DNA from: Calditrichota bacterium | Lineage (GTDB): Bacteria; Calditrichota; Calditrichia; Calditrichales; Calditrichaceae | DNA: 64,000 nucleotides | NCBI GenBank assembly: GCA_024278755.1 | Contig: JAJRSO010000042.1 | Span: forward strand, 1 to 64,000 | Direction: 5' to 3' | Shown here: positions 1-64,000 of the stretch, piece by piece | Layout: every line of letters starts with the position of its first letter | Numbering within the stretch: the stretch's first letter is position 1 | Translations under genes and position numbers: made by a program | The notes under the pieces: model-generated | Databases searched by the model: none | Told to the model about the DNA's origin: nothing | What the model saw: the letters and a program-made list of their open reading frames with translations, nothing else

Positions 1-70
1 GTTTGCTCTGCTCAATAAGCGATTTTATATCGCTAAATACTACCGTCTTCTCTATTTTATTTTCTTTCAT
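1..70 (-). CDS. N-terminus of probable DUF1016 (YhcG-type PDDEXK) nuclease, partial
   Basis: The frame starts at an ATG whose A is shared with the TGA stop of the upstream helicase gene, so the two are translationally coupled. It runs off the left edge after 23 codons. The visible peptide (MKENKIEKTVVF then SDIKSLIEQSK) resembles the N-terminal helix of DUF1016/YhcG proteins, which carry a PDDEXK nuclease domain and often sit in restriction and defence loci. Only the N-terminus is visible, so the family call is an inference from a short match; that a coupled gene starts here is much safer. Confidence 0.45.
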   Translation of the reverse strand, partial: MKENKIEKTVVFSDIKSLIEQSK

Positions 71-3000
71 CACTTAAATGATTCCGAGATAATTATTACA
101 GGTTTATTTACTTTCCCTTTTGTGCTTTTTTGTGTATCTGACAAATCTACATTATAGTTTTTCGCAATTTTATCCAGTTCAAAAATGCTACTGCTTAAGT
201 TTAGCTTTCGTTTTTGCAGTTTGGCAACATCCGATGGCAAGTTTGTATATTTTCCAATGTCAATCAGCACTACAATTTTTTGTATGTTCTCTTTTTGTTT
301 TTCTGTCAAAACCGGATGTTTGATAATTTCAGATAAGAATTTCTTTGCCCTTTGAGCCACTCCGCCTAAAGCTTCGGGGTCGGTTTGTGACTGAACCAGT
401 TTATGTTCAAGGGTTTCGAAATGCTCTACTGCCATTTTAACGTGCTCGTGGTGGCTGTCAATTAAATCAACTCTCTTTTCCTTTTGATTAGCTTCAAAAA
501 TACGGAATGCTTCAACCGGTGTAATTTCCTTTGTTTGGTAAGCATTATTAACCCAATAGAACTCAAATTTTTTATCGGTTTTTAAAAAAGCTGCCGTACC
601 GCCCTGTAATTCAGGTCTTTTAATTTTTTCCGTGCTTCTGCCTGTCCTTGATTTTAAAGGAATCTTTTTTATATCGTTAAACCATTTGCGGTTTTGTTTC
701 CTGAAATCCCTTAGAAAATGCAGGTATTTCAATCGCTCATCTTCTTCTTCCTTGTAAGTTCCGCTAAAGAGCTTTACTTCGTCCAATATTTCATCGGTTG
801 AAAAAACCTGATTGTCTTCTCCAAAAGCTGTATGGAATGCCTGTATTTTCATAAAGGCAGTTTTGTTGAGCTTTATTTGAGCGTCTCCCTGGGCAGAAGG
901 ATAAAATACGTAGTTGTAGATTTTAGAAGCTTTGGTCCCAATTCTGTTTACACGTCCAATCCGTTGCATTAGTTTGGTTGAGTTCCAGGGTGTGTCGTAG
1001 TGTATTACAACATTTGAGCGGTGCAGGTTAACGCCTTCTGCCAGCACTTCGGTTGTAATAATTATGTTGTAATCGTTCTTCTGTTCCTTTCCTTTTTCCT
1101 TTTCGTTTTCACTTGGATAATTGGCATCGAAATTTTCAACAATGGTTTCATATTTTGCTTTTCTGTTTTTAGCCGAAATAACAAGAACATCAGTTCTACC
1201 TTCATTTTTCAAAGCCCTGGCAAGATAGTCAACGGTATCTTTTGATTCGGAAAAAATAACCAGTTTACCTTCAAGATTTGTTTTCTTGTTCAGGAATTGC
1301 TTTTTAAGTTTTGCTATAAAGTTTTCCAGTTTTGGGTCATATTCGATATTATTCCAACTTTCAAGCAATTCTTTAAGCAAATTAGCATCTTTCTTTAAAT
1401 CGTCTAAGAATCCATCTTTGAAACTATTGGATTTGAAAGTATGGTTTTTAGGATTTTCTTCTGCAAGTCGTTCAATCTCTTTTTCTATTTCTTCTTCTGA
1501 CCAGCCTTTATCCAAGAGTTTATTTACATCCGTATCAGGAGCAATAAAAACTTTGTCATTTTCAAACATTTCAATCATTCTGTCAGTAGCAATCTTGAAA
1601 GAACTAAGCGACTTTTTAAAAGCATAAAAGCTACTTTCCAGTCTTTTAATCAATTGGATTTTCATAATAAAAGCCAGAGACTTGGAAACCAATTCTGCTT
1701 TTTCATAATATTTATTCTGAATCTCCGGTTTTAATCCCGAAATTGCTTGATATCTTGAATAATTCAAAATATCGTTTAATGTAATTCCTAATTTTGCTGC
1801 AACTTCTAATTCCTTTTTTCTTATTTCTTCTTTTTCACTAAATCCGGCTAAATAAACTGTTGTCTTCAAAAAAAGTTCATTTAACTTTTCGTCCATTACA
1901 TATTCCACTTTTTTGGGCGGTTCAACTTTCGGAAATATAATTCCTTGTTCTGCCAAATCGGTTTTATAATCGGGGATATTTTCTAAATCCGCTCTTGTCC
2001 TTCTTACGGTAATTGGTTCAATTACATTCTTCCTTATTTTACCGTAAATTTCACGCAACTTATTTACATCAAGTTCATCAAACCTTTTCAGATTTTTGTA
2101 TTGTTCCATTAAAGGACTAAAGAAAGAAGTCAGATTTGTTATTGGCAAAGTTGATTGTCTTGCATCCTGGAACATTTGTATTTGATAAAAGATATCATCA
2201 GGTTTGTTATTTAAAGGTGTTGCCGAAACGAGAATAACTTTTTTCTGTATTCCTTCTATCAATCCTTTATTTGCTCTTGGACTTTTGCATATCAATTGCA
2301 GGTTTTGAAAAACTCCTGTTTTATGGTTTCTGTATTTATGAGCCTCATCAACAATAATCAGGTCGTATTCTTCTTTGTTCCAATAATCTTCATGGCCTTC
2401 AAGTATCCGTTCTAATCTTCTATTGGTAATAAACTTTGTGTATTTGTCAATTTTGAAATCTTTGAAAGTATTTTTCCAATTTTTCTCTATTGCGGGCGGG
2501 AAAACCACCAGAATTTTTGTGTAATCCCTACCATTTTGCAAAAGGAATTTCTTTGCCACCATTGCAGCCACAACAGTCTTTCCCAAACCAACAACATCGG
2601 CAAGTATAAATCCGTTGTGCTTTTGTAGCATATTGAATCCTTCATTTACAGCATCAACCTGATACGACAGTTTTTTGAAATTTGAAGGTAAATCCCCCAT
2701 TGAATCGGGGTCGTAATCAATATTTTTCCCAAAATACTCTAAAAGTAATTTTATGTATAATTCAAATGGGCTTACTTCATCATTTAAGTAGGTTTTCTTT
2801 TTTACATTTTGAATATCAACAGGAAGAATATCAACAGATTCCGACCATAATTTTTCAAATTCTTCGGTTGCAAATTTTACATCAGGATAATCATTGAGCA
2901 ATACGTTAAATTCGTAATTATATAAATCTCCTGCACCAAGTCCGGCATCAGTTAAGTTTGAAGAGCCTGTAATTACGCTTGCCGGAGTGTGTTCGTTAAA

Positions 3001-3429
3001 GGGTTCAGGACGCAGAATATAAACTTTGGCGTGTATCTTTTTTTCAGGATGTGCTTTTAACAGAATCTTTTTTTCAACTAAATCATCAATGAATTGAAGA
3101 ATTCCGTTTTCTGTTTTCCTGTCATAGTTTGCTTCTTCAATGTCGTCTTGTATTTGTTTAATAAAATCTGCTTTGGTTTTTTCGTGATTTTTAAAAAATT
3201 CAAGTCCTGATTTTTGAGCTTCGGCAAGCATCTTGTCAACATTGATTCCAACAAGTATTCTAATCTTTGGCACTTTGTCTAAAAACGGTCTAATTCTAAA
3301 ATAACCAGATGCCCGAAAATAACCAACTAACGCGTCAAAAAATTGAATATTAGGATTGTATGTAAAAACTCCTTCAAATTTGTTAAGTAAAGTATTCTCT
3401 TCGTTGTTGGTAAAAAACTTTGTTGACAT
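70..3429 (-). CDS. PLD-like nuclease / SNF2-family helicase fusion
   Basis: A 1119-residue protein. Near the N-terminus is a single phospholipase D-type HxK site (KIHAKVY near residue 131, then GSSNLTD near 155). A complete superfamily 2 SNF2-type ATPase follows: Walker A in GLGKT near 280, VDEAH near 360, SATPLNN near 400, and a C-terminal helicase lobe with TEVLAEGVN and QRIGRVNRIG. PLD plus SNF2 fusions are typical of phage-defence or restriction loci, where the helicase translocates on DNA and the PLD domain may cut it. The next gene downstream looks like a DUF1016 nuclease. Codon use is visibly more AT-rich than in the housekeeping genes to the right, which suggests horizontal acquisition. 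The exact defence type cannot be named from this window. Confidence 0.85.
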   Translation of the reverse strand: MSTKFFTNNEENTLLNKFEGVFTYNPNIQFFDALVGYFRASGYFRIRPFLDKVPKIRILVGINVDKMLAEAQKSGLEFFKNHEKTKADFIKQIQDDIEEANYDRKTENGILQFIDDLVEKKILLKAHPEKKIHAKVYILRPEPFNEHTPASVITGSSNLTDAGLGAGDLYNYEFNVLLNDYPDVKFATEEFEKLWSESVDILPVDIQNVKKKTYLNDEVSPFELYIKLLLEYFGKNIDYDPDSMGDLPSNFKKLSYQVDAVNEGFNMLQKHNGFILADVVGLGKTVVAAMVAKKFLLQNGRDYTKILVVFPPAIEKNWKNTFKDFKIDKYTKFITNRRLERILEGHEDYWNKEEYDLIIVDEAHKYRNHKTGVFQNLQLICKSPRANKGLIEGIQKKVILVSATPLNNKPDDIFYQIQMFQDARQSTLPITNLTSFFSPLMEQYKNLKRFDELDVNKLREIYGKIRKNVIEPITVRRTRADLENIPDYKTDLAEQGIIFPKVEPPKKVEYVMDEKLNELFLKTTVYLAGFSEKEEIRKKELEVAAKLGITLNDILNYSRYQAISGLKPEIQNKYYEKAELVSKSLAFIMKIQLIKRLESSFYAFKKSLSSFKIATDRMIEMFENDKVFIAPDTDVNKLLDKGWSEEEIEKEIERLAEENPKNHTFKSNSFKDGFLDDLKKDANLLKELLESWNNIEYDPKLENFIAKLKKQFLNKKTNLEGKLVIFSESKDTVDYLARALKNEGRTDVLVISAKNRKAKYETIVENFDANYPSENEKEKGKEQKNDYNIIITTEVLAEGVNLHRSNVVIHYDTPWNSTKLMQRIGRVNRIGTKASKIYNYVFYPSAQGDAQIKLNKTAFMKIQAFHTAFGEDNQVFSTDEILDEVKLFSGTYKEEEDERLKYLHFLRDFRKQNRKWFNDIKKIPLKSRTGRSTEKIKRPELQGGTAAFLKTDKKFEFYWVNNAYQTKEITPVEAFRIFEANQKEKRVDLIDSHHEHVKMAVEHFETLEHKLVQSQTDPEALGGVAQRAKKFLSEIIKHPVLTEKQKENIQKIVVLIDIGKYTNLPSDVAKLQKRKLNLSSSIFELDKIAKNYNVDLSDTQKSTKGKVNKPVIIISESFK

Positions 3430-3935
3430 CTGTTATTCTTTCAATTTATTAATGGATATTTCGTTGTTACTGCGGGCTGGCAAGATTGCACTCTTGCCGA
3501 TTTTTCTTCGGGATGTGCGCAATGTACTTTGGCGTCCCAAATTGTCCCGAAGGGCAAAAGCGGGTTGGCAAAAACAAAATTTTTCCTGTCAGTCCATTTT
3601 TCAATTATATGTTTTAATTCTCGTTTCACTATTTTCAATTTTCGCACTCGGTTCATTTTTTAGCCTTGCAGGGAAAATCGCACTACAACGATCGTTTTTT
3701 AGAATCTATATTGAACGCCCTCGCGTTAAGTCGTGAAATTTAAGGTGCTTATGGTACTCACTAATAAACAACCCCGTCACAAGTTAAAAATACCGATTTA
3801 ACGGCGCAACGGAGTATCCGGCAGAACTTGAATCTTTATCAGGCCCCAAGGGTTGGGGAATAAAAGCCATCTGACTGGGATTTAAAAACAAAACAGTCCG
3901 CTTCCCTTTATTTCAAGAACCGAAACCAGGTTTAC
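3430..3935. other. Intergenic segment at the edge of the accessory region
   Basis: About 500 bases with no convincing gene. A 71-codon minus-strand frame at 3441-3656 has low-complexity, family-less sequence and is probably fortuitous. A perfect hairpin, GGCAAGA / TCTTGCC with a six-base loop, lies at 3479-3498 and is followed by a T-rich run. A dispersed repeat copy occupies the right part (3795-3859). The segment separates the AT-rich helicase locus from the more GC-balanced operon on the right, so it may be the junction of an acquired segment. Confidence 0.5.
3795..3859. repeat. Dispersed intergenic repeat family 1, copy A
   Basis: About 65 bases matching 54104-54168 in the same orientation. 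The shared core is CAACGGAGTATCCGG, then CTTGAATCTTTA, then CCCAAGGG. The copy ends in a palindrome, CCCCAA-GGG-TTGGGG (about 3844-3858), which could form a hairpin; the other copy keeps a shorter version. Both copies sit in non-coding DNA. Function unknown. Confidence 0.75.
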
Positions 3936-4988
3936 TTAATCGGCATTCTTAATACGGATATGGTTGGAAAAAATCCAGGCTTTTCCGTTTTTCCGTATTT
4001 CTACCCTGTAAATTCCCGGTTCCGTTATTCTAAATTTTATTCCGTCGCCTTCTTTTCGCCCCACTTCATGTCCGTTAAAAATTAACCTTGTTTCTGCTTT
4101 TACAGGATTTTCAACAAATACATTCGCCTCATTCTTTAAAACAAGCGTTCCGCCCATCTCTGCTCTGTCCGAATCGTTTTCCGCCCAAAAACGAAAAGCG
4201 GAGGCGTTGCCGAGATAACTGTGTGAAACAAAACAATGAGCTTCACGAATAGCGCCGAACACCATTTGCAACGCTTTTTTATAGTCCTCTTTCGGAAGTT
4301 TCTGCGATGTCAGAATATGCGTGCGAATCGTACGGAATGAGACTTTATAGCGAAAAATCCGCACTGAAAACATGCCTAGCATTCGGTGAATATGCCCATG
4401 TGCATCCACCCCTCCGACGCCGGCGATTTTTCGTTTCATGTTTCCCTCGTCCCATCGCGCCAGGGTCTCTTTTTTGGGTGAAACAATGGAACGTCTCGGA
4501 TGCATAGCCCGCCAAAATTTATTAAAATGCGTAAGGCCTTCCATCCATTCAGACATCTGGTTCCAGATTTCTATCCCGTCGTAACAATCCGAATTCCACA
4601 GAGTCCAGGGATAAGGCGGATAGGCCTCAATATGTGTACGCGATTCATCCGGATGCGCAATGATTCCGAAACCGCCCTGATTACGCACCTGACATACATA
4701 ATCGGCTGCGGGAACTCGATGATTAACCGGCCTATCAATATTAAAAGCAAGATAGTGGTTTTTATCATCCTTGTCATTCAGTTCACTGCCGATACCCACC
4801 AGCACATTATCGTACCAGCCTTCCAGTCCGTCCAGTTTTGGCTGGAGGGTATTATGGTCGCTCATAAGCAAAAAATCGGCTTTTAGCTCGTTGGCGATGG
4901 CGGCAATTTCCGGAATGGATTTCTGGCCGTCGCTGTATGTCGAATGCACATGGATAATGCCGCTATAATGAAAGCGTTTCGCTGGCAT
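3936..4988 (-). CDS. PHP-domain metal-dependent phosphoesterase
   Basis: A 350-residue protein with the four PHP metal-binding motifs: HVHSTYSDG (13-21), SDHN (43-46), GSE (67-69) plus HPDE (112-115), and VDAHGH (194-199). PHP proteins hydrolyse phosphoester bonds with a multinuclear metal centre; the substrate here is unknown. Residues from about 275 to the end look like a beta-rich C-terminal domain often attached to stand-alone PHP proteins. There is no signal peptide, so it is probably cytoplasmic. The ATG lies two bases after the stop of the YfiM-like gene, making this the last gene of the ridA operon. Confidence 0.85.
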   Translation of the reverse strand: MPAKRFHYSGIIHVHSTYSDGQKSIPEIAAIANELKADFLLMSDHNTLQPKLDGLEGWYDNVLVGIGSELNDKDDKNHYLAFNIDRPVNHRVPAADYVCQVRNQGGFGIIAHPDESRTHIEAYPPYPWTLWNSDCYDGIEIWNQMSEWMEGLTHFNKFWRAMHPRRSIVSPKKETLARWDEGNMKRKIAGVGGVDAHGHIHRMLGMFSVRIFRYKVSFRTIRTHILTSQKLPKEDYKKALQMVFGAIREAHCFVSHSYLGNASAFRFWAENDSDRAEMGGTLVLKNEANVFVENPVKAETRLIFNGHEVGRKEGDGIKFRITEPGIYRVEIRKNGKAWIFSNHIRIKNAD

Positions 4989-4990
4989 AG

Positions 4991-5368
4991 TTAATCCCGA
5001 CTTACTAAAAACGCACCGATACAGGCGCCGATAAGATTGGCGGTTAAATCTTTATATGAAAAACGATTATCCGGTTTGGAGTCGTCCCAAATTTCTTTTA
5101 CGGCGCCCAGGGCAAAGGTAAATCCAAACCCAAACCGTAGCGCTTTATTTTGGGAAAAACCGACGCGCCGACGTAAATGTATACTGAGCGCACTCATAAA
5201 CATCATACTCCCGGTAACATGCAATGCTTTATCCAGCGCCAGCCAATGGTCCGTTTTTTGTTCAGTTGACGTATGCAATGTATCCGACGACAGACTAAAA
5301 CCTCCGGCTAACACCGGTACGGAGGGAAAAAACAAGGCCGTAAATAGTAATATTTTAAAAACGGACAT
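4991..5368 (-). CDS. YfiM/DUF2279-like envelope protein
   Basis: About 125 residues. It starts with a hydrophobic signal segment (MSVFKILLFTALFFPSVPV) and contains the DUF2279/YfiM pattern: DKALHVTGSMMFM, then a second hydrophobic stretch, KEIWDD, and FSYKDLTANLIGA. The role of this small membrane-associated family is not known. I prefer the ATG at 5368 because GGAG stands a few bases upstream; a start at 5401 in the same frame would overlap the previous gene by 47 bases. With the chosen start the overlap is 14 bases, which suggests coupling with the DUF5683 gene. Confidence 0.7.
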   Translation of the reverse strand: MSVFKILLFTALFFPSVPVLAGGFSLSSDTLHTSTEQKTDHWLALDKALHVTGSMMFMSALSIHLRRRVGFSQNKALRFGFGFTFALGAVKEIWDDSKPDNRFSYKDLTANLIGACIGAFLVSRD

Positions 5369-6098
5369 AGAACTCCAGAGCCAATTTATCCCTGCCGACA
5401 AAGGGCATTACGGTCAGTTTTATGGCTTTGTCAAATTGATACAGGTAAGCGCCCGCATAGGAATCGGCCAGGGTCATCAAATAGGCAATACCAAAATACC
5501 AGCTATAGCGGGAACGTTCTTCCCGCAGCGCCGAACCGCCTTCGCTTTGATAAGCCAGGTCGGCTTCCCTGATTTTATAAATTAAATAGGCGTCGGTTAA
5601 GAAATAGCCGGCCGCCTTCCAGTAAGAGCCGTTATAAATCTGTCCCCAGCCCGGTAACATAGCCGAACGGGAAACAGCGCCCCAGGGCGATTTAAGCGGT
5701 TTATCATCCAGTAAACCGCCCTGCCAGCCGGGATTGTCGCTATGCGTTGCGGCGTCCAGTACATTTAGTCCGTGTAAAAAAAGAGCGGCATATAAATTAA
5801 TTTTAAACATCTTTTCGTGCTGTGCCGAGGTATACTTTTTATAATGGTAATAATGAAAAGCGCTTCGGTAATAATACAGAGACGATGAAAAATAAAAAAA
5901 CAGCGATGTGGAGAGTCGCTCCTGATTGACCTGCCCCCACCCGGGTACAAACAGCGATTTAATTACCTCTGTTTTATTAACAAGGTGTACGACCGTATCT
6001 TTTTTCATTATCTCCTGTGCCTCTGATTTTAACGGAATAAAACAGAGCAACAGAATAAATCCGGATACGGCGATACGATGTTTTTTAATGGTTAACAA
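5355..6098 (-). CDS. DUF5683-family envelope protein
   Basis: A 247-residue protein with an N-terminal signal segment followed by two copies of a LFVPGWGQ / AMLPGWGQIYNG motif, the hallmark of DUF5683 proteins common in Bacteroidota and relatives. Hydrophobic helices near residues 60-75, 105-120 and 165-180 suggest membrane association. Function is unknown; the family is often near cell-envelope genes. The likely start is a TTG overlapping the lipid-kinase stop by seven bases; no ATG is well placed. It lies between the DagK-like and YfiM-like genes and probably shares their transcript. Confidence 0.75.
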   Translation of the reverse strand: MLTIKKHRIAVSGFILLLCFIPLKSEAQEIMKKDTVVHLVNKTEVIKSLFVPGWGQVNQERLSTSLFFYFSSSLYYYRSAFHYYHYKKYTSAQHEKMFKINLYAALFLHGLNVLDAATHSDNPGWQGGLLDDKPLKSPWGAVSRSAMLPGWGQIYNGSYWKAAGYFLTDAYLIYKIREADLAYQSEGGSALREERSRYSWYFGIAYLMTLADSYAGAYLYQFDKAIKLTVMPFVGRDKLALEFYVRF

Positions 6099-6970
6099 AT
6101 TAATTCTATGCTTTTAGGTAAAATTTTGATATCTAATTCTTTCATATTCAATGAGAGCAGTTCTCCGTCGGCATGGACGGCAAAACCTTTTTCCGAGCGA
6201 ATGCTTATCTGTTTCGTCCGTACCATTTCTACGCGGGGGTCTTCTTTATGTTTCCCGCTGTATACTTTTATTAAATTCTTAATTATAGAACGTTTAGGCA
6301 TATTCTGAATCAGACACAGGTCCAGCAGGCCGTCATCTATTTGGGCGTCCGGCGTCAGATAAAATCCTCCGCCCAGCGATACACCGTTGGCAACGGTTAT
6401 CAAAAAATAGTTTTTTTGATAGGTGGCGCCATTAAAGGAAAGCTCCACTTCCTGTGGTTTAAAATTTATAAGTGTGTGCAAAACAGCATATAAATAAATG
6501 GCATTCCCTCGTAAGCGGGTCACCTGATTGCCCGTATGCACGGCCCAGGCGTCAAATCCTACCCCAACGCCATTATGATAAATCCGATTGTTCACTTTTG
6601 CCAGGTCAATCATTCTTCGTTTATTGCGCAGAAGAAGCGCCAGTGATTTTTCCATATCCACAGGAATGGATACCGCACGCACGAAATCATTGCCGCTGCC
6701 CACCGGCAAAATCCCCACGGCCGCCTGCGATCCGACTACTCCGTTCAGGATTTCCTGAAATGTGCCGTCGCCGCCTACGGTAACGATAACCGCAAAATCT
6801 TTGGCAGCCTTTGCGGCTAAATCCTGCGCATGCATCGGTTTATCGGTATACACAAGCTGATAATCGAGTTTCAGGGGGGAAAGCATTTCTTCCAGCCTTC
6901 GGCCGAAGGCTTTTCCCTTCCCTCTACCGGAAGCCGGATTTACAATAAAAAAATAATTCAACGCGGTCAC
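6092..6970 (-). CDS. Diacylglycerol/lipid kinase family protein
   Basis: About 292 residues of the DagK/YegS/sphingosine-kinase fold. The nucleotide-binding site is visible as VNPASGRGKG near the N-terminus and VGGDGTFQEILNG, followed by LPVGSGNDFVRA. These enzymes phosphorylate diacylglycerol or similar lipids with ATP and feed phospholipid recycling. The start is uncertain. A GTG at 6970 avoids overlap with ridA; a TTG at 6997 overlaps it by 22 bases; a TTG at 6961 is also possible. It is cotranscribed with ridA upstream and the DUF5683 gene downstream. Confidence 0.85.
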   Translation of the reverse strand: MTALNYFFIVNPASGRGKGKAFGRRLEEMLSPLKLDYQLVYTDKPMHAQDLAAKAAKDFAVIVTVGGDGTFQEILNGVVGSQAAVGILPVGSGNDFVRAVSIPVDMEKSLALLLRNKRRMIDLAKVNNRIYHNGVGVGFDAWAVHTGNQVTRLRGNAIYLYAVLHTLINFKPQEVELSFNGATYQKNYFLITVANGVSLGGGFYLTPDAQIDDGLLDLCLIQNMPKRSIIKNLIKVYSGKHKEDPRVEMVRTKQISIRSEKGFAVHADGELLSLNMKELDIKILPKSIELIC

Positions 6971-6975
6971 GCCGG

Positions 6976-7359
6976 CTACCGCTTTATCGCGATGCAATCA
7001 ATTTCAACCAGCACATTTTTTGGTAAACGGCTTACTTCAACGGTCGACCGGGCAGGAAGTCCTTCTCCGAAAAATTCGGCATACACTTCGTTAACAGTGC
7101 CGAAATCATGCATATCTTTCAGGAAGATAGTCGTTTTAATCACATTATTCAGCCCGCTTCCGGCAGATTCTAACACCGCTTTCAGATTTTGAATCACTAA
7201 ACGTGTTTGTTCGGCAGCGCTTCCGGAAAGCAGTTGTCCCGTCTCCGGGTTAATTGCAATTTGCCCGGAAGTAAAAATAAATCCGTTTGCCTCAACCGCT
7301 TGCGAATATGGCCCAATCGGTTCGGGCGCCTCTTTGGTATAAACACTGTTCTGCCGCAT
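6976..7359 (-). CDS. ridA: RidA/YjgF/UK114 enamine/imine deaminase
   Basis: A 127-residue protein with the family sequence from end to end: IGPYSQAVEANGFIFTSGQI near the N-terminus, the central NLKAVLESAGSGLNNVIKTTIFL, and ARSTVEVSRLPKNVLVEIDCIA. RidA hydrolyses reactive 2-aminoacrylate and related enamines produced by PLP enzymes, protecting other enzymes. The length is typical. A strong AAGGAAGGAAAAGG ribosome-binding region precedes the ATG. It is the first gene of the operon running down to the PHP gene; the promoter must lie in the intergenic region towards dnaA. Confidence 0.93.
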   Translation of the reverse strand: MRQNSVYTKEAPEPIGPYSQAVEANGFIFTSGQIAINPETGQLLSGSAAEQTRLVIQNLKAVLESAGSGLNNVIKTTIFLKDMHDFGTVNEVYAEFFGEGLPARSTVEVSRLPKNVLVEIDCIAIKR

Positions 7360-7480
7360 CCTTTTCCTTCCTTTTTATAAAAGATGAAAATTAGTACAGC
7401 GTTATTTTAATGTCAAGTAAGCATCCGTGAATCGTGGAACAGTTTCGATACTCTTTTTTAGTATATTTGTCTTAAATATA

Positions 7481-7603
7481 TGAGTTCACTATAAAAACCA
7501 CGAATTCCACGCATTTACACGAATCTATTCAATGTAATTTCAATAAAAACAATCCGTGTCTTTCTGTGGCAATCAGTGGCTATGCCATTTTAGACTGGAC
7601 TCA
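7481..7603. mobile_element. MITE-like palindromic element, copy 1 (123 bp)
   Basis: It begins TGAGTTCACTATA and ends TAGACTGGACTCA; the ends are imperfect inverted repeats (10 of 13 positions). The interior is also an imperfect palindrome built on CCAC / ACACG and CGTGT / GTGG blocks. TATA flanks it on both sides (7477-7480 and 7604-7607), consistent with a 4-bp target duplication. A second copy at 46511-46623 is nearly identical apart from a 10-bp deletion. No transposase is encoded, so movement would need one supplied elsewhere. Confidence 0.7.
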
Positions 7604-7825
7604 TATATAAAAAACGGTGCATCCTTTTATAACGTATCTTCCCGGCAATTTCTTTTTTAGTCGTATGAACGCTTATTTTCAATGATTAAACCACCGCTCG
7701 GTTTATTCTTTTGTTTGTTTAAATTTATCCATGTTTATCTGTGCGTTTTCACGGCTAAGATTCCTTTTTAAAATATCCTGTGCAAGAAAAGTGCAGAATA
7801 AAAAAAGATGCCAAGAACGAAATAA

Positions 7826-7934
7826 ACGCAAAAAAAATACGAAAAGAAAACGAGTAAGAGTATGCGCCCTGTTCTGAACTTTTTCCGGCGAAACATTGCC
7901 TGTTCTGTAGTTTAAATAGAAGCAGTATCAGTCG
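7826..7934. repeat. Dispersed intergenic repeat family 2, copy A
   Basis: Matches 60756-60857 in the same orientation. Shared blocks are CGCAAA, then AAAATACGAAA, GAAAACGA, a TTTTTC(C/T)GGCGAA block, and CAGTTTAAATAGAA / TAGTTTAAATAGAA near the end. The copies differ by scattered substitutions and small indels, so they are old. Non-coding; function unknown. Confidence 0.6.
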
Positions 7935-8102
7935 TCCCTTTTTTCTTTTTTTTCATTTTCATTTTCCCTATTTTCATTTTTACTCACACGATTCGACAAA
8001 ATATCATTTTTTTTAAAACAGATAAAAAAAGTAAAATATTTTTCTGCTTTACTTGCATTTAACGGAAACAATATTGAACTTGAATTAACGACGAAATACA
8101 AT

Positions 8103-8306
8103 TGTGGACAAACTGTGGATAACAGCGATCTATTCACATACCGTACTACCCCGGAAGAATTTGCCCGCTTGACAAATCCCGGGAAAAGGATCACAACTCC
8201 TTAAATAACAATTAATTAGATCTTAAATATTAACCTTTCGGATAGCGTTGATATTATATGTAAGTCTATTTTTTTATTGAAGTTAATCATTATATTTTGT
8301 GGATAA
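8103..8306. promoter_or_regulatory. DnaA-box cluster upstream of dnaA (candidate oriC or autoregulatory site)
   Basis: Three 9-mers match the DnaA box TTATCCACA in the same orientation. TGTGGATAA occurs exactly at 8114-8122 and 8298-8306, and TGTGGACAA (one mismatch) at 8103-8111, directly next to the first. The surrounding DNA is very AT-rich, as expected for an unwinding element. The last box ends 24 bases before the dnaA ATG. Many bacteria have oriC next to dnaA and use these boxes to repress dnaA. The number of boxes is modest, so this may be only an autoregulatory region. Confidence 0.55.
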
Positions 8307-8330
8307 ACATCTACCTGTTAAGGAATTTTA

Positions 8331-9731
8331 ATGGATTCAAATCTTGCTGAAGAGCTCATCTCTACCCCCGAAATTGTCTGGAAAGAAGTACAGGAAATCC
8401 TTAAAAACAATATCAATATCCGCAGCTATAATACCTGGTTTGCGCCAACCAAAGGATTAACCTTTGAAGACGGGCATATCAAGATTTTAGTGCCAAACCG
8501 TTTCTTTTGCGAGTGGATTGACAACCATTACAGCAAACTGGTAAAAGATGCGTTGGCACAAACCCTTGGTGAAAGTATCGGGCTACGTTACCATATCAAA
8601 GATTCCGCTCTACCGGTATCTCCCTACCAAGATCAAAAAGACTGGCATCAGGAAAAACCACTACCCAAAACCGAACCGAAAAAAACCATAGCCTCTCCTT
8701 TTTATTCGCGAATTAACGAACGCTATACGTTCGAGAATTTTATTGTGGGTGACAATAACAATTTTGCACAGGCAGCCGCAAGAGCCGTAGCGGATTCGCC
8801 GGGAAAAACCAATTACAATCCGCTTATCGTCTATGGCGGTACCGGACTTGGCACAACACACCTAATTCAGGCCATCGGGAATTTAGCCATCCAAAATAAT
8901 CCCCGCACAAAAGTGTTTTATGCTTCCAGCGAAACATTTACGACCCATTTTATTACTTCTATTCAGCAAAATAAGGTTTCGGATTTCTCCGCTTTTTACC
9001 GTTCCGGGGATATTTTGCTTTTGGACGATATTCAGTTCTTTTCCAACAAGGGAAAAACGCAGGAAGAATTTTTTCATACCTTTAACGATTTACATCAAAA
9101 CGGGAAACAGATTGTATTGACATCCGACCGACCAATTAACGAATTAAAAGGGCTCGAGGAACGGCTGATTTCCCGGTTTAAATGGGGACTGATTGTCGAT
9201 ATTCAGCCGCCGGATTTCGAAACCCGCCTGGCCATTCTGCGCAATAAATGTGATGAAAGCGGATTGATTATCCCCGGAGACATTTTAGAATACCTGGCTG
9301 TTAATCTGATGGACAATGTTCGCGAACTCGAAGGCGCCCTTACAAAAATTATGGCCCAGGTAACCTTTACCTCTGCCGAACCCAGCCTCGAACTGGCCCG
9401 TTCCATCGTTTCCGAAATAGCAAAACCGGATCGTTCTATTTTAACCATCGAAACAATTATGGAACATACGGCCAAACTGTTTGATATTCCCGACGATCAG
9501 CTACGGGCTAAGACACGCCGCAAAGATGTGGTGCGCGCCCGGCAGGCGGCCATGTATCTGGCCAAACAATTGACCAGCCATTCACTGGTAACCATCGGGC
9601 TGCATTTTGGCGGCCGCGATCATTCCACTGTTATTCATGCCATCGAGAGCGTCTCAAAAACGTTAAAATCGGATCCTGCCTTCAGACAGCAGATCGATTC
9701 GCTTAAAAAGCATCTGGAATACAACCGCTAA
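8331..9731 (+). CDS. dnaA: Chromosomal replication initiator DnaA with altered Walker A
   Basis: 466 residues with all DnaA domains: an N-terminal interaction domain (1-85), a linker, an AAA+ domain starting near YTFENFIVG (132-140), and a C-terminal DNA-binding domain with the signature GGRDHSTV. Walker B (ILLLDDIQFF), the RLISRF arginine-finger box and NVRELEGAL are intact. The Walker A loop reads GGTGLGTTH at 169-177, so the catalytic lysine is threonine (codon ACA at 8853-8855). This should impair ATP binding unless it is an error or this is a specialised paralogue. AAGGA precedes the ATG at suitable spacing. dnaN is not next door; the next gene is convergent nfo. Confidence 0.93.
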   Translation: MDSNLAEELISTPEIVWKEVQEILKNNINIRSYNTWFAPTKGLTFEDGHIKILVPNRFFCEWIDNHYSKLVKDALAQTLGESIGLRYHIKDSALPVSPYQDQKDWHQEKPLPKTEPKKTIASPFYSRINERYTFENFIVGDNNNFAQAAARAVADSPGKTNYNPLIVYGGTGLGTTHLIQAIGNLAIQNNPRTKVFYASSETFTTHFITSIQQNKVSDFSAFYRSGDILLLDDIQFFSNKGKTQEEFFHTFNDLHQNGKQIVLTSDRPINELKGLEERLISRFKWGLIVDIQPPDFETRLAILRNKCDESGLIIPGDILEYLAVNLMDNVRELEGALTKIMAQVTFTSAEPSLELARSIVSEIAKPDRSILTIETIMEHTAKLFDIPDDQLRAKTRRKDVVRARQAAMYLAKQLTSHSLVTIGLHFGGRDHSTVIHAIESVSKTLKSDPAFRQQIDSLKKHLEYNR

Positions 9732-10576
9732 CTTTTGCCGCGCATCGATTTAAGCAACTCGATATTTTTCATAAAAACGGTATCTCCTCCCGGCACTTCT
9801 AAAATACCGGGAGTCTCTTTAAATTGGTTCATTCGCATCAATAGACTAAAACTTTCCAAACCGATAAACCCTTCTCCGACAGGCGCATGACGATCGCGAA
9901 AGCTATTTAGCTCCTTCTTCGAATCATTCAAATGAAAAGCCTCTATGGTCTCTATTCTAAACGTATCTTCCATTTTTTTCAGGGTTTTCTCCCAGCCGGC
10001 GGCGCTCCGGATATCATAACCGGCGGCAAAGATATGACAGGTATCCACACACACGCCCAGTTTGGATTGTTGCCCGCTCCGTTCTATTATTTGTTGCAAA
10101 TGTTCAAAACGACTGCCAATCCCCGTTCCCTGCCCGGCGGTCGTTTCCAGTAAAATTTTCACCTGCGCATCATACGAAGCCAGCGCCCGGTTAATCGATT
10201 CCGCTATAACGCCTATCCCCCAGTCCGATCCCTTCCCGCCATGCGCACCGGGGTGAATGACCAAACCGTCAATCCCCAGTACATCACAGCGTTTCAATTC
10301 CTCTAAAAAAGCCCGGCGTGATTTTTCCAGTTTTTCCCGTTCCTGTGCGCAAAGATTAATTAAGTAAGAAGCATGCGCGATTACCGGCGTCTCTCCAAAA
10401 TGATAATGTTTGCGTTTTATTTGGTATTCCTGCACCGTATTTGGATCATATGCTATGGATTTCCACTGACGCTGATTTTGGGTAAATATTTGTATTGCTT
10501 CACATTGCAGTATGCTTGCGCGTTCAAAGGCTTTCTGAATTCCGCCGGCAACAGATACATGACAGCCTATCTTCAT
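9728..10576 (-). CDS. nfo: Deoxyribonuclease IV (endonuclease IV, AP endonuclease)
   Basis: 282 residues of the TIM-barrel, tri-zinc AP endonuclease family. Family motifs are in order: GCHVSVAGG at the start, HPGAHGG, LLETTAGQG, VCVDTCHIFAAGYD, FHLNDSK, and RHAPVGEG. It cleaves DNA 5' to abasic sites in base-excision repair. The ATG at 10576 is chosen because GGAG lies seven bases upstream; a TTG at 10588 would include that ribosome-binding site in the coding sequence. Its stop overlaps the end of convergent dnaA by a few bases. Confidence 0.93.
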   Translation of the reverse strand: MKIGCHVSVAGGIQKAFERASILQCEAIQIFTQNQRQWKSIAYDPNTVQEYQIKRKHYHFGETPVIAHASYLINLCAQEREKLEKSRRAFLEELKRCDVLGIDGLVIHPGAHGGKGSDWGIGVIAESINRALASYDAQVKILLETTAGQGTGIGSRFEHLQQIIERSGQQSKLGVCVDTCHIFAAGYDIRSAAGWEKTLKKMEDTFRIETIEAFHLNDSKKELNSFRDRHAPVGEGFIGLESFSLLMRMNQFKETPGILEVPGGDTVFMKNIELLKSMRGKS

Positions 10577-10684
10577 CTTTTTCTCCAAATATTAATTAAA
10601 TATTTACATGCTTTTGACGATAAATAAACAAATTAAAAAGCAATGCTTATTTCTCTCGCCCAGTTTAATCAGGAGTTAAATCCG

Positions 10685-13171
10685 ATGCAAGAAGATGCGT
10701 CCCTGCTAAAATCTATTATCCAGAACTCCTCGGATATTTTTTTCCGACTAAATCTAAAAAGTGAAATCTTATTTATAAATCCCTCCATTCAAAGCTTTAT
10801 CGGCCAATCCCCTGCGGCGCTTAACGCGGTTCCTTTAAAATCGTTATTGGTACTTCCGCAGGAGTTTATCCTGTTTAAAAACGAATTGGTTCAGACGCAA
10901 AGAGTTCGGAACTACGAGCTCTTGTTTAAACACGCCGATGGGCGGAAAATGTTTGGCAGTATCAATGCCTATCTTCTTAAAAAAGAAGATAAAACATTTA
11001 TCGAAGGCAGTCTTCGCGATATTTCCGAGCAAAAAAAAATGGAAATGGAATTTCGGAAATCCTACAATGCAACCCAAAAATGGCAGCAATATTTTGAAAT
11101 TATTTACGAAATTACCGAGCAGATCAATAAATACCGTGAGATGGAAGAGGTTGGGAACGCGGTAACGCAGGGTCTGGCCAAAATTATGATGTTTGACGCG
11201 TATCAGCTCTATATCTATAACGATGAGCAAAAATACCTGCAACCGGTTTTTTCAACGGAAACATATAAACACAACAGAATCATTTCCAATACGCCGGTTC
11301 CTATTGACAAAGGAATTCTCGGCCGTATTTTCCGCGCTGCCCAAAATGAAATCATCGAAAATATAAGAACCGATCCCGATGTTTTCTATTTACCGGACGA
11401 AGAACAGATTGATGCTTCTCTCATTGCTTCCCCGCTCATTATCGAAGGACGAACCATTGGTGAAATTACCCTGTTAAAAGAAGGGATCGGCCAGTTCCGC
11501 CGCGATGAGTTACGTATTTTGTCCATTATCGGCCGTCAGGTTGCGGTTGCGCTAGAAAACGCCCAGCTTAATGCGCGGTAAATTGAGAATCGCAGAAAAG
11601 CCGAACAGGCCAATCAGGCTAAAAGTGAATTTTTGGCAAATATGAGCCACGAAATTCGAACACCGATGAATGCCATAATCGGTATGGGTGAACTTTTGCT
11701 GGACACTGATATAAATGAGGAGCAGGAAGATTTTTTAATTACCATCCGCGAAAGCTCCTATGCACTTTTATATTTGATAAATGATATTCTGGATTTTTCC
11801 AAAATTGAAGCCGGTAAACTGGATTTAGTGGAAGAAAACTTCAATCTGCACACCCTGCTGGAAATAAGCCTGGAAAGTCTGGCCGCCCGGGCCGAAGAAA
11901 AGGGGCTGGAACTGGCTCTGTATCTGGACCCGGATATTCCTACCGGAATTCTTGGCGATTCCGGACGGATACGCCAGATATTAATCAACTTGCTCGGTAA
12001 CGCCATTAAATTTACAGCCGAAGGCGAAGTAATATTATCCGCTAAGCTCCTAAAAGCGGATAAAAAGCAGTTGGATATTTATTTTTCGGTTCGGGATACC
12101 GGTATCGGAATCCCCGCGCAAAAGACAGGTTTAATCTTTGATAAATTTACACAGGCCGACGGCACAACCACCAGGCAATACGGCGGAACAGGGTTGGGAC
12201 TTGCCATTTCGCGCCAATTGGTAGAGCTGATGGGTGGTAAGATAGGCGTTTCCAGTTCACCGGGCAAAGGCAGCACCTTCTATTTTAATCTTGTGCTAAA
12301 AAAGGGAGAGGACTTTACGGAAGAGTTGCTTCCGGTAGCCGACCTATTAAATTTGCCCGTTCTCATTGTGGATGACAACGCCACAAACCGGCTTATTCTG
12401 GAAAAAATTCTTACCAATTGGAAAATGAAACCGCTTAGCTGTAGCAGCGGTACAGATGCGCTGAAGCTTTTAAATATAAAAGCCGCATCGGATGAATTTA
12501 TTCCCTTGGTTCTACTGGATATGCAAATGCCCGAAATGGACGGCGAAACCACCGCAAAAAAAATTTTAAACACGCCCGCCTTAAAAGAGACAAATATCAT
12601 CATTCTTACTTCCATGGGAAAACGAGGCGACGCAAAGCGATTGAGTAAAATGGGAATTAAACGGTACCTTACAAAACCGGTTAAACAATCGCAGTTATAC
12701 AATGCCATTCTTACGGTTATGTCGAAAAAGGCGGTAACGAAGCATGCGCAAAAGGCCGCTATAAAACAAGCGGACCATGTAATATCAAAAGAAACACCGG
12801 TAAAAATACTGTTGGCGGAAGACAATCCTATTAACCAGCGTGTGGCCGTTAAGATTCTTGAGAAAAAGAACTATACCGTTGATGTGGCCGAAAACGGACA
12901 AATGGCCATGCAGGCTCTGGAAAAAGATCAATACGATGTGGTATTAATGGATGTACAAATGCCCGAAATGGACGGACTAACAGCCACCAAAGCGATTCGA
13001 AAGCTTAATTCGGCAGTTAAAGATATTCCCATTATTGCCATGACCGCCAATGCCATGAAAGGTGATGAGGAAATGTGTCTCGAATCCGGAATGAATGATT
13101 ATATTTCAAAACCGTTTAAACCGGTAGAACTTTACGCCATTATCGAAAAATGGAGTCAAAAAGGGCGATAA
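10685..13171 (+). pseudogene. Hybrid sensor histidine kinase (PAS-GAF-HisKA-HATPase-REC-REC) split by an in-frame TAA
   Basis: One continuous reading frame of 828 codons except for a TAA at 11579-11581 (codon 299). Before it lie a PAS domain (SIIQNSSDIFFRL) and a GAF domain. After it the frame reads [21 protein letters not shown] and then the [11 protein letters not shown] phospho-acceptor box, an HATPase domain (N-box [13 protein letters not shown]1 DTGIGI, G2 GTGLGLAI) and two receiver domains with phospho-acceptor Asp in [11 protein letters not shown] and [11 protein letters not shown]. The linker and H-box are the normal sequence for such kinases, so this is a single gene interrupted by a substitution. 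Two separate proteins are possible using a TTG at 11633, but no ribosome-binding site is evident. AGGAG supports the ATG at 10685 over one at 10643. Confidence 0.85.
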
Positions 13172-13336
13172 AACGAATACCTTAAATTCGAAGGTACAAA
13201 TAACAAAAATCAAAGAAATCTCAAACAAAAATTACCTTACACAGGCATGTTTAAATTTTGGAATTTGGTATTTTTTGTTGTTTGTCGCTTGTATTTTGAC
13301 GTTTCCTAAATTTTACTTTAGGAATTTGGGTTATAT
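13172..13336. repeat. Palindromic intergenic sequence between convergent genes
   Basis: The left part (GGTACAAATAACAAAAATC region) and the right part (GTATTTTTTGTTGTTTG region) are imperfect reverse complements. A small hairpin, CCTAAA / TTTAGG, follows at about 13305-13322. The structure lies between the convergent kinase and cytochrome genes and could act as a two-way terminator. It resembles widespread AT-rich palindromic relics in bacterial intergenic DNA. Confidence 0.4.
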
Positions 13337-13675
13337 TTATTCACGGAATTTATGCCGGCTCACATAATCGGCCAGACGGCTAAGCGTGTCGCCTCGTAAG
13401 TGTTTAAAGGCCGGCATCATCAGGGCGCCATTTTTTACAATGTCTTCAATATGCAGTGTCTTAATGGATTCGTCCGCCAGAGCCGGAAACAGCCCCTTTC
13501 CCTCACCCTGCACTCCGTGACAGCCAGAACAGGCTTCGCGGTATATTTGTCCGGGCTTATCCGTAACAGGAATATAGGTACTCTTAAGTGTGGATAAAAA
13601 CATATAGATGGCCGTTACAATGACAATTGTAATAAGCACGATAAAAGGTATCCATTTTTTTATAGTTTGTTTCAT
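13337..13675 (-). CDS. Membrane-anchored monohaem cytochrome c
   Basis: 112 residues. A single N-terminal hydrophobic segment (about 9-29) anchors or exports the protein. A class I cytochrome c fold follows, with the haem-attachment motif CSGCH at about 49-53, typical GCHGVQGEGKGLFPALA context, and a likely Met ligand in GALMMPAFKHL. It would carry electrons on the outer face of the cytoplasmic membrane. It stands alone between the convergent kinase and the deacetylase gene, so its partner cannot be inferred. Confidence 0.88.
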   Translation of the reverse strand: MKQTIKKWIPFIVLITIVIVTAIYMFLSTLKSTYIPVTDKPGQIYREACSGCHGVQGEGKGLFPALADESIKTLHIEDIVKNGALMMPAFKHLRGDTLSRLADYVSRHKFRE

Positions 13676-13741
13676 TCCCCGCTCCGTTTTTTTATTCTTT
13701 ACAGTAGTTCCTTATTTCTGCCGCAGAAAACGCAAAGATTC

Positions 13742-14569
13742 TTATAATAATTCCTCCGGCAGGACAGACTGGGCAAGAGGGACCTGCTTACTTAACCCCA
13801 TCAAACGCTGATAAAGCGGCGTCGCCCGTCCACCAAGCTGCAGCAGCCAGTCACGAATAGCAATGGGCGATTGATAAGCGGCTTTCAGTTTTTTGTGGAT
13901 TATACGCTGCGTGTCAAAACGATACACATTAAAACGGCGCAAGGCCATATTTTGCTCTTCCGGCGGAGCGGCGCCCAGGTACAACGAGGCCATAGCATAT
14001 TGATAACCTGCCTGCTTAACCGCCTGTATTACCCGCGCATTAAAACGCCCGAACGGGTAGCAAAGCGCCGTAACCGGAATACCGGTAATTTTTTCGAGCA
14101 GGATTCGGCTCTGTTTTAATTCCTTGTTCAGGGATTCGGAATTCAGAGATGTAAACGGTACATGGTTAAGCCCGTGCGCCGCAATTTCATGCTCTGCAGC
14201 ACTTAGAGCGGCAATCTGTTCACCGGATAAATGTAAAAATTTTTTGCTTCCTAACTGTATATCCCAGTCATTTGTTTTACCGATATACAAAGCCGGCATA
14301 AAGATAACCGCTCTAAAACGGAAGTGGGATAATATGGGAAAAGCATGTTCGTAAACCGAAGCATAGCCATCGTCAAAGGTTATCATAACAGGTTTGTCCG
14401 GCAGGGTTTCCGATTTGGATACAGATTGAAAAGTAACGGACGTAAACCCGTGTTCGGCAAGATATTGCATATCCGTTAAAAAATCATCGGGATGGCGAGC
14501 GGTAATGCCAATATCGCTTTTAATTTCTATCTTGTGGTAATTAAGAACAGGGATGCGGGAGAAGTCCAT
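13742..14569 (-). CDS. Polysaccharide deacetylase (NodB-type carbohydrate esterase 4)
   Basis: 275 residues. The NodB core is clear: VLNYHKI near the N-terminus, MITFDDGYASVYEHAFPIL with the catalytic Asp pair, AAHGLNHVPFTSL supplying the zinc His residues, and LCYPFGRFN. CE4 enzymes remove N-acetyl groups from chitin-like, peptidoglycan or capsule sugars. There is no obvious signal peptide. It starts four bases from the stop of the Ald-like gene, so it is probably the last gene of the translation operon. Target polymer unknown. Confidence 0.87.
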   Translation of the reverse strand: MDFSRIPVLNYHKIEIKSDIGITARHPDDFLTDMQYLAEHGFTSVTFQSVSKSETLPDKPVMITFDDGYASVYEHAFPILSHFRFRAVIFMPALYIGKTNDWDIQLGSKKFLHLSGEQIAALSAAEHEIAAHGLNHVPFTSLNSESLNKELKQSRILLEKITGIPVTALCYPFGRFNARVIQAVKQAGYQYAMASLYLGAAPPEEQNMALRRFNVYRFDTQRIIHKKLKAAYQSPIAIRDWLLQLGGRATPLYQRLMGLSKQVPLAQSVLPEELL

Positions 14570-14572
14570 AGG

Positions 14573-15700
14573 TCAGAGATTCAGTTCCAACAGCTCAAAA
14601 ATGCTGTAAAATTCATGTCCAAAACGTTCCGAAAAGCTGCGGCTGGTCACTTTTCCCTTATACATGCAAAGGGCCGGAAGCAGACCGGGATATTCAATTA
14701 GCGTCTCTTTTAGATCATTAAGCGCCAGCGATTTTAAAACGTTTAATATTTTTTTGGTAATCACCCGGCTGGCCGTTACGGGAACCGAAGCCGAAATATT
14801 AGGTACGGAATAATAAATAATTCCATCAATGGTATAAACGGGTTGTTCTAAATTCGAAAGATAGGAGGTTTCCAATATGGCCGTTTGATTAATGGAAGTA
14901 TCTATGACGACGCTTCCCTCTTCCATTAAGCGAATTGTATCGGCGTCAATTTTTATATCAATCCCTTTTTTCAAAGAAAAAACCGAAATTATCAATACAT
15001 CGCTTTCCGGAAGAACCTCCCGTAGTTTTTCTTCGGAATAGAGGTTTACTTCCGCCTCTTTGAATTCTTCCTGCAAGGCGGATATTTTTTTTTCTTTAAG
15101 CCCAAAAAGACACACCTTTGCCCCAACCTTTAACGCGGCCTGTGCGGCGGTACGACCAACTTTCCCGGCGCCCACAATAACGACCTGCGCCGGCTTACTC
15201 AGTTCTGTGGCGGGTAATAATTTCCCCTTCCCGCCGGCCGAAACCGTAAGCAACTGCGCCGCCTGATTGATAGCAAGATGTCCGGCAATTTCACTCATGC
15301 TGTTTAACAGCGGATAGCCGCCTTCCTCGTCCTGAATTAATTCGGCGCTTATAACCGAAACCTTCGTTTCGAGCAGTGTACGGAAACGGTCTTCCCGGTA
15401 GCGAAGCATGTTATAAAAGGAGATGAACATATGCGAATCGTTAAGCAGCTCAAATTCGATGGGTTGCGGGGGAGTCATTTGCAACAAAAGCTGCGCTTTA
15501 TCCATAACCTTTTCCATGGCCGGCAGGATAACGGCGCCGGCGCGTTCGTACTGAATATCGGGAAAACGGCAGATTTCGCCGGAACCGCGCTCCACAAAAA
15601 CTTCAATTCCGTTTTTAACCAGTACTTTCACACCTTCCGGCGTCAGCATTACACGGCCTTCGGTGGATTTGAGTTCTTTTAATAAACCGACTTTAAGCAT
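14573..15700 (-). CDS. Alanine dehydrogenase / transhydrogenase-alpha family protein, divergent active site
   Basis: 375 residues. The N-terminal substrate domain begins like alanine dehydrogenase (VGLLKELKSTEGRVMLTPEGV), and the NAD-binding Rossmann loop is VVIVGAGKVGRTAA near 175. The family's catalytic Lys, normally in an LKV-type strand, appears as Gln (LLLQMTPP), and the catalytic His of the next loop appears as Asn (SFYNML). The protein may therefore not be a standard alanine dehydrogenase. The gene overlaps the M16 protease gene by eight bases and belongs to the rpsO-pnp operon. Lysine-pathway or PntA-like paralogues are alternatives. Confidence 0.75.
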   Translation of the reverse strand: MLKVGLLKELKSTEGRVMLTPEGVKVLVKNGIEVFVERGSGEICRFPDIQYERAGAVILPAMEKVMDKAQLLLQMTPPQPIEFELLNDSHMFISFYNMLRYREDRFRTLLETKVSVISAELIQDEEGGYPLLNSMSEIAGHLAINQAAQLLTVSAGGKGKLLPATELSKPAQVVIVGAGKVGRTAAQAALKVGAKVCLFGLKEKKISALQEEFKEAEVNLYSEEKLREVLPESDVLIISVFSLKKGIDIKIDADTIRLMEEGSVVIDTSINQTAILETSYLSNLEQPVYTIDGIIYYSVPNISASVPVTASRVITKKILNVLKSLALNDLKETLIEYPGLLPALCMYKGKVTSRSFSERFGHEFYSIFELLELNL

Positions 15701-16925
15701 GGGGTATTATCATCACTGTGTTAAAGTTTTTCATAATAAATATTTTTTGCGCCGTTTCCAATAAAAATCTGGAATTTATTTGTTCTATTTTTTCAATGGA
15801 TTCGTCTATGTTTATTATACGCTGATAAAATATTTCATTTTTTGCAAGGCTCGACATCCGCCGCTGCATGCTTTCCAGTCCCAATAAAATAGTTCCGTTT
15901 AACTGGCTTTTAATCTTATTTACAACCGATTCTTTAAGTGGCGTTTCGCATAAATGCTGTAATTCCGTTGTAAGAATTTTTAATGCTTTTTGCGCTTTTC
16001 GTACATCCGTTCCGACATAAAAACTGAAAACCCCGGTATCTTTGAAAAAATCTACATTGGAATAAACCGAATAAGCCAACCCGTATTTTTCGCGAATGGC
16101 CTGAAAAAGACGCGAACTCATTCCGCCGCCTAACCAGACGTTTAAAGCAATAATCGGGAAACGTTCTTCGGCTGTATAGGAAAAGCTCTCAACGCCGGTA
16201 CAGATATGACACTGATTGACCCCGTCCTGAATTTCGTGCCGGATATTTACAGCGGTAGGCGGCTTTTTAAAACGGCAGGCTTTTCCTGTCGTGGAAAAAA
16301 CAAAACTACGTTCGGCCATACGCAGCACCGCATCGTGGCGTACATTTCCAACAATACTTACTACCATATTTTTCGGCGTATAAAAGTTCTGCCAAAAATC
16401 CAGCAAGGCGGCGCGGTCAAAGGTTCGTACAGAACTTGCCGTTCCTAAAATGGGGAAACCCATTGGGTGATTCGGAAATAGTTTTTCCTGAAACACGTCA
16501 AAAATATAATCTTCGGGCGTGTCTTCCACAGCATGAATCTCTTCGAGAACCACTGCTTTTTCGTGAAGGATATCTTTTTCACGAAAGAGGGGCCGGCAAA
16601 CCAAATCGGCTAAAACGCGGATTGACTTTGAGAGTTGCGTATCCAGAGAGTGGGTATAAAAAACGGTGTGTTCTTTACTGGTGTAGGCGTTTAAACTACC
16701 GCCGGTTTCTTCGAGGGAATGGGCAATTTTAAGGGCACTGAATTTTTCAGTACCCTTAAAAACCATATGCTCCAAAAAATGAGCGATACCCTTGTTGCGG
16801 GTTGTTTCGCAGCGGCTGCCCGCTTTCACCCACACGCCCGCAGATACCGACCGCACACCGGGAACGAATTCACTAATGACGGTCAGGCCATTTTGCAGGA
16901 CTGTTTTATTGATTGTAGACGGCAT
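15693..16925 (-). CDS. M16-family zinc metalloprotease (insulinase/processing-peptidase type)
   Basis: 410 residues with the inverted zinc-binding motif HFLEHMVFKGT near residue 48 and the downstream EEIHAVEDTPEDYIFD supplying the third metal ligand. The second half (GGGMSSRLFQAIREKYGLAYSVYS) is the inactive M16 C-terminal lobe. Length and order match the single-chain bacterial processing-peptidase subgroup often found directly after pnp (YmxG/MppA type). It degrades peptides or processes proteins in the cytoplasm. The ATG follows the pnp TGA by three bases. Confidence 0.9.
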   Translation of the reverse strand: MPSTINKTVLQNGLTVISEFVPGVRSVSAGVWVKAGSRCETTRNKGIAHFLEHMVFKGTEKFSALKIAHSLEETGGSLNAYTSKEHTVFYTHSLDTQLSKSIRVLADLVCRPLFREKDILHEKAVVLEEIHAVEDTPEDYIFDVFQEKLFPNHPMGFPILGTASSVRTFDRAALLDFWQNFYTPKNMVVSIVGNVRHDAVLRMAERSFVFSTTGKACRFKKPPTAVNIRHEIQDGVNQCHICTGVESFSYTAEERFPIIALNVWLGGGMSSRLFQAIREKYGLAYSVYSNVDFFKDTGVFSFYVGTDVRKAQKALKILTTELQHLCETPLKESVVNKIKSQLNGTILLGLESMQRRMSSLAKNEIFYQRIINIDESIEKIEQINSRFLLETAQKIFIMKNFNTVMIIPHA

Positions 16926-16928
16926 AGG

Positions 16929-19055
16929 TCAGGCAGATTTTTCCTCGTTGCCCGACTCTGTTTCTTTTTTCTGTTTTAATAAAAAGGCTTTACGACTAAG
17001 GCCGATTTTACCGTCATTACCGATTTTGGTAACGATCAGATCAAGCACATCGCCTTCTTTAACGACGTCTTCCACCTTATTCGTACGTCCGATTTCCAGC
17101 TCGGAAATATGCACCATGCCTTCTTTACCCGGCATAAATTCTACAAAACATCCAAAATCTTTCACCCGTTTTACCGTGCCTTTATAGGCTTTGCCCATTT
17201 CGGGTTCGGCAATCAGGCTCTGAATATAATTACGCGCAAAATCCGCCGCCTGCATATTGGGTGAAGAAATCAGGACGCGTCCTTCATCGTCAATATTGAT
17301 ATCCAGATCCGGTCCGCCTTCTTCGATAATACCGCGGATGGTTTTGCCGCCCGGTCCGATAACCGCGCCGATTTTTGAAACCGGAATTTTGATTTCAATA
17401 ATCCGTGGCGCAAACTCGCTCATTTCCGACTTTGCAGAATCGATGGCCTCGGCCATTTTACCCATAATATGCTTACGTCCTTCTTTGGCCTGCGCCATCG
17501 CCTGAGCCATAATCTCAGACGAAATACCGTCAATTTTTATATCCATCTGAACGGCGGTAATGCCTTTTTCCGTTCCGGCCACTTTAAAATCCATGTCGCC
17601 AAGATGATCTTCGTCACCAAGGATATCGGAAAGAACGGCAATTTTATCACCCTCTTTAATCAATCCCATGGCGATACCGGCCACGGCGCTTTTAGTGGGC
17701 ACTCCGGCGTCCATTAAGGACATAGAACCCGCGCAGACCGTTGCCATCGAAGAAGAACCGTTCGATTCCAACACTTCCGAGACGATGCGGATGGTATAGG
17801 GGAAATCTCCGTTTGCCGGCAGAACCGGTTTTAAAGCGCGCTCGGCCAGATTGCCGTGTCCGATTTCCCGGCGGCTGGTGCCGCGCATCATTTTGGCCTC
17901 ACCGGTACAGAAGGGCGGAAAATTATAATGCAGCATATAGGCTTTTTTGCTTTCGCCTTCAATGGCGTCGATAAACTGCTCATCCGATTTACTGCCAAGG
18001 GTTACCACGCCAAGCGCTTGTGTCTGCCCGCGTGTAAACAGGGCCGAGCCATGCGCCCGCGGCAGCAGATTGGTTTCGCAGGTAATTTCACGGATATCTT
18101 TAGGGCCGCGTCCGTCGAGACGGAGATTTTCGTCGATAATCATGGCCCGAACAATTTTCTTTTCGATGTCGTGCAGAATCGCGCCGATTTGTTTTTCCGA
18201 CTCGGGATATTCTTCCGCAAGCTTTTCAATCACTTCGTCTTTAACCGCTTTTAAGGCTTTGCCGCGGGCTGTTTTTTCCTGAATACGCACGGCTTCTTTA
18301 GTGCCGGCCAGACCGAATGCGTTTACTTTATCTTCAAGACCCTCGGGTAGTATTTTAGCCGGTACGTCCCGTTTGGCTTTATTCACTTCGGCGGCCAGTT
18401 CCTTTTGCAAATCAATTAATTTACGAATGGCGCCATGGGCATGTTCAATCGCCTCGAGAAGCGTTTCTTCCGAGACCTCTTCCGCTTCGCCTTCCACCAT
18501 CATAATGGATTCTTCCGAACCGGCAACCACCAATTCCAGTTCTGCTTCTTTAAGCTGCGAAATGGTAGGATTGATGACAAAAGCGCCGTCAATTTTGCCA
18601 ACGCGAACGGTGGCAATCGGCCCTAAAAAGGGAATGTCCGAAACCATGAGGGCGGCGGAAGCGCCGAATCCGGCAATAACGTCGGCGTCGTTTTCACGAT
18701 CCATCGAAAGCACATTGGCGATAATTTGCGTTTCGGAATTATAATCATCTTCAAATAAAGGCCGTATGGGTCTATCAATCAGGCGGGATGATAGGATTTC
18801 TTTTTCACTGGGACGTCCTTCTCTTTTAAAGAAACCGCCCGGAATTCTTCCTGCCGAATAGGTTTTTTCACGGTATTCCACACTAAGCGGAAACCAGTCA
18901 CGGGTGGTATCTTCTTCGGGAGCGCCCACAACTGTTACCAGCACCATGGTATCGCCGTAGCGAACCAACACGGCGCCGTCGGCCTGTTTGGCCATTTTCC
19001 CGGTTTCGACCGAAAGCGTTCTACCTTCCAGCTCAATTGATTTTTTAATAAACAT
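16929..19055 (-). CDS. pnp: Polyribonucleotide nucleotidyltransferase (PNPase)
   Basis: 708 residues, full length. Two RNase PH domains flank a helical linker; GGFFKREGRPSEKEIL and the FTRGQTQALGVVTLG block are characteristic. A KH domain (KIGAVIGPGGKTIRGI) and an S1 domain (GTVKRVKDFGCFVEF) follow. PNPase degrades RNA 3' to 5' with phosphate and can add tails. The order rpsO then pnp is conserved in many bacteria and fits the long operon here. Confidence 0.97.
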   Translation of the reverse strand: MFIKKSIELEGRTLSVETGKMAKQADGAVLVRYGDTMVLVTVVGAPEEDTTRDWFPLSVEYREKTYSAGRIPGGFFKREGRPSEKEILSSRLIDRPIRPLFEDDYNSETQIIANVLSMDRENDADVIAGFGASAALMVSDIPFLGPIATVRVGKIDGAFVINPTISQLKEAELELVVAGSEESIMMVEGEAEEVSEETLLEAIEHAHGAIRKLIDLQKELAAEVNKAKRDVPAKILPEGLEDKVNAFGLAGTKEAVRIQEKTARGKALKAVKDEVIEKLAEEYPESEKQIGAILHDIEKKIVRAMIIDENLRLDGRGPKDIREITCETNLLPRAHGSALFTRGQTQALGVVTLGSKSDEQFIDAIEGESKKAYMLHYNFPPFCTGEAKMMRGTSRREIGHGNLAERALKPVLPANGDFPYTIRIVSEVLESNGSSSMATVCAGSMSLMDAGVPTKSAVAGIAMGLIKEGDKIAVLSDILGDEDHLGDMDFKVAGTEKGITAVQMDIKIDGISSEIMAQAMAQAKEGRKHIMGKMAEAIDSAKSEMSEFAPRIIEIKIPVSKIGAVIGPGGKTIRGIIEEGGPDLDINIDDEGRVLISSPNMQAADFARNYIQSLIAEPEMGKAYKGTVKRVKDFGCFVEFMPGKEGMVHISELEIGRTNKVEDVVKEGDVLDLIVTKIGNDGKIGLSRKAFLLKQKKETESGNEEKSA

Positions 19056-19079
19056 TTTCCCTCCAGGGATCTACTAATA

Positions 19080-19349
19080 CTATCTTCTTATTCCTAATTC
19101 ACTGATAACTTTACGGTAGCGCATCACATCCACTTTGGTCAGATAGCGTAATAAACGCCGTCTTTGGCCAACCAGTTTTAACAAACCGCGACGGGAATGG
19201 TGATCTTTTTTATGCACTTTTAAATGCTCGGTCAAATATTTGATACGTTCTGTTAAAATTGCAATTTGCACTTCGGTTTTACCAGTATCCTGACCGCTTT
19301 GTCCAAATTTTTCAATCAATGCCGCTTTGTCGTCTTTTGACAATGCCAT
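19080..19349 (-). CDS. rpsO: 30S ribosomal protein S15
   Basis: 89 residues, the standard length, containing the S15 signature with [25 protein letters not shown]15 binds the central domain of 16S rRNA early in small-subunit assembly. A GGAGG-type ribosome-binding site lies upstream. It sits between ribF and pnp in the operon. Confidence 0.97.
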
Positions 19350-19363
19350 GATGAATCCTCCAA

Positions 19364-20287
19364 TTATAATTTTAAACTCAATTGTTTGTCGATTTCAAGC
19401 TGCGCCATAAGCGCTTCTTTGCTATCGAATTTCTTTTCGCTGCGAAGGCGTTTTTTAAATTTTATATGTAACTGATCTCCGTAAATATTCCGGTCAAATT
19501 CCAGAATATGCACTTCAATCGTAAACGCATGCCCGGTTTCGAATGTGGGTTTAAATCCGATATTGAGCATTCCTTTATATTTGTTTTTATCGTGAATTAC
19601 ATCTACCGCATAAACGCCGTTTTCCGGAAGCAGTTTGTTTTCATAATCCAGCTTTAGATTTGCCGTTGGAAAATTTAGCGTCCGTCCCCGTTTGGCGCCG
19701 TACACCACCGAACCGCACAGGGCATAACGCCGACCGAGAAACTCAGCGGCCGTGTCGACCCGCCCCTGTTTTAGTAATTCCCGGATACGCGAACTGCTGA
19801 CGATTTCATCGCCGAGTTTAAAAGGTTCCACCTTTTCAGTCGAAAATCCGAATTTACCGCTCAGTTTTTGCAGACGTTCAAAATTGCCTTCCCGGTCTTT
19901 CCCGAAGGAATGATCGTAGCCCACAACCACTTGTTTTGCATCGAGACGTTCCACTAAAATATCACGGATAAAACTATCGTATTTCATTTTGGAAAACGAC
20001 TCGTCAAAAGGGATAATCAGCGCCTGATCCAGGCCGGTTTTTTCGAGCAGCTCCAGTTTTTCCTGCTGCGATGTGAGCAGTTTTACCGGTTGTGTTCCGC
20101 CCCGCACGATTAAACGGGGATGCGGATAAAAGGTTACCATTGTTGTACAAAGACCGTTTTGCGCCGCTGCTTCCATTAGCCTGCTGATAATTTTACGATG
20201 CCCGAGATGTACGCCGTCGAAGGTGCCGATGGTTACGGCACAGGGTTTTTTATCGGTTATCTGATCAAGTCCGCGAAGAACGCGCAT
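19364..20287 (-). CDS. ribF: Bifunctional riboflavin kinase / FAD synthetase
   Basis: 307 residues. The N-terminal FMN adenylyltransferase domain starts with [16 protein letters not shown] and contains [15 protein letters not shown]; the C-terminal riboflavin kinase domain includes [10 protein letters not shown] and GVYAVDV. It converts riboflavin to FMN and FAD. The gene overlaps truB by about 23 bases, the usual arrangement after truB. Confidence 0.96.
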
Positions 20288-20990
20288 CCCATTCCTTAAA
20301 CGTTTTTATAAATTCCGAAACGGTAAAACTATCGTCGATTCGGTAATCGCCTACAGCGGTTCGTTTCAGTTCATTAAGAGTTGCTCCCGTTTCCAGACTC
20401 TGGCCTAAATCGTGCGCCCAGGCCCGTATATAAGTCCCCTTCGAAACGTTTAAATCCACCGTTAACAGCGGATTTTCCCAATTCAGGATTCGGGCGTAAT
20501 AAACCTGAACCGGTTGTGGCGGACGCTGCACCTCAATATTTTTACGGGCCAGTTTATACAGACGTACGCCATTTACTTTTTTTGCCGAATACATGGGCGG
20601 CACCTGCATTAACTCTCCCGTTAACGCCGAGACCGCTTGTTCTATTTCTTCAATCTGCAAATGTTCCGCAGAGGCGTCTTTCAGTACGGTTCCGGTACGA
20701 TCAAAGGAATCGGTTACTACGCCGAATCGAATTACAGCCCGATAGCGTTTAGAAAAACCAGTTATTTCATTTAGCGCTTTGGTACCTTTTCCAAAACCCA
20801 AGAGCATCAGTCCGGTTGCAAACGGATCCAAGGTTCCGCCGTGCCCGGCTTTTTTTATTCGTACGACATTGCGCAATTTTTTAACCAGGTCAAACGAACT
20901 CCAGCCGCTTTCTTTATTAATCAAACCGACAAAACCGGATGAAAAATCAACCGTTAAAAAATCAGTTTTGTTCGTTAGAACCGGAACCAT
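20265..20990 (-). CDS. truB: tRNA pseudouridine(55) synthase
   Basis: About 241 residues. The catalytic Asp lies in GHGGTLDPFATGLM; the N-terminal GLINKESGWSSFDLVKKL and the later QVPPMYSAKKVNGVRLY are family signatures. TruB makes pseudouridine 55 in the T-arm of tRNA. I prefer the ATG at 20990 to a TTG two codons earlier. It overlaps the end of rbfA and the start of ribF, implying coupled translation. Confidence 0.95.
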   Translation of the reverse strand: MVPVLTNKTDFLTVDFSSGFVGLINKESGWSSFDLVKKLRNVVRIKKAGHGGTLDPFATGLMLLGFGKGTKALNEITGFSKRYRAVIRFGVVTDSFDRTGTVLKDASAEHLQIEEIEQAVSALTGELMQVPPMYSAKKVNGVRLYKLARKNIEVQRPPQPVQVYYARILNWENPLLTVDLNVSKGTYIRAWAHDLGQSLETGATLNELKRTAVGDYRIDDSFTVSEFIKTFKEWDARSSRT

Positions 20991-21330
20991 TTTCAATTTT
21001 CTTCAAGAGCATTTCGATGCGTAGCGCATTTTCCAGCGTATCATCATAAAAAAAACGAAGGTCCGGCAGCCAGCGCGAGGCCACGGCCGGTTTCAGTTCG
21101 TTTTTAATAAACGACTTGGAATTTTTAAGCGCCAGAGCGGTTTTCTCTTTTTGTTCATCGCCGCCCATAACCGTGTAATAAACCGAAGCCAATCGCAAAT
21201 CGGGCGACATTTTCACTTTTGTAACCGTAATGAATCCTTTGCGGGGATCGGTTACCTTAAACTCTAAAATTTCACTCACCGCCCGTTTAATGGAATCGGC
21301 GTATTTTTTTATTCTTCTGCTATCAGCCAT
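20962..21330 (-). CDS. rbfA: Ribosome-binding factor A
   Basis: 122 residues with the RbfA fold: RRIKKYADSIKRAVSEIL at the start, TDPRKGFITVTKVKMSPDL and the strand-rich DLRLASVYYTV segment. RbfA assists late 30S maturation and 16S 5'-end processing. The ATG overlaps the stop of the DUF503 gene by one base, so the two are coupled. Confidence 0.95.
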   Translation of the reverse strand: MADSRRIKKYADSIKRAVSEILEFKVTDPRKGFITVTKVKMSPDLRLASVYYTVMGGDEQKEKTALALKNSKSFIKNELKPAVASRWLPDLRFFYDDTLENALRIEMLLKKIENGSGSNEQN

Positions 21331-21611
21331 TATCTGAATTCAAAATTAAATTGTACGATTTCAAAGGCCGGTTCATTATCCAGCCAGGTAAATATTTTAT
21401 TCAGCGCTTCCTGTGCAAATTTTTCTTTTTCGGCAACCAGGGCAAACCCCAGCAGAGCGCGCTGCCATTTATCCTGATAGCCGGTTTCCGCAACCGAAAC
21501 ATTATATTTTTTATGCGCCCGGTCTTTAAGCGATTTTAAAACCATCCGTTTTTCTTTAAGGGATGCGCTGCCGGGGATATAAATTTCGATGCTGAGTAAT
21601 CCGACTATCAT
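21330..21611 (-). CDS. DUF503 (YlxP-like) protein
   Basis: 93 residues of the DUF503 family: VGLLSIEIYIPGSASLKEKRMVLKSL, then KYNVSVAETGYQDKWQRALLG. The family is found between infB and rbfA in many bacteria and has been linked to ribosome maturation, as the position here suggests. The biochemical role is not settled. Confidence 0.93.
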   Translation of the reverse strand: MIVGLLSIEIYIPGSASLKEKRMVLKSLKDRAHKKYNVSVAETGYQDKWQRALLGFALVAEKEKFAQEALNKIFTWLDNEPAFEIVQFNFEFR

Positions 21612-21685
21612 TTTATTATCAAACTTAATGTATAAACCGCCTCTTATCCGTAACCGATATAAAGCGGCACAGCCCTACGCCGCTT

Positions 21686-24337
21686 TTAATCCAGCTTGCG
21701 GGCTGTTTCCGTAATTTCAAAGGACTCGATGATATCGCCAACCTTTAAATCGTTGTAGTTTTCAATCTGAATACCGCACTCAAAACCTGTGGCCACTTCA
21801 CGCACATCGTCTTTAAAACGTTTAAGCGATGAAATCTTTCCGGTATAAACACTCACATCGTCACGTACGATTCGGATTTTATTGTTTCTTAGAATTTTAC
21901 CGTTAATCACATGGCATCCGGCAATAGTTCCGATACGGGAGATTTTAAAGGTTTCACGCACTTCAGCCTGTCCGACCACCACCTCATCGATACTGGGTTT
22001 CAGCATTCCTTCGAGCGCCAGTTTTAAATCGTTAATGGCGTCATAAATAACATTGTAAAGCCGGATTTCCACTTTTTCTTTTTCGGCCAGGTCGCGCGCT
22101 TTGGCGTTAGCCCGAATCTGAAAACCGACAATTACCGCGCCGGAAGCGGAGGCCAACAGTACATCCGATTCGGAAATAGGGCCAACCGCTTTACGGATGA
22201 TTTGGATTTCCACTTCGTCCGTATTCAAATTAATCAGGGCATCGGCCAGCGCTTCGGCCGAACCGTCTACGTCGGCTTTTACCATTACCGGTAACGTGGT
22301 AACCTCACCGAGTTTAATGCGTTCCGAAATTTGGTCCAGGGTTACCATTTTAACCTGTTTACTGTCCTGTTCCCGTTTGAGTTGCTGCCGTTTGGAACTA
22401 ATCATACGGGTTGCCTTTTCATCGGCCAAAACAACAAATTTGTCACCCGCCTGCGGTACGCCTTCGAACCCGGTCACCAGTGCAGGCTGAGAAGGTCCGA
22501 TAGACTTAACACGTTTTTCATCCTCATCGGATATGGCCCGAACCTTACCGTAATTATGTCCGGCAATAAAATTATCGCCCACATGTAGCGTTCCTTTTTG
22601 CACCAATACCGTGGCGATAGCGCCCCGGCCTTTATCGAGACGTGATTCGACAACCACACCCTGTGCCATACGGTCCGGATTTGCTTTTAAATCGAGTAGC
22701 TCCGCTTCGAGCAACAGTTTTTCGAGCAGAGCGGGAATTCCTTGTCCTGTTTTGGCCGAAATTTCGGAGGACTGGTACGAACCGCCCCACTCTTCCACCA
22801 GTACGTCACGGTCGGCAAGCTGCTGCCGGATACGCTCCGGATTGGCGCCCGGCTTATCAATTTTGTTTATGGCGATTACAATCTTTACACCGGCGGCTTT
22901 GGCATGATCCAGCGCTTCGTCGGTTTGCGGCATCACCGCATCATCGGCGGCAATGATTAAAATAACGATATCGGTTGCCTGGGCGCCGCGGGCGCGCATG
23001 GCGGTAAACGCGGCATGGCCGGGCGTATCGAGGAAGGTTATCTTCTTTCCGTTGTATTCTACTTCATAGGCGCCGATATGCTGTGTAATGCCACCGGCCT
23101 CCCCATCCACAATACGGCTTTTTCGCAGATAATCGAGCAGCGATGTTTTTCCATGGTCCACATGTCCCATAATCGTAACAATGGGCGCGCGAGGAACCAT
23201 TTTGCTTTCATCTTCCGCTTCCTCTTCGAGTTCTTCTTCTATAAATTCTTCGGCAACCGCTTCTTCAATTTTATAATCGTATTCTTCGGCAAGAAGAGTA
23301 ATCGTATCAATATCGAGACGTTGATTAATGGAGACCACCAGACCAAGCTGTAAACACTTGGTAATAATTTCGGAAACCGAAACGTCCATCAGGTTGGCTA
23401 AATCGTTAGCCGAAATAAACTCGGTAACGGTGATCACTTTTTCTTCAATCACTTCGCCGCTCTCTGTTTTAACTTTACGTCTTTTCGGTTTCTTACCCCT
23501 GGTTTCAATACTCGCCAGGGTTTTTTTGATTGTATTTTCAACCTCTTTCTGGTCTACCTTGCTTTTCTTCTGTTTCTTCTGTTTCTTCTTTCTGCCCATA
23601 GGCGCCTGACCGTCAGGAAAAGCGATATCTCCCAAACGAACGCCGTGGCGGGTTCCCTTATCCTTACGGATCATATCCATAGCCTTACGGCGTTTTTTCT
23701 CTTTTTCCGAGACAACCGAACCTGGCTTGCTGGGTTTTTTACGATCTTTTGCTTTCAGTTTTTTCGCTTTTTTACTTTCGTCGACAGGAGCGTCTTTAAT
23801 GGGGGCAGGCGCTGGTTTTTCTTCGACCTTTTTTCCCTCCGGAACAGGCGTTTCTTTTTCAGCAATCTTAATTTCCGCTTCCGGTTCCGTAACCGCTTCT
23901 TTATCCGGAGCCTCTTCCACCTCGGCAACCGCTTCCGGTACAACTTCTTCCGCCTTTTTCTTGCGGCCGGTACGTTTCTTTTTAACCGGTTTCACATCGT
24001 CACCGCGAGCAATAGCCTCGGCGCCCTTTTCGATGGAGGCCTTTATTGCCTGAAGGTAGGAAGAATCTTCCTCGGGAGTTGCTTCGTCGGCAACCTTTTC
24101 CGACTCTGCGGTTTCTGTGGATTTGTCGTTTTTACGTTTACGCAGCGCTTCGGCTTTTTCTTTATCTGTAGAGAAGCGATCCAAGATTTCCACATAGACA
24201 TCTTCTGTCACGGCGCCGTTTGGCCCGGAACCGGTGATTTTAAGATTTTTCTGTTTCAGGAATTCAAAAATTGTATCCTGACCAAGATTCAGTTCTTTAC
24301 ATATTTTAAAAATTTTGTACTTCTTACCTGCCGCCAT
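21686..24337 (-). CDS. infB: Translation initiation factor IF-2
   Basis: 883 residues. A basic and acidic, low-complexity N-terminal extension (about 60-370, rich in Lys, Glu, Ala and Pro) precedes the conserved core. GTPase motifs are [24 protein letters not shown] and NKIDKPGAN, followed by the beta-barrel and initiator-tRNA-binding domains. IF-2 brings fMet-tRNA to the 30S subunit. The N-terminal IF2N-like helix ([21 protein letters not shown]) is present. It follows nusA by 34 bases. Confidence 0.97.
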
Positions 24338-24371
24338 TTATACTCCAAATAGATACGTTCAGAATAAAAAA

Positions 24372-25634
24372 CTATTCCTCATCATTCTCTTCTGTGTTTT
24401 CTTCTTTAGACGCCGCCTTTACCGCGTCCCATATTTTTTCGGCAGACTTCGCGCCAATACCTTTTAATTCCAGCAGCCCTTCTATTCCCATATCCACAAT
24501 TTCGTCTTCGTACAGAATATCTGCGTCTAAAAGTTTTGCTTTAAGATTATCAGGAATACCTTCTATCTCTTCCACGGGAACCGATACTTTTGTACTTTCC
24601 TGTTCATATTCGGATACCTTAATTGGCTCAATCTGATAACCGGTTAACTGCGAAGCCAAACGTAAGTTTTGTCCGTTACGGCCAATGGCCAGAGACATCT
24701 TATCATCTTCTACAATAACAACGGCCATTTTTTCTTCTTCGTTTACAATTACCTTAATCGGCTTCACCGGCGCCATCGCGCGTGAGATATAGAGTTCCGG
24801 TTCGGTGGCATAACTGATAATATCAATTTTTTCATTATTCAGTTAACGCACAACCGCCTGAATACGCACCCCTTTCATTCCCACACAGGCGCCCACAGGA
24901 TCTATCCGGCGGTCGATGGACTGTACGGCAATTTTCGAGCGGTCGCCGGCTTCGCGCACCACCTCTTTTATTTCAACAATCCCGTCGTATATTTCGGGCA
25001 CTTCCAGCTCAAACAGACGAATTAAAAATTGTTTATCGGCGCGGCTTACGATAATTTCCGGGCCTTTTCCCTGGCTGCTTACCTCTTTTACCAGACAGCG
25101 CACCGTATCGCCGCGGCGTAGACGCTCGTTATAAATCTGTTCTTCGCGGGGTAAGAACACTTCGGTTTTATCCTGATTAATGTAAATACCGCGTTTATGG
25201 ATCTGATGGATATCTCCGATAATGATTTCTCCGATACGTCCCTGATATTCTTCCACCAAACGCTCACGTTCAAAATCACGGATTTTCTGATTCAGGTTCT
25301 GTTTCGCCGTTACAATCAGGCGACGACCAAACGCCATGGGATCGAGCACTTCCACGATTTCTTCACCCACTTCAGCATCTCCATCAATTTTCAGAGCATC
25401 TTCCAATGTAATTTCCGCAACCGGGTCTTCTACGTTTTCCACGACCATTTTTTCCTGAAAGATTTCGATATCGCCCTTATCGATATTTACGATTACATCA
25501 AAATTTTCATCCGTTCCGTATTTTTTTACAATCAGTGACCGAAATATATTTTCGAGAATATCCCGCAAATTTTCTTTGCCGATTCGTTTGTCTTTTGCAA
25601 TTTGAGTGATAGCTTCAATAATTTCGCTATTCAT
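24372..25634 (-). CDS. nusA: Transcription factor NusA, frame interrupted by an in-frame TAA
   Basis: A continuous 420-codon NusA frame broken only by TAA at 24843-24845 (codon 264). The N-terminal RNA-polymerase-binding domain, S1 domain and the start of KH1 (DPVGACVGMKGVRIQAVVR) precede it. In the same frame LNNEKIDIISYATEPELYISRAM follows in full agreement with KH1, then KH2 (MSLAIGRNGQNLRLAS) and a C-terminal helix-hairpin-helix (LLELKGIGAKSAEKIW). The family normally has Glu where the stop lies, one base change away (GAA). No ribosome-binding site supports a separate C-terminal gene at 24776. NusA is usually essential, so sequence error or readthrough must be considered. It lies between rimP and infB as usual. 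Confidence 0.92.
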
Positions 25635-25658
25635 AATTATCCTGCTGCCTCCAAAAGG

Positions 25659-26108
25659 TTACCATTGAAGTTTTATTTTGGCCCGGGTAATCCCGGTGCG
25701 GAGAATGCTGATTTTTTCCCCTTTGATTTCAATTTCTATCGTATCGGCGTCCCAGCCGGTAAGCTTACCTGCTATTTCTTTTGCCGTTTCTTCTTCCGTA
25801 TAACGAACCTTGAGCGTCCGGCCAATATTTTTCTGAAATTCCCAGTCTTCGGTAAGCGGGCGATCCAATCCGGGAGAAGAAACATTTAAACGGTATTTCA
25901 TACGGTAGGCGTCATCCATATCCAGTTCATCCTGAATCAGCCGGGCCAGTTTGGTGCACTGCCCTAGGGTAATTCCCTTTTCACTGTCTGCAAACACATT
26001 AATTTCGAGATTGCGCTGCGATCCCTGAACCTGTAGATCCACCAGCCGCAGTTCCATCTCCCGGCAGAGCGGATTAACAATATTTTTTATCTTTTCCGTA
26101 ATTTGCAT
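25659..26108 (-). CDS. rimP: Ribosome maturation factor RimP
   Basis: 149 residues with family features: MELRLVDLQVQGSQRNLEINVFAD in the N-terminal domain, YRLNVSSPGLDRPLTEDWEFQKNIGR and a C-terminal SH3-like domain. RimP acts in 30S assembly. It is the first gene of the rimP-nusA-infB operon. The ATG lies just after a terminator-like hairpin, with AAGG between hairpin and start codon. Confidence 0.94.
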   Translation of the reverse strand: MQITEKIKNIVNPLCREMELRLVDLQVQGSQRNLEINVFADSEKGITLGQCTKLARLIQDELDMDDAYRMKYRLNVSSPGLDRPLTEDWEFQKNIGRTLKVRYTEEETAKEIAGKLTGWDADTIEIEIKGEKISILRTGITRAKIKLQW

Positions 26109-26124
26109 AAATGCCCTTATAACA

Positions 26125-26153
26125 AAAAAGTGGGTTCCTGAGGACCCACTTTT
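26125..26153 (-). terminator. Intrinsic terminator in the rimP leader / end of the surface-polymer operon
   Basis: AGTGGGT (26129-26135) pairs with ACCCACT (26144-26150), with an extra CC/GG pair in the loop. Read on the minus strand, a T6 tract follows at once. It lies 17 bases before the rimP start codon and about 50 bases after the permease stop. It can end the upstream operon and also sits downstream of the candidate rimP promoter, so it may act as an attenuator. Confidence 0.8.
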
Positions 26154-26168
26154 ACCGTACAGCTGTTG

Positions 26169-26197
26169 AATATAATGCTATTAATATATATATGCAA
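26169..26197 (-). promoter_or_regulatory. Candidate sigma70 promoter for the rimP-nusA-infB operon
   Basis: On the minus strand TTGCAT (26192-26197) and TATATT (26169-26174) are separated by exactly 17 bases in a very AT-rich stretch. The expected start point, around 26161, is just upstream of the leader hairpin at 26125-26153, giving a leader of roughly 50 nucleotides. This is sequence resemblance only. Confidence 0.45.
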
Positions 26198-26203
26198 ATA
26201 TAC

Positions 26204-27502
26204 TTATACACTTCTCCTCCGCTGCCAAAGATAGACCGGAAGAGAGGGCGAAAGGATTAAGAGTCCGCTTAGTGTCGCGAACAATTGTGTTCGTAAAATA
26301 GTACTTAAAATAAGCAGGCACATGGCGCTGTAAATTATGGTTCCGCCCCACAATAAAACCCTGTATTTCCCCTCTTCCCGCCATAGGAGTTTTATGGCAA
26401 TTCCGGCGGTTAAAACAGAAAAGAATAAGATAACCGCCACCACCATGGTCAGTAACTGATCAAAAGTGCCCGAAAGCAAAAGCAAAACCGTCCACCCTCC
26501 CTGTACCCAGAGAGCCGTCGAAGGCGTTTTGTATTTTTTATGTTCATTCCGAAGTTTTTTCCAAAGATATCCGTCCGCGGCCATTACCTGATAAATACGC
26601 GGGCCCGAGAGTACGGTGGAATTCATACTGCTTAAAATGGCGATCAGGATCATCGCCGAGGTCAACCCGGCAGCGCCGGCGCCCCAAAGCTTTTGAGCCG
26701 TTAACGCCGCTACGTTAATTTGACCGGCAGCTTCGGACGTAGACAAAACACTTAAAAAAATATAATTAATCCCCATATACAGAAGCGCCGTTAGTACAAC
26801 GCCGGCGCCCAGCGCCAGCGGAATATTTTTTTTAGGATTATGGACTTCTTCGGCTATGTACACAACGGTGGTCCAACCCATATAGGTAAACAGCACGGCC
26901 GCCAGGGCCGATAGAAACGGAGCAAATGCCTCCGTGTGCGTAATACGTTCTGCCGGAAGAAGATGCCGCGCCCCGGAAAAATAACCGGCAATAATAAAAC
27001 CGGTAATCAGCAAAAAAATAAGCAGGGTCAACGCAATTTGGGTTTTTCCGCCCGATCGAATACCCAAAACATTGATAACGGTAAAAAGCAGGACAAAAAG
27101 AATTGCTGAAATTGTAATGCCGTCCACAAGCAGAACGGTGTCGTTTAAATGTAAAAACGGTACAAGAACATTTAAATAAGAGGCTGCGCCGATAGCCAGG
27201 GCGGCAATGGAACCGGTATAGGTGACAAACAACCCGGACCAGCCAAACAAAAACGGGAAATAGGCGGGTAAATATTTTTTAAGGTACTGGTAGTCTCCCC
27301 CGCTATACGGCATTTTATATGCCAAATATCCGTACACCGTCGCACCGCCAAGCGCATACAGAGCGCCGGCCGCCCACACCCATAAAACTGTTTGCGGATC
27401 GCCGATACGTGCGGCCGTGTAGCCGGTGGTGGTAAAAATACCAACTCCGATAATATTGCCCACAACGAGAGACAACGTTGTCCAAAAACCGATTTTTTTC
27501 AT
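26204..27502 (-). CDS. APC-family amino acid permease
   Basis: 432 residues, strongly hydrophobic with about 12 membrane segments. TM1 carries VVGNIIGVGIFTTTGY, the substrate-binding loop motif of amino acid-polyamine-organocation transporters, followed by a proline-rich SGGDYQYLKKYLP region. It most likely imports amino acids by proton or sodium symport; the substrate cannot be assigned. The start overlaps the stop of the DUF554 gene by one base, so it is the last gene of the polymer operon, ended by the hairpin at 26125-26153. Confidence 0.88.
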   Translation of the reverse strand: MKKIGFWTTLSLVVGNIIGVGIFTTTGYTAARIGDPQTVLWVWAAGALYALGGATVYGYLAYKMPYSGGDYQYLKKYLPAYFPFLFGWSGLFVTYTGSIAALAIGAASYLNVLVPFLHLNDTVLLVDGITISAILFVLLFTVINVLGIRSGGKTQIALTLLIFLLITGFIIAGYFSGARHLLPAERITHTEAFAPFLSALAAVLFTYMGWTTVVYIAEEVHNPKKNIPLALGAGVVLTALLYMGINYIFLSVLSTSEAAGQINVAALTAQKLWGAGAAGLTSAMILIAILSSMNSTVLSGPRIYQVMAADGYLWKKLRNEHKKYKTPSTALWVQGGWTVLLLLSGTFDQLLTMVVAVILFFSVLTAGIAIKLLWREEGKYRVLLWGGTIIYSAMCLLILSTILRTQLFATLSGLLILSPSLPVYLWQRRRSV

Positions 27503-28191
27503 TAAGCAAATATCTGCACTAATTTGATGATTGCAGGAACAAGAAAAATTGCCGGCAGAAAATTAGCGATTTTAAGCGGTTTAATCTCCAGAATGACAAG
27601 CCCCAGACCGATAATTAATATGCCTCCCGCCGCGGTGGTTTCGTTAATAACATCCGGCGAAAAAAAAGCGCTCAGTTGTGAAGCCAGAAGCGTAAGTCCG
27701 CCCTGCATAATTATTATTGTAAAAACGGAAAAAAACACTCCGGCGCCCAGCGCAGCCGCCAGCGCCAGTGAGGTAAATCCGTCCAGCATGGATTTAACGG
27801 CCAGCAATTGGTAATCGCCGGTCAGTCCGTCGTTGATAGCGCCGAGAATAGTCATGGGACCGACACAGAAAATGAGGCTGGCCGTAACAAAACCGCGCAT
27901 AAAACGGGCGGAATCTGCTTTAGAAGCAAATCGTTTACCAAGATAGGCCGCAAGATGATCGAGATGCTCTTCTAATTTTAAGAGATGCCCCAGCATGCCT
28001 CCCAGTAAAATACCAGCCAGAGGATATAAAATATTTTCCGTTTTAAGCCCCATCTGAACGCCAATGAGGATGGTGACCAGGCCAATGCCCTGCAGCATCT
28101 GTTTTTTTAGATTTTCGGAAAAACGGGATTGCACTAAAAACCCGATACTACTGCCGATGAGTACGGTAATTACGTTAAGTACGGTTCCCAT
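27502..28191 (-). CDS. DUF554 membrane protein (YdfK/YqgA-like)
   Basis: 229 residues with six or seven hydrophobic segments and the DUF554 pattern: GTVLNVITVLIGSSIGFLV, then MLQGIGLVTILIGVQMGLK, GGMLGHLLKLE, and CVGPMTILGAINDGLTGD. The family is membrane-embedded and of uncertain transport function. Its start is directly after the stop of the DUF3108 gene and it overlaps the permease gene, so all three share a transcript. Confidence 0.88.
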   Translation of the reverse strand: MGTVLNVITVLIGSSIGFLVQSRFSENLKKQMLQGIGLVTILIGVQMGLKTENILYPLAGILLGGMLGHLLKLEEHLDHLAAYLGKRFASKADSARFMRGFVTASLIFCVGPMTILGAINDGLTGDYQLLAVKSMLDGFTSLALAAALGAGVFFSVFTIIIMQGGLTLLASQLSAFFSPDVINETTAAGGILIIGLGLVILEIKPLKIANFLPAIFLVPAIIKLVQIFA

Positions 28192-29046
28192 CTATTTTAT
28201 CCTTGCTGGTATTTTATCATCAATTCCAGAGATTTTCATCAATTCCGAAGTGATGTGCCCGATGGCTACGGCGCTGGTCATTTGTACGGGAATTTTAAGT
28301 TCATCGTCCGTCAGCCAGATCAGCAGCCGGCCTTTTTGTTTAAAGACACCCTCCCCTTTAAGCAGCGGTTCCACCACAATGGTATGAAAGGTGCCCGCCC
28401 CCACTTCCAGCGTTTCTTTACGATGTATTTTTACTTCGAGGTCATATACTTTTTTCTGTGAATGGCTGCTTAACAACAGCGATTTTCCCACTTCGAGAGG
28501 TTGTGTGCGAATATAGTAAAAAGCGGATAATACGTCGAACACATTGGCAGGGATCTTAACCGGATAGTTTTTTTGCTTACGGATGCTCATATCTTTTTTA
28601 TAACGGATAAATTCCACCCGTGCGGTGGAATCTTCATGCTGATAGCGTACCCGTAAATCGGCCTTATAAGTACCTTCGCGCAATTTTTTTTCATAATACC
28701 AGGGCACCAGTGATCGCGGATCCACATAGGCATTCACCACATCGTCCACCGTATAAATCCAGCTGAACGCAGGGATGTTTTTTGCGGTGGTCTGAATATG
28801 AAGCAACGGCCTGCCGAACCTGTACGAAATTCCTTTGATGCGCATATGGGCGATACCGGCTTTAATAAAACCATAGCGGATTTTAAAGGTTAAATCTTCG
28901 CCGTACTTAATAGCGGTCGGAGAGAGGGGAAGCGTATCCTGAACCGCGGAAGAGACACTATCGGACACAATCCCGGTTGTCTGCGCCACACCCAGTGAAA
29001 ACATGATAAAAATCAATACGAAAATCAGCTTTTTATGATACCTCAT
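28192..29046 (-). CDS. DUF3108-family exported protein
   Basis: About 284 residues: an N-terminal signal segment (KKLIFVLIFIMFSLGVAQ) then a beta-rich domain with the DUF3108 features GEDLTFKIRYGFIKAGIAHMRI, FDVLSAFYYIRTQPLEVG and a C-terminal LIWLTDDELKIPVQM. The family is periplasmic or outer-membrane associated and of unknown function. The ATG at 29046 is preferred to a TTG one codon earlier. It overlaps the end of the ABC exporter gene by 14 bases, suggesting a joint envelope role. Confidence 0.85.
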   Translation of the reverse strand: MRYHKKLIFVLIFIMFSLGVAQTTGIVSDSVSSAVQDTLPLSPTAIKYGEDLTFKIRYGFIKAGIAHMRIKGISYRFGRPLLHIQTTAKNIPAFSWIYTVDDVVNAYVDPRSLVPWYYEKKLREGTYKADLRVRYQHEDSTARVEFIRYKKDMSIRKQKNYPVKIPANVFDVLSAFYYIRTQPLEVGKSLLLSSHSQKKVYDLEVKIHRKETLEVGAGTFHTIVVEPLLKGEGVFKQKGRLLIWLTDDELKIPVQMTSAVAIGHITSELMKISGIDDKIPARIK

Positions 29047-30928
29047 CAACTTTCTTCTCCCCGGTATTTAATAATTGTTTTTGATGCAGGTTTTTATATA
29101 CGGGACTTTTTTGCAGCAATTCCGAATGTCGGCCAATACTTTCGATGACGCCATCCTGCATCACGACAATTTTATCCGCGTTTTGAATGGTCGATAAACG
29201 GTGAGCAATGACCAGCACGGTGCGGTTTTTCAATAATTTTTCAATGGCTTCCTGTACCAGTTGCTCCGATTCGGTATCCAGAGCCGAAGTGGCTTCATCC
29301 AAAATCAATATCTGCGGATTTTTTAAAATGGCTCTGGCAATGGACAGGCGTTGTTTCTGACCGCCGGAAAGACGGGTTCCTTTTTCGCCGATTTCGGTAT
29401 CCAGCCCCTGTGGCATCTTTGCGATAAATTCCCAGGCATTGGCCGCTTTGGCGGCTGCAACAATCTCCTCTTCAGTGGCGTCTTCCCTGCCATAGGCGAT
29501 GTTTGCCCGCACCGTATCATTAAATAAAATCGTGTCCTGGGTAACCACACCAATCCGACGGCGCAATGATTGCAGCGTATATTTGCGGTATTCCACATCA
29601 TCAATAAATATATCGCCGCCGCTTAGTTCATAGAAACGGGGTAATAGATTAACGAGAGTGGTTTTCCCTGCCCCGCTCGGGCCAACGATGGCCGCTTTCT
29701 CACCTTTATTGATGGTTAAATGCACATCCCGCAAAACTTGTTTTGCTTCATTCAGATAATGAAACCTCACATTACGATAGACAATACTTTTCGTAAAATC
29801 AGGCATTTCTTCGGCCTCGGGAGAATCGTAGACTTCTTCTGAGGTATCCAGTATTCCAAATATTCGCTCCGCCGCCGCCATGCCGTTTTGCAGGACATTA
29901 TTAATGCGCGATAAATCTTTAAGCGGCTGGAACATCATAAACAGAAAAATAAGGAACCGGATAAAATCTTCCGCAGAGAGTCCTTCATTGGAATAGACCA
30001 TATTGCCGCCATACCAAAGCAGAAAAATCAAGATGGAAACAAACAGCATTTCGTTAACCGGGGAAGTTAAAAATTTTAACGTAAGCTGACGAAACATTTT
30101 TTTAAAAAACAAGTGGTTTGAAGTTCTAAATTTTTTATGTTCCGATTCTTCATTGGCAAAGGCCTTTACAATACGAATTCCTGTTACCGCTTCCTGAAAC
30201 AAGGAAACCACATCGGCCAACTGTTTAAACACACGTCTGCTGCGTCGGCGTACCCCCTGCCCCACTTTAGTCATCACCACAGCGCTTAACGGAACAATAA
30301 TCAGCATAATAACGGTGAGTTTCCAGCTAATCATAAAGAGGATGCCGATGTTTACGGCAATTTGCACCGGTGATAAAATCAGTTTTCCAAAGCTAGTCTG
30401 CAAAACGGTTTTAATGGCATTGACATCGTTAAACACGACTGAGTTTAAATCACCCGTATGACGATTGTCAAAATAAAAGAGCGGAATCCGTAACAGTTTT
30501 AAATGCAGGCGATTGCGAATATCTACAATAATTTTTAATTCGATAAAATTAAGTAGCAAACGGCGTACATAAAACGTAATGTTTTTAAAGAGAAATGTTA
30601 AAAAGATAAACAGACATACTGTAAGCAATGTATTTTGCTTAGTGTCCTTAATCAGCCAGCTTTTTACATACGATTTAATATCTTTATATAGTTTTGTACT
30701 GCCCGTTTTTTCCGGTTTTGAATTTGCCTCTTGTGTTTGATCCACTCCCTCCTTAACCATTTCCGTTTTGGCAATTGTAGCCGGGTCAAAGAGTTCCTTA
30801 ATAAAATCAACGGATATCCACAGGGATAAATTGTTTAATAAAACATAAAGCAGGGTCAAAACAAATACGACTATCAACTGCTTCCAATAGGGCGTCATAA
30901 AACCAAGAACTTTTTTATAAAGCGTCAT
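29033..30928 (-). CDS. MsbA-like ABC exporter (fused membrane and ATPase domains)
   Basis: 631 residues: six membrane helices followed by an ATPase with Walker A GPSGAGKTT, signature LSGGQ, Walker B LILDEATSALD and an IAHRLST switch. Between TM1 and TM2 is an unusually long hydrophilic loop (about residues 40-95). This architecture exports lipids, lipid-linked sugars or drugs as a homodimer. Because it is overlapped by a glycerophosphotransferase gene on one side and a DUF3108 gene on the other, it probably moves the polymer or its lipid carrier across the inner membrane. Lipid A export is an alternative. Confidence 0.9.
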   Translation of the reverse strand: MTLYKKVLGFMTPYWKQLIVVFVLTLLYVLLNNLSLWISVDFIKELFDPATIAKTEMVKEGVDQTQEANSKPEKTGSTKLYKDIKSYVKSWLIKDTKQNTLLTVCLFIFLTFLFKNITFYVRRLLLNFIELKIIVDIRNRLHLKLLRIPLFYFDNRHTGDLNSVVFNDVNAIKTVLQTSFGKLILSPVQIAVNIGILFMISWKLTVIMLIIVPLSAVVMTKVGQGVRRRSRRVFKQLADVVSLFQEAVTGIRIVKAFANEESEHKKFRTSNHLFFKKMFRQLTLKFLTSPVNEMLFVSILIFLLWYGGNMVYSNEGLSAEDFIRFLIFLFMMFQPLKDLSRINNVLQNGMAAAERIFGILDTSEEVYDSPEAEEMPDFTKSIVYRNVRFHYLNEAKQVLRDVHLTINKGEKAAIVGPSGAGKTTLVNLLPRFYELSGGDIFIDDVEYRKYTLQSLRRRIGVVTQDTILFNDTVRANIAYGREDATEEEIVAAAKAANAWEFIAKMPQGLDTEIGEKGTRLSGGQKQRLSIARAILKNPQILILDEATSALDTESEQLVQEAIEKLLKNRTVLVIAHRLSTIQNADKIVVMQDGVIESIGRHSELLQKSPVYKNLHQKQLLNTGEKKVDEVS

Positions 30929-32052
30929 ATAGTAACCGTTCTGTTAAAATCGAATCTTCCGTTTTCGGATAACAGGCGTTCGATCGCGGCTTTTACCCGT
31001 TGGCCGGCCTTACCGTCCAGGCCGGAAAAAAAATAGTCCCGGTATTCGGACAACTTGTTTTTCATCTCTTCGGTAGGATTCAGTGCTTCCCGGACCGCCG
31101 GCAATAAATCCTCCGGCTTGTGCATATGCGGAAAAGCGCCCTCTAACCATTCTTCGGGATCGATGGAAAGCACCGGCATTCCGTCCGAATGGTTCAGTTG
31201 CTCGTAGGGTAGAACATAAATTATTCCAAATTTTCCGAGCGCCAAGAACTCATTAATCACGCTGGAAGTGTCGCTAATCATTGTGTCCGCCATGTATAAA
31301 TAGGGGAAAATATCGTAATCATCTTCGGGAATCAAAAAGACATCGGCGTTTCGCGCGGCCAGCTTTTCGTAAAAAATATGCTGGGAATGGGATACATATT
31401 TTCCGCCCCAACTGTAGGGATGAAGTTTAATCACCAGATTGTAATCGCCCACTAAATCGGTGATGTTTTCCTGAAGGAACTCGATGCAGCTCGGTTTATA
31501 CGAAGGAGCAAAGAGGACTGTTTTCTTTTTGGGATTCAGCCCGAGTTTTTTAATCAGCGCGTTATTATTATAATAGTTTTCCCAAAAGAAAGGATCCAGT
31601 TTGGGAATTCCGGTATCTGTATAAAACCTGGCTTTATCCTGCCAACCTAAAGACTTGATATAGTCGTACCAGTATCGGCCTTCAAGAAAGACGTGATAAT
31701 GCTGTTCCTTTTGGCGTACGATATTCCGAATACGCAGCGTTTTTATCCCCACCCCGTGATCCAGATGAATTTTAAGCGCATCCGCATCATAGCTCGCAGG
31801 ATTCTTTAAAGCGTCCCCGCAGACAATTACATCGTATCCCGCTTTTTGTGTTGTTACTTTATAACCCTGTTCTTCCAGTTCCTGCCGCACCCGTTTTTTA
31901 TTGGATTTAAGAAAAATACCAAATACGCGTTTTTGATCGTTCCCAATGGTAAGCGAAATGTCGTACTTTGGATCCTCCGACATTAGACGGATCAAGGGAT
32001 ACAGGGAATTAAAATAGTATTCTTTTTTTAAATCAAACAGAACTTTGATCAT
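30925..32052 (-). CDS. CDP-glycerol glycerophosphotransferase homologue 1
   Basis: 375 residues. The C-terminal half carries the TagB/TagF family pattern: VLFAPSYKPS, LVIKLHPYSW, and MADTMISDTSSVINEFLALGKFGIIYV. These enzymes transfer glycerol phosphate (or ribitol phosphate) from CDP-activated donors to make teichoic-acid-like chains. The N-terminus is less conserved. It overlaps the ABC exporter gene by four bases and lies three bases after a second homologue. Confidence 0.85.
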   Translation of the reverse strand: MIKVLFDLKKEYYFNSLYPLIRLMSEDPKYDISLTIGNDQKRVFGIFLKSNKKRVRQELEEQGYKVTTQKAGYDVIVCGDALKNPASYDADALKIHLDHGVGIKTLRIRNIVRQKEQHYHVFLEGRYWYDYIKSLGWQDKARFYTDTGIPKLDPFFWENYYNNNALIKKLGLNPKKKTVLFAPSYKPSCIEFLQENITDLVGDYNLVIKLHPYSWGGKYVSHSQHIFYEKLAARNADVFLIPEDDYDIFPYLYMADTMISDTSSVINEFLALGKFGIIYVLPYEQLNHSDGMPVLSIDPEEWLEGAFPHMHKPEDLLPAVREALNPTEEMKNKLSEYRDYFFSGLDGKAGQRVKAAIERLLSENGRFDFNRTVTI

Positions 32053-32055
32053 GGA

Positions 32056-33195
32056 TTAACGAATTCCAATCAGCTTTAGCCAGTTATGTAAAATAACCCG
32101 GCTTTTTGAATAGGTTTTCACCCTGTTGTATAATTTTTTAATCTCTTCTACCTGGCGCTGCCCGGCTTTTCCATCCGGCTTAAAAAAGGAATATTGAAAC
32201 AGTTGGTTGCGGATTTCTTTCTTTTCATCCGAATGTAACGTTTTTTCAAGTAAAGGTACAATATCATCTTCTCTGTTAATTACATATCCCGCTTTCCAGG
32301 CGGAGGTACTGTCGTTTGGATTATCCGACGGTTTGTAATGATCGGGCGCCGGATTCGCAAAGAGAATCGGTTTATCAAAATGGAACCATTCGTAACACAC
32401 CGCCGAAATATCGCTAATCATCACATCCGCCATATTCATAAAGGGAATAATATCGGATTCCCAAACCGTTTTAATGCGATCTTGTGCATTTAATTCTGCA
32501 ATTAAAGTTTCGATTTCATCATAAATCTTTGTTTCATTTTTATTGATCCGGGCGTGATATTTTATGACTAAATTAACATTATTTAATGCGGCCACGGCAC
32601 GTACAATTTTTTTACTCCATAAAGGCAGCGAGCTTTCACCGTATTCCGAAAAGGTCATCTTAGATACATTCCCGCCGCTTATCCAGGTGGGCGCGTATAA
32701 AACTGTTTTATTGTCATTTTCAAACAGTTTTTTTGCCTTAATCGAATTGCTGTACAAGCGATCAAACTTGGTATAACCGGTCATTACAAAGCGCTCGGGA
32801 TGTTTAATGCGTTTAAATCCATTGATCTTATCCCATTGCTTTTGTCCGTTCAGTAAAAGCAGATCAAACCAGAAAACCCGGCGATCTTCCTCGTATTTTT
32901 TATCGGAAATACCATGAAATATCATCACCGACCAGCCGTGCCAGATCATCTGATAGCCGGTATAAATTACCACCCGGATATCGTGACGGCGGCAGTATCT
33001 TCGGGCATCCCGGCCTTTTTTTACAAACTGAATCTGGATATCAGGATGATTCTTTTTTGCATATTCGTAGATATCGGGATTTTTTGTAAATACGATTCCG
33101 CCCAAATAGGCATAGAGCGCCAATACCGGCGGAAGATGCTGAATATCGGTGCGGATATAATAGGCAATTTTATTTTTTTTTTCTCCCCCGCTCAC
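32056..33195 (-). CDS. CDP-glycerol glycerophosphotransferase homologue 2
   Basis: 379 residues of the same family: VLYAPTWISGGN, NLVIKYHARINK, then MADVMISDISAVCYEWFHFDKPILFANP. It starts with a GTG that shares GTGA with the stop of the cytidylyltransferase gene, so translation is coupled. Sequence differs widely from homologues 1 and 3, so the three probably add to different acceptors. The donor (CDP-glycerol or another CDP-polyol) is inferred from the TagD homologue in the operon. Confidence 0.84.
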   Translation of the reverse strand: MSGGEKKNKIAYYIRTDIQHLPPVLALYAYLGGIVFTKNPDIYEYAKKNHPDIQIQFVKKGRDARRYCRRHDIRVVIYTGYQMIWHGWSVMIFHGISDKKYEEDRRVFWFDLLLLNGQKQWDKINGFKRIKHPERFVMTGYTKFDRLYSNSIKAKKLFENDNKTVLYAPTWISGGNVSKMTFSEYGESSLPLWSKKIVRAVAALNNVNLVIKYHARINKNETKIYDEIETLIAELNAQDRIKTVWESDIIPFMNMADVMISDISAVCYEWFHFDKPILFANPAPDHYKPSDNPNDSTSAWKAGYVINREDDIVPLLEKTLHSDEKKEIRNQLFQYSFFKPDGKAGQRQVEEIKKLYNRVKTYSKSRVILHNWLKLIGIR

Positions 33196-33950
33196 CGGCC
33201 TCCCTTCTTAAAAATACCTTCGGCTATTTCCAAATCTTCCAGCGTGTCAATTTCCCACCAGTTACTCTCTTCTGCCAGCAGACCAAAAAAAGGATAACGC
33301 TGATCGATGGCTTCTTTGATAATCAATTCATAATACGAATTTACATCTTCACGGTCTATGTGTTCCTGTAGTCTTTTTAGAAAAAACGTATTTACAAAAT
33401 CTGCGCTTAATTTATAAAAATTAATCGTTTTATATTTTCCGTTAAAATCAAATGGTTCGGTTTGGTGACGTTTTAAATACATATTTTTTATCATACCGTT
33501 CCGATTGATATCGACAACGGTTCCGTTCATTTGCTCCGTATAGGCGCCCAATAAAATAATATCCTTAGCAGGATAGGATTTTAATTTTTTAATTAGCAAA
33601 GCATCACAAAACACATCCGCTTCAAAGAGATAAAACCCCTCCTTTAGATATTCTGCCGCAAGCCATAATGAATAAATATTATTGGTGGAATCAAATATTT
33701 TATTTTCAACAAATATAAATTCCGCCTGTCCCTCGAACACATTTAAAATACTCTGTTGCAGTTTTTTGGCAAAATACCCGGTTACAACCACAATGCGCCG
33801 AAATCCGTTTTCCGTTAGATGCCTAATTAAATTGTGTATTATACTGGTTTGGTTTACCATCGTCATTGGCTTGGGCTGCTCCAGGCTTAACTCTTTTAAA
33901 CGGCTTCCCCTTCCGGCGGCAAGAATAACGGCGGTATCGCTGTGCTGCAT
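33192..33950 (-). CDS. LicC-like nucleotidyltransferase (phosphocholine-type cytidylyltransferase)
   Basis: 252 residues of the sugar-phosphate nucleotidyltransferase fold. The nucleotide loop is AVILAAGRGSRLKELSLEQPKPM near residue 7; NNIYSLWLAAEYL, FEADVFCD and SNWWEIDTLEDLEIAE match the LicC subgroup that makes CDP-choline or related CDP-alcohols. With the LicD homologue next to it, this suggests a small polar head group is activated and transferred to the polymer. Other NTP-sugar activities are possible. Confidence 0.8.
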   Translation of the reverse strand: MQHSDTAVILAAGRGSRLKELSLEQPKPMTMVNQTSIIHNLIRHLTENGFRRIVVVTGYFAKKLQQSILNVFEGQAEFIFVENKIFDSTNNIYSLWLAAEYLKEGFYLFEADVFCDALLIKKLKSYPAKDIILLGAYTEQMNGTVVDINRNGMIKNMYLKRHQTEPFDFNGKYKTINFYKLSADFVNTFFLKRLQEHIDREDVNSYYELIIKEAIDQRYPFFGLLAEESNWWEIDTLEDLEIAEGIFKKGGR

Positions 33951-33970
33951 TTTATTTCCTGTCTGATTAA

Positions 33971-34780
33971 TTATAAATAGTTTAATTTTTTTAGCAATTC
34001 AACCGCTTCTTTATTTTGCATAAAACGGTCAATTTTTTCTTTATGTTCCGGTTTCTGCCAGCGTTTAATGGAATCGGAATACAATCCCTGAACCGGTTTA
34101 TCCCAGTGTTTGCTGCGTTTAATGGTTGTTTTTTCATTCCACGACAACAGAGAATCGGGCACCGGTTCATCAATAAAATGATAAATTTTTTGCATGGTAG
34201 GTTCAAAGTTGTCAATCAAATCTTCATAGCGAATATTGAGTACCTGCGGATGTCCTTCCAAATCGAGCCCTAAATTAACATCTTCCACCCAGCGTTCCGC
34301 TTCCAGATAATAACTATCCGATCGAATCCTGGGATGTTTTGATGTAACCACGTCCCGTCCGTCCCGAATGATATTAATAATGTACACGCGATTATTAAGA
34401 TACTTTAATATTTTTTTATATGATTTTACATGCTTGGGGGTTTTTTCCAGCCAGCGTACGGCTTTGGGCGGAATTTTATTGTAAAAAAACTCCCGGTATA
34501 AGCGGTCGATACGAAGCGCCGTGTACTTTATTTCCCCGCTTTGGGAATCCATCTCTTTTGTCCAGCGACTGAACGCATAGGTTTGATTGGGAACCGCAAA
34601 AATCCGATCCGAAGCTGCCAGGATCGATAACAGCAACGTGGTTCCCGAACGGGGACAGGCGCCGATAATAATGGGGATTCCAGGAAAACGTTTTTGTTCT
34701 ATTTTTTTCCCCATACGGATAACAAGCGGATTTACGGTATATTTTTTTATTGTATCTGCCGTGGTTTTTAAAAAGCGCAT
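33971..34780 (-). CDS. Sulfotransferase family protein
   Basis: 269 residues. The PAPS-binding 5'-phosphosulfate loop is IIGACPRSGTTLLLS near residue 36, and INIIRDGRDVVTS is the 3'-phosphate region. It would move sulfate from PAPS to a hydroxyl or amine, here probably on the surface polymer because it is embedded between licD-like and licC-like genes. The acceptor is not known. No signal peptide, so it acts in the cytoplasm before export. Confidence 0.85.
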   Translation of the reverse strand: MRFLKTTADTIKKYTVNPLVIRMGKKIEQKRFPGIPIIIGACPRSGTTLLLSILAASDRIFAVPNQTYAFSRWTKEMDSQSGEIKYTALRIDRLYREFFYNKIPPKAVRWLEKTPKHVKSYKKILKYLNNRVYIINIIRDGRDVVTSKHPRIRSDSYYLEAERWVEDVNLGLDLEGHPQVLNIRYEDLIDNFEPTMQKIYHFIDEPVPDSLLSWNEKTTIKRSKHWDKPVQGLYSDSIKRWQKPEHKEKIDRFMQNKEAVELLKKLNYL

Positions 34781-34847
34781 TACTAAACTATCTCAATTTT
34801 TAGTGATTTTTTTACATTCGCTATCAAAAGCAGCAGGCGCCCTGCTT

Positions 34848-35441
34848 TTATAATTCTTCTTTAACACAGTTATCCCCGGTACGAAAATTCCATTCCTTTA
34901 CCGGTGTGCGCCAGTCGCCGTAACTGTATTCCAGAAAGCCTTCATAATCTTTTGGCGCCTTATAGTTTCGCCCTTCCCATTCAAGCTCCGTCCGCTCTTC
35001 ATAAAAACGTCTGGGCACGGCTTTTAAAACCGGCCGTTTTACCGAGACAGTCCAATAGTATTCATCATCAATCAGCCGTTTGATAAAGATATCCAGCAAC
35101 GTGTATTTTTTAAAATTTTTGAGTTTACGAACTTTACAAATACGTACCATTCCTTTTTTAAATGGGCCGATATCTTTGGAATAGCGTTTAATTTTTAGTT
35201 TGTATCCTTTTAAGAAAAAACGCCATTTTGCTTTAAGCAGCTTTTGTTCAAAGGCTTCGGTTATCGTTACGTCTACATCGTTATCCCAAGGCAGCAACCT
35301 GTTCTCCCGGACAATTCCCAGCAGTGTTCCCGCTTCCAATACATATTCAATGCCACAGGTATCCAGAATATCCACTGTATCGCGTAACATTTTTTTAGCA
35401 ATTTCCAATACTTTGCCTTCTAATCTGTTCGATCCGGCCAC
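34848..35441 (-). CDS. LicD-family phosphotransferase
   Basis: 197 residues with the LicD nucleotidyltransferase-fold motif: CGIEYVLEAGTLLGIVREN followed by the metal-binding LPWDNDVDV. LicD proteins attach phosphocholine or similar groups from CDP donors to glycans. It follows homologue 3 by 10 bases and precedes the sulfotransferase by about 67. With the LicC-like gene it suggests decoration of the glycerophosphate chain. Confidence 0.85.
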   Translation of the reverse strand: MAGSNRLEGKVLEIAKKMLRDTVDILDTCGIEYVLEAGTLLGIVRENRLLPWDNDVDVTITEAFEQKLLKAKWRFFLKGYKLKIKRYSKDIGPFKKGMVRICKVRKLKNFKKYTLLDIFIKRLIDDEYYWTVSVKRPVLKAVPRRFYEERTELEWEGRNYKAPKDYEGFLEYSYGDWRTPVKEWNFRTGDNCVKEEL

Positions 35442-35451
35442 TATTTCTCCC

Positions 35452-36492
35452 TTATCTCAAATAGCCTTTTTTATATTTTTCGTGATATAATATTTGAAGT
35501 TTTCTAAACACATTCCATTTACGGTGCCTTTTAGGCAGCAAATCGTTTTGTTTAATATCGTTTAACTCCCGAAACACATTCTCTGCTATTGTGCCGTCCA
35601 AATACGGATTTACTTCATTCAGACAGTTATTGTTTTTTTCGGTAACGCCGGTTTTTAGCGCGTCATCCACGGCCTGCCGTAGCTGTGCTTTATCGGATAT
35701 ATCTATCCCTTTTTCCGGCCGGCTCAGCGTTTTATACGTAACCACCGGCTTGTTTACGATTAGCGCTTCATACAATACACTGGATGTATCCGAAATCAAG
35801 CAATCGGAAATATGCAGCAGCGGCGTAATGTCCCAGGTATCGATTATTTTAATGCGATCCGATTTTGTATCCGTTAGCGTTCTTTTAACATCCTTCCTCA
35901 TCAACTCATGGAGTTTAATAATCCAAATTTCGTTTTCGCGGGCAATTTCCGGAACGAGCGGCAACAGAACGCTTGCCGATTCCATTTTCCGGCTAAAGGT
36001 AGGCGCATATAGAATGACTGTTTTATCCAGCGGAATTCCATACCGGTTTTTTAAACCGATCGGATTGTAATTTAAAATATAATCGACCTTGGGCCAGCCG
36101 GTTTCGCGCACTAAAAAATATTTATATCTTTTTTGCAGACGGTTAAAACGCTCGGTAACCACTGGGCCGGAGGTACAGTAGACATCAAAAAAATGGCGAA
36201 TTTTATAGTGAGACGCTTTTTCGATGCCCAATCCGTGGAAGATCTGAACCTTTATGCCGGGAATACGAAAATCAACAAAATTACCCGGTGTAATTACAAA
36301 ATCGGGCGCAAAGGCGATGGCGGCGGCGCTATTTGTAATTAGAGGAATCTCTTTCCATTCTTCCGGCAATGATTTCTGTACTTTAGCCGAAACAAAAAGC
36401 GCATAATCTTCTCCCGTTTTTTTTAAGAAATCAATCAACGGAATAATTATGGGAATGGAATATTGTTTTGCGGTATAAAAGAGGTATTTCAT
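35452..36492 (-). CDS. CDP-glycerol glycerophosphotransferase homologue 3
   Basis: 346 residues. Family motifs: VQIFHGLGIEKASHY in the N-terminal half, VILYAPTFSRKMES, IIKLHEL, then HISDCLISDTSSVLYEALIVNKPVVTY. The GLG.EK motif near residue 90 is closer to classical teichoic-acid enzymes than the other two copies, so this is the best candidate for the main glycerol-phosphate transferase. It starts 29 bases after tagD. Confidence 0.86.
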   Translation of the reverse strand: MKYLFYTAKQYSIPIIIPLIDFLKKTGEDYALFVSAKVQKSLPEEWKEIPLITNSAAAIAFAPDFVITPGNFVDFRIPGIKVQIFHGLGIEKASHYKIRHFFDVYCTSGPVVTERFNRLQKRYKYFLVRETGWPKVDYILNYNPIGLKNRYGIPLDKTVILYAPTFSRKMESASVLLPLVPEIARENEIWIIKLHELMRKDVKRTLTDTKSDRIKIIDTWDITPLLHISDCLISDTSSVLYEALIVNKPVVTYKTLSRPEKGIDISDKAQLRQAVDDALKTGVTEKNNNCLNEVNPYLDGTIAENVFRELNDIKQNDLLPKRHRKWNVFRKLQILYHEKYKKGYLR

Positions 36493-36521
36493 TTTTTTGC
36501 GAAGTATCTTCCCGGCCTGTT

Positions 36522-36920
36522 TTATGACCTGTGCAGATTTTGAATATTCTCTTTTATTTCAGTCGTCGAAATATTGGGTGTACGCGGCAGATATTCGACC
36601 CGGCAATATTCTTTTAAAAAATCAAATTTTCCGGTCCAGTCGTTGCCCATTACAAAAACATCAATGTTATGCTTTTGAATATCGCCTGTTTTCTGCTCCC
36701 AGGCGTCTTCCCGAATCACTTCGTCCACAAATTTAATGGCTTTTACGATCTCCGCCCGGTGTTCGAAGGGATAGGTGCATTTTTTCCCTTTTACAGCATT
36801 AAATTCATCGGATGAAACCGCCACAACCAGATAATCGCCATAGCTTTTAGCCCGTTCCAGTATTTTTAAATGTCCATAGTGAAACAGATCAAAGGTGCCG
36901 TATGTAATGACTTTTTTCAT
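36522..36920 (-). CDS. tagD: Glycerol-3-phosphate cytidylyltransferase
   Basis: 132 residues, standard TagD length. The cytidylyltransferase signatures are ITYGTFDLFHYGHLKILERA at the N-terminus and RTPNISTTEI near the end. It makes CDP-glycerol from CTP and glycerol 3-phosphate, the donor for the three glycerophosphotransferase homologues that follow. Being first, it likely sets expression of the operon. The ribosome-binding site is weak (AGAG). Confidence 0.93.
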   Translation of the reverse strand: MKKVITYGTFDLFHYGHLKILERAKSYGDYLVVAVSSDEFNAVKGKKCTYPFEHRAEIVKAIKFVDEVIREDAWEQKTGDIQKHNIDVFVMGNDWTGKFDFLKEYCRVEYLPRTPNISTTEIKENIQNLHRS

Positions 36921-37220
36921 TAAATTCTCTTTTTAAAACCATTTATTAAAAAACGGACAAAGTTAAATTTTTCAGCCGGATATTGCAATTTTTTCATTGG
37001 AATACTGACCGTAAAAAACAAAACCATCCGGACACAAAACCCGTTTTTCATATTTGCGCCATTTTTTATTTGCCTAATGGAAAGGATTCTTTGTTTCTAT
37101 GTCGAATCGTGCACGTAAGAACAAACCTAATAAAGTAAAGCCACAGACTGCCGCTAAAAAGCATCCATTTTAAACTACATTACCCGCACAAAACGGTAGG
37201 GCGCCAATTATGTAGCGGAA
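36921..37220. other. Intergenic region upstream of tagD
   Basis: 300 bases between two minus-strand genes. The promoter for the surface-polymer operon should lie here, but I see no clear -35/-10 pair. A 24-codon plus-strand frame at 37099-37173 is described separately. Confidence 0.5.
37099..37173 (+). CDS. Possible small basic peptide (24 residues)
   Basis: An ATG-to-TAA frame coding for MSNRARKNKPNKVKPQTAAK and four more residues. Eight of 24 residues are Lys or Arg and there are no acidic residues. GGAAAGGA lies about 12 bases upstream, longer than usual spacing. Such very basic micro-proteins can be ribosome- or nucleic-acid-binding, but a chance frame of this size is also likely. It lies in the gap between the Sua5 fusion and tagD on the opposite strand. 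Confidence 0.25.
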   Translation: MSNRARKNKPNKVKPQTAAKKHPF

Positions 37221-38387
37221 CTATACATCAATTTCATTGTAGGCAATGAATTTTTTCAGCTCGGCAAAAATAAACGGAAGGATACGTTTGATTTCCGTAT
37301 GAATTTCCGTAAATGTATCCGAGAAAAAATCAAGCCCATGGCCGATTGGATCCGCAACGGAAGGTTTAAACAGGGGCCTTGTACGCCTCCATTCTTTCAG
37401 TAGAATAAATTTGTGTTTATCATTTGGGAAATATTTACGCAAATATTCCATATGATTTACGGCCATACAGATAATAATTTCCGCATCATCTATCACTTTT
37501 TGGGTAATATGTTTCGCAAGATGCGCCCGAATATTTATCTCATTGGCGTCCGCTATTTTTGCGGCCAGTTCATGGGCGGGGTTGGGGGGCAGCGTTAGGG
37601 TTCCGGCAGAAGAGATACGCACAATATTCCGGAATCGTGTTTTGGCCACCATGGCTTTTAAAATCCCTTCGGCCATGGGCGAACGGCAAATATTACCCGA
37701 ACAGACAAAAACAATTTCAAAAACTTCCTTTTTAACACGTAAGTCCGGTTCTTTTAACAGCGTCTGCACATTGTTCTTTTTTATATCGCCTTCCCGAACG
37801 ATCATCAGAGGATTTTTTGTAAAATCGATAATGGTAGATCCCAGCGTGCTTTCAATGGGGCCGCTGTCAATCACTAAATCGAGTTTGTTGCCAAAATGGG
37901 CCAGCACCTGGGAAATATCCGTAACATTACCTTTACCCGAGAGATTTGCGCTTGTGGTGGAAACCGGTTTTCCAAAAGTTTTGCTCAGCAAGTTACAAAA
38001 TGTATTTTCCGGAATACGCCAGCCGACCTTGTCCTGTTCTTTAAAAGTATCATATAAAATTCTGCCGGGCTTAATGGTGTTTTCTAACAGCGCCGTAAAT
38101 TTCCCCGGGAATAGTTTACTCAGATGTAAAAGCGTCTTCTCCGGTAACAACCCTAAACTCTCTTCAATTGCATCAATGGTATCGGTCATCAAGGATACCG
38201 GATTGGACTTCAGGCGCCCTTTTAAAGCATAAAGCTTTTGCACGGCTTTGGGATTAGCGGGATCAATCCCCAATCCATATAGGGTATCGGTAGGATAGAC
38301 AATAACGCCGCCGTCATTCAGAATAGAAACGGCCTCTTCTAATACCTCGGGTGCAGGATTTTCGGCATTTATTTTATAATATTTCAT
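37221..38387 (-). CDS. Fusion of Sua5/YrdC threonylcarbamoyl-AMP synthase and low-molecular-weight tyrosine phosphatase
   Basis: 388 residues with two enzymes in one frame. Residues about 1-210 are Sua5/YrdC: GGVIVYPTDTLYGLG, KGRLKSNPVSLM and STTSANLSGKG. They make threonylcarbamoyl-AMP for tRNA t6A. Residues about 225-375 are a low-molecular-weight phosphotyrosine/arsenate-reductase-type phosphatase, with the P-loop FVCSGNICRSPMAEG and the acid loop ADPIG. Both catalytic sets look complete. The last four bases of its start overlap lpxL upstream. The phosphatase may act on protein tyrosines linked to envelope polysaccharide synthesis. Confidence 0.9.
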   Translation of the reverse strand: MKYYKINAENPAPEVLEEAVSILNDGGVIVYPTDTLYGLGIDPANPKAVQKLYALKGRLKSNPVSLMTDTIDAIEESLGLLPEKTLLHLSKLFPGKFTALLENTIKPGRILYDTFKEQDKVGWRIPENTFCNLLSKTFGKPVSTTSANLSGKGNVTDISQVLAHFGNKLDLVIDSGPIESTLGSTIIDFTKNPLMIVREGDIKKNNVQTLLKEPDLRVKKEVFEIVFVCSGNICRSPMAEGILKAMVAKTRFRNIVRISSAGTLTLPPNPAHELAAKIADANEINIRAHLAKHITQKVIDDAEIIICMAVNHMEYLRKYFPNDKHKFILLKEWRRTRPLFKPSVADPIGHGLDFFSDTFTEIHTEIKRILPFIFAELKKFIAYNEIDV

Positions 38388-39274
38388 TTTTCATCGGTTT
38401 TTTTGGGTGGCTTTGTTTTCCATCGTTTATGCATCCAAAACCATTGTTCCGGATATTTGCGCACCCATTTCTCCAGAATGGCGCTGTGTTTTTGAGTTAT
38501 CCGATAAATCGCCTCTTCCGTGACCGGTTGCGCATCTCCGGAATAAACGGGTTCGATAAATACATCAAATTTCCCGTATGCTTTCCGTACCGATATCACC
38601 ATTAATATGGGCGCCCCGCTGCGTAAATGAAACACTGCCGGGCCCACCGGCGTGGAAGAAGGCTGACCCAGAAAGTTAACGAAAACGCCTTTTCTCCGCC
38701 CATCCTGGTCGGCAACAATGGCCAGTAGTTCGTTGCGGGCAAGCAAAGCAAGGCCATCGTGCATGGCATTTTTTGTATAAACCACCTTAATACCGTTCAT
38801 TGTACGAATGTCTTCAACCAGTTTATTTACATAGGGATTGCTTTGGCGTTTGGCAATACCGTTCACCGGATAACCGTTCATGCTAAAATATTGTCCAATC
38901 CATTCAAAATTCCCATAATGCCCGGACATAAATATGACGCCCCGGCCTTTTTTCAGCGCATCATCAAGCACCTCCCTGCCGTGGACGTTTACATAGTCGT
39001 CCATTTCTTCGGATTTCAATCGACTTACCTGTAGGAATTCCATCCATAAATAGATAAAATTTTTATAAATTCCCCGAAGCAGTTCTTCTTTAGGAGCCGG
39101 AAACGCCTTTCCGTACACCCGGCTTAAATTTTCCAAAATTACCGCTCTGCGGTAACGCAGTATTTTGCGGGTTATCAAGCAAAGGACATCAGCGGCTCGT
39201 TTTCCCGCTTTAAAGGAGAGCCGTCCGAAAACAAGAAAGATAAACTTAACAAGGGCATATTCGATTTTATGCAT
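38384..39274 (-). CDS. Lipid A biosynthesis acyltransferase (LpxL/HtrB family)
   Basis: 296 residues. The acyltransferase H-x4-E motif is in SGHYGNFEWIGQYF; DQDGRRKGVFVNFLG and a C-terminal WFWMHKRWKTKP tail are typical. An N-terminal hydrophobic segment anchors it to the inner membrane. It adds secondary acyl chains to Kdo-lipid A, so the organism should have an LPS-type outer membrane. The ATG is well placed; the gene overlaps the Sua5 fusion by four bases. Confidence 0.9.
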   Translation of the reverse strand: MHKIEYALVKFIFLVFGRLSFKAGKRAADVLCLITRKILRYRRAVILENLSRVYGKAFPAPKEELLRGIYKNFIYLWMEFLQVSRLKSEEMDDYVNVHGREVLDDALKKGRGVIFMSGHYGNFEWIGQYFSMNGYPVNGIAKRQSNPYVNKLVEDIRTMNGIKVVYTKNAMHDGLALLARNELLAIVADQDGRRKGVFVNFLGQPSSTPVGPAVFHLRSGAPILMVISVRKAYGKFDVFIEPVYSGDAQPVTEEAIYRITQKHSAILEKWVRKYPEQWFWMHKRWKTKPPKKTDEK

Positions 39275-39727
39275 AAGCGGAAAATAGCAAAGAAGAATAA
39301 TATTGGCAACTAAAGGTTTAAATTATCGCTAATGATTTTTCGATAAAAAGAATCACAAAAGCAATACATATTATACACCAATATAAATTCTGAAACCCCA
39401 ACAATAATAATCAAACAACGGTACGCCATCGGGGTGTTTTTTAATTTTGGAATTTTGCATTTATCTGAACCGGAACAAGCAGGATAAAACGCTTTTATAC
39501 AGTTACGTTTTGGGATTTCCCAAATTTTCATTTAAAACTTAGGTATCAGGCGGTTTAATGTTCTAAGATTTTTTTTAATATCTACTTCTATTTTAACGGC
39601 CTGTATTTTATTTAACACACATAGTTGAAATATGTGTAAGAAACACTTAAATTTAGCGGCTTGATGTCCAGATACAACGGAAATCTGACTCGAAGCTGTA
39701 AATCCATATTGAGGAGATGTTTTTCTT
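39275..39727. other. Intergenic region upstream of ppiD
   Basis: About 450 bases between divergent lpxL and ppiD. ACACATA (39617-39623) and TATGTGT (39631-39637) form a perfect hairpin, while GTGTAAGAAACAC just after it forms a second one that shares GTGT with the first. Two short minus-strand frames here (39310-39531, 39532-39756) have no family likeness and are not called. Confidence 0.45.
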
Positions 39728-41536
39728 ATGATGACCAAACTACGGGAATTTAGCAAGTTTTTTATTATAATAATTGCTTTATCCTTTATCGGGCTAATGA
39801 TTTTTCAATGGGGTATGAATTATTCCGGAAAATCAAACCAACCACAATTTGTAGGTAAAGTAAACGGCCACGAACTGAAGTATAAAATGTTTTCGGATCT
39901 CTATCAGCAAGCCTATCAGGAACAGCGCGCACGCAGCGGAAAAACACAGTTTAACGATTCTGAGCTGCAACAACTCCGCGACATGGTTTGGGAACGCTTT
40001 ATTCAACAAACGCTTTTTAAAGAAGAAATGGAAAAGCTGGATATTAGTGTTAGCGACTCCGAGATAGTCTATCAAATTTATAATTATCCGCTGGAAGATT
40101 TTAAAAAGCATCCGTCCTTTCAGACAAACGGAATTTTTGATATGAACAAATATCACGCAGCATTCGGAAATCCCAATATTCCCTGGCATCAGGTCGAACA
40201 AATTTACCGTGAACAAATTCCCTTCATCAAACTGCAAAATATTATTACCAGCACGGCGCGTATCTCCGAAAAAGAGATTATGGATGAATTTATTCGCAAC
40301 AATCTGAAGGCCCGCGTTGACTATATCTCCGTTCCTGCCCGTAAATTTGAGAACGCAAGTATCCTCGTCTCCGATGCGGAAATTGAGGCTTATTACACTG
40401 CGCATAAAGAAGATTATAAACAAGATGAAAAACGTAAATTAAAATACGTTGAATTTGATATTCGTACGACAGCAGCCGATACTTCACATCTGATGTCAGA
40501 ATTTAAGGGTATTCGCGATCGCCTTGCCGCCGGTGAAGATTTTAACGCTCTGGCTCTGGAATATTCGGAAGACCCTTCCGTTAAAACTAATAAAGGTGTA
40601 ATCGACTACTTTAAACGTGGCGACATGGTAAAACCCTTTTCCGACGCCGCTTTTGCCGCGAAAAAGGGCGACATTGTCGGCCCGGTTGAAACATCGTACG
40701 GATTTCATCTGATTAAAGTTGAAGATAGGAAGAACGAAAAAGGCGAACAAAAAGTAAAAGTAAGCCACATTCTTTTAACCGTCACTCCTGCTCCGTCCCG
40801 CGTATCAGAAATCGAAAGTAACGCCCGCTATTTTTCGGAAGACGCGAAAGACGGAAATTTTGAAGACATTGCCAAAAAGAATGAATATACGGTTAAGGAA
40901 ACAAATTTCTTTACCGAAAAAGGAAATTTTATCCCGGGAATCGGTAACAATCCGGCCATTATGAATTTTGCCTTTTCCAACAAAATCGGCTCGGTTTCGG
41001 GACTCTATAATCTGGACAAAAAAGGCTATGTTGTTTTAATGGTCAGCGCCGTCCAGCCGGAAGGATATAAATCGATTGAAATGGAAAGACGCAGCATCGA
41101 AAACCGTGTACGTTTTGAAAAAGCAAAAGATACAGCCAGAGAATTCGCTGTAAAAATTGGCGAAAAAGTAAAAACAGGAGTAGATTTAAAAACAATTACC
41201 GAACAGGATACCAGCCACACGCTGCGGTTTGCAACCACACCTCTGTTTACCCTAACCGGAAGTGTGCCGGGTGTTGGCAAATCGGTTAATTTCACGGCTG
41301 CTGCATTTGCCCTGGAACTCAACCAGACATCGGATATGATTGAAACCGACCGTGGTTTTTACTATCTCAAACTTCTGGAAAAAACCGCTTTTGACAGCAC
41401 CGCCTTTAACCAGCAAAAAGAGACTATTAAACGTACGTTGTTAAATCAGAAGCGAAGTTTAATATTTGAAAAATGGTATGCGGATTTAAAGGAAAAAGCA
41501 GATATCGTTGACAATCGCAAAATATTCGGTTTGTAA
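39728..41536 (+). CDS. PpiD/SurA-type periplasmic peptidyl-prolyl isomerase
   Basis: 602 residues. One N-terminal membrane anchor (about 11-31) holds a periplasmic chain with a SurA-N-like helical domain (residues 40-190), a parvulin domain (about 235-345; ALEYSEDPSVKTNKGVIDYF and VETSYGFHLIKVED) and a second, weaker parvulin-like region beginning KVSHILLTV. It assists folding of outer-membrane and secreted proteins leaving the Sec channel. GAGGAG lies about ten bases before the first ATG. It is monocistronic and ended by the hairpin at 41556-41596. Confidence 0.92.
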   Translation: MMTKLREFSKFFIIIIALSFIGLMIFQWGMNYSGKSNQPQFVGKVNGHELKYKMFSDLYQQAYQEQRARSGKTQFNDSELQQLRDMVWERFIQQTLFKEEMEKLDISVSDSEIVYQIYNYPLEDFKKHPSFQTNGIFDMNKYHAAFGNPNIPWHQVEQIYREQIPFIKLQNIITSTARISEKEIMDEFIRNNLKARVDYISVPARKFENASILVSDAEIEAYYTAHKEDYKQDEKRKLKYVEFDIRTTAADTSHLMSEFKGIRDRLAAGEDFNALALEYSEDPSVKTNKGVIDYFKRGDMVKPFSDAAFAAKKGDIVGPVETSYGFHLIKVEDRKNEKGEQKVKVSHILLTVTPAPSRVSEIESNARYFSEDAKDGNFEDIAKKNEYTVKETNFFTEKGNFIPGIGNNPAIMNFAFSNKIGSVSGLYNLDKKGYVVLMVSAVQPEGYKSIEMERRSIENRVRFEKAKDTAREFAVKIGEKVKTGVDLKTITEQDTSHTLRFATTPLFTLTGSVPGVGKSVNFTAAAFALELNQTSDMIETDRGFYYLKLLEKTAFDSTAFNQQKETIKRTLLNQKRSLIFEKWYADLKEKADIVDNRKIFGL

Positions 41537-41555
41537 CAGATTTTAGTTTTGAACC

Positions 41556-41596
41556 AAAAAAGAGCTTTTCTTGCTAAGGGGAAAGCTCTTTTTTTA
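41556..41596 (+). terminator. Rho-independent terminator after ppiD
   Basis: AAAGAGCTTT..C and G..AAAGCTCTTT form a long stem around a TTGCTAAG-type loop, followed by a T tract on the plus strand. A-rich sequence on the other side means it may also work for the opposite strand. Confidence 0.9.
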
Positions 41597-41688
41597 TATA
41601 CCTTAGTTTAGATTTTATTCACACAAAAATAAATACGACCTAAAAAAGCACTTCCGTTACTTTAAACATTTCATGGTAGAATCACGCC

Positions 41689-43377
41689 TCATTCCAGCAT
41701 GCCAAACACGGCTTTTGAGAGGCGTTTAAACTCTTTTTCATCCAAAGACTGCGCCCCATCGCTTAACGCCGCGGAAGGATTAAAATGGACTTCCACCATA
41801 ATACCGTCCGAACCCACCGCAACGGCCGCCTTGGAAACCGGTTCAATCAAACTGCGGATTCCGGTGGCATGGCTCGGATCTACCATTACCGGAAGATGTG
41901 TCTTTTCTTTCAGTAGCGGAATGGCGCTGATGTCCAGCGTATTTCGCGTAGCGGTCTCGAAGGTGCGGATACCCCGCTCACATAAAATGACATTGGGATT
42001 GCCCTGGGCTAAAATATACTCCGCAGAAAGCAGCAACTCTTTAACCGTGGCCATCATGCCCCGCTTCAGCAAGATGGGTTTCATGGTCTTACCGGCTTCT
42101 TTAAGCAGAATAAAGTTTTGCATATTGCGGGCGCCGATTTGCAAAATATCCGAATATTCCGAAACCACCGGAAGATTTTCCACGGCGACGATTTCGGTAA
42201 TGATGGGCATCTCAAACATATCGCCTGCTTCCCGCAACAGCCTCAATCCTTCTTCGCCTAATCCCTGAAAACTGTAAGGACTGGTACGCGGTTTAAAGGC
42301 GCCGCCCCGCAAAATCTGCGCGCCGTATTCATGGGCAATCCGGGCCGATTCGATCATCTGCTCGCGCCCTTCCACACTGCAGGGCCCGGCAATCAGCGTA
42401 AAATGCCCGCCGCCAATTTTATGTCCTTTCACATCGATAACGGTCGGTTCCGGTTTGGCATCCAGACTGTATAAAGGACCGGATTTTTTCTTTGTTCCCT
42501 TTTTGCGGTGCGGCGCATAATCGTCCGCGTCCGCTTCAAATTTGGGATAGGAACCAAGCAGGTAAACAGCGCCGGTCAGCTTACGTATTTCATCGAAAGC
42601 TTCCGCCACATTGGCATCCTGCTGCCGCCCTTCGAGATCGACAAAAAAGTGGTATTTCCAGGGTTCGCTTTTGGAAGGCCGCGAGGCCAGCTGCGTTAAG
42701 TTTACCTCGTATTTTTCAAACACACCGAGACACTGATACAGCATCCCCGGCTGATCCAGCGCATCGAATGCAGCCGTTACCTTGCAGGGCAAAAAAGCAG
42801 TCGTTTCCTTTTCTACCTTTTCTAACGAAACTAAAACAAAGCGGGTCTGGTTATGAGGATAATCTTCAATATTGGTATGCAGAACATCCAGGCCGTACAC
42901 TTCCGCCGTTCTTGTCCCGGCGATGGCCGCCGCATCGGGCAGTTTTTTTTCGGCAATCATTCGCGCGCTGCCGGCCGTATCATAGGTGGGCAGAATTTCC
43001 GCTTTTTCGAATTTCCGTAAAAACACTTCGCACTGGGCGATGGCCGCCGGATGCGAATAGATTTTTTTTATTTCCTTGCTTTTAACACCCGTATTCACCA
43101 AAAGTGCGTGATGAATAGGAATAATAACTTCCCGCGAAATATTAAGGGTGTTTTCCAACAGCAAATCGTAGGTGTGCGTGATACTGCCCATGATGGAATT
43201 TTCGATGGGTAGCAAGCCAAAGTCGATTTTATTCTTCTTTAGCGCGTCAACTACCGCATACGAAGTTTTGAAAGGCTTTTTCTGCACTTCCTGTTCGGCA
43301 AACATGGCGCCGATGGCCGTTTCACTGTAAGCGCCCTTTTCTCCCTGAAACCCGATTCGTAATGTTTTGCTCTTCAA
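41689..43377 (-). CDS. Fusion of prephenate dehydratase (with ACT domain) and DAHP synthase
   Basis: 562 residues. Residues about 1-275 are prephenate dehydratase: GFQGEKGAYSETA, LPIENSIMGSI, the catalytic NQTRFVLVS, and an ACT regulatory domain (DALDQPGMLYQCLGVFEKY, ASRPSK). After a basic linker (HRKKGTKKK), residues about 325-560 are a KDO8P-type (class I-beta) DAHP synthase: IAGPCSVEG, RGGAFKPRTSPYSFQG, ILLKRGM and DPSHATG. It joins the entry step of aromatic synthesis to the phenylalanine branch, so phenylalanine could control both. Start is TTG with GGGAG seven to eight bases upstream. Confidence 0.93.
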   Translation of the reverse strand: MKSKTLRIGFQGEKGAYSETAIGAMFAEQEVQKKPFKTSYAVVDALKKNKIDFGLLPIENSIMGSITHTYDLLLENTLNISREVIIPIHHALLVNTGVKSKEIKKIYSHPAAIAQCEVFLRKFEKAEILPTYDTAGSARMIAEKKLPDAAAIAGTRTAEVYGLDVLHTNIEDYPHNQTRFVLVSLEKVEKETTAFLPCKVTAAFDALDQPGMLYQCLGVFEKYEVNLTQLASRPSKSEPWKYHFFVDLEGRQQDANVAEAFDEIRKLTGAVYLLGSYPKFEADADDYAPHRKKGTKKKSGPLYSLDAKPEPTVIDVKGHKIGGGHFTLIAGPCSVEGREQMIESARIAHEYGAQILRGGAFKPRTSPYSFQGLGEEGLRLLREAGDMFEMPIITEIVAVENLPVVSEYSDILQIGARNMQNFILLKEAGKTMKPILLKRGMMATVKELLLSAEYILAQGNPNVILCERGIRTFETATRNTLDISAIPLLKEKTHLPVMVDPSHATGIRSLIEPVSKAAVAVGSDGIMVEVHFNPSAALSDGAQSLDEKEFKRLSKAVFGMLE

Positions 43378-43785
43378 TTTTTCCGCTCCCTTTATGTTTG
43401 TTGCCCGTCATCGTGAGTCCGGCGGCAACCCGATAGAGAGTCTCCCGCAAGATAACCGGCATCATGTCATTCTGTAAGAAACTTTGTCTGTGCACTAAGA
43501 GCTTTTATTTACCTGCATTATGCCGTAAGGCGGCTCCGGTCACTGCTCTGCTGGCAATTCTGCAGCCTGCATCAATAAACAAGACACTCGGCCAATTACC
43601 GACAGTACTTAAAAATATTTACTGATTATGGCCTTAACTCAGCAGTTTTATTTGGATTGCTTCGCCAACGCTCGCAAAGACGGGTAAAGGTGTCGTTGCG
43701 ATGAGCGAACAAAGCGGTGCGCCAAGCTATTAAATTATAATTACTGAAGTTGTGTTTTGCTGAGTAAAAAGCAAAGTCACAATAT
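43378..43785. other. Intergenic region with degenerate palindromic repeats
   Basis: About 400 bases between the prephenate dehydratase fusion and miaB. GATTGCTTCGCC...CGCTCGCAAAGACG (about 43656-43681) and CGTTGCGATGAGCG...GCGGTGCGCCAA (about 43694-43727) are imperfect inverted repeats of the kind seen in common CGTCATTGCGAG intergenic repeats. GTCATCGTGAGTCC...AGAGAGTCTCCC near 43408-43447 looks like another member. No gene is seen. Confidence 0.4.
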
Positions 43786-45087
43786 TTAAACCGCTTCCCC
43801 AATTAAGGTACCCGAGGTCACGTCTTTTATTTTTACGGTAACCAGCGCGCCATCTTTTGCTCCGTTGTCAGGAAAAACCGTGACTTTGTTGCCATCCGTA
43901 CGTCCCAGTAATTGATTGGATTTTTTACCCTTCCCTTCCACCATCACCTCAAACGTCTCTCCAATATGTTTCCGATTACGTTTAAGAGAAATCGCCTGCT
44001 GCAAATCCACCAGACGCACAATACGCGACGTCTTTTCTTCCTCCGACACATCATCGGGAAATTTGCGGGAAGCAATCGTATGCTGACGTTCCGAATACTT
44101 AAACATAAACGCCGCGTCAAATTCTACAGTGCGCAAAACGTCGAGGGTCTGTTGAAATTCTTCTTCTGTCTCTGTCGGGAAACCGACGATAACGTCTGTC
44201 GTTAAGGCCAGACCGGGAATCGTTTCACGCATGCGTAGCGCGAGGTTTATGAATTCTTTTTGCGTGTAGGTACGGCTCATCAAATCCAGTATGCGGTCGC
44301 TGCCCGCCTGCAGAGGCAGATGGATATGGGCACAGGCCTTTGGGTTTTCGGCAACCACCTGCAATAGTTTTTCGGGAAAATCTTTTGGATGCGGCGAGGT
44401 AAAACGGATACGCTCGATACCGTCAACTTCGCTGACCAAGTTGATTAAATCGGCAAAATCCGCCGATTCATAACGGTAAGAATTAACATTTTGTCCCAGC
44501 AATGTAATCTGCTTAAAACCCTGTGCGGCCAGTTTTTTAGCTTCTTCCACTACGCTTTGCGGAGCCCGGCTGCGCTCCCGGCCACGGGTGTAGGGCACCA
44601 CGCAAAACGTGCAAAAATTATCGCAGCCGCGCATCACTGCAATCCAGGCGTTGACGCCCGGCGTATGCTCCGGGAAAATATCGCTGTATGTCTCGTATTC
44701 CGAAAGCGTTAAAGAAAACTCTTTGGCGTTTTCTTCGGAAACATGTTGTAGCATTGCGGGCAGTTTTTTATAGCTGTCCGGACCGGCCACAAGATCGACG
44801 CCGACATTTTTTTCCAGCAAATCCTTTTTTAAGTTTTGGGCCATGCAACCCAGAACGCCGAGCACCATTTTTTTATTGTTTCGCTTTAACTGTTTTAACA
44901 CGCTGATGCGCTGCTGCACTTTTTGATGGGCATTTTCGCGCACCGAGCAGGTATTTAAAAATAAAACATCGGCCTCTTCCGGCGTAGCGGCAAAATGGTA
45001 ATTTTCTTTTTTTAAGATGGCTTTCACAATTTCCGTATCGTACTCGTTCATCTGACAGCCATAGGTTTCGATATATATTTTCTTCAC
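43786..45087 (-). CDS. miaB: tRNA-2-methylthio-N6-isopentenyladenosine synthase MiaB
   Basis: 433 residues. N-terminal methylthiotransferase domain (IETYGCQMN and NTCSVRENAHQK), radical-SAM CxxxCxxC in GCDNFCTFCVVPYTRGRE, and a C-terminal TRAM domain. It puts the methylthio group on i6A37 of tRNA using two iron-sulfur clusters. It overlaps mtaB by four bases, so the two methylthiotransferases are made together. Confidence 0.95.
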   Translation of the reverse strand: MKKIYIETYGCQMNEYDTEIVKAILKKENYHFAATPEEADVLFLNTCSVRENAHQKVQQRISVLKQLKRNNKKMVLGVLGCMAQNLKKDLLEKNVGVDLVAGPDSYKKLPAMLQHVSEENAKEFSLTLSEYETYSDIFPEHTPGVNAWIAVMRGCDNFCTFCVVPYTRGRERSRAPQSVVEEAKKLAAQGFKQITLLGQNVNSYRYESADFADLINLVSEVDGIERIRFTSPHPKDFPEKLLQVVAENPKACAHIHLPLQAGSDRILDLMSRTYTQKEFINLALRMRETIPGLALTTDVIVGFPTETEEEFQQTLDVLRTVEFDAAFMFKYSERQHTIASRKFPDDVSEEEKTSRIVRLVDLQQAISLKRNRKHIGETFEVMVEGKGKKSNQLLGRTDGNKVTVFPDNGAKDGALVTVKIKDVTSGTLIGEAV

Positions 45088-46385
45088 AAAAGTTCTCCAA
45101 AAAGATATTCATCCTGTACTTTTTTTAATTGAACAGGAAGCAATTCATTCTTTACATTTCGTTCACTCTGTACGCGAACCCGCAGATAATTATCCGTCCA
45201 GCCTTCCCAAAATCCGCCGTGTTCTTCTTCAAAAAGGACGTCCATTGTTTTATTAATAAAAGTATGGGCAAAAGCCTGTTTTTTACGTTTTCCCGTTTCA
45301 AACAAAATTTTACTGCGCTCTTTCTTTATTGCGTGTTCTACTTTGGGCTTGAGACTAAAGGAGGTGGTTCCCTTGCGATCGGAATAGACAAAGACATGAA
45401 AATAGGAAACCGGTAAATCCACTAATAATTTTTTCGTATTTATAAATTCGGCCTCTCCTTCCTTAGGATAACCGACCATCACATCGGTTCCGATACCGAT
45501 TCCCGGAATTTTTTTGGCGGCATATTCGATAATGGTACGGAATTCTTCGGCCGTGTGCTTGCGGCGCATGGAATCGAGAATGGCGTCATCCCCGCTTTGC
45601 AGCGGAATATGCAGGTGCCGGCACACTTTTTTAGAAGCGGCCATATAATCGATTAACTCCTTGGTAACCGTGGTCGGTTCAATGGAACTGATGCGGATAC
45701 GTTCAATTCCACCCACATTTTCCAGGGCTTGCAACACCTGTAAAAAATGTTTCCCGTCCTGCCGGTAGGTGCCGATATTGACCCCGGTGAGTACGATTTC
45801 TTTATATCCTTTTTCCGCAAGATGGCGAGCCTCGAGAAGAATATCTTCAAACTTGCGGCTGCGTGCCGGTCCGCGCGCTTTGGCAATGATACAGAACGAA
45901 CAAACAAAACTACAGCCGTCCTGGATTTTTAAATTGGCCCGGGTATGCGTATCGAATAAATCCACCGACTCGATTACAAATTCTTCTTTGGATATTTTAG
46001 ATGAATGGATCACTGTAGGCTGGGGATTTTTTATCAGGTTTTCGTCGAGTAAATCGGGCAGATTCATTTTTTTTTCATTGCCGATAATTAGATCGACGCC
46101 TTCAATTTTGCGAATGGCATCGACGCCCATCTGGGCATAACAGCCGGTGACAGCCACGTAGGTATCGGGATTATTACGGATGCTTTTGCGCACAGCCTGG
46201 CGGCATTTGGAATCGGCCTGCTCTGTAACCGTACAGGTGTTAATCACCGTTAAATCAGACTTTTCTCCAAAGGGTACAATTTCGTAACCCCTTTTTTTCA
46301 GATCCGAGGCAATGAGCACGGTTTCCGCCTGATTAAGCCGGCAGCCAAGAGTGTGTAGTGAAGCTTTGAGCGTTTTTTGTTTCAT
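45084..46385 (-). CDS. mtaB: tRNA N6-threonylcarbamoyladenosine methylthiotransferase MtaB
   Basis: 433 residues of the methylthiotransferase family: HTLGCRLNQAET and NTCTVTEQADSK for the auxiliary cluster, and DGCSFVCSFCIIAKARGPARS for the radical-SAM cluster. LNQAET and SRS-like features place it with MtaB (YqeV), which acts on t6A37, rather than MiaB or RimO. The Sua5 domain encoded at 37221-38387 makes the t6A precursor of its substrate. Confidence 0.92.
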   Translation of the reverse strand: MKQKTLKASLHTLGCRLNQAETVLIASDLKKRGYEIVPFGEKSDLTVINTCTVTEQADSKCRQAVRKSIRNNPDTYVAVTGCYAQMGVDAIRKIEGVDLIIGNEKKMNLPDLLDENLIKNPQPTVIHSSKISKEEFVIESVDLFDTHTRANLKIQDGCSFVCSFCIIAKARGPARSRKFEDILLEARHLAEKGYKEIVLTGVNIGTYRQDGKHFLQVLQALENVGGIERIRISSIEPTTVTKELIDYMAASKKVCRHLHIPLQSGDDAILDSMRRKHTAEEFRTIIEYAAKKIPGIGIGTDVMVGYPKEGEAEFINTKKLLVDLPVSYFHVFVYSDRKGTTSFSLKPKVEHAIKKERSKILFETGKRKKQAFAHTFINKTMDVLFEEEHGGFWEGWTDNYLRVRVQSERNVKNELLPVQLKKVQDEYLFGELL

Positions 46386-46510
46386 CTATAAAAAGAGAGC
46401 TGCCCTTTTGGACAGGCGCTGTTTCCTTTCTTAAAGGAATTATTATTTAAGTTTTCTTTATGCCACAGAGGACACTGAATTTTAAACTTTTTAAATTTGA
46501 ATATTAATTA

Positions 46511-46623
46511 TGAGTTCACTATAAAAACCACAAATTCCACGAATTTATTCAATGTAATTTCAATAAAAACAATCCGTGTCTTTCTATGGAAATCAGTGGC
46601 TATGCCTTTTTAGACTGGACTCA
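46511..46623. mobile_element. MITE-like palindromic element, copy 2 (113 bp)
   Basis: Same ends as copy 1 at 7481-7603 (TGAGTTCACTATAAAAACCAC and TAGACTGGACTCA, each shown in part) and near-identical interior, but 10 bp shorter. ATTA flanks it on both sides (46507-46510 and 46624-46627), a likely 4-bp target duplication different from that of copy 1. It seems to sit inside an older palindromic repeat (CCACAGAGGACACTGAA near 46463 and CTCCGTGTTTTCAGTG near 46693). Confidence 0.72.
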
Positions 46624-46795
46624 ATTATTTATTTCTTTTTGAATTCCCGGTTTCCGACAGTAAATTATCACTTTTACTTTTCCTCTCCGTGGCGCTCCGT
46701 GTTTTCAGTGCAGGGAAGCAACCCGGACAGCGTGTAAGAGCGTTACAAATCCTTTAAGGCTTTGCAACGGAATTTAGTCTAACTGCAAAACACAT

Positions 46796-46829
46796 AAAAA
46801 AAATCCGGCTAATTTAGGTTTAGCCGGAC
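46796..46829 (-). terminator. Rho-independent terminator after pncA
   Basis: TCCGGCTAA (46804-46812) and TTAGCCGGA (46820-46828) form a perfect nine-base-pair stem with a seven-base loop; on the minus strand a T-rich tract follows. It ends the pncB-pncA transcript. The rest of the 46386-46858 gap holds MITE copy 2 and palindromic relics. Confidence 0.9.
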
Positions 46830-46858
46830 GGGTTGTCAAAAAAATGAGATTTATTTGG

Positions 46859-47455
46859 CTACTCACGGGAGAGAACCAGATGATCGAAGGTGCCGAGCTG
46901 CGCTCCTTTTGCAGCAAGTTCATCCAAAACCTTCTGTTCGTTTTGCGAATCAACCGCGCGGATGGCGTCGGTTAAAAGCAGAACCGGGAATTTTCGTTGC
47001 AACAGCCCCTCAACGGCGGCTTTCACACAATAATCCGTTGCCACCCCGTAAACTACGACTTGTTTTGGCAATAAAAAGTTCAGATAGGTTTCTATTTTAG
47101 GATTCGAGAACACGTCAAAGGTCTGTTTTTCAAACAATACATTTGATTTCTGAAGGTCGGTTTTTTTTACTTTTTTCCCATCATTGGGTTGAACGAAAAA
47201 TATTTCCGGAAGGGTTTCTTTTATTTTCTTTTGTCCTTCGGTATTTTTTACACAGTGCGGCGGGAACTGCGAAAACTCAGAATCGTTTTCATCATGCGCA
47301 TCCGCGGAAGCCAGGATCGTAATCTCATTATCCAGCGCATACACCGAAATCTCATCATAAATATCAATTAGTTTTTCTGCGCCCGGGACATAAAGTGCGC
47401 CGTCCGAATGGATAAAATCGTTTTGGGTATCAATATCCAAAAAAACACAATTCAT
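46859..47455 (-). CDS. pncA: Nicotinamidase
   Basis: 198 residues of the isochorismatase-like cysteine hydrolase fold. The catalytic Asp is in FLDIDTQNDF, the metal site in ASADAHDEND and QFPPHC, and the catalytic Cys in GVATDYCVKAAVEGL. It deamidates nicotinamide to nicotinate. Three bases separate it from pncB, the next enzyme of the same salvage route, so the assignment is strengthened by context. Confidence 0.9.
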   Translation of the reverse strand: MNCVFLDIDTQNDFIHSDGALYVPGAEKLIDIYDEISVYALDNEITILASADAHDENDSEFSQFPPHCVKNTEGQKKIKETLPEIFFVQPNDGKKVKKTDLQKSNVLFEKQTFDVFSNPKIETYLNFLLPKQVVVYGVATDYCVKAAVEGLLQRKFPVLLLTDAIRAVDSQNEQKVLDELAAKGAQLGTFDHLVLSRE

Positions 47456-47457
47456 AG

Positions 47458-48813
47458 CTAAACCTCCAATATATCATGTTTTATGCGGTTTGCCAGCGCT
47501 TCGAGTTTTGCGCTTATTTTGATGGGATACTGTTTTTTTTCTGTTAAGCTAAGCATTTCAACCGGGATTTCCGCTAAATTACGCCGTAAAATTTCCCGTG
47601 CTTCGGCCACAGTTTTATTCTTTTTCACCTGAAGCCCGGCAAGGATATAGGCCTTTAACAACGGTTTGGCTTCATGGGAATAGTCTTCGCTCACCATGGC
47701 TAAAAGATCATAGATAATATTATCCTGTTGGTCTTTATAACGCCAAATTTGTTTCCGGGATGGAAGGGTCACTTTGCGGCTGCTAAACTTTGCCCGAAAC
47801 TGCTGGACGCCCTGTTCTTCGATTTCCACCATTTTATAAACGCCTTGAAGTGTCGGTGCGTCAAAGGAAACGGCAACCTGGGTGCCAACGCCAAAGAAAT
47901 CGACCGGAGTTCCGTCTTTTACCATTTTTTCAATTTTATATTCGTTTAAATCACTACTTAAAATTATTTTTACCCGGGGATAACCGTTTTCATCAAACAA
48001 TTTGCGTATTTTTTTTGCTTCCTGTCCTAAATCACCGCTGTCAATACGCACCGCTTTAAAATCATCCGATACCGCCATGGCGTTTTTTGCCCCCTGCACC
48101 GTATCGTAAGTATCGATCAGGAATGTGGCGTCTTTCCCGAATATTTGCTGATAGCGTTCAAAAGCTTCCGTTTCGCTTTTAAAGGCCATGGTCCAGGAAT
48201 GGGCCGTGGTTCCCAGCACCGGGATATTAAAGCGGAAACCGGCTTCCACATTGGAGGTCCCCATAAATCCGGCCAGATAGGCGGCACGGGCCGCGAGGAC
48301 GCTAGCTTCCGGGCCATGCGCCCGGCGGCTGCCAAATTCCATCACCCCGCGTTGTACTTTATCGAGATTCGCGGCATGCATCACTCGTACGGCCTTGGAG
48401 GCAACCATTGTCTGGAAATTAATGGTGGCGAGTAAAAAGGTTTCCACAATCTGCGCTTCAATTAATGACGCCTCGATTTGGATTAACGGCTCGCCGGCAA
48501 ACACAATGGTTCCCTCAGGAACGGCGTACATGTTTCCGTTAAACCGGAACTCTTTTAAATAATCAAAAAAATCCCGGGGAATATTTTTAAAATTAGGAAT
48601 ACTTTTTAAGAACATAATTTGTTCATCTGAGAAACGAAGGTTTTGCAGATAGTCAATAACCTGCTCCAGACCCGCCGCCACAAGAAAATTTCTATTTTGA
48701 GGAAGCTCCCGTATGAATAGTTCGAAGGTCACTTTGGGATTAAACTTCTGTTCAAAATAACCCGCAGCCATTGTGAGTTCATATAAATCGACAATCAGCG
48801 CTTCATTTTTCAT
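47458..48813 (-). CDS. pncB: Nicotinate phosphoribosyltransferase
   Basis: 451 residues with the family core EFGSRRAHGPEASVLAARAAYLAGFMGTSN in part (key block FGSRRAHGPEA), VRIDSGDLG and VGTQVAVSFDAPTL. It makes nicotinate mononucleotide from nicotinate and PRPP, giving the Preiss-Handler salvage route to NAD together with pncA. The gene is first in the two-gene operon. TTGCTT (minus strand, about 48872-48877) and TAATTT with 17 bases between are a possible promoter. Confidence 0.93.
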   Translation of the reverse strand: MKNEALIVDLYELTMAAGYFEQKFNPKVTFELFIRELPQNRNFLVAAGLEQVIDYLQNLRFSDEQIMFLKSIPNFKNIPRDFFDYLKEFRFNGNMYAVPEGTIVFAGEPLIQIEASLIEAQIVETFLLATINFQTMVASKAVRVMHAANLDKVQRGVMEFGSRRAHGPEASVLAARAAYLAGFMGTSNVEAGFRFNIPVLGTTAHSWTMAFKSETEAFERYQQIFGKDATFLIDTYDTVQGAKNAMAVSDDFKAVRIDSGDLGQEAKKIRKLFDENGYPRVKIILSSDLNEYKIEKMVKDGTPVDFFGVGTQVAVSFDAPTLQGVYKMVEIEEQGVQQFRAKFSSRKVTLPSRKQIWRYKDQQDNIIYDLLAMVSEDYSHEAKPLLKAYILAGLQVKKNKTVAEAREILRRNLAEIPVEMLSLTEKKQYPIKISAKLEALANRIKHDILEV

Positions 48814-48964
48814 AATAGTTTATCTCGAATTCATGTGTAAAACTGCTCCGAAATTAGCACCATAATCAGATGGAAGCAAGCTAATAAAATGAAACGGAAA
48901 ATATAATTTTCTTGTGGCATTTGCACCTGTCTATGCGCTATATTATGCAAAAGCCGGAGTAAAT

Positions 48965-49561
48965 ATGGAAGAACTGCATATAATCTCTGAAAAACAGCAG
49001 GCCGATTTACTTAAAAGACTCGAATCATCCTGCGGGCTTATTTTGCCCGGAGAGCAATCCGGACTGGATCCGCTGACTTTCCATATTTATCAAAAGAAAC
49101 ACCATAAAAATAAAAGCGATCGCCGAATTTTTTTAATCCGTTGGGGACTACACCAGGTTTTCCAGCAAAAACATCTTCCCGAATTTCCTATAGAACAAAT
49201 CGAAAACATTCTCGGTACGGTGATACAAAAAAATTGCTCGCAAATAAAAAAGACCCTGATTGAACAGTGCCGGGGAATTTTAAATGACGCCGTGACGCTT
49301 AAATTGGAGCCAACGCTAAATGCACAAAACATTCTATTAATAACCACACAATTAAAAATCTGTAAAACGAGAACACGCGGTTCAAACGATTTTAATTCCG
49401 GCTGGCCCAATTATTGTGTTTTTCTTTCCTGGACGGATGAGAACGGAGATTTTCAGGAGTTTATTTACCCGCTGAAGTTTAATGAACAGGAAAGACAGTT
49501 TATCATTCCCGCCGAAGATATTGTAACACAGTTTAAACGTTATCGCGATACACCGTTATAA
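48965..49561 (+). CDS. Hypothetical protein
   Basis: About 198 residues; I do not recognise the family. The sequence is hydrophilic, with no signal peptide or membrane segment, and a basic stretch, KKHHKNKSDRR, near residue 38. A WGLHQVFQQKHLPEFPIEQIENIL block and a Cys-Gln pair pattern (KNCSQIKK, EQCRGIL) are visible. GGAG five bases before the ATG at 48965 decides the start over an upstream ATG at 48914. It is divergent from pncB and ended by the hairpin at 49563-49590. Confidence 0.75.
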   Translation: MEELHIISEKQQADLLKRLESSCGLILPGEQSGLDPLTFHIYQKKHHKNKSDRRIFLIRWGLHQVFQQKHLPEFPIEQIENILGTVIQKNCSQIKKTLIEQCRGILNDAVTLKLEPTLNAQNILLITTQLKICKTRTRGSNDFNSGWPNYCVFLSWTDENGDFQEFIYPLKFNEQERQFIIPAEDIVTQFKRYRDTPL

Positions 49562-49562
49562 A

Positions 49563-49590
49563 CAAAAAAGGCGGCAAAAAGCCGCCCATA
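49563..49590. terminator. Two-way rho-independent terminator
   Basis: GGCGGC (49570-49575) and GCCGCC (49581-49586) form a perfect stem around an AAAAA loop. A runs lie on the left and a short T/A-rich run on the right, between the convergent hypothetical gene and the acyl-CoA dehydrogenase gene, so it probably ends both. Confidence 0.85.
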
Positions 49591-49592
49591 AA

Positions 49593-50747
49593 TTACTCCG
49601 CCAATAAAAGCTTAGCGATGGTCTGCAACTGCATATTGGTAGTCCCTTCGTAAAGGGTACCGATTTTAGAATCGCGGTAATATTTTTCTACCGGATATTC
49701 CTTCGTAAAACCGTTTCCGCCGTACATATCTATGACAGCCGAGGCCACCTTCTGTGCAGTCTTGGACGCCACCAGTTTGGCCATGGCCGCCTGTTTAATA
49801 AATTTCTTCCCGCTCCCTTTTAAGCGGGCTGCATTATAGACCAGCAGACGGGCTGCTTCGATATCGGTTGCCAAATCGGCAATAATAAACTGCATCCCCT
49901 GAAAGCTGGAAATCGAACGTCCGAACTGTTCGCGCTCTTTAATGTAAGCCACACCTAAATCAAATGTTCCCTGCGCAAGACCAATCATCTGCGCGCCAAT
50001 ACCGATACGTCCTTCGTTTAATGTTTCAATGGCTGTTTTATAGCCCTTTCCCACTTCGCCCAATACATTTTCTTTAGGCACTTTGCAACCGTCCAGAATC
50101 AGCTCACAGGTCGAAGAAGCGCGAATACCCAGCTTGTCTTCCTTTTTACCAACCGAAAATCCTTCAAAGCCCCGTTCGACCACAAAAGCCGTAATACCTT
50201 TATAGCCCAAATCAAAATTTATATTGGCAAAAATAATAAAAATATCGGCTTCGTTGGAATTGGTAATCCATAATTTCTGACCGGTTAGTTCCCAGTGGTC
50301 ACCTTTGTCCAACGCTTTTGTTTTAAGCGCAAAGGCATCACTGCCGGAACCTGATTCGGATAAGGCATAGGCGCCAATTTTACTGCCGGCCAATTGAGGC
50401 AGGTATTTTTCTTTAATTGCTTCGTTTCCATAATTCAGAAAGGCGTTATTCACTAACGTGTTTTGTACGTCCACTAAAACACCCGCAGAGGGGTCCACGC
50501 GGCTTAAAGCTTCGATGGCCAAAATGGACATAAAAAAACTGGTTTCGGCTCCTCCCCATTTTTCAGGAACTTCAATTCCCATCAGTCCCAGTTCAAAGAA
50601 TTGTTTCGGCAGGGACGGATCCATTTTGGCTTCTTCGTCCATTTTTGCCCGTAAGGGTTCTACTTTTTCTCTGGCAAAGTCCAATACCGTATCATAAAAA
50701 AACTGTTCATCCTCAGATAAATCCGTTAAGGCTCTGAAGTCACACAT
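49593..50747 (-). CDS. Acyl-CoA dehydrogenase
   Basis: About 384 residues, typical length. FAD and substrate motifs are present: YALSESGSGSDAFALKT, WITNSNEADIF, REQFGRSISSFQGMQF, and the C-terminal DMYGGNGFTKEYPVEKYYRDSKIGTLYEG (key: catalytic-loop Glu in YEGT). It oxidises short- or medium-chain acyl-CoA to the enoyl-CoA. AGGAG five bases before the ATG at 50747 sets the start; the frame open upstream to 50870 has no such site. Chain-length preference cannot be read. Confidence 0.95.
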   Translation of the reverse strand: MCDFRALTDLSEDEQFFYDTVLDFAREKVEPLRAKMDEEAKMDPSLPKQFFELGLMGIEVPEKWGGAETSFFMSILAIEALSRVDPSAGVLVDVQNTLVNNAFLNYGNEAIKEKYLPQLAGSKIGAYALSESGSGSDAFALKTKALDKGDHWELTGQKLWITNSNEADIFIIFANINFDLGYKGITAFVVERGFEGFSVGKKEDKLGIRASSTCELILDGCKVPKENVLGEVGKGYKTAIETLNEGRIGIGAQMIGLAQGTFDLGVAYIKEREQFGRSISSFQGMQFIIADLATDIEAARLLVYNAARLKGSGKKFIKQAAMAKLVASKTAQKVASAVIDMYGGNGFTKEYPVEKYYRDSKIGTLYEGTTNMQLQTIAKLLLAE

Positions 50748-51418
50748 AAAAACTCCTTTTTTTGGCTTAATATAACGCAGAAATATACATTCATATTTTT
50801 TTAATGGCAAACCAAAATGGGTTCTTTTTCCGCTGCAATCCAGAAACCTGACCGATACAGCCTGTAGCAATTTTTTTTAGCCGCGGATGGATACTAATTT
50901 GCGTTGATTGAACCCCGTCAATGTCTATTTTCTTGTTTGTTTTAGTTTTTTTGCGTTAATTTGTATTCTTTCACAGTTAATTTTTTTTTCGCAATAGCCT
51001 GGGTAAGGGGAGATTGCTCTTCACCTGTTACCCAAAACACAAAGTATTGATTATTTAACCGGGTGTGTTCAAAATTTAAAATATCCGGAGAAAAACGTAT
51101 AATTTTTTTTGCTGTCGACACTAGGTCGGTTATATGATTAACGAAACTTCGTTCGAAGAAAACAAAATATCTGTAGACTTACTATATAGAATCATTTGAT
51201 TCTTTTAGTGTCACGAAGAGGACGTAGCTTTTTAACTCGTTTTTCTCTCTTCGCTTTGTGGTGTATTTTTCTTATAAACGCTTAAAAGCTTTAAATCTTC
51301 AATACTTGACAAAAACCATTTTTTTTACGTTCAGTCTGCGAAAGAAATAGGGCTAAATTTGATGCTTTCCGATGAAAAAATAACAGTCAAAACCAATACG
51401 CTTGCCGCGGTGGGCTGA
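50748..51418. other. Long intergenic region with repeat relics
   Basis: About 670 AT-rich bases upstream of the acyl-CoA dehydrogenase gene. It contains repeat family 3 copy A (50856-51000). A segment near 51215-51265 (TCGTTTTTCTCTCTTCGCTTTGTGG region) resembles the reverse complement of repeat family 2. No gene is supported. Confidence 0.5.
50856..51000. repeat. Dispersed intergenic repeat family 3, copy A
   Basis: Aligns with 58079-58217: TACAG(C/G)CTGT, a T-run, GCCGCGGATG, then CCCCGTCAATGTCTATT / CCCCCTTCAATGTTTATT, and a TTTCACAGTTAA / TTTCACGGCTAG end. A truncated relative of the final part lies at about 7741-7790. Heavily diverged; non-coding. Confidence 0.5.
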
Positions 51419-51970
51419 TTAATCAAGTTTTTTGGCCAGTTTCCAGTCATATTTTCCATGTCCGAGATACGAATAGGTAACGCTATCCATAATTTTGGTA
51501 ACAATGGAAATTCCCAGTCCGTGGTCATCCAGCATAGCCAGATTATCGATATCGTCTAAGTCTGTTTCGGGTTTTTCTTCAAATGAAAAAGTAAGCGAAA
51601 ATGGGTCCATAACGGTAAAAAAAACGGCACCATCGATAACATCCCTTAACTTGTAGCGTTGACCGATAACTTTTTCGGGATAGGGCGGATAGTGTCCGTC
51701 GGCCGCAAAGCCCGGACCGTAGTCATAGATAGACGTCGTAAAATATTCGATACCGATTTCAAACTGAAAACGGACGACCTCGTTTTGTTTGGCCGTATCC
51801 GAATGCTTTACGATATTTAAAAATACTTCATTCATTACGGCTCTCAGTTTTCCTATAAACTGCGGAGACGTCTTTTTATGCAAATGCGCGCCAATCTGAG
51901 CAGAAACTTCTTCCACTAATTTTGTATATTCCGTACGGCATGGAACATGAAAACGGATGATATCATTCAT
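51419..51970 (-). CDS. RsbW-like ATP-binding regulator (GHKL serine kinase / anti-sigma factor type)
   Basis: 183 residues consisting of a stand-alone GHKL ATPase domain: N-box RAVMNEVFLNIVKHSD, G1 box YDYGPGF and G2 box DDHGLGISIVTKIM. Anti-sigma factors and serine kinases of partner-switching systems have this layout, and normally bind a sigma factor or phosphorylate an antagonist. No sigma factor or STAS gene is nearby. The ATG is eight bases after the reconstructed end of the sensor kinase gene, so the two form an operon and probably one signalling path. Confidence 0.83.
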   Translation of the reverse strand: MNDIIRFHVPCRTEYTKLVEEVSAQIGAHLHKKTSPQFIGKLRAVMNEVFLNIVKHSDTAKQNEVVRFQFEIGIEYFTTSIYDYGPGFAADGHYPPYPEKVIGQRYKLRDVIDGAVFFTVMDPFSLTFSFEEKPETDLDDIDNLAMLDDHGLGISIVTKIMDSVTYSYLGHGKYDWKLAKKLD

Positions 51971-51978
51971 TCTGTATT

Positions 51979-53016
51979 TTATCCTTCATTTTCAACATCA
52001 AGAGGCAGCGTAATAATAAATTTCATCCATTTGGTTGGTTCGCTTTCTGCCACAATGCTGCCTTTGTGCATTTCAATTATTTTTTTTACCGTAAATAAAC
52101 CGATGCCCACATTTGTTTTTTATTTTGAATTGTGGAAACGGGAAAACTTATCAAATATTCTTCCTAATTTCGTGCCCGCCAACCCGCTGCCTTCATTAAA
52201 TATGGATATGACAAAGCGGGACGGTTCTCTTTTTATTTCAATTTCAATATCGGTACCGGCGTATCCGTACTGAATGGCATTTTGAATAAGGTTACGGAAA
52301 ATCAGCTGGAAAAAACGTTCATCACCAAAGTAGATATTTTTATCTTCGTTAGCCGATATTTTTACCTTCATTACTTTTTGTTCAAGACGCAACTCCAGTT
52401 CATTTATTATCGGATCGAGGCTATTTTCCACTATATCAAATATTTTTCGGTCGATTTCCAGCTTATCCTGTTCCAGCAGAGACATACTGAAAAGTGTTTC
52501 CACCAATCCGAACAATCCTCTCGTAAGGCGATCCAGATGCTTGTTTATTTCGAGAATGCTTTCTACACTACCTTCTTCGAGACGTTTTTTTATAATCCGG
52601 TTGTATCCGTAAATAGAAGTCAGGGAATTTTTAAATTCGTGGGTGACAACGCTCAGCAAATCGCGATAGTTTTGATTGGCTTCTTTCAGCTCTTTTCGGG
52701 CCGTAGCATTTTGTTTTATCAGGGCTGCCTGCGTACCAAACAAAATTAGTGAACGTATATGTTCTCTTGTTTTATTATCAAGCTGTTCCAGTTTTGTTAC
52801 GGATAAATCGACTGCGGGGATCTGATCTAACCGCCGCTGGTAATCATCCAAGATGTGCAACAATAATTCTTTAGGCTTCGATTCGTTGCTTATCAGTTCT
52901 AAACCTTTGTCGTAAATATCCCGATATTCGGAGAGGCCAATATTTACATCCGCCAGTTGCTCAAACTCCAGCTCTTTTAATTCGTCTTCCGTCATTTCCT
53001 TTTTCCGTTTTGTCAT
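51979..53016 (-). pseudogene. Sensor histidine kinase, frame interrupted by an in-frame TAA
   Basis: The frame from ATG 53016 gives a coiled N-terminal region (about 1-115), a phospho-acceptor box THEFKNSLTSIYGY, an N-box LIFRNLIQNAIQYG and G1 FNEGSGLAG. It hits TAA at 52120-52122 (codon 299) after FDKFSRFHNSK. In the same frame sequence continues KTNVGIGLFTVKKIIEMHKG (the G2 box) and ends LPLDVENEG with a stop at 51979-51981, giving a normal-length kinase of 345 codons. A single base change explains the stop. Without readthrough the product lacks its G2 box and would be inactive. No membrane segment is seen, so it is cytoplasmic. Confidence 0.83.
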
Positions 53017-53217
53017 CTCAGACAAGTCTTTTATTTATAAGTGCTTTCGGCAGCTATTATAAAATAGTTAGAAAAAAATGACCCCTGTCACAAAGAGCAA
53101 TGCACTCCCCTGTCAGAAACATTGGAGTATACTAATGAAATGGAATATTTCTTTTGACCCGTATATGGAGAATAACACCAATAGGAGGAGATTTAAAAGC
53201 GGTTAGGCGCCGATACC

Positions 53218-53613
53218 TTAAGCGGTTGTTAGCAGGTTTCGCAGATAAGATTCATTTTTATATCCTAAAACATAGGATACAATTTTGCTATTTTCCACAA
53301 CCACCGTCGCAGGCGTACCCATCACTCCAAATTTACGTCCTGTTTCCATATCCGCCGCTAAATTGACTTTATGTATATTTCCAAACTCTTTTTTTAACTT
53401 ATCCACCACCGGTGTCATGGGTTTACAGGCGCCGCAGGACGCTGTATAAAAATAAAGCAGATGCCGCCCGCCGGAACTAATTTCCCTTCCCAGATCCCCG
53501 CCGATATTATCCACCGCTTTACCCTTTTTCATCCAGGTTGATAAGCGAATATAAATCTGCATCAGAACAAATAAGCCAACGACAAAGAATACAATATATA
53601 AAAGATTATCCAT
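53218..53613 (-). CDS. Membrane-anchored thioredoxin-like protein
   Basis: 131 residues: one N-terminal membrane helix (about 5-24), then a thioredoxin fold with active site TASCGACKP near residue 60 and the cis-proline loop VMGTPATVVV. The CxxC reads CGAC rather than CGPC, so its redox potential may differ. It overlaps the DUF6132 gene by eight bases and is the last gene of a three-gene cysteine-rich cluster. Likely role: thiol exchange at the membrane. Confidence 0.87.
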   Translation of the reverse strand: MDNLLYIVFFVVGLFVLMQIYIRLSTWMKKGKAVDNIGGDLGREISSGGRHLLYFYTASCGACKPMTPVVDKLKKEFGNIHKVNLAADMETGRKFGVMGTPATVVVENSKIVSYVLGYKNESYLRNLLTTA

Positions 53614-53830
53614 CTGTTTTTTCCGATTCCGCCTTATCCTCGTTTTTCTTTATATCCCATCCTAAAAGCAGGCCGGCGCCAAGCCCGTATCCGGAACTAA
53701 TATACGGATTGCTGGTAATGGCACAGGTACCAGAATTACAGCCGATAAAATAGTAATAGGCAAATCCGGCGGCCATACCGATAAATCCAAAAATAAGCAT
53801 TTTTCGCCATTTAAGATTGGCTAATTTCAC
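53606..53830 (-). CDS. DUF6132-like small membrane protein
   Basis: About 74 residues. One strong hydrophobic segment (KMLIFGFIGMAAGFAYYYFIG) leads into GCNSGTCAITSNPY, and a second segment (ISSGYGLGAGLLLGW) follows. The paired cysteines next to the membrane are the family feature. The GTG at 53830 is chosen: it shares GTGA with the stop of the DUF1858 gene and has GGGGAG a few bases upstream. Function unknown, but family members are next to sulfur-carrier or redox genes, as here. Confidence 0.75.
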   Translation of the reverse strand: MKLANLKWRKMLIFGFIGMAAGFAYYYFIGCNSGTCAITSNPYISSGYGLGAGLLLGWDIKKNEDKAESEKTDG

Positions 53831-54060
53831 GATTTCTCCCCGTTTCTTTTTTCTTCCGCTTCGCAAGCGATTTGATTTAAACGCTCTATAATTTCCTCTT
53901 CATTGCGTAGCCCTTTTTCGCTGATGCGCTCCCCAAGGGTACCCCAGACCGGTTCTCCGCAGACCATGCACTGGACGCCCATTTCCTGCATGGGGCCAAT
54001 GGTTTCCGGATACTTTTCTACAATATCTTCTATTTCCATTGACGCTACTATAAATTTCAT
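53827..54060 (-). CDS. DUF1858 redox-disulfide protein
   Basis: 77 residues. The DUF1858 domain is visible: VASMEIEDIVEKYPETIGPMQEMGV followed by CMVCGEPVWGTLGE with a CxxC pair. This small domain occurs with hybrid-cluster and sulfur-trafficking proteins and is thought to handle redox disulfides. AGGA upstream supports the ATG at 54060 rather than a frame opening at 54102. It is the first gene of the cluster with the DUF6132 and thioredoxin-like genes. Confidence 0.85.
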   Translation of the reverse strand: MKFIVASMEIEDIVEKYPETIGPMQEMGVQCMVCGEPVWGTLGERISEKGLRNEEEIIERLNQIACEAEEKRNGEKS

Positions 54061-54103
54061 TTTTTCGTTCCTAAAAATATCTATTGGACAATCCCGCCAC
54101 AAT

Positions 54104-54168
54104 GATCTATCGGTACAACGGAGTATCCGGAAGGGCTTGAATCTTTACCACGACCCAAGGGATGGGAT
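54104..54168. repeat. Dispersed intergenic repeat family 1, copy B
   Basis: About 65 bases matching 3795-3859 (core CAACGGAGTATCCGG, CTTGAATCTTTA, CCCAAGGG). The terminal palindrome is reduced to CCCA-AGGGA-TGGG. It fills the gap between the rhodanese and DUF1858 genes. Confidence 0.75.
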
Positions 54169-54272
54169 TTAAGTTTTAAATGTAACAACGCCTTAAACTA
54201 AGCACTGCGGCAATCTATCACAAGACAGCCGCAGCATTTTATCGGTATACGGGTAGTTTTTTTCGCTTCGAG

Positions 54273-54665
54273 TTACAGCTTGTTCCAGGCCCGCATTCCG
54301 CCCAGCATGTTAACCACATCAAACCCCTGCTCCATCAAAATTTTTGCGGCCACCTGCGACCGGTTTCCACTACGGCAATAGATAATGATGCGTTTATCCT
54401 TGTAAGGCAACAATTCCGAGCTGCGTTCCGCAAGTTCCTGTAACGGAATAAGAACAGACCCTTTGATATGGCCAAGCGCCCCTGTGTATTCCGCCTTAGT
54501 ACGAACATCAAGCAATACGACATCGCTCTTTTTTTCCAATAATTGGTTTACTTCCTGCGCCGATATGTTTTTTATTTTATTATTTTGCCCTGTATGCTTT
54601 TCCGCACAGGCCGTAAACACTGTCAACACTGTAATGACAATGGTAGAAACGAATAGTTGTCTCAA
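54273..54665 (-). CDS. Rhodanese-domain lipoprotein-like protein
   Basis: 130 residues. The N-terminus has a hydrophobic signal and a possible lipobox (VFTACAE), so it is probably exported and lipid-anchored. The rhodanese domain has LLDVRTKAEYTGALGHIKGS and the active-site loop IYCRSGNRS with the catalytic Cys. Such proteins move sulfane sulfur. It lies upstream of the DUF1858-DUF6132-thioredoxin cluster, separated by repeat copy B. Confidence 0.88.
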   Translation of the reverse strand: MRQLFVSTIVITVLTVFTACAEKHTGQNNKIKNISAQEVNQLLEKKSDVVLLDVRTKAEYTGALGHIKGSVLIPLQELAERSSELLPYKDKRIIIYCRSGNRSQVAAKILMEQGFDVVNMLGGMRAWNKL

Positions 54666-54708
54666 TTTAGTCTCCCGTTTTTCAGCTTTCCGTTATTACA
54701 CATAACCG

Positions 54709-57339
54709 TTATTGGCTCTTTTTTATTCCGTCGGCTGCGGAGAAGGCAATTTCGCCATCCCGTAACTGAACGATTATTTCCGTACCGGGCAACAACTCGC
54801 CGGCAATCAATTGTTTGGCCAGTTCATTGACCACTTCTTTCTGCAGCAGACGTTTAATGGGCCGTGCTCCAAAGGCCGGATCGTATCCACGCTCAGCGAG
54901 ATAGGCTGCGGCCTCATCCGATAAAGTGACCTGTAAGCCGTTTTCTGTTAGGGATTTTTGTATCTGCTTAAACTGCAATTTCACAATTTCCTGAATATGC
55001 GCTTTCTTTAAGGGATGAAAAACGATGATATCATCCACGCGGTTTAAAAATTCCGGCCGCAGGTTTTGTTTCAAGGCTTCCATCACTTTTTCTTTTATAT
55101 CTTCATAAACCATTTCCGGCGATTCTTCGATACTGTTTTCTGTTTTTTCCCGAATATAGGATGCACCGAGGTTTGACGTCATAATAATGATGGTATTTTT
55201 GAAATTTACCGTACGCCCTTTATTATCTGTTAGCCGGCCGTCATCCAACACCTGCAATAAAATATTAAACACTTCGGGATGGGCTTTTTCAATTTCATCT
55301 AAAAGAACCACCGAATAGGGTTTGCGGCGCACCTGTTCGGTAAGCTGTCCACCCTCTTCATAACCCACGTATCCGGGTGGCGAACCGATTAAGCGGGAAA
55401 CGGAGTGCCGTTCCATATATTCCGACATATCGATACGCACCATCGCCCCTTCGTCATCAAAGAGAAACTCTGCGAGGGCGCGGGCCAGCTCGGTTTTACC
55501 GACGCCGGTTGAACCGAGAAAAATAAAGGAACCGATGGGCCGGTTTTTGTCGCTCAGGCCGGATCGGGAACGGCGCACCGCATCCGAAACCGCCACAACG
55601 GCTTCGTCTTGCCCCACCACTCTGCTTTGCAAACGGTCTTCCATTTTCAACAGTTTTTCTTTTTCGCTTTCCAGCATGCGCTGCAGGGGGATCCCGGTCC
55701 AGCGCGAAATAATCTCTGCAATATCCTGGTCGTCCACCTCTTCTTTGAGCATAGTTTTATTTTTCTGAATTTCAATCAGGCGCGCATTCATTTTTTGCAT
55801 CTCCTCCTGCGCATTGGGAATGAGACTGTAGCGGATTTCCGCCGTACGATCCAAACGTCCCTCGCGCTCGGTACGCTCCATTTCACTTTTATAATCGTCG
55901 ATTTTCGTTTTTAAATCGCGCATACTCTGAATGATCTCTTTTTCGGCATTCCACTGAGCGCGAAGTTCCCGACGCTTTTCTTCCAAATCGGCCTTTTCAC
56001 GGGCGGCCGTTTCCAACCGTTTTTTTGATGCGGCGTCTTTTTCCTTTTTCAGCGCTACTTTTTCGATTTCCAATTGCTTAATGCGCCGTTCCACATCGTC
56101 TAATTCTTCCGGCATGGAATCGATTTCAATACGCAGTTTTGCCGCCGCTTCATCAATTAAGTCGATGGCCTTATCCGGCAAGAAGCGGTCGGAAATATAG
56201 CGTTCCGACAGCACTGCCGCCGAGACAACCGCCGAATCTTTTATACGGACACCGTGGTGTACCTCATATTTTTCCTTCAGTCCGCGCAGGATGGAGATAG
56301 TATCTTCCAACGAAGGTTCTTCCACCATCACCGGCTGGAAACGGCGTTCCAGCGCAGCGTCTTTTTCGATGTATTTGCGATACTCGTCCAGCGTCGTGGC
56401 GCCCACCGTATGCAGTTCACCGCGGGCCAGGGCCGGTTTAATCATATTGGAAGCGTCCATCGAGCCTTCCGCCGCCCCGGCGCCCACCAGGGTATGCAAT
56501 TCGTCGATGAATAAAATAACACGGCCTTCCGCCTCCACCACTTCTTTTAAAACGGCTTTTAGGCGCTCTTCAAATTCACCGCGAAATTTAGCGCCGGCAA
56601 TCAGCGCTCCTAAATCCAGGGCCATAATGCTTTTATCTTTTAGCGTATCCGGGATATCGCCATTCACGATACGAAAAGCAATGCCTTCCACAACGGCAGT
56701 TTTACCCACGCCCGGTTCGCCGATGAGTACCGGATTGTTTTTTGTCCTGCGGGACAGCACCTGCAGAACCCGACGAATTTCTTCGTCCCTGCCAATCACC
56801 GGATCCAGTTTCCCGGCCCGGGCCAGGCTGGTTAAATCCCGTGTGTAGCGTTCCAGCGCCTGGTATTTGGCTTCGGGATTTTGATCGGTAACTCTTTGAT
56901 TGCCACGGATATCTTGCAAAGCCTTTAAAATCATTTCCCGTGTTAAGCCGAAACCGTGCAGGATTTCGGACGCTTTGCTCTGCTTATCCGCGCTAATGGC
57001 CAGCAGCAGATGCTCGCTGCTTACGTATTCGTCTTTTAGTGTTTTTATTTCCTTAAAGGCCTGATTCAGCATTTGTTGTGCATCCCGGCTTAAATGCACC
57101 TGAATGCCGCCTCCGGATACTTTGGGAAAACGTTCCAGTTCCGATTGTATCCGGGCGGTAATTTGCTCTACAGGGATACCGTATTTTTTTACGACCGCAA
57201 GCGCCGTACCTTCGGTATCGGATAACAGAGCCATCAGAATATGCTCGGGCTCAATCTGTTGTCCGCCATATTCCCGTGTTAATGCTTCTGCATTTTGCAA
57301 AGCTTCCTGTGCTTTTATTGTAAATTTATCGAATGTCAT
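54709..57339 (-). CDS. clpB: ATP-dependent disaggregase ClpB
   Basis: 876 residues, full ClpB length. N-terminal Clp repeat domain, first AAA+ module (GEPGVGKTA, Walker [14 protein letters not shown]), a coiled-coil middle domain (about 400-530) and a second AAA+ module (GSTGVGKTE and the [13 protein letters not shown] pore loop). It solubilises aggregated proteins with the DnaK system. The middle domain distinguishes it from ClpA and ClpC. A small palindrome, AGGTT-AAAC-AACCT, lies just upstream at 57364-57377. Confidence 0.97.
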
Positions 57340-57758
57340 TTTTACACCTCACTCTTTCTGTAAAGGTTAAACAACCTCATTTTTTTGAATTTTTCCGCAG
57401 AGGGCGCAGGGCTTCTTTTCATTCTTCCTGCGATATACACCCCGTTTCATCTAATAAAAATAATACAAATAACTGGGCCCTCTACGGATTCCGCTGATTA
57501 AAATTTAAGAGCAAAAACCACGGATTGCCACCGCATAAATATGGCTTTTATAAATACAGTATGGCTTTTCCGCATTAAAGTATTTTTTTGCATAGACACC
57601 AAAATGAATAATCAATATCCCAATGAGGATATCCAATATTCAAATTAAGAATGGTTAAAACTTTGTTCGCTCTGTCGCAACAAAACTACATATATACCTT
57701 CTTAAAATACGGCATCAATTTTTAGGCAGATTTGGAATGATGGAAACTAAATGCAGGT
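57340..57758. other. Intergenic region between clpB and tatA
   Basis: About 420 bases. It holds repeat family 4 copy A (57611-57686) and, around 57500-57540, a short stretch of the common ACCACGGATTGCCACC-type palindromic relic. No CIRCE or clear heat-shock promoter was found upstream of clpB. Confidence 0.45.
57611..57686. repeat. Dispersed intergenic repeat family 4, copy A
   Basis: Matches 58980-59058 in the same orientation: TCAATATCC, ATCCAATATTCAAATT, AAGAA, TTAAAA and a (T/C)GTTC(G/T)CTCTG(T/C)... block. The two copies are 1.3 kb apart on either side of tatA and hsp20. Confidence 0.65.
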
Positions 57759-57932
57759 TTACTTTTTGGATGAACTGTTTGCTGAATCGGATTGTTTTGA
57801 TTCGTCTATTCCTTTTTTAAACGAGCTGATACTCGCCCCGATACTGCGCATTAATCCGGGTATACGTTTCCCGCCAAACAGCAACAGTACGATAAATACG
57901 ATAATTAATATTTCGGTGGCACCAAAATTCAT
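57759..57932 (-). CDS. tatA: Sec-independent translocase component TatA/TatE
   Basis: 57 residues with the TatA layout: [30 protein letters not shown], i.e. an N-terminal membrane helix, an FGG(K) hinge and an amphipathic helix, then a polar Ser/Lys-rich tail. It forms the pore of the twin-arginine exporter for folded proteins. CGGAG before the ATG at 57932 sets the start over an upstream GTG-type start at 57959. No tatC is nearby. Confidence 0.87.
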
Positions 57933-58078
57933 ATTCACTCCGATTTTAACAGTCCCCAAAAAGTACGCAAACGCTTTAAAAGAAGCAACCCGTTCCGGGA
58001 ATTGTTTCCATCTTTAGCACATCTGTCCTAACTAAATTAGAAAATCCTGTGAATCCGGTTACAATACAAGCTCCCTCC

Positions 58079-58217
58079 GGTACAGGCTGTCACCTTTTTT
58101 TTTGCCGCGGATGAACCGGATGTTCACGGATTACCCCCCTTCAATGTTTATTGTATCGTTTACTTAAATGTCTTCGCGTTCATTGGCGCTTTTTCACGGC
58201 TAGAATATCTTTTCGCA
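58079..58217. repeat. Dispersed intergenic repeat family 3, copy B
   Basis: Diverged partner of 50856-51000, with TACAGGCTGT, a T-run, GCCGCGGATG and TTTCACGGCTAG blocks. It fills most of the gap between tatA and hsp20. Confidence 0.5.
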
Positions 58218-58258
58218 ATTCCCTTTAAGCTTTGTATCCGGATCCTGTTTTCTGATTT

Positions 58259-58699
58259 CTACTTAATATTAATTTTAATTTCCCGCTCTTTAGCTGCTTC
58301 GGCCTTAGGCAATAAAACCGTTAGCACACCTTTGTCAAACGAAGCCTCGATTTTATTTTCATCTATTTGACCGGGAATGGTAAAACTGCGCGAAAAGGTT
58401 CCGAAATCCCTTTCATTGCGGTGCACATTCGTATCGCCGCTTTTTTTTCCGCGTTTCTTTTCTCCGCTCAAAGTAAGCGTATCATCTAAAAATGTAATGT
58501 TTACCTCTTTTTTATCCATTCCGGGTAATTCTGCCGAAATGATAAATTCATTCTTCGTTTCATCAATATTCACCGCTGGGATAACATTACCCACAAACTC
58601 GGTCTCGTTATCTCTGTTGGCAAACATTTCATCATAAATGCGGTCAATTTCATTTTTAATATTTAAAATATTCCGTCCGGGCATCCGTCTGAAAACCAT
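58259..58699 (-). CDS. Small heat-shock protein (Hsp20/alpha-crystallin family)
   Basis: 146 residues. The alpha-crystallin domain covers about residues 40-135, with IPAVNIDETKNEFIISAELPGM, the A-x-x-n-GVL-like FDKGVLTVLLPK and a C-terminal tail ending INIK. It holds unfolding proteins, which ClpB-DnaK can then refold. AGAGGAG nine bases before the ATG at 58699 decides the start; a frame start at 58726 would put that site inside the gene. A sigma54-like element lies just upstream. Confidence 0.93.
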   Translation of the reverse strand: MVFRRMPGRNILNIKNEIDRIYDEMFANRDNETEFVGNVIPAVNIDETKNEFIISAELPGMDKKEVNITFLDDTLTLSGEKKRGKKSGDTNVHRNERDFGTFSRSFTIPGQIDENKIEASFDKGVLTVLLPKAEAAKEREIKINIK

Positions 58700-58738
58700 T
58701 TTTAAATTCTCCTCTATGTTTAACATGGCTTTTCTCTG

Positions 58739-58754
58739 TACAAGACCTGTGCCA
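58739..58754 (-). promoter_or_regulatory. Possible sigma54-type -24/-12 promoter of hsp20
   Basis: On the minus strand TGGCAC, five bases, TTGTA matches the sigma54 consensus TGGCAC-N5-TTGCA except that the -12 GC is GT. The predicted start point is about 58727, 28 bases before the chosen ATG and upstream of the ribosome-binding site. No sigma54 activator gene is seen nearby, so this may be coincidence. Confidence 0.3.
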
Positions 58755-58979
58755 AATTAGTAAAATAGCCTTAGGAGCCTGCTAATAAAAGAATTAATTA
58801 AAAGCACATCTTGTTGGGGAAATGGATATTTTACTTTCTGGCAGACAAGTGAGCCGTATGTGCAGACCAATGGTAAATGATGGCAGAAGGTTTCCTTATA
58901 TAACAACCCGCAAATGAGAGGCGAAGATATTTCTCAGAGAAAATTGAAAAGGGTTATTATCAGACCGACTATATTGAGT

Positions 58980-59058
58980 ATTCAATATCCAACAGAGAAA
59001 ATCCAATATTCAAATTTAAGAAGTTAAAAACCGCTGTGCGTTCTGCGGCAAAAACGAA
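58980..59058. repeat. Dispersed intergenic repeat family 4, copy B
   Basis: Partner of 57611-57686; starts TTCAATATCC and includes ATCCAATATTCAAATTT and a TGCGTTCTGCGGC block corresponding to TTCGCTCTGTCGC in copy A. Confidence 0.65.
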
Positions 59059-59087
59059 TAAACTTAATTCTCTAAAAATTCCCTGTA

Positions 59088-60425
59088 TTAATAAATCAAT
59101 TCCTGAATTTGCCGAACAGCCTGAATCGTTGCCGTTTTAGCCCGGTACTTTTTTGCTCCTACGGGAATGACAATTTTAATAAAGCCCAGTTTTTCCGCTT
59201 CAAAGATGCGTTCCTGCGTATGGTTAACTGGACGCAATTCCCCATTTAAACCCACCTCGCCGATGTAGATGGTTTTGGATGGAATATTCGTTTCATCCAT
59301 ACTGGAAACCAGCGCCATGCACACCGCCAGGTCGGCAGCCGGTTCATCCAGCTGCAACCCGGCCGCGGTTTTTAGAAATACATCATGAAACCCAAAAGGC
59401 TTTCCGCATTTTTTTTCCAGAACAGCCAACAGTAAATTCATCCGTTTATGTCCAATACCGGTAGCGGTACGCTGTGGGGTACCAAACTGTGTTTTGGTTA
59501 CCAAAGCCTGTACTTCCACCAAAATCGGCCGGTTACCCTCCATTACCGCCGTAACCGTAGTGCCCTGTTGCTCCGTTTGATACCCCGATAAAAACAATTC
59601 CGAAGCATTGGCCACTGCCACCAGCCCGTTCCGTTCCATACGGAAAAGCGCTATTTCATTGACGCTGCCGAAGCGGTTTTTAATACAGCGCAGTATCCTA
59701 AAATCCCCCTTCGATTCGCCTTCAAAATAAAGCACCGTATCTACCAGATGTTCCAAAATCTTCGGTCCGGCTATGGCGCCGTCCTTCGTTACGTGTCCGA
59801 CCAAAAAAATAGAAATTTCTTCTTCTTTTGCCAGGCGTACTAAGGCATTCGTGCAATAGCGCAACTGACTGCTGCTGCCGGGGATGCCGTCGAGCAGCGA
59901 ACTGGAAACAGTTTGGATAGAATCGATTATCGCCAGTTCCGGTTTCCCTTTTTGTAACAGAGCGGTGATCGCTTCGAGATTGGTTTCGTTTAAAAAGAGA
60001 ATGCGGTCTTTTTTCACATTCAGACGGGCGGCTCGCTGCCGGATTTGATTGAAGGATTCCTCTCCTGAAATATAGAGTTTATCCGTTTCATGTACAGCCG
60101 CGGCAAGCATTTGTAGCATCAGCGTCGATTTACCGATACCCGGATCCCCGCCGATAAGTACCAGCGCCCCCTTTACAATTCCCCCGCCCAATACCTGATC
60201 CAACTCCGGTAGGCCGCTGGAAATCCGGCTTTCGCTAATGACCATTCTGGAATTTAATGCAAGCGGTTTTTGCAGACGGGCGGCGGCAGCGGCCGTATTT
60301 GATTTTGCTTCTATAAATTGTTCTTCCATCGTATCCCACGAAGCGCATTCCGGGCATTTACCCAGCCAGCGGGAAGTTTGATAGCCACATTTACTGCACA
60401 CATAAACGGATCTTATCTTCGCCAT
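59088..60425 (-). CDS. radA: DNA repair protein RadA
   Basis: 445 residues. An N-terminal zinc finger (CSKCGYQTSRWLGKCPEC) is followed by a RecA-like ATPase with Walker A GGDPGIGKST, the RadA-specific motif KNRFG, and a C-terminal Lon-protease-like domain (EVGLNGELRPV). RadA promotes branch migration of recombination intermediates. All signature residues are in place and the length is typical. Confidence 0.96.
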   Translation of the reverse strand: MAKIRSVYVCSKCGYQTSRWLGKCPECASWDTMEEQFIEAKSNTAAAAARLQKPLALNSRMVISESRISSGLPELDQVLGGGIVKGALVLIGGDPGIGKSTLMLQMLAAAVHETDKLYISGEESFNQIRQRAARLNVKKDRILFLNETNLEAITALLQKGKPELAIIDSIQTVSSSLLDGIPGSSSQLRYCTNALVRLAKEEEISIFLVGHVTKDGAIAGPKILEHLVDTVLYFEGESKGDFRILRCIKNRFGSVNEIALFRMERNGLVAVANASELFLSGYQTEQQGTTVTAVMEGNRPILVEVQALVTKTQFGTPQRTATGIGHKRMNLLLAVLEKKCGKPFGFHDVFLKTAAGLQLDEPAADLAVCMALVSSMDETNIPSKTIYIGEVGLNGELRPVNHTQERIFEAEKLGFIKIVIPVGAKKYRAKTATIQAVRQIQELIY

Positions 60426-60755
60426 ATTTTACCTGTTCTTTGGACGGATGATAGAAACGAAAGCCGTAATTTGAGAAAGACTGCTATTAAATGCCACTCA
60501 ATTTTTCAAAATTCTGGCATTTTATCTATTTCAGCTCTCCTGTGATTTAACGTAGCGGAAGCGATAGTTTTTCCGCGGGATTGCCATCGCTTTCGCTGAA
60601 GGGATTCCTCTTTTTGTTAAAACGAAAATTTGGAATAACAATGCTTTCCGCATGCATCATCGTTAATTATCCGGCGTGGTTTTACCCCTTACCTTTCGTA
60701 TTCTCCCCAGTCACAAGTATTAAAGAACAATGAACTAAACACAGAGAACACAGGA

Positions 60756-60857
60756 TCGCAAAGAAAAATACGAAAGGAAAACGAATAGGCATCTTATTTT
60801 GGTTTTTCTGGCGAAGCGGTTCGCGCATTACAGTTTAAATAGAAACTGCAACCGTCT
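60756..60857. repeat. Dispersed intergenic repeat family 2, copy B
   Basis: Partner of 7826-7934: CGCAAAGAAAAATACGAAAG, GAAAACGA, TTTTTCTGGCGAA, and CAGTTTAAATAGAAACTG near the end. The match covers about 100 bases with indels. Confidence 0.6.
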
Positions 60858-60928
60858 GGGCAGGGGGGGAAATTAAAAGAGGAGGCCAGCATTATATGAA
60901 GAGTTTTTTTCATAATTATTTCGTAAAA

Positions 60929-60962
60929 CAAAAACCCCGGTTAGTTTAGGACCAGCCGGGGA
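60929..60962 (-). terminator. Rho-independent terminator after the DoxX gene
   Basis: CCCCGG (60935-60940) pairs with CCGGGG (60956-60961); extra pairs are possible in the loop. On the minus strand it is followed by TTTTTG TTTT. It lies 24 bases after the stop of the DoxX gene. Confidence 0.85.
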
Positions 60963-60985
60963 TTGGTAAAAATAAAAACCTTAGA

Positions 60986-61426
60986 TTATTTATCAAATAA
61001 TTTCCGCTTCAACAGATTATCCAGACTGATTCGGCCCGGACCGGTGATAACTAAACTAAGCAGCATTAAGATATAATAAAGCGGAATCTCAAAACCGTTA
61101 CTGCCCGCCTCAAAACCGTTTCCGAGATGAACGGTTACGATGGCGACAATCATTACGATAATGAGCGGAATGGAAATAATCCGGGTTGCCAGTCCCAGGA
61201 ATAGCAGGATAAAACCGCTAATCTCTGTTCCTGTAGCCATATAGGCATTTAGGGTAGGAAACGGCATTCCCATGCTGGCAAACCATTCGGCAATTCCGTC
61301 AATATTTGCGACTTTTTGCATAGCCGGACCATAAAATCCGTATGCTAAAATTAAGCGGAAAAACAGGGGCGGTAAATCACCCAGCATTTCCACTTTTTTT
61401 ATGAGTGATTCGTACAGTGCTTTCAT
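60986..61426 (-). CDS. DoxX-family membrane protein
   Basis: 146 residues with four membrane helices and DoxX features: FFRLILAYGFYGPAMQKV, WFASMGMPFPTLNAYMATGTEISG, and FLGLATRIISIPLIIVM. Members are linked with thiol or quinone redox chemistry but the exact role here is unknown. It follows the DUF6789-like gene and is ended by the hairpin at 60929-60962. Confidence 0.9.
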   Translation of the reverse strand: MKALYESLIKKVEMLGDLPPLFFRLILAYGFYGPAMQKVANIDGIAEWFASMGMPFPTLNAYMATGTEISGFILLFLGLATRIISIPLIIVMIVAIVTVHLGNGFEAGSNGFEIPLYYILMLLSLVITGPGRISLDNLLKRKLFDK

Positions 61427-61500
61427 TTTGTTCTCCTTATTATTGAAAGTTCGTTTTATTCACATATTGAATGTCTATTAAATTTATAGGTGATTTAGCG

Positions 61501-61908
61501 TTATGTCGCCACGCCTAAAGCGGCTCCGTAGACTAAGTGTCCTATTAAACTACCCATCACCATCATCGTCGGCGCTACTGTGGCGGATGAAAAGATACCC
61601 GCGCCCATCATAGGCATTACCATTAGCTGTGCTATTAAGAACGGAATAAAACTGTATATTAATCCCTTTACAACCGCAGAGCCCGGCAGCTTTGCTTTTA
61701 AAACAATTACATAACCGCCAGCCAACAGAATTCCAATCATAAAATGGGCAATCCATCCCGCGACCACAGGCACGTGCATAAAACCGGCCAGCATATTACC
61801 GATGGGCATTTTAGGCAATCCCATTAGCGGGGCCATAAACATAACGGCCGTCATGGCGGACGTAGCAATTAACCCTGTTTTTAAAATTACATTTAGTTGG
61901 TTTTTCAT
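61501..61908 (-). CDS. Small four-helix membrane protein (DUF6789-like)
   Basis: About 135 residues, almost all hydrophobic: four membrane helices with LIATSAMTAVMFMAPLMGLPKM near the N-terminus, WIAHFMIGILLAGGYVIV, a strongly Met- and Gly-rich block (LMVMPMMGAGIFSS) and GHLVYGAALG. The pattern fits DUF6789/YagU-type proteins of unknown function. AGGAG upstream of the ATG at 61908 sets the start; the open frame to 61956 lacks such a site. Probably cotranscribed with the DoxX gene. Confidence 0.7.
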   Translation of the reverse strand: MKNQLNVILKTGLIATSAMTAVMFMAPLMGLPKMPIGNMLAGFMHVPVVAGWIAHFMIGILLAGGYVIVLKAKLPGSAVVKGLIYSFIPFLIAQLMVMPMMGAGIFSSATVAPTMMVMGSLIGHLVYGAALGVAT

Positions 61909-62041
61909 TTCGTACTCCTTCGTTAGAATATTTGTGTCATGATTGATTTTGCGCAAAGTTTCCCCTTTAGACGTAGCGTGTAAAAAATCCTTACAAATCA
62001 GTTTATAACGGCAGATAAATCTTTATTTTTCTTTAAAATAC

Positions 62042-62070
62042 TTGTTGCACAACTCCAATAATTATAATAT
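62042..62070 (+). promoter_or_regulatory. Candidate sigma70 promoter of the secreted-protein gene
   Basis: TTGTTG (62042-62047) and TAATAT (62065-62070) are 17 bases apart in a very AT-rich stretch, about 95 bases before the ATG at 62165. Sequence resemblance only. Confidence 0.35.
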
Positions 62071-62164
62071 ATTTTATTATCATTTTTCTATTGGGCAAAA
62101 TAGAAACGACTGACTGAGAACAACTACCAACGCATAAACCAAAAACTCACATCAGGAGGCAGGT

Positions 62165-64000
62165 ATGAAACAATCATTACTCACTTTCATGCTGATTTTT
62201 GCTTTTGCTGCAATCACATTTGGCAGTCAAAAAGTGCAACAGAATCAGCTCCGCGAAAAACCCGATGCACAAACAGACGCTGTTAAAACGTATACTCCCA
62301 CCGAAGCGACTTTTAGCGGTGATTTTGAAGGCGGCATTATCTGGACTGAGACCTTTGAAGGCGCTGCTTCCTGGCGCAGATGGATGACAAAAGACAATAC
62401 CTATCCCCGTCCCGAAGTAGGTCCGAGCGAATGGATTGTAAATGACTGGAATGCATACGACGGAACCGCTTGGCGCTGTGCAAATTTAGCCTTTGGCGAT
62501 AACGGCGGTTACGACAATCACTGGTATCAGGTATTGGACACTCCACCGTTGACATTAGATGAAGATGCAACCTTTTCCTTTTTCCACCGGTATGCTGCAG
62601 AATCTCCCGGCGGCGCGCCTTCTCCGTATGATGCCTGGGACGGAATGAACGTGCGTATTTCCACCGATGGCGGAGAGACCTTTACCGTTTTACCGTTTGC
62701 CACCTATAACGTAACCAGCATCTGGGCATTCGGCCACCCTACTCAGGGGCAGAATGAGGGTCCCGGAATTGCAGGATGGGCAGGGGAAAACGATACCTGG
62801 ACACAGGAAAGTATCGATTTATCCGCATACACCAGCAATGATACACCGGTTATTTTACGTTTTGCCTTTGCTTCGGATATGGCCTATTCCACCGCAGACG
62901 GCGCGCCCGCGTTATACGGCTGGCAAATTGACAATATCGAAGTAAAAACCGCAAACAAAACGATTTTCTTTAATGACGGAACCGATGTCGATATGACGGG
63001 TAAATCCAATGAATTTATTCCGCCTCTCGGTGAAGATTTATGGCATCTTGTTAAAATTGAAGAACCGCTTCCCGCTTTAAACCCGGAATTTAAACCGTTC
63101 GGTTTCGGCTTTAACCATGCCGCAAGTTGTCAGCATGGCAGCTTAGTCTATGATCCGGAAGCAACCTATAATCCGTATATGGACAATATTATTTATACCG
63201 GGCCTATTTCCATTCCCAACGCCTCTCCGGTATATCTGGACTATAAATATATTCCCGATTTTTATGACGTCGATCCTTTCCCGGATGTTGAATACTTCCG
63301 ACCGGAAGTTAGTTTAGACGGAGAGAACTGGGAATTTATCGAAGCCGATCCTTATGTATATTCGCTCGGCTTTAACCAATGGCTCGAGTTCGCCTGGACA
63401 TACGGCTATCCGACGAATAAGTCTATGTTTGATCTTTCCCGTTTTGCGGGGCAGGATATTTATCTGAGTTTCCGTTTCTGGTCCGATTACGATACGCCTT
63501 ATGGCAGCGGCTTGCTTCTTGATGACATTGTTATTTACAGCCCAACACGTGAAATCCCGCCACCCCAAAATGTTACGGCAGAGCCGAATGCGGAAGACCG
63601 TACCATTCTCATAAGCTGGGACGCGCAGCACGAACTCTCGGTTCAGACCATATGGCGTCAACAAGAAGGCAAAAGCACCTATTCATATCTCGCAGAAGTA
63701 AGCGGTGTTAACGAATATCTTGATGCCAGCGCCTCCGCTTATTATACCTATAATTATATCGTTACCACAACGGTGAAATATAACGGACGATCGGCGCCCT
63801 CAAATGTGGCAACCGCTCAAATTATCCCGGCCGGTGTTATGGAAATCTCCTATGACGATGCCGAAAGTGATTCTTCGATCATGGCAGATGATAATTATCT
63901 GATTGCGGTAAAATTTACGCCGGATTCTTATCCCGCCTCCTTTGAGGCCGTTAAGATCTTTCTGGAAAAAGGCAACACAACCGGAACCAAAGCGCAGTTT
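62165..64000 (+). CDS. Secreted multidomain beta-sandwich protein, truncated by the window edge
   Basis: An open frame of 612 codons to the last base, with no stop. AGGAGG stands five bases before the ATG. The N-terminus is a signal peptide (KQSLLTFMLIFAFAAITFG). Two similar regions with WTETFEGAASW...LDTPPLTL and later QWLEFAWTYG...LLLDDIVIY look like MAM / choice-of-anchor-type beta-sandwich domains. A fibronectin type III-like segment follows (PPPQNVTAEPNAEDRTILISW). Such proteins in this group are exported proteases, adhesins or enzymes with a C-terminal sorting domain, which would lie outside the window. No catalytic motif is visible yet. Confidence 0.8.
   Translation, partial: MKQSLLTFMLIFAFAAITFGSQKVQQNQLREKPDAQTDAVKTYTPTEATFSGDFEGGIIWTETFEGAASWRRWMTKDNTYPRPEVGPSEWIVNDWNAYDGTAWRCANLAFGDNGGYDNHWYQVLDTPPLTLDEDATFSFFHRYAAESPGGAPSPYDAWDGMNVRISTDGGETFTVLPFATYNVTSIWAFGHPTQGQNEGPGIAGWAGENDTWTQESIDLSAYTSNDTPVILRFAFASDMAYSTADGAPALYGWQIDNIEVKTANKTIFFNDGTDVDMTGKSNEFIPPLGEDLWHLVKIEEPLPALNPEFKPFGFGFNHAASCQHGSLVYDPEATYNPYMDNIIYTGPISIPNASPVYLDYKYIPDFYDVDPFPDVEYFRPEVSLDGENWEFIEADPYVYSLGFNQWLEFAWTYGYPTNKSMFDLSRFAGQDIYLSFRFWSDYDTPYGSGLLLDDIVIYSPTREIPPPQNVTAEPNAEDRTILISWDAQHELSVQTIWRQQEGKSTYSYLAEVSGVNEYLDASASAYYTYNYIVTTTVKYNGRSAPSNVATAQIIPAGVMEISYDDAESDSSIMADDNYLIAVKFTPDSYPASFEAVKIFLEKGNTTGTKAQF

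Follow-up and report, generated by a model that had tools for sequence, protein, structure and literature searches.

The window, a 64,000-nucleotide stretch from a draft assembly of a Calditrichota bacterium, carries the dnaA gene, encoding a chromosomal replication initiator of 466 amino acids, at positions 8331–9731 on the forward strand. The predicted product scored 528.9 bits against the DnaA equivalog model TIGR00362 (cut-off 343.9) over residues 17–462. A second dnaA, for which the preliminary description had recommended a search, was not found: PF00308 matched once in the whole assembly (3.94 Mb, 79 contigs, 95.8% complete), and the gene is thus the sole copy there. In its full-length match and single copy, the gene resembles known DnaA as represented by TIGR00362, PF00308 and the solved chains 8btg and 2z4r, and it shares with known DnaA the AAA+ domain, the C-terminal DNA-binding domain and DnaA-box-like sites upstream. 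A pattern scan placed two such sites, both reading TGTGGATAA, at 8114–8122 and 8298–8306 on the forward strand. Both boxes lie in the non-coding interval 8024–8330, immediately 5' of dnaA, which is conserved in the sister genome and which we regard as a candidate replication origin.

The protein as assembled departs from known DnaA in one respect, the replacement of the Walker A lysine by threonine. Its motif reads GGTGLGTTH, without the lysine of the GxxGxGKT consensus. Codon 175 (8853–8855, forward strand) is ACA, preceded by GGC (8850–8852) and followed by ACA CAC, while relatives have a lysine codon, AAA or AAG, at this place; the base that differs is 8854. In phmmer alignments Thr-175 fell on the Walker A lysine of both 8btg and 2z4r, so the preliminary description had read the codon and its coordinates correctly. 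It had also stated that the other DnaA motifs were intact. Indeed, Walker B (LLLDDIQ), sensor I and the arginine-containing segment RLISRFKWGL are all present in the translation and align with 8btg. The reading frame is otherwise undisturbed, and the change at codon 175 amounts to a single base. As we attribute the missing lysine to a miscall, we name the gene by homology and make no claim, from the assembled sequence by itself, that it encodes a working ATP-dependent DnaA.

The passages of PMC4971506 that deal with this residue in E. coli DnaA describe two substitutions, K178Q and K178R. Neither protein bound ATP or ADP, and neither rescued a dnaA-deficient strain. Like the change in the window, these are Walker A substitutions at the equivalent position; unlike it, they are laboratory mutants, and threonine is not one of the two replacements described in those passages. 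Judging by its chemistry, threonine at this position should do no better than K178Q or K178R.

We compared the codon in two sets of dnaA loci, one of 60 relatives and one of 80 loci, with many of the nearest loci common to both; in the larger set these nearest loci carried the titles Calditrichaceae, Caldithrix or Calditrichota. Codon 175 was AAA or AAG in every aligned relative, from about 37% to 94% identity, and ACA occurred in the window's copies only. The nearest relative, a sister of the same genus with a dnaA sharing 94% protein identity and 84% DNA identity, also has lysine. The orthologue alignment proposed in the preliminary description thus speaks against a real ATP-independent DnaA. 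A DNA pattern for the threonine motif hit one of 40 genomes of the phylum, namely the source genome itself, and a looser version hit none of 111 genomes of another phylum. The corresponding lysine pattern hit 22 of the 40, being narrower than the alignment and missing distant DnaA genes. With lysine in all aligned relatives and the threonine motif unique among the 40 genomes, the threonine is, on this comparative evidence, more than chance variation in the position. The gene is also syntenic with the sister's sole dnaA match, on sister contig 3, within surrounding homology that extends from 3951 to 18101.

The same comparison with the sister revealed how the gene has been evolving. The two dnaA sequences differ at 213 bases, 182 of them third positions, giving dN of 0.027–0.032, dS of 1.06–1.09 and dN/dS of about 0.03. 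The 27 amino-acid differences lie mostly in the N-terminal part and linker, at 188–192 and at the far C-terminus. Within residues 136–187 K175T is the sole difference, and within residues 193–441 the sole difference is D317E; no compensating change was seen in the AAA+ core relative to the sister or to solved DnaA. Because the AAA+ domain is nearly unchanged, the ATP-binding domain is, as far as sequence comparison can tell, under strong purifying selection in this lineage and free of any sign of adaptation to the loss of ATP. Had this DnaA been freed from ATP binding, one would expect loosening elsewhere in the protein.

The odd codon in dnaA has companions. Within the window, TAA stands in frame in the gene for a hybrid histidine kinase (10643–13171; stop at 11579–11581, forward strand), in the KH-domain region of nusA (24372–25634; stop at 24843–24845, reverse strand) and in the HATPase_c domain of another histidine kinase (51982–53025; stop at 52120–52122, reverse strand), each time where relatives have glutamate; for the two kinases this holds for every relative in the alignment. 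Five more came from about 517 kb of the remaining genome, where detection was non-exhaustive and methods varied by case. They comprise a TAG in UvrA (L219:6127; glutamate, from one relative), stops at glutamate in a thiolase (L213:8578), in oligopeptidase B (L190:9183; residue taken from alignment to solved homologues) and in a PorV-family protein (L187:9325; two distant relatives of 34–36% identity), and a TGA at glycine in a PLP-dependent enzyme (L224:13395; again via solved homologues). In-frame stops at conserved residues therefore affect at least eight genes, seven at glutamate and one at glycine. All eight were taken to be G-to-T as read in the coding direction, the one-base substitution that turns a glutamate or glycine codon into the stop observed. 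With this genome's codon usage, G-to-T accounts for 25% of the opportunities for nonsense changes, and eight of eight has a probability of about 1.5e-5 if the types are equally likely.

NusA is essential in model bacteria where this has been tested. As the gene is expected to be essential here too, this stop at least can hardly be taken for biology. Any annotation would divide nusA into two at this TAA. Elsewhere in the genome (L182:2396), an in-frame TAA interrupts a Mu Gam-like protein, possibly a decayed prophage gene.

Finding such stops required homology; our first homology scan was full of antisense shadow reading frames, and matches were judged by eye. As a control we took 400 kb from another member of the family whose genome is complete. 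The one clear example there was a peroxiredoxin with TGA in place of the codon for its peroxidatic cysteine, recognisably a selenocysteine; a small DUF4143 case was uncertain. Reference-free scans for split reading frames did not clearly separate the assembly from the control by number (113 versus 95, and 41 versus 28, per Mb).

Both kinds of change fit the error classes of Illumina sequencing, which we assume to be the origin of the assembly. The A–C and G–T pairs are the two commonest substitution pairs in HiSeq data, at 29.2% and 26.8% (PMC3334598), and the bases of each pair share a laser (PMC3334598; PMC3156955). The A-to-C at 8854 and its G-to-T companions both fall within these classes, although the errors described in those two papers are mainly read-level and would persist into a consensus only where coverage is low or uneven. 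The stop spectrum is blind to the dnaA change, as A-to-C cannot create a stop; stops and dnaA change thus share the instrument class but not the substitution. The preliminary description had left an either/or, a single-base error like the stop anomalies or a real ATP-independent DnaA or paralogue. Its first half is supported: the stop anomalies do exist, extend beyond the window, include a gene expected to be essential, consist solely of G-to-T changes and belong with the common Illumina pairs. Its second half is not, given lysine in the relatives, a single syntenic orthologue and an ATP-binding domain that appears strongly constrained.

Radical A-to-C or T-to-G changes private to this genome at conserved sites include K175T, at a site where 18 other groups agree on lysine. 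The aspartyl-tRNA synthetase (L221:2729–4660) has arginine at residue 296 where eight relatives have isoleucine, by a T-to-G change, the complement of A-to-C; on this alignment it is a further candidate miscall. Private changes of these two types occurred at 13 of 6389 sites here and at 5 of 5107 in the sister, both small counts. We also looked for a broad surplus of private missense changes and found none, the figures for conserved sites under a stricter cut being 22 of 3365 here and 21 of 2804 in the sister. With a rate no higher than the sister's, the assembly is not broadly error-ridden; we estimate at most about one error per kilobase, a level at which errors are still possible.

We consider it very probable that the threonine codon stems from an error of base calling or of the consensus, inferred for this base, in which A at 8854 was read as C. 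On this account the base would have been miscalled when the genome of an uncultured Calditrichota-type bacterium was assembled in draft, and the living organism would most likely possess an ordinary ATP-binding DnaA with its Walker A lysine. A miscall is favoured because the change is unique, the rest of the gene is intact and constrained, dnaA is single, and implausible transversions occur elsewhere in the same assembly. We rank a private deleterious mutation second and a working DnaA without the lysine a remote third.

The mutation placed second would be a real and recent one, confined to the sampled strain or part of its population: either the protein has a weak hold on ATP and the lineage suffers for it, or a minority allele was assembled. 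An otherwise intact frame with a single-base change is what such a mutation would leave, and yet we hold it to be unlikely. To judge from the E. coli mutants as described in those passages of PMC4971506, a sole DnaA that had lost the lysine for good should leave the cell inviable or close to it, and the mutation would have to coincide in one assembly with nonsense changes in NusA and other proteins.

That the strain truly carries threonine in its only DnaA and replicates, ATP binding through the lysine being dispensable in this lineage, is very improbable. Slightly more doubtful still is a functional lysine-free protein that either works independently of ATP or contacts the phosphates through another residue. 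It would agree with the single dnaA copy, the constraint on the gene and the DnaA-box-like sites upstream. However, lysine is present in the sister, whose protein is 94% identical, the other ATP-site motifs remain present with no compensating change in the AAA+ core, and the threonine motif appears in no other genome of the 40 from the phylum and in none of the 111 from another. Were such a DnaA real, it would overturn the rule that DnaA cannot initiate replication unless it binds ATP through this lysine.

We give almost no credence to a non-essential paralogue, with the true dnaA absent from the draft. Genes can be missing from a 95.8% complete assembly, as shown by the lack of an RpoB (PF00562) match, probably an assembly gap; but location and gene order are those of the sister's only dnaA match, 94% identical within the homology at 3951–18101, and synteny thereby largely refutes it.

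We give equally little credence to the notion that the odd codons are no errors at all, whether TAA and TAG are recoded as glutamate or a natural mutator produces G-to-T and A-to-C changes. Recoding came into consideration because seven of the eight stops stand at glutamate. However, ordinary genes, dnaA among them, terminate with TAA; one of the eight stops is a TGA at glycine; and the change from lysine to threonine would also go unexplained. Among the tRNA loci scanned, a part of the 46 tRNA matches, none showed the anticodon UUA or CUA. As for a mutator, mutagenesis by oxidised guanine has a spectrum resembling these G-to-T and A-to-C changes, but under a mutator conserved sites should have gathered more private changes, and no such rise was seen.

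Read as an artefact, the threonine codon is a warning against taking single-base calls in this draft, including the nusA and uvrA stops, as biology without the reads. As a separate observation, the genome contains a selenocysteine tRNA (L256:911–1002), and in a relative within the family TGA stands where a peroxiredoxin has its active-site cysteine (L202:15747); both observations suggest that selenoproteins are used in this family.

Follow-up and report, generated by a model that had tools for sequence, protein, structure and literature searches.

Does the in-frame stop codon within nusA of this genome mark a tolerated break, a recoding event or a flaw of the deposited sequence? The window, a stretch of 64,000 nucleotides, lies on contig C31 of a draft assembly whose nearest named genomes by sequence are Calditrichaceae MAGs, and a literature search found no publication on this genome. 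Viewed alone, the stop resembles a tolerated break or recoding in an essential gene. Here we report that it is most likely an assembly flaw and not new biology, because many other essential genes of this genome carry the same single-letter stop.

The nusA frame occupies 24372..25634 on the minus strand and, by translation, has 420 codons before its terminal TAG, one of them a TAA at 24843..24845 (minus strand). No other stop interrupts the frame, and the TAA is confirmed as real in the deposited letters. With the stop read as X, Pfam profiles placed NusA_N at residues 4-124 and KH_5 at residues 229-296, both above cut-off, and gave a weak match to KH_NusA_C at residues 304-337 (29.9 vs a cut-off of 34.2 bits). 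The read-through frame hence shows NusA_N and the KH domains in the expected order. The KH_5 match, which is KH1, corresponds to 24747..24950 on the minus strand, it spans the stop, and the TAA cuts its middle. Translation and Pfam thus bear out the preliminary description, which had placed the TAA at codon 264, within KH1, in a frame otherwise open. The gene is single-copy in the 79-contig, 3.94 Mb Calditrichaceae MAG and sits in the operon rimP-nusA-infB-rbfA-truB-ribF-rpsO-pnp, in which rimP, infB, rbfA, truB, ribF, rpsO and pnp all have intact frames. In domain order, operon and sequence the product is like bacterial NusA (NusA_N, S1, KH_5, KH_NusA_C and a C-terminal helix-hairpin-helix), with 82% identity over the full length to a same-family relative; it differs from an uninterrupted NusA frame in the TAA at codon 264.

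A NusA match was found in 56 of the 60 relatives searched. Codon 264 encodes Glu in all 35 distinct relative genomes whose DNA was read at that position, as GAA or GAG wherever the codon was checked. This agrees with the earlier expectation, drawn from knowledge of the NusA family, of a Glu codon turned into TAA by one G-to-T change from GAA. Programmed readthrough, for which a stop conserved among relatives would be expected, is at odds with Glu in 35/35. The same-genus genome G001 holds only the 3' part of nusA, which does not reach back to codon 264; its contig (L032, G001:C140) ends at 6510, at nusA codon 274, ten codons past the stop site, possibly by chance. Apparent internal nusA stops in seven other relatives were rejected, the inspected frames being open or ending in a terminal stop.

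Interior stops were scanned for as stop codons with strongly coding sequence, in frame, on either side, over 1.77 Mb, or 45% of the genome. The scan gave 30 candidates within coding frames (about 17 per Mb), with nusA ranked highest. The interior stop is not special to nusA: at least ten further conserved genes have the same kind of stop, one each, in frames otherwise complete. The scan placed a TAA in cysS (C25:70626), glnS (C25:84439), smc (C30:30473) and the gene for isocitrate dehydrogenase (IDH; C64:3285), a TGA in a CysK-like enzyme (C12:13395), and interior stops in an M24 peptidase (C14:67417) and a saccharopine-type dehydrogenase (C79:50181). Further interior stops lie in an OmpR-type regulator (C17:16542) and in genes that we take, from family sequence motifs, to be uvrA (TAG, C10:26127), lpxC (C30:55679) and rsmE (C17:68544). 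Within the window itself, a hybrid histidine kinase / response regulator frame on the plus strand has a TAA at a Glu position (11579..11581, C31:11579), with 314 open codons before it and 529 after. Searches of 24 relatives were made for each of cysS, glnS, smc and IDH. In this genome each has a single full-length copy, which carries one TAA, and the copies of the relatives are essentially uninterrupted.

The complete same-family genome G006 was used as a control. By the same intrinsic criteria it gave one candidate interior stop in 400 kb. By homology, G006 proteins covered 157 kb of this genome and revealed about eight real interior stops; the reverse comparison over 123 kb gave one spurious interior stop and no real one. 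Frameshift-like breaks numbered zero in this genome and one in the reverse direction. The lesion class recurs in unrelated genes here and not in the control genome, as an artefact would. When the loci of relatives were searched in bulk for interior stops, antisense shadow frames swamped the result. The sole well supported case among the matches listed is an interior TAG in smc of G014, another MAG of the family (L323:2245), where many relatives have Glu or Gln.

As judged from homologs, Glu is the residue replaced in nusA, cysS, IDH, uvrA, the histidine kinase and the OmpR-type gene. At the glnS stop homologs have Glu or Asp, at the smc stop mostly Glu, and at that of the CysK-like gene Gly. 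All assigned sites fit a single G-to-T change at codon position 1. Under the codon usage of this genome, G>T makes up 21% of the possible one-step nonsense changes, and its occurrence at nine of nine sites has p ~1e-6 under a uniform spectrum. In glnS a Tyr also stands at a Glu/Asp position nine codons past the stop, again a G-to-T change. No stops derived from Ser, Tyr or Cys codons (C-to-A nonsense) were present among the approximately 10 assigned sites (p ~0.03-0.05), where a strand-symmetric G:C to T:A process would be expected to yield about 29% of events from such codons. Replacements of Gly by Cys, Trp or Val relative to G006 showed no excess (4 forward, 11 reverse), and the substitution spectra of the genome's own branch were ordinary, with no overall excess of G:C to T:A, both on small samples. 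The absence of Ser/Tyr/Cys-derived stops and of a general missense excess may count against a generic G:C to T:A error. The tRNA stems, with one possible G-to-T mismatch among 564 pairs, are too few to reveal general G-to-T damage, and the 16S rRNA comparison had low power for it.

The assembly itself has the marks of short-read data. Exact 141-base overlaps occur at many contig ends, which indicates short reads assembled by a de Bruijn method at k=141; several ends, such as G000:C31:69003-69142 (G000 being this genome), share identical stretches of 139-141 bp, as arise where such an assembly breaks at repeats. Two further contig-end overlaps, of 305 bp and 317 bp, are near-identical with two mismatches each, which suggests a strain mixture or errors in the bin. 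Since the contigs are long, low coverage does not readily account for the stops.

Taken with the gene set above, the nusA TAA is most likely a base-level artefact of the draft assembly or an allele not typical of the population, one of a genome-wide set of single-base changes. These substitutions, chiefly G-to-T changes at position 1 of Glu codons, would not reflect the functional genome of the organism, and in the living population nusA most likely codes for an unbroken NusA with Glu at 264. Errors, damage or a minority allele would have been carried into the consensus by the short-read de Bruijn assembly, the errors presumably having a chemical or software source, and reads at the site would be expected to be mostly GAA. 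Among the options raised in the preliminary description, base-level error is the one favoured here, while readthrough of nusA or a two-part NusA is not, given that at least ten other genes share the lesion. Artefacts of library preparation or sequencing of the 8-oxoguanine type resemble the present set in being G to T, without indels and scattered over the genome; they normally remain below the consensus level, and they differ from the assigned sites, which seem confined to the coding strand and to Glu/Gly codons. Strand-asymmetric G>T mismatches are reported to follow ex vivo oxidation (PMC12390751). Single nonsense changes, as well as pseudogene or split-gene calls, from this draft genome are untrustworthy without reads.

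It is unlikely that the stops are real low-frequency nonsense alleles of the natural population, kept by the assembler at many loci while most cells carry intact genes. The paired mismatches in the 305 bp and 317 bp overlaps, by suggesting strain heterogeneity, would suit such alleles, but a natural source should give a mixed, transition-rich set of nonsense changes (e.g. CAG to TAG), whereas the assigned sites all fit G to T, and lethal variants of essential genes should be very rare.

Very unlikely is a second account, in which UAA, UAG and perhaps UGA within frames are decoded at Glu/Gly positions throughout the genome, by way of an unknown suppressor or a modified base. The frames are intact beyond every such stop and free of frameshifts, the stops fall at conserved Glu, and neither coding-strand C-to-A nonsense nor a clear missense excess of G-to-T accompanies them, all of which speak for decoding. 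Since the strand asymmetry and the ordinary spectra fit an artefact poorly, on samples that are small, we leave a slight share of belief to genuine recoding. Among 46 Rfam tRNA matches in the whole assembly and 47 tRNAs by ARAGORN in the sampled contigs, none has a UUA or CUA anticodon, as a suppressor reading UAA or UAG would; TAA remains the usual terminator, closing 544 of 872 long ORFs against 168 for TAG and 160 for TGA; and three RF-1 family matches have intact frames (350, 362 and 158 aa), with their release factor domain matches intact. A cognate tRNA, reduced use of the codon as terminator and a lost or changed release factor, the signs of an alternative code, are thus absent from this assembly. 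The in-frame stops within conserved genes are like those of known stop-codon reassignment or suppression; unlike in such systems, all three stops are hit with no cognate tRNA while TAA terminates normally, and the stops are missing from nearly all other family genomes. Three stops at two kinds of residue (Glu and Gly) also do not fit one reassignment. That UAA, UAG and UGA are decoded at Glu/Gly in perhaps 100-200 genes while still serving as terminators is accordingly most improbable; the route could be an unknown suppressor, or a modified guanine seen as T by sequencers and as G by RNA polymerase. If the stops were backed by reads, they would amount to a novel mode of stop decoding. A readthrough mechanism particular to nusA lacks support, and it is unnecessary because many other genes carry the same lesion; the efficient readthrough proposed earlier loses its footing with the lack of a suppressor tRNA in the assembly and the presence of similar stops genome-wide.

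The preference for an assembly artefact or unrepresentative allele is strengthened by what a true nusA null, tolerated or covered by a second gene, would entail. The genes nusA, cysS, glnS, lpxC and smc are essential, and no cell could live with all of them null, which rules out taking the stops in these genes as nulls. The stop is real in the assembly, as a null would need, but the downstream half of nusA shows the expected conservation, cysS, glnS, lpxC and smc would have to be null simultaneously, and the second intact nusA that had been proposed as a check was not found in an assembly estimated to be 95.8% complete. A true null is extremely improbable. A NusA that works as two polypeptides, the N-terminal piece comprising NTD, S1 and half of KH1 and the C-terminal one translated anew from codon 287, is of negligible probability, for although an in-frame ATG, the first after the TAA, does lie 23 codons past the stop (24774..24776, minus strand), the cut falls mid-KH_5 and leaves the N-terminal piece 35 of 69 profile positions, no Shine-Dalgarno-like sequence lies 5' of this ATG while GGAGG/GGAG does precede pnp, rpsO, infB and nusA, none of the relatives is split at codon 264, and the lesion common to many unrelated genes would be left unexplained.

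The tRNA survey gave three minor observations. A tRNA-Trp is missing among the 47 tRNAs of the sampled contigs, probably owing to an assembly gap, and a tRNA-SeC (TCA) is present at C53:6603-6694. Two slightly different copies of the cluster Gln(CTG)-Arg(ACG)-Glu(CTC) lie at G000:C2:15-453 and G000:C50:141078-141659; C2 is a contig of 4.4 kb, and its copy could reflect strain variation or paralogy.
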